Shown: positions 1 to 37,360 of the stretch, piece by piece
How the letters are laid out: each line of letters begins with the position of its first letter
Numbering within the stretch: position 1 is the first letter of the stretch
Origin: Sunxiuqinia sp.
GTDB taxonomy: Bacteria > Bacteroidota > Bacteroidia > Bacteroidales > Prolixibacteraceae
Direction: 5' to 3'
Length of the DNA: 37,360 nucleotides
Assembly (NCBI GenBank): GCA_024635605.1
Contig: JAGXIR010000090.1
Coordinates: forward strand, 1-37,360
The notes under the pieces: model-generated
What the model was told of the DNA's origin: nothing
The model's database searches: none
What the model saw: the letters and a program-made list of their open reading frames with translations, nothing else
Made by a program: the position numbers and the translations under genes

Positions 1-1
1 A

Positions 2-448
2 GTACAGGTTGAAAAGTCGAATATGTCTTTCATTTGTAGTGATTTGAGTCACTTGTCAGATTATACCAAGCCCATTTCAAATACGGTTTTTAAGTTGCTA
101 AAGCGAAACTTACCTGGTCCGTTCACTTTCATTTTGGAGGCTAACTCGAATGTTCCCAAATACTTCAAGGGCAAAAAGAAAACCGTTGGAATTCGTGTCC
201 CAGACAACAACATTATCCGCGAAATTGTGCGGCAGCTTGGCAATCCCATACTTTCCACTTCGGTTCATGATGAAGATACGGTGATTGAATATACTACTGA
301 TCCGGAGCTGATTCACGAAAAGTTTGAAGAGTTTGCCGATCTGGTTATTGATGGAGGTTACGGAGATAACGTGGCATCAACAGTGATTGATTGCACGGTA
401 GATCTGCCGGTGATTATTCGCCAGGGGAAAGGTATTGTTCAAGAGTAA
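2..448 (+). CDS. tsaC: L-threonylcarbamoyladenylate synthase (YrdC/Sua5 family), C-terminal part, truncated at window start
   Basis: Frame is open to the window edge upstream of the listed ORF start (…VQVEKSNMSFICSDLSHLSDY…); YrdC/Sua5-like motifs 'ICSDLSHLSDY', 'GPFTFILEA', 'KKTVGIRVPD', 'STSVHDEDT'. Confidence 0.9.
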   Translation, partial: VQVEKSNMSFICSDLSHLSDYTKPISNTVFKLLKRNLPGPFTFILEANSNVPKYFKGKKKTVGIRVPDNNIIREIVRQLGNPILSTSVHDEDTVIEYTTDPELIHEKFEEFADLVIDGGYGDNVASTVIDCTVDLPVIIRQGKGIVQE

Positions 449-489
449 TTTTTGATAGGTGCAGCCCAATTTTGATAAGCCCTTCTGGT

Positions 490-1938
490 TTATTTTTTCC
501 AGAATGCCGGCGAGAACAACACCAATACGGTAAACAATTCCAAACGTCCGAGCAACATCAAAAACGACAAAAACCATTTTCCGGCCGGGTGGATGTGATG
601 GAAGTTTGCAGCCGGTCCAACATTTCCCAAGCCAGGCCCAATATTCCCCAGCGAAGTAGCAACCGCTCCCATGGCCGACTCCAAATCGGGCTCAATTAAG
701 GTGTACAGGATGGTGCTCAAGAAAAATATGATGAAATAAAACATGAAAAAAGCCAGCACGTTGGTGATAATTTGTTCGGATACTGCCCGTTTGTTGAACC
801 GAACAGGAATTATGGCATTGGGATGCAGCAAGCGTCGCAGTTCGTAATAACTGTTTTTCAGCAACAAAACAACCCGCATGATTTTTATTCCGCCCCCCGT
901 TGATCCGGCACTTCCTCCAAAAAAGAAAAGAGCGAAAATGATGATGGTAAGAAAAGGAGTCCAGGTGAGGTAATCGGTTGTTGCGTAGCCGGTGGTAGTG
1001 ATAATGGAAACCACCTGAAACAAGGCATCGCGAAAGGCCAATTCAAACCCCAATTGCGTTGAAATGAGTAGTCCGCTGAAAATTATCGCCGTAAATCCAA
1101 TAATGAACAAGATGTAGTATTTGAATTCCTCATTTTTGAAGACTTTATCAAACTTTCCGTGGATTGCCAGGTAGGAAAGGGTGAAGTTGGTGCCGGCCAA
1201 AAACATGAAAAAGATGATGACATACTGGATGTAGGGAGAGGACCAGTAGGCAATTGATGCCTGTTTGGTGGAATAACCACCAGTAGCCATGGTGGTGAAT
1301 GCATGGTTAACGGCATCGAAGAGGGTCATGCCACCGGCCCACAGCAAAAGCGTTTCAGCTACTGTAAAACCCAGGTAGATAATCCACAGGCTTTTTGCTG
1401 TCTGCCTGATTCTAGGGCTGATTTTGTCGGGTGTTGGCCCCGGAACTTCGGCGGCAAACAACTGCATACCGCCAATACCAAAGATCGGCAAAATGGCCAG
1501 CGACAAAACGATGATCCCCATGCCTCCTAACCACTGGGTCATGCTGCGCCAAAACAGGATCCCGTTCGGAAGCGACTCAATGTCGTTTAATATAGACGAA
1601 CCAGTGGTTGTAAACCCAGACATGGTTTCGAAAAAAGCGTTGGTCAATGAGGGAATGGAATGACTGAACAGGTAGGGTAAACTTCCGAAGAAGGAAAAAA
1701 CCACCCACACCAGGCTTACTATAACAAACCCTTCGTGCTTTCCAATTTTTTTATCTGCCCCGCTCGTCGCCAGCAAGGTTAATGATCCAACTCCAATACT
1801 AATGAGTGCTGAGTTGAGTAGTGCCATGAGACCAGCATCCTGATAAATAGCCGATACGCCCATAGCAATCAGCATGGACACTCCTTCAACAACTAACAAA
1901 AAACCCAGAACACGAAAGATTATCTTGACGTTGAGCAT
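490..1938 (-). CDS. trkH: TrkH family potassium uptake protein
   Basis: 482 aa multi-TM protein with TrkH motifs 'TMSGFTTTGSSIL', 'WRSMTQWLGGMGIIVLSLAILP', 'TMATGGYSTKQASI', 'FGGSAGSTGGGIKIMR'. Confidence 0.96.
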   Translation of the reverse strand: MLNVKIIFRVLGFLLVVEGVSMLIAMGVSAIYQDAGLMALLNSALISIGVGSLTLLATSGADKKIGKHEGFVIVSLVWVVFSFFGSLPYLFSHSIPSLTNAFFETMSGFTTTGSSILNDIESLPNGILFWRSMTQWLGGMGIIVLSLAILPIFGIGGMQLFAAEVPGPTPDKISPRIRQTAKSLWIIYLGFTVAETLLLWAGGMTLFDAVNHAFTTMATGGYSTKQASIAYWSSPYIQYVIIFFMFLAGTNFTLSYLAIHGKFDKVFKNEEFKYYILFIIGFTAIIFSGLLISTQLGFELAFRDALFQVVSIITTTGYATTDYLTWTPFLTIIIFALFFFGGSAGSTGGGIKIMRVVLLLKNSYYELRRLLHPNAIIPVRFNKRAVSEQIITNVLAFFMFYFIIFFLSTILYTLIEPDLESAMGAVATSLGNIGPGLGNVGPAANFHHIHPAGKWFLSFLMLLGRLELFTVLVLFSPAFWKK

Positions 1939-1950
1939 ATCCGTGCTGAA

Positions 1951-3285
1951 TTACTTAAAATATTTATCTAGTTTTTGAATCGCAGAAGGTAGTGCAAAAA
2001 CAACCACTTTGTCATTCGCCTGAATGTGTGTATCTCCCTTGGCCACGAACCCCTTTGACCCACGAATTAAACCGCCGATTTTGGCATCGTCCGGAAATTC
2101 CAAATCCTTAATGGGGTACTCAGTAATTCGGGAGCCTTCTTTCGCGATGAATTCAAAAACCTCTGCATCCGAAGCCGTTAAACATTTGGCTTGAGCTACT
2201 TTGGCTCCCAGCGTGTATTTATAGATGTAGCTTGCGGCAATCAGTTTTTTATTGATCAGGCTGCCAATATCCATACTTTCGGCAATTCCCATAAAGTCGA
2301 TATTTTCCACTTCGGCCACTGTTCGTTTTACGCCCAGGCTTTTAGCCAGGTGACACGACAGAATATTGGTTTCCGAATTTCCGGTGACAGCGATAAACGC
2401 GTCCATGCGTTCAATCCGCTCTTCTTTTAGCAGTTCCAGGTTTCGGCCATCACCCTGAATCACCAGAATGTTTTCAAAGCGGTCGGCAACTTCCTGGCTG
2501 CGGATTTTATCACTCTCAATCACTTTAATGTTGTAGCTATCTCCAAGCCGTTCAACCGTTTTTTGGGCTATGCGGCTTCCTCCCAAAATCATGACATTGC
2601 GAACCGCGAAAATTTCCTTTCCGGCCAGTTCAAAAACCCGGTTCTGATTGGCACGCGTGGTAATAAAAAAGACAATGTCGCCATTATGTATGCAGTCTTG
2701 CCCGTTTGGAATGATGGTCTCGCTTTCCCGGTTAATGGCTACGGCCCGGATATCGGAGTTGATGTACGATAATTCTTCGAGCGATTTGTTTAGAATGGGT
2801 GCATTCTCGCGGATCTTAACACCCATCAGGGTCAGTTTTCCTTGTGAGAATTCAATCATCTGCCTGGTTCCCACTTGTTTAATCGATGATGCGATTTCTT
2901 TGGCAGCAAGGCTTTCAGGATAAATCAGTTCATCAACACCCAAATTGCGAAGTTTTTCCTTGTATTTATCGGTTAAATATTCACTGTTGTTGATTCGGGC
3001 CACTGTCCGCTGAACGCCCATATCTTTGGCTTGTACGCAGGCAAAGATATTCCGTTCTTCATAAGGGGTTACCGCGATAAACAAATCTGCTTTTGACAAC
3101 CCGGTTTCTTTCAAATCGCGAAAAGAATTGGCCATCCCCGTAACTGTAAGCAAATCAACCTGACTGGAAATATGATACAGTTTATCCGCATCTTCGTCCA
3201 TCAGAACAATGTCGTGGTTCTCCTTGCTCAGCATCTTGGCAAGGTGTGTTCCAACTTCGCCGGCACCTACAATAACAACCTTCAT
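1951..3285 (-). CDS. trkA: Trk system potassium transporter TrkA (two NAD-binding RCK-N / RCK-C modules)
   Basis: N-terminal 'MKVVIVGAGEVGTHLAKMLSKENHDIVLMDED' Rossmann motif, second module 'VMILGGSRIAQKTVERLG'; directly upstream of trkH in the same orientation. Confidence 0.96.
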   Translation of the reverse strand: MKVVIVGAGEVGTHLAKMLSKENHDIVLMDEDADKLYHISSQVDLLTVTGMANSFRDLKETGLSKADLFIAVTPYEERNIFACVQAKDMGVQRTVARINNSEYLTDKYKEKLRNLGVDELIYPESLAAKEIASSIKQVGTRQMIEFSQGKLTLMGVKIRENAPILNKSLEELSYINSDIRAVAINRESETIIPNGQDCIHNGDIVFFITTRANQNRVFELAGKEIFAVRNVMILGGSRIAQKTVERLGDSYNIKVIESDKIRSQEVADRFENILVIQGDGRNLELLKEERIERMDAFIAVTGNSETNILSCHLAKSLGVKRTVAEVENIDFMGIAESMDIGSLINKKLIAASYIYKYTLGAKVAQAKCLTASDAEVFEFIAKEGSRITEYPIKDLEFPDDAKIGGLIRGSKGFVAKGDTHIQANDKVVVFALPSAIQKLDKYFK

Positions 3286-3413
3286 ATTTCGTCACTCCTT
3301 TTTCAAAAATTCAGCCCGGTAAAGTAAAGTATAAAAACAACAACTTCCATGTATTTGTATTTGTTTTTCGGCTGTGTAGCCCGGTCGTCGTTGTTGCTCG
3401 GGTAGTTATTTTT

Positions 3414-5396
3414 CTATAAATCAGCAACAATCGTTTGTCGAGTTTGCAAATCTGACAAGTTGAAAAACATTCCCTTTTTCATGACCGAATCCATCTTTGT
3501 CGCTGAAAAAGGGTCGAAGTCGCTAGTTATGTGAGAACTACTCCGTTTAACTTTACCTCCTTGGTTTTGTTGGTTTTCATTGCGTTTGTTGTATTGAAAA
3601 GTTTGATCCAAAAACAGAATTATCTGGTTGTCGATGATTAGATCCGGTCCGATAAATTGCTCGCAGGAATCCAGATAGATCATCGTTGGTGGTTCCAGTT
3701 TTAGTTCACGCACAACATGTTGAGCCGAAGCTGAGAATTTTGGTTCGTTTGCGGTGCAAATCAAATAATTTTTTCGACCGTTAATGAGATGGATGTTTTG
3801 CTCTCTTGCATAAATGATGTATTTTTTTTGATTGAGCGAATGCAGTTTTTGGGTAAGTCCGGATACCAAAAAAGCGATTAGGAGTATGTTAGCAGCGAAA
3901 AAGAAATCTTTTTGTTTGAATTTGATAAAGAAAATGACGGCGCATCCCATAGCTGCGAGCAGGCTTAATTGCAAGGTGGAAATAGTGATGTTTTCGACCA
4001 GCGAAAACGGTAGTTGATCGATCTGTCGGAGCAGGAACGTAATTGCAAAAGTTACCGCCGAAAGCAATTTTGACACCCAGGCAGCCAGCCAGCTGATGGG
4101 CGAAAAAACCAAGACAAGAAAGGTGCTTCCCAGAATCAGGTAGGCAGCCGGGAGGACGATGAAATTGCTAAGCCAAAAGTAGCTTGGAAATTGATGAAAA
4201 TAATAGATGGACAAACCAAAGGTTCCAATTTGTGCGGCAAGCGACACGCAGAACAGTTGCCACATTTTATGAAGAATTTTGTTTTTAGGCTGAACCCATT
4301 TTTCAAGCCGTGGATAGAAAAATACAATGCTGATGACCGCGGAGTAGGAGAGCTGAAACCCAACTTCAAACAGTAGCTTGGGATTGACCAGCAACAGTAA
4401 AAAGGCCGAGGCTGCAATTGAATTGTAAATGGATGCCGGGCGTTGCATGCTGTTCCCAATCAGGATAAAGCTGAACATGACGGTAGCTCGTTGCACCGAA
4501 GGTGAAAAACCGGTTAGCAGCGCATAAAACCAAAGCAAGCTTCCAATAGTAAGAACAAAGCAAATTCGTCCGATCGGCGATCGTTTCAGAAAGCCAAACA
4601 GAGTGGTCAGGAAAAGGTAAATCATGCCCACATGCAAACCCGAAACCGCAAGAACATGCATGGCGCCGGTTGATGCGAAGTAGGAGCGTGTTTCCGGCGA
4701 AAGCTCTTTTCTGTAGCCCAAGGTCAGCGCTGAGATCACCTGAAGCGACTCCTCATTTTTAATGTGCGCTCGCAGCGAAGCAATCAGCCTTGCCCGGAAT
4801 CGTTCGGCTCGGAACCGAAGCGATCGGTCGTGGCTGTTTGTCACGAGCTTGTAGTTTCGGCCGGCCAGGTAGGTGCTGTAATAGACATCCCGGTTAGCCA
4901 TGAATTTTTGATAATTAAAGGAAAATGGATCACTTGCATTGCGAATACGTTGTAGGCGGCTGGTGCCGGCAAATCGATCACCGGGCTGTAGGGTGAAGGC
5001 TGAATCTGACTTTTCAAAATAGGCCAGTATTTTTTGATCATTGAAAGATGCAGAGTCGGCCCAATTGATCTGAATAAGTGCTTGATAGGAGTTGGGCTTT
5101 TCAGTAGGATATTCCAGAATGGTGGCAACATAGCGTTGTTGCTGATCTTCTCCGGAGAATTTTGATTGGGGAATGGTATAAAAAGCAGCTACAACAAAAC
5201 CAAGGCTAAGAAAAATAGAGAGGTAGCGATCGAATGGGTAGCTTTTGGTTTTGAGTTTGATCGTGACAAGTAAGCCCGAGAGTGCGAACAGGATCAAAAA
5301 TGTCATTCCAGCCCAAGGCAAAAAGTTCCCAGCGAATATTCCAATCAACCAGAAACTTAAAATTTTTGTAAAGGGGTTATTCGAAAAAAATGTCAC
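3414..5396 (-). CDS. comEC: ComEC/Rec2 family competence protein (membrane channel)
   Basis: 660 aa polytopic protein; 'ALTLGYRKELSPETRSYFASTGAMHVLAVSGLHVGMIYLFL' and 'TGFSPSVQRATVMFSFILIG' are ComEC competence-domain signatures. Confidence 0.93.
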   Translation of the reverse strand: MTFFSNNPFTKILSFWLIGIFAGNFLPWAGMTFLILFALSGLLVTIKLKTKSYPFDRYLSIFLSLGFVVAAFYTIPQSKFSGEDQQQRYVATILEYPTEKPNSYQALIQINWADSASFNDQKILAYFEKSDSAFTLQPGDRFAGTSRLQRIRNASDPFSFNYQKFMANRDVYYSTYLAGRNYKLVTNSHDRSLRFRAERFRARLIASLRAHIKNEESLQVISALTLGYRKELSPETRSYFASTGAMHVLAVSGLHVGMIYLFLTTLFGFLKRSPIGRICFVLTIGSLLWFYALLTGFSPSVQRATVMFSFILIGNSMQRPASIYNSIAASAFLLLLVNPKLLFEVGFQLSYSAVISIVFFYPRLEKWVQPKNKILHKMWQLFCVSLAAQIGTFGLSIYYFHQFPSYFWLSNFIVLPAAYLILGSTFLVLVFSPISWLAAWVSKLLSAVTFAITFLLRQIDQLPFSLVENITISTLQLSLLAAMGCAVIFFIKFKQKDFFFAANILLIAFLVSGLTQKLHSLNQKKYIIYAREQNIHLINGRKNYLICTANEPKFSASAQHVVRELKLEPPTMIYLDSCEQFIGPDLIIDNQIILFLDQTFQYNKRNENQQNQGGKVKRSSSHITSDFDPFSATKMDSVMKKGMFFNLSDLQTRQTIVADL

Positions 5397-5512
5397 GATC
5401 AGTATTTTTTACTGACAGTTTACGATAAGTCTGTTCTTGGGTTTATAATTTTTGCATTTATTTCATGAATGATGCAAAAACAGGGTAAAAACCCCTTGAA
5501 ACTCAGACGAGC

Positions 5513-6076
5513 TTACTTTTTGCCCGGTAGAACAATGCGGTAAGCAGTTTCTACTTTGCCTTTTGAAATGGCTGTCAACTTACTTTTTAAGATGCGTCTT
5601 CGCAAGGGGCTGAGGTAATCAATCAGCAGTACACCATCCAAGTGATCATATTCGTGCTGAATGACACGGGCTGCAAAGCCGCTATATTTTTCAATGTGTT
5701 CATTCAGGTTTTCGTCAAGGTATTTTATCTTCACATGCTCCGGGCGACTGATATCTTCGCGGATTTCGGGCAAGCTCAGGCAGCCTTCGTTCATCACCCA
5801 GTTGTCGCCCGTGCGTTCCAAAATTTCAGGGTTGATAAACGCCTTTTTAAAACCTTCAAGTTCGGGTTCATCCTCATCGGCGGCCGAACTGGCATCAACA
5901 ACAAAGATCCGCATCGATTTACCAACCTGCGGTGCGGCCAATCCAACGCCTTCTGAATGATACATGGTCTCAAACATGTTGTCAATCAGCTCTTTTAATC
6001 CTTCAAAATTGTTTTCAACTGGCTGTGCCACTTTCCGCAAAAGCGGATCGCCGTATACTGTTATGGGGTAAATCAT
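5513..6076 (-). CDS. def: Peptide deformylase
   Basis: Motifs 'GVGLAAPQVG', 'EGCLSLPEI', 'QHEYDHLDGVLLID'. Confidence 0.97.
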   Translation of the reverse strand: MIYPITVYGDPLLRKVAQPVENNFEGLKELIDNMFETMYHSEGVGLAAPQVGKSMRIFVVDASSAADEDEPELEGFKKAFINPEILERTGDNWVMNEGCLSLPEIREDISRPEHVKIKYLDENLNEHIEKYSGFAARVIQHEYDHLDGVLLIDYLSPLRRRILKSKLTAISKGKVETAYRIVLPGKK

Positions 6077-6495
6077 GATCTATACTTTTGTTGTTCCATA
6101 TACGATTGCAGGATAATTGTCGCACTTACAGCGTCAACAGTTCCTTTATCTTGTCTGTCTTTTTTCTTAAGGCCTGCATCAATCATGGTTTGAAAAGCCA
6201 TTTTTGAGGTAAACCTTTCATCAACTTGCTCAATGGGCATGTCCGGATAGAGCTTCTGAAAACGTCTCAAAAACGGATTGATATACAGAACGGCTTCAGA
6301 GGCTTCATTGTTCATCTGGAGTGGATAACCAATGATCACTTTTTCAACCGCTTCTTTTTGAAAATAAGCTTTCAAAAAATCAAAGATGTCATGACTGCGC
6401 ACTGTGGTTAACTTGGTGGCAATTATTTGAAGCGGATCGGTAACTGCCAGTCCAACCCGTTTTTTCCCATAATCAATTGCCAATATTCGCCCCAT
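6073..6495 (-). CDS. ruvX: Holliday junction resolvase RuvX (YqgF family)
   Basis: 'ILAIDYGKKRVGLAVTDPLQIIA', 'VIIGYPLQMNNEASE', 'VDERFTSKMA'; its stop overlaps the def start codon, so the two appear co-transcribed. Confidence 0.95.
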   Translation of the reverse strand: MGRILAIDYGKKRVGLAVTDPLQIIATKLTTVRSHDIFDFLKAYFQKEAVEKVIIGYPLQMNNEASEAVLYINPFLRRFQKLYPDMPIEQVDERFTSKMAFQTMIDAGLKKKDRQDKGTVDAVSATIILQSYMEQQKYRS

Positions 6496-6699
6496 CGCAT
6501 TTAAAATTTGTGCAAAATTAATATTCTCCGGTCAGAAAAAAAGAAGATTTTCAAAAAAGATTCCTGAATGAAGGGATTGTAAGATGTTGTAAATTAAATT
6601 GATGTGGATTTGGCATGAGCTTTGTAATTGGGCAGACAACTGATTACCGGTAAATACAGGCACCAGCATCATAATTGTTAAACTTTAAAACTGGAAGCC

Positions 6700-7389
6700 A
6701 TGAAAACAAGAAAAATGAGACTGATCGCAATGATGATTACACTTGCAGCAGTTATGACAGGAGTAAACGCGGAAGCACAACGCAGGGAAACAAGTACACA
6801 ACGAAATACCTCAAAAAAAGAAGTTCGCCAAGCCAGAGGAAGCAAAAGCACCAATCTTGGAAAAGCGTACCAAAGCAACGATCGGAACAAGCAGCTAAAA
6901 AGTAGTGGCCGCGAGTACCGGGTGGCAGACAGAACTTCAAATACAACCCGTGGTCAACGGCAGTATCATTCTGATCGCGATTTCAAACCCAAGGGAAATG
7001 CGCACTGGAACAAGTCGGCTAAATCAGGCAAGTACAGCAAAAAGCAATGGGACAATTATTATAAGCATGACAGGAAGTACGCTTATCGTCATCCACAATA
7101 CGGAAACGTTTACAGACAATTCCATGTTAATCCAGTGAGAATTCACCATCATGCCCATGGCGATTACTATTTTTACGGAGGTCATTACTACCGCCATCAC
7201 TATGGAATTGGCTACGTACGTATTGAGATTCCCCGGCACATGGTTTTCAATCACCTGCCATTTCAATGCGAACTCGTCAGGGTAGGGCCTTACGTTTATT
7301 ACCGTTACGGAGACATGTACTTCGAGCGCTACAGCCACGGATATCGACTAGCTCCGTCCATTGGCATTCAATTTTCGGCTCATTTTTAA
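6700..7389 (+). CDS. Secreted, basic, His/Tyr-rich protein of unknown function
   Basis: 229 aa ORF; plausible start and N-terminal signal peptide (MKTRKMRLIAMMITLAAVMTGVNAEAQ); C-terminal half rich in H/Y/R (HHHAHGDYYFYGGHYYRHHYG). Confidence 0.8.
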   Translation: MKTRKMRLIAMMITLAAVMTGVNAEAQRRETSTQRNTSKKEVRQARGSKSTNLGKAYQSNDRNKQLKSSGREYRVADRTSNTTRGQRQYHSDRDFKPKGNAHWNKSAKSGKYSKKQWDNYYKHDRKYAYRHPQYGNVYRQFHVNPVRIHHHAHGDYYFYGGHYYRHHYGIGYVRIEIPRHMVFNHLPFQCELVRVGPYVYYRYGDMYFERYSHGYRLAPSIGIQFSAHF

Positions 7390-7411
7390 GCATTAGATAA
7401 TCAATCAATTT

Positions 7412-7443
7412 GAAAGTCCTTCGTCCTCTGGCGGAGGACTTTC
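7412..7443. terminator. Bidirectional hairpin between convergent genes
   Basis: GAAAGTCCT (7412-7420) / AGGACTTTC (7435-7443); pairing extends inward with G-U wobbles to about 14 bp; lies between the + strand 6700 ORF and the - strand pncA. Confidence 0.75.
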
Positions 7444-7474
7444 TATTGTTGTGCAGTTTTCTTTTCAAAAGGAC

Positions 7475-8026
7475 TCATGCGTTCTTTGCCACTTCTTCAG
7501 AATAGACAATTGATGCTCCGGCAGCCTGCATTTCCTGCCAGGCCTTTTCTTCGTCGCCTGGCTGAGCTTTCACCGCTTCCACGGCATCGCGCACAACAAA
7601 CGTTTTGTAATCGGCCTCTAAAGCATCGAGCACAGTGTTTTTAACGCAGTACTCCGTGGTTAAACCGCAAATGTAAAGTTCGTCCACTTTGTTTTCTTTC
7701 AGGTAATTATTGAGTTGAATGTTGGTTGCTTCGAAGGCCGAATAGCCGTCATCGGTGTTTCGTGTCCCTTTCAGCACAACTGTTTTGATCTTGGATTGCT
7801 CCAATTCTTCCGGGAAGGCAGCTCCTTCGGAATTAGCCACGCAGTGCACGGGCCATTTTTCAAAATGCACGGAGTCTTCCGGATGCCAGTCTTTGGAGGC
7901 GACAACCAGGTCAACCAGGTTAATGAGTTTGTTGACCACCGGAATAATTTTTTTCCCATCGGGAGCCGGTAGCGCACCTCCGAGTAAAAAGTCGTTTTGA
8001 AGATCAACAATCAGTAGTGCTTTCAT
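7475..8026 (-). CDS. pncA: Nicotinamidase (PncA / isochorismatase fold)
   Basis: 'ALLIVDLQNDFLLGGALPAPDG', 'DWHPEDSVHFEKWPVHCVANSEGAAF', 'ICGLTTEYCVKNTVLDAL'. Confidence 0.95.
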   Translation of the reverse strand: MKALLIVDLQNDFLLGGALPAPDGKKIIPVVNKLINLVDLVVASKDWHPEDSVHFEKWPVHCVANSEGAAFPEELEQSKIKTVVLKGTRNTDDGYSAFEATNIQLNNYLKENKVDELYICGLTTEYCVKNTVLDALEADYKTFVVRDAVEAVKAQPGDEEKAWQEMQAAGASIVYSEEVAKNA

Positions 8027-8044
8027 GGTATTGTGTTTTTTAAT

Positions 8045-9502
8045 TTAGTCCAAATCTTTTTTTAGGTATTGCTTCGCCAGATCGTTTCGGGTGTTCCGTA
8101 AATTTTCACTGATTCCTACCTTATAAACGTGTGGGTTTAGAAATCGTTTATGTTCTTTGGGGAGCTGCTGAAGTCGCGACCGAGTGTACGCGGCAATTGT
8201 TTTTGGCTCTTGCGCTTCAAGGATTGAATTTCCGTCACGCATGATCTGATGAATCAAGCTTTCTTTTTGGCAGCTGGCGATATTTTTGTGTTTTCCTGCT
8301 TCGGTTGGATGATAAATTTCGTGGTAGTCATTTTCATGCTCAAATGAAATCCCATCGGCACAAAATATGTTTTCCTGATCGATAAAACGGTGAATCCTTT
8401 TGATTCCCGGCAAGGTCATTTTGCTCAGGTTTTCGGACACTTTGATGGATGGTTTTCCATCGAAGAACGAGAGTTTATAAACACCATCCAACGCTGCATC
8501 ATCTTTACCAGTAGCGATTGAAGTTCCAACACCAAAAACATCAATAGGCGCACCTTCCGATAATAAGCTTTGAATAATGGTTTCGTCCAGCTGGTTTGAC
8601 GCCACAATTTTCACTTCATTAAAACCAGCTTCGTCAAGCATTTTGCGTGCTTTTTTGCTGAGGTAAGTCAAGTCGCCGCTATCGAGCCGAATCCCAATCA
8701 GCTGACGTCCGCTTTTCCTGAGTTCGCGGGCTACTTTGATTGCGTTCGGAACGCCACTTTGCAAGGTGTTGTAGGTGTCGACCAGCAGGGTGCACGAATC
8801 GGGAAAATAGTTGGCGTAGGTTCGAAATGCTTCCAGTTCATCGTCGAAACTCTGAATCCACGAATGGGCCATGGTTCCGCTGCTTTCCAATCCAAAATGC
8901 CGGGCGCTGAAAACATTCGATGTTTTATCGAACCCGCCGATAATTGCTGCTTTGCTGGCGTTAATTCCGCCTAAGCCCTGGGCTCGCCGCAGTCCGAATT
9001 CCAGCAGTAGTTTGTCACCTGCTGCTTGACGGATTCGGCAAGCTTTGGTGGCAATCAGCGATTCGAAATTCAGAATATTCAGCAATAAGGTTTCTACGAG
9101 TTGGGTTTCCAATATTGTTCCTTCAACCCGCAAAGCTGGCTCGTTCGGAAAGATTAGTTCGCCCTCCTTTACCGAATGAATGTTTCCCCGGAAGGAAAAG
9201 GTTCTCAAATAATCCGTAAACTGGTTGTCAAAACCAATTGATCTCAAATAAGCACAATCACTTTCTGAATAGTTGAAATCTTCGATCATACGAAGGACAG
9301 ATGATAAGCCGGCAAATACAACAAAACTACCTCCAAACGGAGCTTTTCGAAAGAAATAGTCAAAACACGCGCTTTTTATGTAGCGCCCGCTTAAAAAATA
9401 GCCTTGGGCCATGGTCAGTTCGTAATGATCAACGTAGAGTCCGGTGTTGTTTTGAAAAGGGAGCATAAGCAATTGATTTCGTTTCTTCATAAGCAAAGGC
9501 AA
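8045..9502 (-). CDS. pncB: Nicotinate phosphoribosyltransferase
   Basis: 485 aa; 'LYVDHYELTMAQGYF', 'EFGLRRAQG', 'GTMAHSWIQSF', 'IRLDSGDL', 'VFGVGTSIATG'; adjacent to pncA on the same strand. Confidence 0.95.
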   Translation of the reverse strand: MPLLMKKRNQLLMLPFQNNTGLYVDHYELTMAQGYFLSGRYIKSACFDYFFRKAPFGGSFVVFAGLSSVLRMIEDFNYSESDCAYLRSIGFDNQFTDYLRTFSFRGNIHSVKEGELIFPNEPALRVEGTILETQLVETLLLNILNFESLIATKACRIRQAAGDKLLLEFGLRRAQGLGGINASKAAIIGGFDKTSNVFSARHFGLESSGTMAHSWIQSFDDELEAFRTYANYFPDSCTLLVDTYNTLQSGVPNAIKVARELRKSGRQLIGIRLDSGDLTYLSKKARKMLDEAGFNEVKIVASNQLDETIIQSLLSEGAPIDVFGVGTSIATGKDDAALDGVYKLSFFDGKPSIKVSENLSKMTLPGIKRIHRFIDQENIFCADGISFEHENDYHEIYHPTEAGKHKNIASCQKESLIHQIMRDGNSILEAQEPKTIAAYTRSRLQQLPKEHKRFLNPHVYKVGISENLRNTRNDLAKQYLKKDLD

Positions 9503-9810
9503 ACACCTTGCAAATTACAGCTAAATTCTTCTAAAGACTAGGTGGTTGCTCATAATTTTGGGTTTTTGAAGAAATCAGTGTGCTGGTATTGTGATCCGAA
9601 GTGTAGATTTCCTGCCTCAATAGGTGGAACTTTTCATACATCGTTGAACCGAAACTTTTTCAGCTTGTTGTGTTTTTACAGTTGAGCTTACAGGTTCGTA
9701 GTCTGTGGCCTTGGAGTTTCAATAATGCTGAATGGTTTTTAATTTTTTCTGTTTGGCATCATGATTGACCAAAAAAACAAATGTTATTAATCAATAAAAT
9801 TTTATTACCG

Positions 9811-10239
9811 ATGAAAATAAACAAAGCAAAAGCATTTTGGCAAGGAAATTTGAAAGATGGAAATGGTCGTATGCAGTTCGTTAACAGTGATACGGAATTT
9901 CCGTTTAGTTTTAAATCCAGATTTGAAGATGGCGTAGGAGCGAATCCTGAGATGCTGATTGGTTCCGCTCATGCTGGATGTTTCTCAATGGCATTTTCAA
10001 ACATTTTGGATGGCGAAGGTTACGAGCCTAAAGAAGTCAATACCGTTGCCCACATTAAATTGGATCAGGTTGACGGTGGTTTTAAGATTACTGAAAGTCA
10101 TTTGGAAGTGGAGGCGGTTGTCCCTGGAATTGATGAAGATTCATTTCAGAAGTTGGCCGTAAAAGCGAAAGAAGGTTGTCCGGTTTCGCAGGCGCTTGGA
10201 GCAATCAAAATTACTCTGGATGCCAAATTGAAAAAATAA
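9811..10239 (+). CDS. OsmC/Ohr family peroxiredoxin-like protein
   Basis: ORF track begins at 9781; the second ATG (MKINKAKAFWQGNLKDG) matches typical OsmC starts; 'GANPEMLIGSAHAGCFSMAF' and 'KEGCPVSQALGAIKITLDAKL' are OsmC signatures (two conserved Cys). Confidence 0.92.
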   Translation: MKINKAKAFWQGNLKDGNGRMQFVNSDTEFPFSFKSRFEDGVGANPEMLIGSAHAGCFSMAFSNILDGEGYEPKEVNTVAHIKLDQVDGGFKITESHLEVEAVVPGIDEDSFQKLAVKAKEGCPVSQALGAIKITLDAKLKK

Positions 10240-10310
10240 GCTGAGGAAGCTTGTGAAACGGAAAATCTTTTCCGCGTCCTTTATTTTGAATAATAGGCCT
10301 TTTAAAAAAA

Positions 10311-10342
10311 AAGCCGTTTCAGTTTGTTCTGAAACGGCTTTT
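10311..10342. terminator. Intrinsic (bidirectional) terminator between osmC-like gene and ppdK
   Basis: AAGCCGTTTCAG (10311-10322) TTTGTT CTGAAACGGCTT (10329-10340), 12-bp perfect stem, flanked by an A-run on the left and T-run on the right. Confidence 0.9.
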
Positions 10343-10364
10343 ATATTTGTTGTCAGTCGATTGA

Positions 10365-13076
10365 CTATTCGTTATGCTTAATATTTGCCAAGGCTGCGGC
10401 GATCCGTGCAATTGGCACACGGTAAGGCGAACAGCTTACATAGTCTAAGTTAACACTGTCGCAGAATTCAACCGAGCTTGGTTCTCCACCATGCTCACCG
10501 CAAATCCCTACTTTCAGGTTTTCTTTTACTGAGCGTCCTTTTTCAACACCCATTTGCACCAATATGCCAACGCCATTTTGGTCAAGTACCTGGAACGGAT
10601 CTTGTTTCAGAATACCTTTTTCCAAATAGTCTGGCAGGAATTTCCCGGCATCGTCGCGTGAATATCCCATGGTCATTTGCGTCAGGTCGTTGGTTCCGAA
10701 TGAGAAGAAGTCGGCTTCTGCCGCAATGTGGTCAGCTGTTAAGGCTGCACGCGGAATTTCGATCATGGTACCCACCAAGTAGTCAATACGATCACCTTTT
10801 TCTTCAAATACTTTTTCGGCAGTCGAACGGATGATGTCAGCCTGGTTTTTAAACTCGGCAACCGTTCCAACCAGCGGAACCATAATTTCCGGACGAGCAT
10901 CAACACCTTTTGCTTTCAGGTTTAAGGCCGCTTCAATAATGGCGCGGGCCTGCATGGCTGTAATTTCGGGATACGTAATTCCCAGACGGCAACCACGGTG
11001 TCCGAGCATCGGGTTAAATTCTTCCAAATCCGAAATTTTGGATTTAACGGCATCCAGCGAGATTCCCATTTCTAAGGCCAGTTCTTTTTGAGTGGCTTGC
11101 TGGTGAGGCACAAATTCGTGCAATGGTGGATCGAGTAGGCGAACCGTTACGCCATAACCTTCCATCGCTTCAAAAATACCTTCAAAATCTTCACGCTGAT
11201 AAGGCAGGAGTTTGGCCAACGCCTTTTCGCGTCCTTCGACTGTTGACGAAAGAATCATTTCGCGCATGGCTTTAATCCGTGCTCCTTCAAAGAACATGTG
11301 CTCTGTGCGGCAAAGACCGATACCTTGTGCTCCGAATCCACGGGCTACTTTGGCATCGTTTGGTGTGTCGGCGTTGGTGCGAACGGTCATCCGGGCAAAT
11401 TTGTCCGACAAATCCATCACTTTACCAAAATCACCACCCAACTCAGGATTCATGGTTTTAACTTTTCCTTCAAAAACCTGCCCGGTTGTTCCATTAAGCG
11501 AAATCCAGTCACCTTCTTTGTATTCTTTCCCGTCAATGGTCATGATCCGGGTTTTGTAATTCACTTTTACTGCTCCGGCTCCTGAAACACAGCACTTACC
11601 CATTCCACGGGCAACAACAGCTGCATGTGATGTCATCCCACCGCGGGCTGTTAAAATTCCACGGGCAACATTCATTCCTTCCAAATCTTCAGGAGAGGTT
11701 TCAATACGAACCAGAATGGAATTTTCGTAGTTGAATGCTTCGTCGGCAAAGAATACAATTTGTCCCGTAGCTGCTCCCGGAGATGCCGGAAGACCTTTGG
11801 CCAGAACTTTGGCAGTTTCAAGGGCGGTTGTGTCGAACACCGGGTGGAGCAGTTCATCCAGCCTGCTTGGCTCGATGCGCTTCAGGGCTGCTTTTTCATC
11901 AATGATACCTTGCTCAAGCATGTCAACAGCAATTTTCACCATCGCAGCGCCCGTGCGTTTTCCGCTCCGGGTTTGCAGCAACCATAGTTTACCATCCTGA
12001 ATGGTGAACTCAATGTCCTGCATATCTTTGTAGTGGTCTTCCAGTTTTTGCTGAATTTCCATCAATTCTTTGTAAAGCTTCGGCATGGTTTCTTCCAGCG
12101 AAGGAAACTCGGCTTTCCTTACTTCTTCGCTAACTTCGGCCAGTTCAGCCCAACGTTTGCTACCTTCAAGCGTAATTTGTTGAGGTGTACGTGTTCCGGC
12201 AACCACATCTTCGCCCTGGGCGTTGATCAGGTATTCGCCGTTGAAGATATCTTCGCCGGTGGCGGCATCGCGGGTGAAAGCTACTCCTGTAGCCGATGTT
12301 TCGCCCATGTTACCATACACCATGCCCTGAACGTTAACCGCTGTTCCCCATTCGGCTGGGAAGTTATTCATTTTGCGGTAGTAGATGGCACGTTCGTTCA
12401 TCCAGCTGTCGAATACCGCCGAAACAGCTCCCCAGAGTTGCTCCCATGGATCGTCCGGAAAACTTCTTCCAGTAACTTTCAAAACAGCTTCTTTGAATCG
12501 CAGAACCAGTAATTTCAAGTCTTCCGTTGAAAAATGAGTGTCCAGTTCAATGCCTTTTTCCTCTTTCAGGTTTTCCATAATGGCCTCGAATGGATCAATG
12601 TCTTCTTTGCTTTCTGGTTTCATTCCTAATACCACGTCGCCGTACATTTGTACAAATCGACGGTAAGAGTCCCAGGCAAACCGATCGTTTTCTGATTTTT
12701 TTGCAATTCCCTGGACGGCTAAATCATTTAATCCCAGGTTCAATACGGTGTCCATCATTCCCGGCATCGAAACACGGGCTCCTGAACGAACGGAAACAAG
12801 ACAGGGATTGTCTTTGTCGCCAAATTTCGTATTGGTTAATTCTTCAATAAGGGCTACAGCGTCTTCAACTTCTTTTTTAATTGCTGAAACTGCCGCATCA
12901 TGACCCTGTTGCGTATAGATCGTACAAACTTCTGTTGTAATTGTGAATCCGGGAGGAACCGGAACTCCTATAAGGTTCATTTCTGCCAGGTTAGCTCCTT
13001 TTCCTCCAATGAGGTTTTTCATGCTGGCTTCACCTTCGGCTTTACCATTACCAAATGTATAAACATACTTTGCCAT
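10365..13076 (-). CDS. ppdK: Pyruvate, phosphate dikinase
   Basis: 903 aa; 'YVYTFGNGKAEGEASMKNLIGGKGANLAEM', 'LTARGGMTSHAAVVARGMGKCCVSG', 'GLCRTEHMFFE', 'VGICGEHGGEPSSVEFC'. Confidence 0.98.
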   Translation of the reverse strand: MAKYVYTFGNGKAEGEASMKNLIGGKGANLAEMNLIGVPVPPGFTITTEVCTIYTQQGHDAAVSAIKKEVEDAVALIEELTNTKFGDKDNPCLVSVRSGARVSMPGMMDTVLNLGLNDLAVQGIAKKSENDRFAWDSYRRFVQMYGDVVLGMKPESKEDIDPFEAIMENLKEEKGIELDTHFSTEDLKLLVLRFKEAVLKVTGRSFPDDPWEQLWGAVSAVFDSWMNERAIYYRKMNNFPAEWGTAVNVQGMVYGNMGETSATGVAFTRDAATGEDIFNGEYLINAQGEDVVAGTRTPQQITLEGSKRWAELAEVSEEVRKAEFPSLEETMPKLYKELMEIQQKLEDHYKDMQDIEFTIQDGKLWLLQTRSGKRTGAAMVKIAVDMLEQGIIDEKAALKRIEPSRLDELLHPVFDTTALETAKVLAKGLPASPGAATGQIVFFADEAFNYENSILVRIETSPEDLEGMNVARGILTARGGMTSHAAVVARGMGKCCVSGAGAVKVNYKTRIMTIDGKEYKEGDWISLNGTTGQVFEGKVKTMNPELGGDFGKVMDLSDKFARMTVRTNADTPNDAKVARGFGAQGIGLCRTEHMFFEGARIKAMREMILSSTVEGREKALAKLLPYQREDFEGIFEAMEGYGVTVRLLDPPLHEFVPHQQATQKELALEMGISLDAVKSKISDLEEFNPMLGHRGCRLGITYPEITAMQARAIIEAALNLKAKGVDARPEIMVPLVGTVAEFKNQADIIRSTAEKVFEEKGDRIDYLVGTMIEIPRAALTADHIAAEADFFSFGTNDLTQMTMGYSRDDAGKFLPDYLEKGILKQDPFQVLDQNGVGILVQMGVEKGRSVKENLKVGICGEHGGEPSSVEFCDSVNLDYVSCSPYRVPIARIAAALANIKHNE

Positions 13077-13368
13077 AAGCGATTTTTGTGGATTAATAAA
13101 AGATTTAATATTTAATTAAAATAAATTCATTTTCATCAGCTGCAAAATTGGTTAATTTCAACGTTAACTACCAGCTAAATAGCCTGTTTTACAGCCGTTT
13201 TTGATAAATCTATCAGATTTATCGGGTTTAGTTTTTCCAAGGTGGTTGCAAATATATTAAAAACAGGAAGAAAATAGATGCGATCCGTTTCTAAATAAGC
13301 GTTTTTTTATGAATTCAATTCTTAACATTTCTTAACGTTGCTTGAAGCTTCTTAACTATATTTCGCCG

Positions 13369-13470
13369 TACATTTGTATTGTGAGATTTAGCAAAAAGAC
13401 AAGTAATTTTTTTTCATAGAGATAGGTTTGGTTAAGTTAGAAAAGGGTGGTTTCAACCATCCTTTTTTTT
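13369..13470 (+). ncRNA. Candidate short non-coding transcript or ultra-short leader (promoter-like TACATTTG followed by intrinsic terminator)
   Basis: TACATTTG (13369-13376) matches the Bacteroidota -7 consensus TAnnTTTG; about 70 nt later is hairpin AGGGTGGTT-TC-AACCATCCT (13444-13463) followed by T8; no ORF of note between. Confidence 0.4.
13444..13470 (+). terminator. Intrinsic terminator upstream of clpB
   Basis: 9-bp stem AGGGTGGTT / AACCATCCT (one G-U) plus an eight-T tract (13463-13470). Confidence 0.75.
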
Positions 13471-13627
13471 ATGGATTAAACTGTCAAAACGATCTTGTAT
13501 TTTTCAACCTTCTGTAAAATATTCCTGTCCAGTAGTTTTGGTGCGACAAAATGTCTGTTTCCCCTTCGTTTATTTAAATTGGTTAGCTTCTTGTGTGTGG
13601 GCTTGGCAGTCACTAAAAGGAGGAGTT

Positions 13628-16216
13628 ATGAATTTTAACAATTTTACAATCAAATCGCAGGAAGCCATTCAGCATGCTTTTGAGGTTGCTCAGGCCAATA
13701 ATCAACAGGCTGTTGAAACCGCACATGTGTTGAAGGGACTTTTGCACGCGGCCGAGAATGTAACCGGGTTTTTGTTGAAAAAGCTAGGTGTCAATACCGG
13801 CGTCTTCTATCAAGCATTGGATAAAATTGTGGAATCTTATCCTAAGGTCACTGGGGGCGAGCCTTACTTAACCGGAAATGCCAATAAAGTTTTGCAAAAA
13901 TCACTCGACATCTCCCGTAAGATGGGCGATGATTTTGTATCGGTTGAGCATATTCTGATGGCATTGCTTGAAACCGGCGATACGGTTTCCACGCTTCTGA
14001 AAGATAATGGGGTGGGGCGCAAAGAGCTTAGTGCGGCTGTAACTGAGTTGCGAAAGGGAGCCAAGGTGGAAAGCCAGACAGCAGAAGACCAATTTAATTC
14101 GTTGAATCGGTTTGCCGTCAATCTAAATGAGAAAGCCCGCAGTGGAAAGCTGGATCCGGTAATTGGACGCGATGATGAAATCCGCCGAATTTTGCAGATT
14201 TTAACCCGACGCACAAAAAATAACCCGGTGCTGATTGGAGAGCCGGGAACAGGGAAAACAGCTATTGCCGAGGGCCTGGCTCACCGTATTGTTCGTGGCG
14301 ATGTGCCCGAGAACTTAAAGTCAAAACAGCTGTTCTCGCTGGATATGGGTGCACTGATTGCCGGAGCAAAATATAAGGGTGAGTTTGAGGAACGCCTGAA
14401 AGCCGTTGTTAATGAGGTCGTGAAGTCGGATGGGGAGGTGATCCTCTTTATCGATGAGATCCATACCTTGGTTGGGGCGGGTAAAAGTGAAGGTGCCATG
14501 GATGCCGCCAATATTCTAAAACCAGCACTGGCACGCGGCGAGCTGCGTGCGATTGGTGCAACGACATTAAGCGAATACCAAAAATATTTTGAGAAAGACA
14601 AAGCCTTGGAGCGCCGTTTCCAGATTGTAATGGTGAATGAACCAGATACCCTGAGTGCGATTTCCATCCTTCGGGGATTGAAAGAACGGTACGAAGGGCA
14701 CCACAAAGTGCGCATCAAAGATAATGCGATTATTGCGGCCGTTGAGCTTTCGCAGCGCTACATTTCCGATCGCTTTTTGCCCGACAAGGCCATTGACCTG
14801 ATGGACGAAGCCGCTGCCAAGTTACGCCTGGAGATGGACTCGGTTCCGGAAGAGCTGGATGAGATTGAACGCCGGATCAAGCAGTTGGAGATTGAGCGTG
14901 AAGCGATCAAGCGCGAGAAAGATGAAAGCAAGCTGGCCTCACTGAAGGAGGAAATAGCCAACCTCAAGGAGGAGCAGTCGCGTTACCGGGCGCAGTGGGA
15001 AATGGAGAAGTCGTTAATCGACCAAATTCAGCAGAACAAAACAAACATCGAAAACTTCAAGTTTGAGGCTGAGCAGGCCGAGCGTTCAGGCGACTATGGG
15101 AAGGTGGCCGAAATTCGCTATGGAAAGATCAAAGAGGCAGAAGAAGCAATTGCTCACCTTCAGGATGAGTTACAAGAAATGCAGGGCGATTCGTTAATCA
15201 AAGAAGAAGTGGATGCCGAAGATATTGCCGATTTGGTGGCTCGCTGGACGGGCATTCCGGTTTCGAAAATGCTGCAAAGCGAGCGCGATAAATTGCTTCA
15301 CCTGGAAGAAGATTTACACAAACGGGTGGTGGGGCAGCAGGAAGCCATTCATGCGGTGGCCGATGCCGTGCGCCGAAGCCGTGCCGGTTTGCAGGATGAA
15401 AAGCGTCCGATTGGTTCGTTCATCTTTTTGGGAACCACCGGAGTTGGTAAAACCGAGCTGGCGAAAGCCCTGGCTGAATACTTGTTCGATAATGAGAACA
15501 TGATCACACGCATCGACATGTCGGAGTACCAGGAGAAATTCTCGGTAACCCGCCTGATTGGGTCGCCTCCGGGCTATGTTGGTTACGATGAAGGCGGACA
15601 GCTGAGCGAGGCCGTTAGGCGCAAACCATATTCGGTGGTTTTGTTCGATGAAATTGAAAAAGCGCATCCCGATGTGTTCAACGTGTTGTTGCAGGTGCTC
15701 GATGATGGTCGCCTGACTGATAACAAAGGCAGGGTTGTCAACTTCAAGAATACGATCATCATTATGACTTCCAATCTCGGTTCGCAAATTATTCAGGAAG
15801 GCTTTGAACGGATGAATGAGACAAACAAAGGTGAGGTGTACGAAGCAACCCGGCAGGCAATTTTCAATTTGCTGCGTAAAACCATTCGTCCCGAGTTTTT
15901 GAACCGGATTGACGAAACCATCATGTTTACACCGTTATCCCGCGAAGATGTCAAAGAGATTGTTAAAATTCAATTTAATCGGATTGTGCAGCGTTTGGGT
16001 AATCAGGAGTTGAAAATTGAAATTTCGGACGAAGCAGTAGCCTGGCTGGCGGCTGTTGGCTACGACCCTCAATACGGTGCCCGGCCGGTTAACCGCTTGT
16101 TACAAAAGCATGTCTTAAATGAATTGTCGAAAAAAATACTGGCAGGCGAGGTGAGGATTGATCAGACGATTCAAATTGTACTGGAAGGCGAGGAATTGAA
16201 GTTCAGAAGCAAATAA
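13628..16216 (+). CDS. clpB: ATP-dependent chaperone ClpB
   Basis: Start at 13628 ([19 protein letters not shown]) preceded by AGGAG; Walker motifs '[15 protein letters not shown]' and '[19 protein letters not shown]', M-domain coiled coil, C-terminal D2 domain. Confidence 0.97.
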
Positions 16217-16220
16217 TCCA

Positions 16221-16251
16221 AAAGAGGCTGTCCGGAAAGGGCGGCCTCTTT
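16221..16251. terminator. Hairpin between convergent clpB and HPt gene
   Basis: AAAGAGGC (16221-16228) / GCCTCTTT (16244-16251); overlaps the stop of the - strand HPt gene. Confidence 0.65.
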
Positions 16252-16606
16252 ACTTAAATTTTTTCATTTCATCCCGGAGTTCCTTTTCCGCGTGGCCGAT
16301 CACCAAATCAAACTCACTGACAAAGTCCGGGTAGGAATCAATGTCTTCCAGTTTTTGCGTTTTTAGTTGCAGTTCCTTCAGTTTCCAGCCCAGATCGTCC
16401 ATGCCAAAAGTCATGACCGACGATTTTGCTTTATGGGCCAATTCTCCTAGCTCTTTGTATCGCTTATTATTTAAATGCTCGTGCAGTCCGTCTTTAAACT
16501 CAGGCAACTGCTCAAAAAACATGGTGATGAATTCTTTCAGAATTTCATCTTCGCCTCCTGTAATTTCTTTTAAATAGTCCAGATTGGTGTATTTTTTTTC
16601 AGACAT
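16250..16606 (-). CDS. Orphan histidine phosphotransfer (HPt) domain protein
   Basis: ORF track starts at 16618; internal Met (MSEKKYTNLDYLKEITGG) is the more likely start; 'ELAHKAKSSVMTFGMDDL' matches the HPt phospho-His motif. Confidence 0.88.
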   Translation of the reverse strand: MSEKKYTNLDYLKEITGGEDEILKEFITMFFEQLPEFKDGLHEHLNNKRYKELGELAHKAKSSVMTFGMDDLGWKLKELQLKTQKLEDIDSYPDFVSEFDLVIGHAEKELRDEMKKFK

Positions 16607-16760
16607 TGTTATGTACATTGTTTAATGCATACAATATTAACTAAAATTCGCTGATAATGCCAACGAACACGCTGGGAATAATATTTTAGCTTTGTGATGA
16701 TATTTTTCATGATTTTATGGATTTTGAACTTTTACTTTTGAACCTTTAATGATGTTTTAT

Positions 16761-17852
16761 ATGAAAAGGACAGCTTTTAACCAACTTCACAAAGATGCCG
16801 GTGGTAAAATGGTTGAATTTGCCGGATACGAAATGCCGGTTGAGTTTAGCGGAATAAAAGATGAACACCTGACTGTTCGAAATAACGTGGGTGTGTTTGA
16901 TGTGTCGCACATGGGCGAGTTTTGGGTGAAAGGTTCGAACGCTGCTGCATTGGTGCAAAAGCTGACATCAAACGATATTTCCAAGCTTCGGATGGGGCAA
17001 GCGCAATATACTTGCTTTCCGAATGGGAAAGGCGGCATTGTTGATGATTTGCTGGTTTATTATTACGAACCGAATAAATACATGCTGGTAGTCAATGCGT
17101 CGAATATTGAGAAGGACTGGAATTGGGTGGTTTCAAATAACACGGTAGGTGCCGAACTGGAAAATGCTTCCGACTCCATTAGCCAGCTCGCCGTTCAGGG
17201 ACCAAAAGCCATTCGGGTATTGCAAAAGCTGACCAAAGTTGATCTTTCCGATCTTCCGTATTACACCTTTGTAACCGACAAATTTGCCGGTGCTGAAGAG
17301 GTGATTATTTCGGCAACCGGTTACACGGGCTCGGGTGGTTTCGAATTGTACTTTGCCAATGAACATGCGGAAAAAATTTACGAGGCTTTGTTTGAAGCCG
17401 GCGAAGAATTTGGCATTAAGCCCATTGGCCTGGGTGCCCGCGATACCCTGCGGTTGGAAATGGGATTCTGCTTGTATGGCAATGATATTGATGATACCAC
17501 TTCGCCTATCGAAGCCGGATTGGGGTGGATTACCAAATTTAACGCTGACAATGCGTTTATCGATAAGGAACTGCTTTCGGTGCAGAAAACCGAAGGCGTT
17601 GGCCGCAAACTGAGAGGATTTGAAATGATTGATCGCGGCATTCCCCGCCATGGATATGAGCTGGCCGACAAAGACGGGGTGGTCGTTGGAGTCGTGACTT
17701 CAGGAACACAGTCGCCCATGTTGAACAAGGGGATTGGCATGGGTTATGTCGCGAAGGCATATTCGGCTTTCGGAACGGAGATTTATGTGAAAGTGCGCAA
17801 TAAATTATTAAAAGCAAAGGTCGTAAAAGTACCTTTTGTGAGTCTTCAATAA
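16761..17852 (+). CDS. gcvT: Glycine cleavage system aminomethyltransferase (T protein)
   Basis: '[53 protein letters not shown]', '[15 protein letters not shown]', '[20 protein letters not shown]'. Confidence 0.97.
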
Positions 17853-17883
17853 GGGGGTTGACTTACACGTTTACTAATCTTTA

Positions 17884-17911
17884 AACCCGCTGGTGCCAGC
17901 GGGTTTTTTTG
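17884..17911 (+). terminator. Intrinsic terminator after gcvT
   Basis: AACCCGCTGG (17884-17893) TG CCAGCGGGTT (17896-17905) followed by T-run. Confidence 0.92.
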
Positions 17912-18034
17912 AGCTCTAAAACGACAAGACTGCAAAAAGATTAACAATTTGCCAATTTCGGAGAATTATTCACGGCATTTCCAAATTATTGTGAGCAGAG
18001 ATTTATCTTTGCTGGCATTTGAATCTAATCAGCA

Positions 18035-18781
18035 ATGATGAATACAGAAAAGCGCCGGCTGGAGGTTTGTCTTTCTCCTGCCATTTACGACAAACACGCC
18101 CACGACGATAACCTGGTGGTGGTTATTGATGTGCTGCGGGCCACTTCGTCGATCTGCACGGCTTTTGCTAACGGGGTGGAACGAATTATTCCGGTGGCTA
18201 CTGTTGAAGAAGCGCGCAGCAAAAAGGAAGCAGGCTACACGGTGGCCTCGGAGCGCGATGGCTACGTACTCGATTTTGCCGACTTTGGCAATTCGCCCTT
18301 CAACTTCACCGCCGAAAAGGTAAAAGGGAAGGAGATTGTTTACTCAACCACCAATGGTACCCGTTGTATTCACATGGCCAGCCATTCCAGGGAAGTGTTG
18401 ATTGGCTCGTTTTTAAACCTTTCGGCATTGGCCGAATACCTGATTGCACAAGATGCCCCGGTCTTGTTGTTTTGCGCATCCTGGAAAGACCGCTTCAGCT
18501 TGGAAGATACGGTTTGTGCCGGTGCTTTGGCCGAGCTCCTGTTGAAGTCGGGCAAGTTTGACAGCATTTGCGACGCGGTAACGGCATCCATCGATTTGTG
18601 GTCGCTGGCCAAAGACGACCTGAATAGCTATAGCCTGAAAGCCGCACAAAAAGGACGGCTGGCATCCAAAGGACTTGACGATTGCATGGAGTTCTGCCAC
18701 CAAATCGATTTCACGAATTTGATCCCTTATTACACCGATGGCATTCTGCTGGCCAAAACCATTGGGGGTAGCAAAAATTAA
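18035..18781 (+). CDS. comB: 2-phosphosulfolactate phosphatase family protein (ComB-like)
   Basis: 'DDNLVVVIDVLRATSSICTAFANGVERIIPVATVEEA', 'LDFADFGNSPFNF', 'STTNGTRCIHMA', 'FCASWKDRFSLEDTVCAG' are ComB family signatures. Confidence 0.9.
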   Translation: MMNTEKRRLEVCLSPAIYDKHAHDDNLVVVIDVLRATSSICTAFANGVERIIPVATVEEARSKKEAGYTVASERDGYVLDFADFGNSPFNFTAEKVKGKEIVYSTTNGTRCIHMASHSREVLIGSFLNLSALAEYLIAQDAPVLLFCASWKDRFSLEDTVCAGALAELLLKSGKFDSICDAVTASIDLWSLAKDDLNSYSLKAAQKGRLASKGLDDCMEFCHQIDFTNLIPYYTDGILLAKTIGGSKN

Positions 18782-18959
18782 TCAACTTTTTCATGATTTC
18801 TGTCAAGATCATACCCTGTTGTCAATTAATGTTTTATAACTTGTGATCGTGTTATCTCAACTGATTTTTCTCAGATATCAACAGCATAATTTTCCGTTAA
18901 TTTGAATGAATCTTTACTTTTACTAAGAAATTAATTTAACCCTTAATAAATATATCAAC

Positions 18960-20036
18960 ATGAAGACGCATAATTTTTCAGCTGGACCTTCAATTTTGCC
19001 ACAATTTACGATTGAAAAAACCGCTGAAGCCATTAAAGATTTTGCCGGCACCGGCCTTTCTGTGATGGAAGTATCGCATCGAGGAAAAGAGTTTATTGCT
19101 GTGATGGACGAAGCCCAGGCTTTGTTTCGCGAGTTGCTGAATATTCCTGACGATTATTCGGTTTTGTTCTTGGGTGGAGGTGCTTCGTTGCAGTTTTGCA
19201 TGGTGCCATACAACCTGATGCTTAAAAAGGCGGCTTACCTGAATACAGGGGCTTGGGCTGCAAAAGCACAGAAAGAAGCCAAGTTTTTTGGCGAAGTTGT
19301 TGAAGTTGCTTCTTCAAAAGATACCGTTTACAACTACATCCCCAAAGGCTATGATATTCCGGCTGATGCCGATTATTTCCACTTCACATCCAATAATACC
19401 ATTTACGGAACGCAAATCCGGCAGGATTTTGATTTGGATATTCCGGTTGTTTGCGACATGTCGTCGGATATTTTTTCACGTCAGATTGATGTTTCAAAGT
19501 ATGGATTGATTTACGGTGGGGCACAGAAAAACCTGGCTCCGGCCGGTGTGGCTTTTGTCATAGTGAAAAATGACTTGCTAGGCAAAGTGGACCGCCCGAT
19601 TCCAACCATGTTGAACTATCAAACACACATCGACAATGGTTCGATGTTTAATACGCCACCAGTGGTGCCTGTGTTTGCTGCTTTGCAAACTTTGAAATGG
19701 CTGAAAATTAATGGCGGAATTGCTGCGATGGAAAAAATCAATGAAGAAAAAGCAGCTTTGCTTTACGATGAAATCGACCGCAACCCACTGTTTAAAGGAA
19801 CCGTTTTGAATAAAGAAGACCGCTCGTTGATGAATGTGTGCTTCATTATGAATGATGGTTACGAAGCCCTCGAAAAAGAGTTCATGGATTTTGCCACCTC
19901 CAAGGGGATGTCAGGAATCAAGGGACACCGTTCTGTGGGTGGTTTCCGTGCATCAATCTACAATGCCATGCCAAAAGAAAGCATTCAGGCCTTAATCGAT
20001 TGTATGCTGGAATTCGAAAAAGCGCATGTAAGATAA
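18960..20036 (+). CDS. serC: Phosphoserine aminotransferase
   Basis: '[22 protein letters not shown]', '[11 protein letters not shown]', '[18 protein letters not shown]', '[18 protein letters not shown]', '[21 protein letters not shown]'. Confidence 0.97.
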
Positions 20037-20048
20037 TTCATATAGATA

Positions 20049-20088
20049 GGAAGGTGAATGGTTTTTCGATTCACCTTCCGTTTTTTTT
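20049..20088 (+). terminator. Intrinsic terminator after serC
   Basis: GGAAGGTGAAT (20049-20059) / ATTCACCTTCC (20069-20079), then eight T. Confidence 0.9.
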
Positions 20089-20185
20089 GGAGTCATTAAA
20101 GCATGAGGAACGGCTAAAGCGACCGCTGGGTTGCTTCGATTTGGCTTGCAATGACATTTTATTTTAACCTTAAAATTTGAATAAA

Positions 20186-21106
20186 ATGACGAACGTTTTA
20201 ATTGCAACCGAAAAACCGTTTGGCCCGGCCGCGGTTGCTCAAATGAGTGAAATCTGCAAAACGGCGGGTTTCCAGGTCCAACGCCTGGAGAAGTACACTG
20301 AAAAATCACAATTACTGCAAGCTGTAAGCATTACCCACGCTTTAATTGTACGCAGCGACCAGATTGATCGGGAAGTGCTGGATGCCGCTTCGGAGCTGAA
20401 AATTGTGGTTCGTGCCGGCGCCGGCTACGATAATGTGGATACCGCTTACGCCAAAGAAAAGGGCATTTGCGTGATGAACACTCCCGGCCAAAACTCCAAT
20501 GCGGTGGCCGAATTGGCCATTGGATTGGCTATCTACGGAATCCGTGAATTATTTAGTGGGAAAATGGGTGGCGAACTTCGTGGCCGAACCCTGGGCTTGC
20601 ATGGCTATGGTTATGTGGCCCGAAATGTGCACCGTATTGCCCGGGCTTTTGGCATGAATGTGATGGTCTATACCCGATATAGCAAGGCACAGGCTGCATC
20701 GCAAGGCATTGGGGTGACCAAATCGCTCGAAGAACTTTACGCCGTTTCGGACGTGGTTTCTATCCATGTTCCGGCTCGTGGCGAACACCTCAAATCGGTA
20801 AGTATGGATGTGCTAAAACATTTGAAAGAGAATGCCATCATTGTGAATACGGCCCGCAAGGAAGTGGTGAACGAAGAAGAATTATGCCAGTTTATGGCGG
20901 AGCGTCCCGATGTAAAATACCTTTCGGATATTGCTCCGGACTGTGCCAACCGGTTTGAGCAGGATTTTGAAGGCCGCTATTACTTCACCCCGAAAAAGCT
21001 GGGTGCCCAAACAGCCGAAGCCAATTTAAACGCGGGAGTTGCTGCTGCCGAACAAATTGTTGAGTTTCTCGAAAACGGCGACCGTACGTTTCAGGTGAAT
21101 AAATAG
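20186..21106 (+). CDS. serA: D-3-phosphoglycerate dehydrogenase / D-2-hydroxyacid dehydrogenase
   Basis: ATG at 20186 (MTNVLIATEKPFG); 'VVRAGAGYDNVDTAYAKEKGICVMNTPGQNSNAVAELAIG', 'GRTLGLHGYGYVARNVHRIARAFGM', 'NTARKEVVNEEEL'; follows serC. Confidence 0.93.
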   Translation: MTNVLIATEKPFGPAAVAQMSEICKTAGFQVQRLEKYTEKSQLLQAVSITHALIVRSDQIDREVLDAASELKIVVRAGAGYDNVDTAYAKEKGICVMNTPGQNSNAVAELAIGLAIYGIRELFSGKMGGELRGRTLGLHGYGYVARNVHRIARAFGMNVMVYTRYSKAQAASQGIGVTKSLEELYAVSDVVSIHVPARGEHLKSVSMDVLKHLKENAIIVNTARKEVVNEEELCQFMAERPDVKYLSDIAPDCANRFEQDFEGRYYFTPKKLGAQTAEANLNAGVAAAEQIVEFLENGDRTFQVNK

Positions 21107-21131
21107 AAACCATTGCAACAAGGACATGAAC

Positions 21132-21168
21132 AGGATTCCATTCTTATCGGGAGGATGGAATCCTTTTT
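21132..21168 (+). terminator. Intrinsic terminator after serA
   Basis: AGGATTCCAT (21132-21141) / ATGGAATCCT (21155-21164) plus T-run. Confidence 0.9.
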
Positions 21169-21286
21169 TGAATCAAAATATTAACAAAACAGACTTTCCG
21201 CTTTTTATGCGAGGCGATTCAAAATATCAGTTGTAAATTCGCTTTGAATTCAAATCCTTCAAAATTAATTTTGAAAAAGTTTAAAC

Positions 21287-22537
21287 ATGGCTGTAATAAA
21301 ACCTTTTAAAGGACTTCGTCCACCACAGGAAATTGCGGAAGATTTAGCTTGTCTTCCCTATGATGTTATGAACTCGGAAGAGGCTACCCGTATGGCCGAT
21401 GGTAAAGAAAATTCGTTGTTGCACATTACCCGTGCCGAGATTGATTGCCCTGACGGAACCGATATTCATTCCGAAGAAGTGTATGAAAAATCGGTCGATA
21501 ATTTCACCAAGTTTCAGCAAAATGGCTGGTTGCAACAAGATGATGAGGCCAGGTACTATATTTACGCTCAAACCATGAATGGGCGAACTCAGTACGGCAT
21601 TGTTGGAGCGGCATCGTGCGATGATTACCACAATGGTGTCATTAAAAAGCATGAGCTTACCCGGCCCGACAAGGAAGAAGACCGGATGATTTTGACCCGT
21701 TACCTGAATGCGAACATCGAACCGGTTTTCTTTTCGTACAAAGCGGTTCCCGAAATTGATGCCTTGGTTGAAGCGGTGGTGAAAAACCAAGCGGCCGACT
21801 ACGATTTTGTGGCTGAAGATGGCTTCGGACACCACTTTTGGACGATTCACGAAAGAGGGGTGAATCAGCAAATTGAAGAGCTGTTTGCCACACAAGTTTC
21901 GGCAACCTACGTGGCCGACGGGCATCACCGAACCGCAGCTGCTGCCCGCATTGGTCTGGAAAAGAAGGCACAAAATCCCAATCATACAGGTGATGAATCG
22001 TACAACTATTTTATGGCGGTTCATTTCCCCGACAATCAACTTCAAATTATCGACTACAACCGTGTGGTAAAAGATTTGGGTGGCTTGAGTGTTTCCGAAT
22101 TTTTGGGGCAACTGGCTCATGGGTTCAAGCTTGAAAACATGGGAACTGAACTATTCAAATCATCTCACTTGCACGAATTCAGCATGTACTTGGAAGGGGA
22201 GTGGTACAAACTGACCGCCAAAGAAGGGACCTACGATGATTCGGATCCAATTGGTGTGCTGGATGTGACCATCTTGTCGAGCCAGGTGCTGGAGCCAATC
22301 TTGGATATTCAGGATTTGCGCACTTCAAAACGGATTGATTTTGTAGGTGGAATCCGTGGTTTGGGCGAACTGAAAAAACGTGTTGACAGTGGAGAGATGA
22401 AAGTGGCCTTCGCCTTATTCCCCGTGTCCATGGAACAACTGATTGCCATTGCCGACAGTGGCAACATTATGCCACCTAAAACCACTTGGTTCGAGCCCAA
22501 GCTTCGTTCGGGACTGGTTATTCACAAGTTAGATTGA
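21287..22537 (+). CDS. DUF1015 family protein (often annotated ParB/SpoOJ-like), next to serC-serA
   Basis: 416 aa; 'MAVIKPFKGLRPPQEIAEDLACLPYDVMNSEEA' start and central 'YVADGHHRTAAAARI' motif typical of DUF1015 proteins. Confidence 0.9.
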   Translation: MAVIKPFKGLRPPQEIAEDLACLPYDVMNSEEATRMADGKENSLLHITRAEIDCPDGTDIHSEEVYEKSVDNFTKFQQNGWLQQDDEARYYIYAQTMNGRTQYGIVGAASCDDYHNGVIKKHELTRPDKEEDRMILTRYLNANIEPVFFSYKAVPEIDALVEAVVKNQAADYDFVAEDGFGHHFWTIHERGVNQQIEELFATQVSATYVADGHHRTAAAARIGLEKKAQNPNHTGDESYNYFMAVHFPDNQLQIIDYNRVVKDLGGLSVSEFLGQLAHGFKLENMGTELFKSSHLHEFSMYLEGEWYKLTAKEGTYDDSDPIGVLDVTILSSQVLEPILDIQDLRTSKRIDFVGGIRGLGELKKRVDSGEMKVAFALFPVSMEQLIAIADSGNIMPPKTTWFEPKLRSGLVIHKLD

Positions 22538-22670
22538 CCCGATAAATTCATGGATTTCTCCGACGATTGATTTTAGCTTAACAGATTGGAAATAAGCTTA
22601 TAAGTTATTGAGCAGGATTCCAGGGAGATAAGCTCAATCTTGCTAAAGAGAAAGCTTGCCGGGCTCATCA

Positions 22671-22766
22671 TAAGTGCTGCGAATCATTTAGTGTCGTGTT
22701 TCGAGCCTTTAACAATTTGTGATAGAGGCGATACAGAGAATATTAAATAGGTCCGTGACCTTAATT
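22671..22766 (-). repeat. 96-bp dispersed element, copy 1 (inverted relative to copy 2 at 34637-34732)
   Basis: Reverse complement aligns without gaps to 34637-34732 with 10 mismatches in 96 positions by hand alignment; similarity ends abruptly on both sides. Confidence 0.9.
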
Positions 22767-22783
22767 GAAAGTCGACTGGAAAA

Positions 22784-22839
22784 TGAATAGATTGTTTGCG
22801 CGATTATACCTGGATGGAATTGTGAAAACAATCTATTCA
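22784..22839. promoter_or_regulatory. 14-bp perfect inverted repeat upstream of GH38-like gene (candidate operator or RNA hairpin)
   Basis: TGAATAGATTGTTT (22784-22797) and AAACAATCTATTCA (22826-22839), 28-bp spacer, about 75 bp upstream of the CDS. Confidence 0.6.
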
Positions 22840-22915
22840 ATGAATAAGCCGGTCAAACGTGAAATAGAGCTGGTAGAAATCTAATAACTAAGAAATAGCA
22901 GAAGTTTTGTATTCG

Positions 22916-25453
22916 ATGAAAGCATATCGCTGTTTAATGCTAAGCATTTTACTAATCTTCACTGTTGCTGCCCGGTCGCAAACAGCTTGGTTTGCCGACG
23001 GGTATCACGGTGGGGTTTACGGTCATTATCCGATGTGGCAGGTTCGTTTTATGCTGGACGAGCTGAATGAAAATCCAGGCTGGAAAATCAACCTGGAGAT
23101 AGAACCGGAGACATGGGATACAGTAAATGTAAAAGATCCAGAGAACTTTAAAGCATTTCAGGAGTATTTCAAAACGAAGGGACGATTTGGCCGGATCGAA
23201 TTTGTGAATCCCACGTGGGCACAGCCCTATTGCTATAATATTTCCGGTGAAAGTATCATCCGCCAGTTCGCTTACGGAATTGACAAAACATTGGAGTATT
23301 TTCCAGATGCCACATTTATAACTTATGCGGTTGAAGAACCTTGCTTTACCAGCTCTCTACCTCAGATTCTGAAAGGTTTTGGCTATAAGTATGCCGTGTT
23401 GCGTAACCCAAATACTTGCTGGGGCGGATATACCTCCGCTTTCGGAAAGGATCTGGTCAACTGGATTGGTCCGGATGGTACTTCCATTCCTGCTGTTCCG
23501 AGGTACGCTTGCGAAGAGCTGTCAATGCACTCAACCTGGCAAACCGAATCTTGGACAAACTCAAACAGCTTTATCGAAAAATGTTTTGAGAATGGGATTC
23601 AATATCCCGTTGGTATGACTTTTCAGGATGCCGGCTGGGACGGTGGTCCCTGGGGAAATCAATACAAACCAACGGAATACACGACCTGGACCGAATACTT
23701 GGATCTGGTTGTCGGCAAGCTTGAAGCAACCGATTGGAAATTTTCACTTGAAGATATAAAACCGGGTCTTGTATGGGGCGCACAAGTGTTGCAAAAGATT
23801 GCGCAGGAGGTTCGGGTGAGTGAAAACAAGATGGTGATGGCTGAAAAAGTAGCTGCTTTCGATTATCTTTTAAACGGAACAGAATGGCCAGCTACAGATT
23901 TTGCAGAAGCATGGCGGACACTCATGCTGGCTCAGCATCACGACTGCTGGATTGTACCTTATAACGGACGTCCGGGACATACGTGGGCCGACAATGTGAC
24001 CCGCTGGACAAATCATTCGAACGAAATTGCTGATTCAAAATTCAATACCTTCTTTGATGAGACTATTCCTGAAAGTTCAAAAAATATTCGCGTGTTCAAC
24101 ACGCTGGGATCAGCCCGCACCGAACTTGTTGCCCTGAATCTGCCGGAAGGTTTCTCTAAAACCGGATATCAGGTTTCAAATGCAGCCGCCAAAACCGTAC
24201 CATCGCAACTTGTTGTTGATGAAAATGGAACAACGGTACTCTATTTTGAAGCGACAGCTCCGGCAATGGGATATGCCACATACAGCCTTAAGGCAGCTAA
24301 AAGCAAAAAGGTTTCTTCGGCTGCCACGCAGTTAGCCGACGGCACTTATCGGATTGAGACAGCATTCTATTCAGCCATTATCGATCCGAAAAAAGGTGGA
24401 ACAATTACCAGTTTGATTGATAAAAAAAATGCTAAACGGCAATTGGTTGACGATGGTTGTCTGTTAAATAATCTGCACGGGTATTTTTATCAAGAAAAAA
24501 AATATCATGAAGGGGCAAGCGGTCCTGCCAGAGTAAGCATTGCAGAAGATGGACAATTATTTGTTCAACTGAAAGTTGAAAGCCAAATTGCCGGCAATCG
24601 TTATATTCAATTGATCTCTTTCCGCAAGAACTCGCCTCTGATCGACTTTAATTTAACAATTGATTGGGATGGACAACCTGGAATTGGAGCTTACGATCAG
24701 AGTGATGATTATAAAGCAGAAGATCGTGAAAAAGCATTTTACAATGACGAGTATAAACTCCACCTGGAGTTTCCGTTGGCTGAAGTTGGTGACAGACTGT
24801 TCAAAAACGCTCCTTTTGATGTGTGTGAAACAAAACTGGATAATACCGTTTACTCAAGCTGGGATAAAATTAAGCATAACGTGATTTTGAATTGGGTGGA
24901 TGTTGCCAACCAGACCAACGATTACGGCGTTGCTCTTTTTACAGACCACACTACCTCCTATTTGCAAACAGATGATTTAACGCTGGGTTTGACAGTGCAG
25001 TATGCCGGATGGGCTTTGTGGGGACGAAATTATCGCGTACATGGCCCTACACAATTGAAATACGCTTTGTTACCTCATGCCTCTAATTGGGAAAAAGCTT
25101 CGATTGAATTTGCGAGCAGTGCCTGGAACGAGCCGCTGATTGGCCGTTTTGTCCACGCCGGGAAAGATCCGTCTGAGTTTAATTTACTGGAAGTTGCCGA
25201 TAAAAACCTTCAGGTTTCGTCTGTTACCGTTGATGGCGAAGATCTGCTGGTCCGCTTCTATAATTCATCACAGAATGCCGATCAGGAAGTCCGCTGGAAC
25301 TGTCGTGCTGATATTCTGGAATTGGTTGACCTGAATGGAAATACAATTGCTCCGGTTCAAGCAGACAAAGACAAGAATGGCATGATCACAAAATTAAGTC
25401 TTCCGCAGTTTGGTTTTCAAACCATTAAACTCCAAAAAGTTAAGTTAAAATAA
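22916..25453 (+). CDS. Secreted glycoside hydrolase family 38-like (alpha-mannosidase type) protein
   Basis: ORF track uses TTG at 22907; ATG at 22916 gives signal peptide MKAYRCLMLSILLIFTVAARSQ; 'WFADGYHGGVYGHYPMWQVRFMLDEL' and 'AWRTLMLAQHHDCWIVPYNG' resemble the GH38 catalytic region and 'AQHHD' zinc-site motif. Confidence 0.82.
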   Translation: MKAYRCLMLSILLIFTVAARSQTAWFADGYHGGVYGHYPMWQVRFMLDELNENPGWKINLEIEPETWDTVNVKDPENFKAFQEYFKTKGRFGRIEFVNPTWAQPYCYNISGESIIRQFAYGIDKTLEYFPDATFITYAVEEPCFTSSLPQILKGFGYKYAVLRNPNTCWGGYTSAFGKDLVNWIGPDGTSIPAVPRYACEELSMHSTWQTESWTNSNSFIEKCFENGIQYPVGMTFQDAGWDGGPWGNQYKPTEYTTWTEYLDLVVGKLEATDWKFSLEDIKPGLVWGAQVLQKIAQEVRVSENKMVMAEKVAAFDYLLNGTEWPATDFAEAWRTLMLAQHHDCWIVPYNGRPGHTWADNVTRWTNHSNEIADSKFNTFFDETIPESSKNIRVFNTLGSARTELVALNLPEGFSKTGYQVSNAAAKTVPSQLVVDENGTTVLYFEATAPAMGYATYSLKAAKSKKVSSAATQLADGTYRIETAFYSAIIDPKKGGTITSLIDKKNAKRQLVDDGCLLNNLHGYFYQEKKYHEGASGPARVSIAEDGQLFVQLKVESQIAGNRYIQLISFRKNSPLIDFNLTIDWDGQPGIGAYDQSDDYKAEDREKAFYNDEYKLHLEFPLAEVGDRLFKNAPFDVCETKLDNTVYSSWDKIKHNVILNWVDVANQTNDYGVALFTDHTTSYLQTDDLTLGLTVQYAGWALWGRNYRVHGPTQLKYALLPHASNWEKASIEFASSAWNEPLIGRFVHAGKDPSEFNLLEVADKNLQVSSVTVDGEDLLVRFYNSSQNADQEVRWNCRADILELVDLNGNTIAPVQADKDKNGMITKLSLPQFGFQTIKLQKVKLK

Positions 25454-25552
25454 GATGATCAGCGTATTGAAAGATGCCCCTTAGGCATCGCTCAACTTAA
25501 TATTCAACTTTTCGTTGCCTACCCTATTTCCCACAAGCTGAGGCAAAGCCAA

Positions 25553-25570
25553 TTTTAACCCAACTTGCAG
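25553..25570 (+). repeat. IS left terminal inverted repeat
   Basis: Perfect reverse complement of 27723-27740. Confidence 0.92.
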
Positions 25571-25751
25571 CCTTAGCCCCATAAATCGAGAAAAATCGGG
25601 TAAAAATGCAGGTTTTTTTGGATAAAAATGAAAGCGATAAATGTTTTCATCGTGTAACTGTCTGATATTCAAATGTAGCATTCTCCTGCGTTTCATTTGT
25701 AGTACACAGGGGGGTATTGGTTGTCAGTTCGTTACATGGTAACTTACTGCC

Positions 25752-27722
25752 ATGTATTTCAAGGTATCCATGCGCACCAATCCCGCCACGGGAGCCTATT
25801 CGGGCTATTACCGGTTAGTGGAGAGTTATCGCGACCATCGCGACCGGGTATGCCACCGGACTATTTTGAATGCGGGTTATCTTGACCAGCTGACCACCGG
25901 CCAGCTCAACCTGGTACAGAAGATACTTACCGCCAAAGTTGCCAACCACGACAACCCCCTGTTTGAACTTCCGTACACCGATGATGCACCAGTGGTGCGC
26001 TATGTTGATGATTTTTTCAAGCGGATGGTTGCCGAAAAACGCATCGATGTGCTGGTTGAAAAAAAGGATGGAAAGACATCTAAAAACGGTAAAGACCTGC
26101 AACTGATCGACCTGAACAGCATCCGGAACAAAGATGTTCGGGAGATTGGGGCCGAATGGTTGTCGTACCAGGCTATGCGCCAGTTGCAGATTGCACCTTT
26201 TTTAGAAAGCCTCGGATGGGGCGGGGACCAGGTCAGATTGGCCCAGACGCACATCATCAGCCGGGCAGTTTACCCTGCCTCGGAGCTGGAAACGACGCGG
26301 TGGATCAGGGAAAACTCGGCCGTGTGTGAGATCACCGGGTTCGACATCCAGCAGGTTACCAAAGACCGGCTGTATGCCATCTCGAAAAAACTGTATGCCG
26401 AAAAGGAAGCGCTGGAGCAACACTTGTCGGTGCGCACCAACGAGTTGTTCGACATCCAGGACAAAATAATACTTTACGACCTGACCAACACTTATTTTGA
26501 AGGCCGGAAACAGGGGAGCAAACTGGCCAAATTCGGGCGCAGCAAGGAAAAACGCAGCGATGCCAAATTGGTTGTGTTGGGGCTGGTGATCAATCCTGAA
26601 GGTTTTATCAAATACTCCTCGATACTGGAAGGGAACATGGCCGACAGCAAAACACTGGAGGGGATGATAGGCAAATTGCGCATCAAAACCTCCTTCTCGG
26701 CCCGTAAAGCCCTGATCGTGATAGATGCGGGCATTGCCACCGAAGAAAACCTGAAGATGATACTGGACAATGGCTACGATTACCTGTGCGTGGGCCGTTC
26801 AAATTTAAAAACATACAACATCCAAGCCGGTGCGGCCACCGTTTCGGTAACCGACAACAGGAAACAGAAAATTGAGCTGTGCCGGGTCAATTCTGGCCGC
26901 AATACGGATTATTGCCTGAAAGTCGAAAGTCACACCAAAGAGATGAAAGAACGTTCGATGAACGGGCAGTTCCGCTCCCGCTTCGAGGCCGGCCTGCAAC
27001 AAATAGCCGACAGCCTGACCAAAAAAGGTGGCGTAAAACAAGAGGACAAAGTCCACCAGCGCATTGGGAGGTTAAAGCAAAAATACCCATCTGTCGGGCG
27101 ATACTTCGACATCGAAACTGAGGTAAGCGAAGAAGCTGCGCCAAAACGGAAAAAGAAGGACACTGGACCGCTAAAAGAGAAAAACCGGGTTGTAACTTCC
27201 GTCAAATGGGCTGTCAAAGAAGGGGTTGATATCAATGCCCGGAGCGGGGTTTACTTTCTGCGCACATCGCTCCAGGCCAACAGTGAAGAAAATGTATGGC
27301 AATTTTACAATACGATTCGCGAGATCGAGGCATGTTTTCGGGTCCTGAAGACCGACCTTGACCTTCGACCCATTTACCATCAAAAAGATGAAAACACGAT
27401 GGCACACCTGCATCTGGGTTTATTGGCATACTGGCTTGTAAACACCGTTCGCCATCAACTAAAACAAGAAGGCATTCGTTCCGGATGGCGCGAGATTGTA
27501 AGAACCATGAACACGCAAAAGGCTGGGACAACCTTGGCACAAAACAATCACGAAGAAGTGATTATGATACGCCGGTGTTCAGAGCCAAACCAACAGGTGC
27601 GAAAACTATATGATGCCCTGAAATACAAATATGCGCCATTCGTAAAACGAAAATCCGTAGTACACAAATCTGAACTCGAAAATTGCCAATTCATTGAAAG
27701 GCAAGAATTTCATTCAGATTAA
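25752..27722 (+). CDS. IS1634 family transposase (DDE, IS4-like fold)
   Basis: 656 aa; 'YDLTNTYFEGRKQGSKLAKFGRSKEKRSDAKLVVLGLVINPEGFIKYSSILEGNMADSKTLEGMI', 'ARKALIVIDAGIATEENL', 'FYNTIREIEACFRVLKTDLDLRPIYHQ' typical of this class; stop abuts the right TIR. Confidence 0.93.
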   Translation: MYFKVSMRTNPATGAYSGYYRLVESYRDHRDRVCHRTILNAGYLDQLTTGQLNLVQKILTAKVANHDNPLFELPYTDDAPVVRYVDDFFKRMVAEKRIDVLVEKKDGKTSKNGKDLQLIDLNSIRNKDVREIGAEWLSYQAMRQLQIAPFLESLGWGGDQVRLAQTHIISRAVYPASELETTRWIRENSAVCEITGFDIQQVTKDRLYAISKKLYAEKEALEQHLSVRTNELFDIQDKIILYDLTNTYFEGRKQGSKLAKFGRSKEKRSDAKLVVLGLVINPEGFIKYSSILEGNMADSKTLEGMIGKLRIKTSFSARKALIVIDAGIATEENLKMILDNGYDYLCVGRSNLKTYNIQAGAATVSVTDNRKQKIELCRVNSGRNTDYCLKVESHTKEMKERSMNGQFRSRFEAGLQQIADSLTKKGGVKQEDKVHQRIGRLKQKYPSVGRYFDIETEVSEEAAPKRKKKDTGPLKEKNRVVTSVKWAVKEGVDINARSGVYFLRTSLQANSEENVWQFYNTIREIEACFRVLKTDLDLRPIYHQKDENTMAHLHLGLLAYWLVNTVRHQLKQEGIRSGWREIVRTMNTQKAGTTLAQNNHEEVIMIRRCSEPNQQVRKLYDALKYKYAPFVKRKSVVHKSELENCQFIERQEFHSD

Positions 27723-27740
27723 CTGCAAGTTGGGTTAAAA
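27723..27740 (-). repeat. IS right terminal inverted repeat
   Basis: Perfect reverse complement of 25553-25570. Confidence 0.92.
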
Positions 27741-27760
27741 GAAACGATTCACCTCCCAAA

Positions 27761-27827
27761 TGCGTGAATTGTGTAACTTTTTTATAAAGTTGTGTAACAC
27801 TTATCTTGACCTAATTGTAAATCTTTG
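27761..27827 (+). promoter_or_regulatory. Shared operator/promoter block, copy A (upstream of AraC-HK-RR operon)
   Basis: TGCGTGAAT-TGTGTAA-N14-TGTGTAA (27791-27797)-N26-TTTG (27824-27827); spacing identical in copies B and C. Confidence 0.8.
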
Positions 27828-27850
27828 TGGAGCTTTTCAAAAAAAATAAA

Positions 27851-28444
27851 TTGAAACTCTATATCAAATACATGGTAAGCAACCGCTGCAAGATAGTGGT
27901 AAAAGAAGACCTCAAAAGGCTTGGACTACACTTCATTATGATCGATTTAGGCGAGGTTGAAATTATGGAGAACATCTCTGAAGAACAGCGCGAGCAGATA
28001 AAAATTGCTTTGCTCAATTCAGGATTTGAACTATTGGATAGTAAAAGAGCTGTTTTGATTGAAAAGATTAAAAATATAATCATCGAAATGGTCCACCATT
28101 CAGATGAATTAATCAAAATTAACTTTTCCAACTTCTTAAGTGAAAAATTAAACCACGATTACACCTATCTCGCCAACTTATTTTCAGCAATACAAGGAAT
28201 GACGATTGAGCAATTCATTATCGCGCATAAAATTGAGCGAATTAAAGAATTGATTATTTACGGCGAGCTGAACATTACAGAGATTGCATGGAAGATGAAT
28301 TACAGCAGTGTGGCCCATTTATCCAATCAATTTAAGAAAATGACGGGCCTTACTCCTTCGCACTTTAAAAAGATGAAGGATCAAAGACGTAATCCGATTG
28401 AAGATATCGGAATTTTAACGGATAACGCTGGCGCTAAAAACTAG
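27851..28444 (+). CDS. AraC family helix-turn-helix transcriptional regulator
   Basis: C-terminal 'YTYLANLFSAIQGMTIEQFIIAHKIERIKELIIYGELNITEIAWKMNYSSVAHLSNQFKKMTGLTPSHFKK' is a classic AraC double HTH. Start tentatively moved to TTG 27851 (MKLYIKYMVSNRCK…) because the listed GTG at 27827 overlaps the promoter TTTG; ATG 27872 is the alternative. Confidence 0.88.
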   Translation: MKLYIKYMVSNRCKIVVKEDLKRLGLHFIMIDLGEVEIMENISEEQREQIKIALLNSGFELLDSKRAVLIEKIKNIIIEMVHHSDELIKINFSNFLSEKLNHDYTYLANLFSAIQGMTIEQFIIAHKIERIKELIIYGELNITEIAWKMNYSSVAHLSNQFKKMTGLTPSHFKKMKDQRRNPIEDIGILTDNAGAKN

Positions 28445-28449
28445 ATAAA

Positions 28450-31047
28450 ATGGAACGAACGAGGTCGCACCAATCACAATACGCCAGCAGTTTGATAGAA
28501 GCCAGTCTGGATCCACTGATTACCATCAGCACAGAAGGTAAAATCATGGATATGAACCATGCAATGGTGGACATTACCGGCATAAAACGTAAAAATCTGA
28601 TCGGCTCTGATTTCTGCGATTATTTCACCGAACCAAAAAAGGCACAGAAAATATATCAGGAAGTGTTTGCAGATGGATCGGTGAGTAATTTCCCACTTAC
28701 GTTTTGTCATGAAAACGGGAAATTGACCGATGTATTATTCAACGGATCGGTTTATAAAGATGAAGATGGACAAGTGTTGGGTGCGGTTGTAGTGGCACGC
28801 GATAATGCTGAACAAAAATGGGCCAAAGAATTGCAGATCGCCAACAAAGAGCTTGTTTTGCAAAACAAGGAAACTGCAAAACGCACGGCAGAGCTAATCA
28901 TTGCCAACAAAGAACTTGCCTTTCAAAATAAGGAAAAGAAAAAACGCGCGAAAGAATTAATCAGAGCTGAAATAGAACTTGACTATCAGAGCGAAGAGAA
29001 AGAAAACCAATCAGTTGAAAATAAAGCACTTGAAGCATTAAGCTATTCTTTAAAATTAGCTTCAAAGTATTCGCTCAGCTTGATTGAAGCAAGTCGCGAC
29101 CCCTTGGTTGTGATTAGCCCTAAGGGCAAAATCACCGATATGAACGAGGCATTGGTAAACATTACCGGGGTATCGCGCAATGAACTGAAAGAAACCGACT
29201 TCCACGATTATTTTACTGAGCCACAAAAAGCACGTCAGGTTTATCAGGAAGTATTTGCAAAAGAATCGGTTGCCGACTCGCCACTAACGCTTCGCCACGC
29301 GAATGGAAAACTGACCGATGTTCTGTTTAACGGTTCGGTTTACACCGACGACCGGGGAAATGTGTTGGGCGCGGTGATTGTTGCCCGCGATGTGACAGAG
29401 CAAAAACGGATTGCAAATGAATTAACCGAAGCCATTGTATTTGCCGAACTGGCTGTTGATATTGCTGAAGATGCCAAAATAAAAGCTGAGCGCGCCGCAC
29501 GGATTGCCGAAAATGCGGTGAAAGCCAAACAGCAGTTTTTGTCGAATATGAGCCATGAAATCCGGACCCCCATGAATGCAATTATCGGATTCACGAAAGT
29601 ATTGCTAAAGACCGGAATGACTGCCAAACAAAAGGAATACCTGGCAGCCATTAAGCTGAGTGGCGATGCATTAATTGTGTTGATCAACGATATCCTCGAT
29701 CTGGCAAAAGTGGATGCCGGGAAAATGACTTTCGAACAAACCCCCTTCAAAATGGGGGCTTCTATTTCGGCCATGCTTCATTTGTTTGAAACAAAAATTC
29801 ACGAAAAAAATCTAAAATTGGTAACGGAATACGGCAAGAATATTCCTGAAGTTTTGGTTGGCGACCCAGTCCGCCTGCACCAGATTATTTTAAACCTGGT
29901 GGGCAATGCGGTTAAATTTACAACCAAAGGGAAAATTACTGTTGATGTAAGTTTACTAAGCGAAGATGAGAAAACAGCAACCGTCCAATTTTCAGTTACT
30001 GATACTGGAATTGGGATAGCGGAAGAAAAAATAGAAAAAATATTTGAGAACTTTCAGCAGGCAACAAGCGGAACTTCGCGCATCTATGGAGGAACCGGCT
30101 TAGGCTTGGCCATTGTTAAACAACTGGTTGAATCACAAGGAGGAACTATTACAGTAAAAAGCGCAGTTGGCCAGGGCTCAACATTTAGCTTTGTACTAAG
30201 TTTCCTGAAAACTACTGAAGATGCTGAATTAGATTTAGAGATAATTGAATTGGACAGCGAACTTGAAAATATAACTGTCCTGGTCGTTGAAGACATCGTT
30301 CTCAACCAACTACTGATGAGAACCTTGCTTGAAGATTTCGGATTTGCACTCGATATTGCCGAGAATGGAAAAATTGCCATTGAAAAGCTACGGGCTAAAA
30401 CCTACGATGTTATTTTAATGGACTTGCAGATGCCCGAAATGAATGGGTTTGATGCAACTGATTACATCCGCAACACCATGCATTTGCAAATCCCGATCAT
30501 CGCCCTAACAGCCGATGTGACCACCGTTGATTTGGCAAAATGCAAGGCAGTTGGAATGGATGATTACATCGCCAAGCCAGTTGACGAACGCTTATTGTAT
30601 AGTAAAATAATTGCATTCCTTAAAAAACCAACTCCAAAAAAACACAGCGAATCGCAAGCGGAAATCTTCGATGAAGTTATCGTAAATAGCTGTATTGATT
30701 TAGCGTATTTAAATGCTCGTACCAAATCGCATCCGAAACTAATGATGGAAATGATTTCGGCTTACCTGGAACAAACACCGTCCTTAATTTCAAACATGAA
30801 AGAGAGCTTGATCGACAAAGACTGGAACCTACTGTACGCTTCCGTTCATAAAATGATCCCTTCTTTTTCAATCATGGGTATGGGAATCGATTCCGAAAAC
30901 ATGGCAAAAAGAGTTCAGGAATATGCCAGCACACAGAAACAAACAGAAGAAATATCCGAGCTGGCATTGCAACTTGAAACCACTTGCACACAGGCATGTA
31001 ACGAATTAAAAGTAGAGTTAAACCGGATAAAAACCACCTTATCATGA
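28450..31047 (+). CDS. Hybrid sensor histidine kinase: PAS-PAS-HisKA-HATPase-REC-HPt
   Basis: Two tandem near-duplicate PAS domains; 'QFLSNMSHEIRTPMNAIIGFTKVLL' H-box; 'QIILNLVGNAVKFTTKG', 'DTGIGIAEEKIEKIFENF', 'YGGTGLGLAIVKQL'; receiver 'DVILMDLQMPEMNGFDATDYIR'; C-terminal HPt-like 'ASVHKMIPSFSIMG'. Confidence 0.96.
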   Translation: MERTRSHQSQYASSLIEASLDPLITISTEGKIMDMNHAMVDITGIKRKNLIGSDFCDYFTEPKKAQKIYQEVFADGSVSNFPLTFCHENGKLTDVLFNGSVYKDEDGQVLGAVVVARDNAEQKWAKELQIANKELVLQNKETAKRTAELIIANKELAFQNKEKKKRAKELIRAEIELDYQSEEKENQSVENKALEALSYSLKLASKYSLSLIEASRDPLVVISPKGKITDMNEALVNITGVSRNELKETDFHDYFTEPQKARQVYQEVFAKESVADSPLTLRHANGKLTDVLFNGSVYTDDRGNVLGAVIVARDVTEQKRIANELTEAIVFAELAVDIAEDAKIKAERAARIAENAVKAKQQFLSNMSHEIRTPMNAIIGFTKVLLKTGMTAKQKEYLAAIKLSGDALIVLINDILDLAKVDAGKMTFEQTPFKMGASISAMLHLFETKIHEKNLKLVTEYGKNIPEVLVGDPVRLHQIILNLVGNAVKFTTKGKITVDVSLLSEDEKTATVQFSVTDTGIGIAEEKIEKIFENFQQATSGTSRIYGGTGLGLAIVKQLVESQGGTITVKSAVGQGSTFSFVLSFLKTTEDAELDLEIIELDSELENITVLVVEDIVLNQLLMRTLLEDFGFALDIAENGKIAIEKLRAKTYDVILMDLQMPEMNGFDATDYIRNTMHLQIPIIALTADVTTVDLAKCKAVGMDDYIAKPVDERLLYSKIIAFLKKPTPKKHSESQAEIFDEVIVNSCIDLAYLNARTKSHPKLMMEMISAYLEQTPSLISNMKESLIDKDWNLLYASVHKMIPSFSIMGMGIDSENMAKRVQEYASTQKQTEEISELALQLETTCTQACNELKVELNRIKTTLS

Positions 31048-31475
31048 ACAAAAATAAAATAAAACTTTTCCTGGTCGATGACGATGCTGTGTTCCTAAAA
31101 CTACTGGAAATCGAATTCATGGAACAAGCTGATCTTGATATTGAAACCTTTGCTACCGGTGAGCTTTGTATTGAAAGTTTATCGCACCATCCTGATGTGA
31201 TCATTTTAGATTATTTTCTGGACGGGGTTGACCGGGACGCGATCAATGGGATCGACACACTGGATAAGATCAAAGCTTTCAACCTGGATATTCCGGTGAT
31301 CATGTTATCTTCTCAGGACAAAATTGACGTAGCCATCGACTGTATGCACCACAAGGCAACTGATTATGTTGTTAAAAGCGAAACCGCCTTCCTGCGCTTG
31401 AAAAAAATCATCTCAACCATTTTAGAAACTCAAAAACTCGAAAAGCAGTTAAACTGGTACATGGATCGAATGTGA
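31044..31475 (+). CDS. Single-domain response regulator (CheY-like receiver)
   Basis: 'KLFLVDDDAVFLKLLE', 'DVIILDYFLDG', 'VIMLSSQD', 'DYVVKSE'; ATGA overlap with the kinase stop. Confidence 0.93.
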   Translation: MNKNKIKLFLVDDDAVFLKLLEIEFMEQADLDIETFATGELCIESLSHHPDVIILDYFLDGVDRDAINGIDTLDKIKAFNLDIPVIMLSSQDKIDVAIDCMHHKATDYVVKSETAFLRLKKIISTILETQKLEKQLNWYMDRM

Positions 31476-31550
31476 TCAATCTATGTTTAGCGACCTACTT
31501 AAAACCTTTGGAATATAGGGGTTTTCTTATTTGAACCATCGACCTGATAA

Positions 31551-31617
31551 TGTGTGAATGATGTAATTATTTTCCAAAATTGTGTAATGCTTTTGGGTTT
31601 GAATTGGCTGACCTTTG
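31551..31617 (+). promoter_or_regulatory. Shared operator/promoter block, copy B
   Basis: TGTGTGAAT-GATGTAA-N14-TGTGTAA (31581-31587)-N26-TTTG (31614-31617). Confidence 0.8.
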
Positions 31618-31654
31618 AAAGGTGAAAATACATTCACAAATTAAATTTATCCAA

Positions 31655-32020
31655 ATGAGAAAAATAACACTGACCTTAATGGCAGCATTCCTGCTGCTTT
31701 TATTTTCGCCAGACCAATTGAGAGCTGACACAGAAACCGCCACGATTCCAAACAAGGTTGAAACCGAAACAAGCACAACCGAGACTGTTAATTCAGCAGA
31801 AGCCAATGCCCGGATCGACCGGTTAATGGAAATAAAAGTGATGGATGTGTCAACACTAACTGCTTCTGAAAAGCGGGTGCTTCGCAAAGAAGTTCGCTCA
31901 ATAAGATCTGAGATGAAAGCCAATGGCGAAACTGCTGTTGCCGATAGCCGAAATAATGGAATTTACCTTTCAGCGGGAGGACTAATCATTGTCATACTAC
32001 TGCTTGTCCTTTTGCTTTAA
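31655..32020 (+). CDS. Small exported/membrane protein with signal peptide and C-terminal TM helix
   Basis: Listed ORF begins 31622; second start MRKITLTLMAAFLLLLFSPDQLRA gives a clean signal peptide; C-terminus 'GIYLSAGGLIIVILLLVLLL' is hydrophobic. Confidence 0.8.
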   Translation: MRKITLTLMAAFLLLLFSPDQLRADTETATIPNKVETETSTTETVNSAEANARIDRLMEIKVMDVSTLTASEKRVLRKEVRSIRSEMKANGETAVADSRNNGIYLSAGGLIIVILLLVLLL

Positions 32021-32069
32021 GTATTGAAGTGAAGATTGATTTTTGTATAAACCAAAAAAATAAATAGTC

Positions 32070-32225
32070 ATGGGAAATTTACTCTATATCGTTGCCGTTG
32101 TATTGATCATTTTGTGGTTGGTCGGATTTGTTGGCTACAATGCTGGAGGGATCATACACATTTTGCTGGTTATTGCCATCATTGCAGTCATCCTGAGAGT
32201 GATTCAGGGACGAAGGGTACTTTAA
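32070..32225 (+). CDS. lmo0937 family-like small membrane protein (51 aa; below the ORF-track cutoff)
   Basis: Read from sequence: ATG 32070 to TAA 32225, MGNLLYIVAVVLIILWLVGFVGYNAGGIIHILLVIAIIAVILRVIQGRRVL; two hydrophobic segments with the G..GGIIHILLVIAI pattern. Confidence 0.85.
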   Translation: MGNLLYIVAVVLIILWLVGFVGYNAGGIIHILLVIAIIAVILRVIQGRRVL

Positions 32226-32226
32226 G

Positions 32227-32436
32227 ATGAAGACCTTAGGGATTGTCCTTATCGGACTCGGAATAATTATGATGGTATATACCGGATTCAATTATGTAAC
32301 CAAAGAAAAGGTGGTTGACTTGGGCCCGATTGAAATAAACTCTGAAAAAAACCATCCGGTTCAGTGGTCGCCAATCGTTGGCTTAGTACTAATTGTTGGA
32401 GGCATTGTTGTTGTTGCTGTTGATAAGAAGAAATAA
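32227..32436 (+). CDS. Small two-TM membrane protein, 69 aa, unknown function
   Basis: MKTLGIVLIGLGIIMMVYTGFNYVTKEKVVDLGPIEINSEKNHPVQWSPIVGLVLIVGGIVVVAVDKKK; starts 1 nt after the preceding stop. Confidence 0.82.
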   Translation: MKTLGIVLIGLGIIMMVYTGFNYVTKEKVVDLGPIEINSEKNHPVQWSPIVGLVLIVGGIVVVAVDKKK

Positions 32437-32471
32437 CAGAAAACTTCAACCAAAATATTTCCAAATTATTC

Positions 32472-32525
32472 GATTCATGAATGCCGTATGTGGATTATTT
32501 ACAATCCATTACACATTCATGAATC
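32472..32525. repeat. Nested inverted repeat in intergenic region
   Basis: Outer arms GATTCATGAATG (32472-32483) / CATTCATGAATC (32514-32525), perfect 12 bp; inner arms TGGATT (32491-32496) / AATCCA (32503-32508). Confidence 0.75.
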
Positions 32526-32564
32526 ATTTAATATCGTTTCACTAACTTTTAAAAATTAGTTCAT

Positions 32565-32750
32565 ATGCCTTTATTATCTATTCTGATTGTAATCATTGTT
32601 GTGGGTGTTCTTTTGTGGATTATCAATTCATTCATTCCAATGGATCGTAAGATCAAACAAATTTTCAATATTGTCGTTGTGATTGCCCTTGTTATTTGGC
32701 TTCTCAAAGCGTTTGGAGTGTTCACATACCTGACGAACATCCAGATTTAA
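32565..32750 (+). CDS. Thivi_2564 family-like small membrane protein (61 aa)
   Basis: MPLLSILIVIIVVGVLLWIINSFIPMDRKIKQIFNIVVVIALVIWLLKAFGVF: conserved 'LLWIINSFIPMD..IK.I.N.VVVI.L..WLL' pattern. Confidence 0.88.
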   Translation: MPLLSILIVIIVVGVLLWIINSFIPMDRKIKQIFNIVVVIALVIWLLKAFGVFTYLTNIQI

Positions 32751-32782
32751 ATCAGGCATCCTCCTACGAAAAAATAAAAACA

Positions 32783-32977
32783 ATGAATCTTAAAAGAATC
32801 TTTGGCACTGTTCTTACAGTACTTGGAATAGGTGGACTTATTTATGCTGCCGTGTTGTTCGTGAATGGCGCCGGTGAATCAAAAGACCTTAAAGCACTTG
32901 TTATTTATGGGATACTCGGTTTTGTGTTCTTTATTGCAGGTATTAGCTTAATACGCACAACAAAAGATGAATCATAG
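32783..32977 (+). CDS. Small two-TM membrane protein, 64 aa, unknown function
   Basis: MNLKRIFGTVLTVLGIGGLIYAAVLFVNGAGESKDLKALVIYGILGFVFFIAGISLIRTTKDES; the longer listed ORF overlaps the preceding gene. Confidence 0.8.
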   Translation: MNLKRIFGTVLTVLGIGGLIYAAVLFVNGAGESKDLKALVIYGILGFVFFIAGISLIRTTKDES

Positions 32978-33040
32978 AATTGCTATTCAATGTAAACTAA
33001 AAAACTGTTTAAAATTTGAACAGTTTAAAAAAACCTGTTC

Positions 33041-34642
33041 ATGCAAGTAAACGTACTCAGAAAAAATTTGATATTTACGCCCGACCCTTCCAGAATAATT
33101 GCCCGGTTTCTATTTTTAAATGATGAACGATCGGCTAATCTCATCCGGAAGGTGCTGGCTATGCCCGAGAAGGAAGTCAACATTGCCATAAGCCAGTTAC
33201 TTAGGGGGTATTCGAGGCGGCACCGGAATATTTCACGAATATTTGAGAAGCATTTTGCCCGTCTGGCTCCCGTATTTGAAAAGATTGAAATCAATGAAGA
33301 AGATCTGAGCCCTGCTCAGAAAATACTGATCGGTTCATATTTCACGATGGAATATTCCATTGAATCAGCAGCATTTTTTAATCCATCCGTCGTCGAAGAT
33401 CCTGACCAATCGGGAATAATGGACAACGAAAAAAGGGTCATCTTAAGTTTCCGGGCAACTGGCGAAGGCCATATTTCGTCCATTGTTTTCCGCACCGGAA
33501 TTCTTGACAAAAACAATGACCTGAGTGTTGAACCCGTGGGAAAGATGCTGGCCGAGGCCGCGGTAATTAAACGGAATTTCTACGATAAAAAGACTTTTCA
33601 GGAAAAATTAGCTGAAATGAATAAAGCTGATAATAATATTCCTGCTGCTAGTCTTGACGAACATAGCCAAAACCCTGACCAGGAACAGGAGAATGTAGTT
33701 CCTCCAGTCATTTTTGACCGTCCCAAGGCCATCCAAAAGTCTGAAAATGTCGTTTCCGCTGATTTCATTCTGGATAAGCTTGGAGAAAATTTCACCTATG
33801 GTGAACTAATGAAGAACCTCTCCCTTGCAATAAAAAGCCCTGATATTTCGGAAGATAAAATTAAAGTATTGAACCAGTTAATGAGTTTGGCTTCATCGCA
33901 TTACGAGGTTAATTTCTCCATTGATTCGGCCATTTCTGAGCGGGTTATTTTCCCCGTTTCGGCAACAGAGCAAAAAGGGATTGAAGATGCCCGCTTTGTC
34001 AAATTCACCGATGACAATGGCGAAATAGCCTACTATGCCACCTATACCGCTTATGATGGGGTTGCCATTCTGCCAAAGTTGATCAAAACAACTGATTTTT
34101 ATAATTTCAAGATTTTGCCGATCAACGGCGAGCTCGCCCGCAACAAAGGAATGGCTTTGTTTCCGCGGAAGATAAGAGGTAAATACGCCATGTTGTGCCG
34201 GATGGACGCTGTAAACAACTACATCGCTTATTCTGACAATATCAATATTTGGCGTGAAGCAAAACTCACGCAACAGCCTAAATATCCCTGGGATTTGGTG
34301 CAAATGGGCAATGCAGGATCGCCAATCGAAACGGAAGACGGCTGGCTGGTAATTACCCATGCCGTTGGACCCATGCGAGAGTATAAACTGGGGGCATCCT
34401 TGTTTGACCTGGAGAATCCGGAAATTGAAATTGGCAGGTTGAAGGACCCGTTGATGGCACCCAATGAATCAGAAAGAGAAGGTTATGTACCAAATGTAAT
34501 TTACTCCTGTGGTTCAATTATTCATAACAACGAGCTGATTATTCCTTATGCCATGTCCGACCATTCATCAACATACGCAACAGTTAATCTCAGGGAATTG
34601 CTCGACGAATTGAAGGCTTCAGGTAAATCTAACCAGAATTAA
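33041..34642 (+). CDS. Glycoside hydrolase family 130-like (mannoside phosphorylase/glycosidase type) protein
   Basis: 533 aa; C-terminal half 'DARFVKFTDDNGEIAYYATYTAYDG', 'GELARNKGMALFPRKIRGKYAMLCRMD', 'GNAGSPIETEDGWLVITHAVGPMREYKLGASLFDLENP' resembles GH130 five-bladed propeller enzymes. Confidence 0.85.
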   Translation: MQVNVLRKNLIFTPDPSRIIARFLFLNDERSANLIRKVLAMPEKEVNIAISQLLRGYSRRHRNISRIFEKHFARLAPVFEKIEINEEDLSPAQKILIGSYFTMEYSIESAAFFNPSVVEDPDQSGIMDNEKRVILSFRATGEGHISSIVFRTGILDKNNDLSVEPVGKMLAEAAVIKRNFYDKKTFQEKLAEMNKADNNIPAASLDEHSQNPDQEQENVVPPVIFDRPKAIQKSENVVSADFILDKLGENFTYGELMKNLSLAIKSPDISEDKIKVLNQLMSLASSHYEVNFSIDSAISERVIFPVSATEQKGIEDARFVKFTDDNGEIAYYATYTAYDGVAILPKLIKTTDFYNFKILPINGELARNKGMALFPRKIRGKYAMLCRMDAVNNYIAYSDNINIWREAKLTQQPKYPWDLVQMGNAGSPIETEDGWLVITHAVGPMREYKLGASLFDLENPEIEIGRLKDPLMAPNESEREGYVPNVIYSCGSIIHNNELIIPYAMSDHSSTYATVNLRELLDELKASGKSNQN

Positions 34643-34732
34643 GGTCACGGACCTATTTGATATTTTCGGTTTCGCTTCTATCACAAATTGTTAAAGACTC
34701 GAAACATGACAATAAATTATTCGCAGTACTTA
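34637..34732 (+). repeat. 96-bp dispersed element, copy 2
   Basis: About 90% identical (86/96 by hand) to the reverse complement of 22671-22766; overlaps the GH130-like stop codon. Confidence 0.9.
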
Positions 34733-34743
34733 AATACACCAAA

Positions 34744-34950
34744 ATGAAAACGTCAGAATTTAAAGGAAACTTGAGCATAGAGAAAGCCAAACTTAAACAG
34801 AAGTTTGCAAGTTTAACCGATGATGATCTGTTGCTTGAAGAAGGCAGGGCAGAAGAAATATCTGGAAAACATCAGTCCATGCTTTTCCAAACGGAAGAAG
34901 AATTGGACAAAATTATCTCAACGCTATCAGACGGCGACAGAAATTTATAG
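34744..34950 (+). CDS. CsbD-like small stress protein (68 aa)
   Basis: MKTSEFKGNLSIEKAKLKQKFASLTDDDLLLEEGRAEEISGKHQSMLFQTEEELDKIIS…: CsbD-like 'KAKLKQKFA.LTDDDL…G..EE..G..Q' pattern; start chosen at the internal ATG. Confidence 0.8.
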   Translation: MKTSEFKGNLSIEKAKLKQKFASLTDDDLLLEEGRAEEISGKHQSMLFQTEEELDKIISTLSDGDRNL

Positions 34951-35022
34951 TACCTGCTGAAAATAGTCAGTGGATTACAAATTAAGTGATCAGAACAATT
35001 AATTATCGCATTTTAAAAGTTC

Positions 35023-35107
35023 ACTCACCCCAAGCCGCCTGAAGGCGATTTCTCCCCTCTCTACATGTAGAGAGGGGAAGAGCAAGCATTGCGAGCGAGG
35101 GGTGAGT
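35023..35107. repeat. Palindromic, multi-arm intergenic element (REP/MITE-like)
   Basis: Outer arms ACTCACCCC (35023-35031) / GGGGTGAGT (35099-35107); central perfect 26-bp palindrome TCCCCTCTCTACATGTAGAGAGGGGA (35053-35078); side hairpin CGCC-TGAA-GGCG. Confidence 0.85.
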
Positions 35108-35307
35108 CAAAGAATTATAAATTACGAATACAACAGTTTATTATTCATACGACTTAGCAAGGGACTTTAGATACTCCTTGTTGCATTTCAGATAAGTTGT
35201 TTCCCTCTACGATTTTGAAACCCGAGCTGGCTATTTCAAAACCAACCAAACCCTTAAAGAATCGAATGCAAATAAAAAATTTCTTGCACGCGTAGCACTA
35301 CTTATAA

Positions 35308-35374
35308 TGTGTGAATAATGCAATACTTAATCAGAATTGTGTAACGCTTTTCGAGGCCAGTTAGCTCACCTTTG
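35308..35374 (+). promoter_or_regulatory. Shared operator/promoter block, copy C (upstream of CsbD-like gene)
   Basis: TGTGTGAAT-AATGCAA-N14-TGTGTAA (35338-35344)-N26-TTTG (35371-35374). Confidence 0.8.
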
Positions 35375-35409
35375 TAAGGTGAAAATAGGGTAATTTGAAT
35401 TTTAAAAAG

Positions 35410-35598
35410 ATGACTGAAACAGGAGCAAACGGTAATTGGGAAAAAAGCAAAGACAAGCTTAAGCAAAAATTTGCAGACTTAACAAACAATGAGCAGACGC
35501 TTTTGGAAGGTAAAAAGGAGGAAGTGATTGCCAGGCTTCAGCTAAAACTTGGTAAAACAAAAGAAGAATTGCAAAAAATTATTACAAGACTTTTATGA
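35410..35598 (+). CDS. CsbD-like small stress protein, second paralogue (62 aa)
   Basis: MTETGANGNWEKSKDKLKQKFADLTNNEQTLLEGKKEEVIARLQLKLGKTKEELQKIITRLL; same pattern as 34744-34950. Confidence 0.82.
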   Translation: MTETGANGNWEKSKDKLKQKFADLTNNEQTLLEGKKEEVIARLQLKLGKTKEELQKIITRLL

Positions 35599-35776
35599 TC
35601 ATTAACACCTTTTACACCAATACAAATATGCATTTCAACCGAAAGTGACGCACGTGTCCGGCATTCTGGCCAACAGGTTGTTACACCAACGGAAAAAATT
35701 GCGAATTAATTGGTATCTGAAAAATTGAGTTACTTATAATCATTGCATTATTAATTATCATTTAAAAATAAAAATT

Positions 35777-36049
35777 ATGAATTCAGGAAATGTATTATTA
35801 ACCGTGTTGGCAGGCGCAGCCGCAGGAGCATTGGCAGGAGTTTTATTCGCACCACATAAAGGTAAAGTTACCCGCAAAAAAATAGCTAGGCAAAGTGAGG
35901 CTCTTACCGACGAAGTAAAAGTGAAAATCAACGAATTGATGAACGACCTCTCTAAAAGGGTTGAACAGGCAAAGGAAGATGTTTCGGAATTTGCTGAACA
36001 GAAATTGCACAAAACACATGCAACAAAAAAAGAGGTGACATCTGTTTAG
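35777..36049 (+). CDS. YtxH domain-containing protein
   Basis: 'VLLTVLAGAAAGALAGVLFAPHKGKVTRKKI' is the YtxH TM plus 'LFAP.KG…R..I' motif; amphipathic C-terminal helix. Confidence 0.92.
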   Translation: MNSGNVLLTVLAGAAAGALAGVLFAPHKGKVTRKKIARQSEALTDEVKVKINELMNDLSKRVEQAKEDVSEFAEQKLHKTHATKKEVTSV

Positions 36050-36078
36050 AAAAAGAAAAATCATACACATCACAACTC

Positions 36079-36152
36079 TTGGGCCCGTGCCTGGAAACAT
36101 TAAACCTGAATACCTTCTATTTTACTGATTTCAGGCACGGGCCCAATTTTTT
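36079..36152 (+). terminator. Intrinsic terminator with 15-bp perfect GC-rich stem and 38-nt loop
   Basis: TTGGGCCCGTGCCTG (36079-36093) / CAGGCACGGGCCCAA (36132-36146) followed by TTTTTT. Confidence 0.75.
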
Positions 36153-36180
36153 GATTTGAACAAATACGGTCATAGAAACC

Positions 36181-36522
36181 ATGGAAGACAATACGAATTT
36201 AATAGAATCGCTAATAGAAAGAGCTACTGACTACGGACAAACAAGCATTGAATTAGCAAAGCTAAAAGCCTTGGATCAAACGACACAAGTGATGTCATCA
36301 TTCCTTTCCAATGCTGTTGTCCTGATCATTATTTCGCTCTTTGTGCTTTTTCTGAATTTTGGATTGGCAATTTGGATTGGCCACATTCTGGGAGAAATCT
36401 ATTATGGCTTTTTTGCCGTGGCCGGATTTTATGGTATGACTGCAATTTTGGTCTATTTATTTATGCGTAAATGGATAAAAAGGACTGTTGGCAACACTTT
36501 TATTAAACAGGTGCTAAAATAA
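36181..36522 (+). CDS. Phage holin family-like membrane protein (putative Actinobacteriophage holin superfamily type)
   Basis: 113 aa; N-terminal amphipathic region 'LIESLIERATDYGQTSIELAKLKALDQTTQVMSSFLSN' and two TM hairpins, as in bacterial 'phage holin family' stress-locus proteins. Confidence 0.75.
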   Translation: MEDNTNLIESLIERATDYGQTSIELAKLKALDQTTQVMSSFLSNAVVLIIISLFVLFLNFGLAIWIGHILGEIYYGFFAVAGFYGMTAILVYLFMRKWIKRTVGNTFIKQVLK

Positions 36523-36528
36523 AACCCC

Positions 36529-36927
36529 ATGAAACCGATAACCACCACCGACGAACTTAAAAATGCCATTCACCTCCTGGAAACAGAGCACACACTTAAA
36601 GGACAGCAACTGAAGGAACAGTTACTGCTCACCTACGAGAGTTTAAAACCGGTCAACCTGATTAAAGGCGCATTGTCCGATGTCGCTTCATCGCCCTATT
36701 TGACCAATAATATTTTGGGGACGACCGTGGGACTGGCATCCGGATATCTCTCGAAAGTGATAATCGTTGCCGGGTCTGGCAGTAAGATCAGGAGGCTTTT
36801 GGGCTTGATCCTTCAGTTTGGCGTGACCAATGTGGTAGCACAACACGCTGGCACGATTAAATCAGTCGGTCAGTCTATTCTCCAACGTTTTCGCAGCAGT
36901 AAAGAAGCAAATCCTGAAACGCCGTGA
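36529..36927 (+). CDS. Conserved hypothetical protein, 132 aa
   Basis: Closely spaced with upstream holin-like gene and overlapping downstream AI-2E gene (GTGA); two hydrophobic segments. Confidence 0.75.
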   Translation: MKPITTTDELKNAIHLLETEHTLKGQQLKEQLLLTYESLKPVNLIKGALSDVASSPYLTNNILGTTVGLASGYLSKVIIVAGSGSKIRRLLGLILQFGVTNVVAQHAGTIKSVGQSILQRFRSSKEANPETP

Positions 36928-37360
36928 AGGATAATGACAAAATACTGAAGCTTCCGTTTTATGCCAAAGCATCGTTGCTCTTAATCGGGCTGTATGTTTT
37001 TATCACCATGTTATCGATCGGACGAAGTATTATTGTCCCCTTGGTTTTCGCTGTTATCATTGCCATTGTCCTCCATCCTGTCGTCAACTTTTTTGTACGG
37101 ATGAGGATGAAAAGGGTCATCGCCATCATCATCACCATCTTCCTTACTTTTCTGATCGTCGCTTCCCTTGCAGCTCTGATCATATCGCGGATGAACCAGT
37201 TTGGGGAATCATGGCCCATCATGGTCGATCGGTTCACGGCTATGCTCAACGAAACCATCTCCAGATTATCAGTGTATACCGATATCAGTCCGGGAGTAAT
37301 CAATGAATACATTGAAAAGGGAAAAGATGAGATGCTCAACATCGGGAAAGCTGCCATTGG
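36924..37360 (+). CDS. AI-2E family transporter (PerM/YdiK type), N-terminal part, truncated at window end
   Basis: GTG 36924 reads VKDNDKILKLPFYAKASLLLIGLYVFITMLSIGRSIIVPLVFAVIIAIVLHPVVNFFVRMRMKRVIAIIITIFLTFLIVASLAALIISRMNQFGESWPIM… open to the window edge; AI-2E hallmark N-terminus. Confidence 0.88.
   Translation, partial: MKDNDKILKLPFYAKASLLLIGLYVFITMLSIGRSIIVPLVFAVIIAIVLHPVVNFFVRMRMKRVIAIIITIFLTFLIVASLAALIISRMNQFGESWPIMVDRFTAMLNETISRLSVYTDISPGVINEYIEKGKDEMLNIGKAAI

Follow-up and report, generated by a model that had tools for sequence, protein, structure and literature searches.

An inverted pair of short repeats in Sunxiuqinia, probable insertions of a Bacteroidales-wide family of miniature transposons

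The inverted pair and its surroundings

The window, by which we mean the whole stretch of 37,360 nucleotides that was analysed, is contig C158 of a fragmented Sunxiuqinia genome (G000; 3.08 Mb, 71% complete), and its features are collected in Table 1. A repeat search identifies an inverted pair, 22671-22766 and 34637-34732, matching over 96 nt without gaps (90% complementary, 10 mismatches, spacing 11,870 nt). The match has an E-value of 4e-31 by BLAST within its own genome, far above chance, confirming the pair described in the earlier note, and we agree with that note that the flanks of the two copies are dissimilar and that neither copy is a gene. The unit common to other copies is 93 nt long including the TA at each end, running from TAAGGTC to ACTTA, and the three further nucleotides of the match (AAT) are absent from most other copies. 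This unit is of constant length, below 200 bp and without a useful open reading frame (ORF), in keeping with the size and non-coding character of miniature transposable elements, or MITEs (PMC2229807, PMC3049150), and it shares their A+T richness (61–67% in Sunxiuqinia copies and about 70–75% in the genomes G251 and G279). A candidate third copy in the window, at 32521-32560, was not confirmed by the covariance model (CM).

Table 1 Features of the window, with the evidence for each. TIR, terminal inverted repeat.
Feature	Position	Strand	Basis
MITE copy 1 (TA + 89-bp element + TA)	22671..22763	-	CM score 101 bits, E=4e-20
5' terminal hairpin of copy 1	22749..22761	-	Sequence, folding
Insertion sequence (IS) with DDE_Tnp_1 transposase (656 aa) and perfect 18-bp TIRs TTTTAACCCAACTTGCAG; looks intact	25553..27740	+	Domain and TIRs
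GH130 (beta-mannooligosaccharide phosphorylase-like) gene, adjoining copy 2	33041..34642	+	Pfam PF04041, E=5e-29
MITE copy 2 (TA + 89-bp element + TA)	34640..34732	+	CM score 107 bits, E=1e-21
Left TA of copy 2, also TA of the GH130 stop codon TAA; putative target duplication	34640..34641	+	Analogy with sequenced empty sites
TAA stop of GH130-like gene (TA + first A of copy 2)	34640..34642	+	Sequence
5' terminal hairpin of copy 2, AGGTC-ACG-GACCT	34642..34654	+	Folding; compensatory changes in G251 copies
Right TA of copy 2	34731..34732	+	Sequence
Gene for a small CsbD-like protein, beginning 11 nt downstream of copy 2	34744..34950	+	Pfam PF05532, E=4e-6, below curated cut-off

Comparison with Sunxiuqinia indica (G003, contig C35) shows that window positions 27749-32834 and 35332-37360 are collinear with a single stretch of that genome, in the same orientation and spanning the position of copy 2; only 32835-35331, holding the GH130 gene, copy 2 and the CsbD-like gene, is missing from it. 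Left of 22537 the window matches other loci in relatives, and the IS lies within 22538-27748, where synteny with S. indica breaks. S. indica has no GH130 gene beside its CsbD-like locus and, of the two tandem CsbD-like paralogues in the window (the second at 35410-35598), it has the second only.

Several further features of the region deserve mention. A second repeated motif, TGTGTGAATnATGTAA ... AATTGTGTAACgCTTTT, occurs at 27766-27800, 31544-31630 and 35301-35387 (the last two 77% alike), preceding genes for an AraC-type regulator and a CsbD-like protein as well as a small gene; it recurs near genes in G003 and G006 (loci L115, L116 and L118) and looks like a promoter motif belonging to a stress regulon. 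The hybrid histidine kinase gene contains a tandem 63-bp duplication (76%) at 28837-28962, a lysine- and glutamate-rich and probably coiled-coil stretch, and between genes at 36079-36146 a 26-nt inverted repeat with a 16-nt loop resembles a terminator.

The inverted arrangement of the copies around accessory-looking genes is what would suggest that they delimit a 12-kb accessory segment that is mobile or can invert, a reading that we regard as very improbable. S. indica is collinear in the same orientation right through the position of copy 2, so that no inversion has been fixed between the copies, and the comparison with its contig C35 reveals neither movement nor inversion of the segment as a unit. 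Copies are, moreover, scattered across the genome, and those of the pair belong to different sub-lineages: copy 1 clusters with copies on contigs C90 and C5 of the same genome (support 85/83) and copy 2 falls in the main cluster of the same tree, which is otherwise without resolution. Collinearity and separate sub-lineages together indicate two separate insertions, the intervening genes not being carried by the copies, and the ‘12-kb accessory segment’ is merely the space between them.

Filled and empty sites in the genus

The earlier note named, among the findings that would speak against its reading, that the pair should be the only two copies in the genome. There are in fact five full copies in G000, as well as several partial or old ones (BLAST and covariance model), and three congeners hold 10, 3 and 8 copies with 79–98% identity to copy 2; each of the remaining three has at most a single old copy. 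Viral contigs and plasmids gave no match to the element.

The joined flanks of 12 copies were searched against seven genomes of the genus, and the orthologous sites retrieved were aligned to the filled sites. Nine filled/empty pairs (L026, L019, L034, L002, L013, L031, L036, L030 and L029, each compared with its orthologous empty site in G004, G005 (S. dokdonensis) or G000) differ cleanly by 91 bp at one TA. At L026, for example, G004 reads GGGATT-TA-GTTC where the filled site reads GGGATT-TA-[AGGTCACGG...CACTACT]-TA-GTTC, and the insertion turns the TatD stop codon from TAG to TAA, leaving the C-terminus unchanged. Each insertion therefore adds 91 bp at a single target TA, corresponding to an 89-bp element plus a TA target duplication or, equivalently, to a 91-bp insertion behind a TA. 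No corresponding empty site was found for copy 2 in this comparison.

These pairs directly support the suggestion of a non-autonomous mobile element, and show that it moved after the Sunxiuqinia species split. Dispersed copies with filled/empty polymorphism, a terminal TA and a target site duplication are properties of a MITE, and insertion into TA with TA duplication is that of IS630/Tc1-mariner-type elements. An ancient, neutral and immobile repeat, such as an old segmental duplication, could account for the old diverged copies, but the nine clean pairs and the near-identical recent copies leave it with a negligible probability. We consider it highly probable that the members of the inverted pair were inserted independently of each other, and that both belong to a family of very small non-autonomous transposons found across Bacteroidales.

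Copies across Bacteroidales and their position at stop codons

A first covariance model, built from 20 copies, detected diverged copies within the same taxonomic family, in Gaoshiqia (10; G. sediminis, G028) and in G063 (5), and a second, built from 27 copies, gave matches in further families of Bacteroidales, with 147 of 150 scored candidates matching in G279 and 73 of 150 in G251. A G251 model finds 114 copies in 1.2 Mb of this single-contig 4.3-Mb genome, two 400-kb sets outside the model training yielding 37 and 35 copies, which extrapolates to about 400 copies per genome. Copies across families stay close to 93 nt and retain both the hairpin AGGTC-NNN-GACCT and a terminal TACTTA, and to judge from these matches the family reaches further than the original finding in the window suggests, apparently throughout Bacteroidales. 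Exact matches to an 18-base left motif in Alphaproteobacteria, Microgenomates, Ruminococcaceae and Dysgonomonas were left unused, since chance alone should give about seven in the collection searched.

Among the copies inspected, several in G251 are nested in or adjoin one another (L260, L288 and L295), and one (L274:7935-8060) is split by a different palindromic repeat, TGTAGGAGTGAACC...GGTCTGCCCCTACCA. Two Gaoshiqia loci (L107:1501 and L109:1501) carry a head-only motif, TAAGGTCACGGACCTRTTT, exactly on the stop codon of two ECF-sigma-like genes; these sites stand before a probable anti-sigma gene and have no matching tail.

The element is confined to intergenic DNA: none of the 190 copies in G251 and G279 lies inside an ORF of at least 90 aa, while such ORFs cover 87–89% of that DNA. 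Where the left neighbour is a gene on the same strand, the first TA of the element coincides with the TA of its stop codon in 18 of 51 cases in G251 and 18 of 37 in G279, no other offset within 30 nt exceeding 2, so that the left end is strongly concentrated on stop-codon TAs compared with the positions around them. The ORFs were called mechanically and single offsets may be in error, but a spike at zero offset cannot arise in this way. The right end lies on a stop codon less often (5/46 in G251 and 1/32 in G279; Fisher P=0.008 and 2e-5, respectively). Measured against random TAs of the same gaps, the left end is on a stop in 8 cases against 1.9 expected in G279 (P=0.00015) and in 4 against 2.5 in G251, the right end in 4 against 1.6 in G251. 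In Sunxiuqinia, a stop TA is occupied at 5 of 21 sites, where 1.8 would be expected (P=0.015), and a sixth (L013) is recognised through its empty site. Because both ends of the element begin with AG, and TA followed by A is TAA, a TAA or TAG stop is preserved as TAA and the end of the host gene is unchanged.

The left end folds into a 5' hairpin, AGGTCNNNGACCT or in general AGGTC-NNN-GACCT, with compensatory changes: pair 5-13 in G251 changes from G-C to U-A in five copies and to C-G in one, and its covariation score is above that of all shuffles. Alignment folding reveals no further conserved structure, and a second central hairpin that appears in single folds has no support from it. Both element ends share an AG tip and a WTTTATTG box at +14 to +21. 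Overall terminal similarity amounts to 15/24 in G279 (P=0.001), 13/24 in the 27-copy consensus (P=0.005) and 12/24 in G251 (P=0.06), and is not significant in the Sunxiuqinia consensus (10/24, P=0.085) or in G063 (P=0.23), suggesting that the terminal inverted repeats of the element are weak. In the flanks, T is preferred before the left TA (0.60–0.66), and A after the right TA less strongly (0.46–0.53).

In both G251 (P=0.0008) and G279 (P=0.03), GC skew and the orientation of copies are anti-correlated. The copies in G251 lie opposite to positive skew by 78 to 36, mostly through one block (35 to 7), the blocks covering 0.2-0.4, 0.9-1.3, 2.1-2.3, 3.3-3.5 and 3.7-3.9 Mb (loci L261-L280 and L301-L340). 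The bias was not confirmed in new blocks of this genome (20 to 15; 42 to 30 without the first block, P=0.19), and a replication-strand bias is only a lead.

Mobilisation and relation to known systems

The TA duplication and bipartite ends point to an IS630/Tc1-mariner-like mobiliser, and a trans-acting, TA-targeting transposase is the simplest reading of the sequences. Such an enzyme would recognise both ends through the AG tip and the WTTTATTG box and would insert the element into TA, as IS630/Tc1-mariner enzymes do. The surviving insertions would be the harmless ones, most of them on a stop codon, shortly after one or in a short intergenic gap of an operon. No cognate transposase with matching ends was found in the same genome. 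The IS630 DDE domain (PF13358) is absent from the carriers G003, G004, G005 and G028 and present only as a fragment in G000, and G002, which is without the MITE, carries IS630s with other ends. Among the matches listed, no element with both ends and a transposase appears in the 1.2 Mb of G251 or the 0.32 Mb of G279, the ORFs between both ends being housekeeping genes only; nor are there convincing right-end-only copies that would hint at a longer autonomous element. The IS in the window was rejected as a partner, its 18-bp TIRs being unrelated.

A symmetric cut-and-paste element would not be expected to show the left/right asymmetry at stop codons or the weak orientation bias with GC skew; the polarity would be explained if selection favoured a hairpin behind the stop or if insertion itself were polar. 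A rival reading is movement as single-stranded DNA by a Y1/HUH transposase of the IS200/IS605 or RAYT type that recognises the left hairpin. Insertion would then be 3' of TTA, the right end ...CTTA would be the right cleavage site, and the ‘duplicated TA’ would be no duplication. The presence of a hairpin with compensatory changes at the 5' end only, a T preference in the left flank that exceeds the A preference in the right, and the anti-correlation with skew are all consistent with this. Targets of Y1 transposases are 4–5 nt long, whereas conservation of the target is here limited to TA(A), or T-TA by flank composition; both ends carry AG...WTTTATTG in register in G279, and the orientation bias failed to recur in the new G251 blocks. 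We consider single-stranded transfer unlikely.

The element may also act as an RNA or regulatory element, the alternative raised in the earlier note: it has a conserved 5' terminal hairpin with compensatory changes, but no match in Rfam 15, where no family exceeded its gathering threshold. If the element were primarily a functional RNA under selection, for instance a hairpin in the 3'-UTR that serves as an attenuator or stabilises the mRNA behind stop codons, with its mobility incidental, this would account for the constancy of the hairpin and of the 93-nt length from one Bacteroidales family to another, for the polarity seen at stop codons and for the T-rich stretch that follows the hairpin. 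Its presence varies among close species, however, while the genes on either side are retained, its copies point either way with respect to co-directional genes (32 to 26 and 26 to 20), and the structure predicted from alignments is confined to the 5' hairpin; together with the Rfam result, this makes such a primary function quite improbable. A combination may also be imagined, in which an order-wide transposon family has become adapted to stop codons, entering their TA preferentially by the hairpin end, restoring TAA either way and placing immediately behind hundreds of genes a conserved hairpin that affects transcript ends, its polar entry being brought about by some enzyme through coupling to replication or transcription. 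This is a speculative possibility, on the unlikely side.

Taking the element as a MITE, it can be set beside known small repeats. Palindromic elements of the REP/RAYT and IS200/IS605-derived types are likewise dispersed intergenic hairpin elements in hundreds of copies; the present one differs in having TA at both ends, a 93-nt unit and no conserved tetranucleotide target. Correia elements (CREE/NEMIS) of Neisseria are genus-restricted, and ERIC of enterobacteria forms one long hairpin. The Correia elements resemble ours as small TA-flanked MITEs in many copies, but have long TIRs with 24 bp of contiguous pairs (PMC2229807), which ours lacks. ERIC (127 bp), which can lie at the 3' ends of genes (PMC10969869), is comparable as a family-wide, small, intergenic TA-flanked repeat in tens to hundreds of copies; it is unrelated in sequence and host, and our element has instead a short terminal hairpin. 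RUP of Streptococcus pneumoniae (107 bp) has TIRs like those of IS630-Spn1, its known probable mobiliser (PMC2229807, PMC3049150), and is similar in being about 100 bp, non-coding, A+T-rich and intergenic, with TA ends, a TA target and no transposase of its own. Compared with RUP, our element has weak TIRs, no partner found, an order-wide spread, a one-sided hairpin and a preference for stop codons. QMITE2 of Coxiella, of unrelated sequence, is a MITE located mainly in 3' untranslated regions (PMC5896051, cited in PMC10969869), and that review does not report it on the stop codon itself (PMC10969869).

The element is thus a MITE of the RUP/Correia/ERIC kind (PMC2229807, PMC3049150, PMC10969869), being small, A+T-rich and intergenic, with TA at its ends and a duplicated target, and is distinct from these in its weak TIRs, one-sided hairpin, constant length across an order, lack of a partner among those searched and exact, polar coincidence with stop codons. 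Literature searches, including the text of the hairpin sequence, returned no description of it, which is not proof that none exists. Small, gene-less orphan elements in hundreds of copies can shape many bacterial transcript 3' ends and yet are hard to see. The family described here, with its empty sites in S. indica, S. dokdonensis and Gaoshiqia, offers a clean system for studying how such elements persist without a visible transposase, and for asking whether a hairpin behind a stop codon is tolerated or used.
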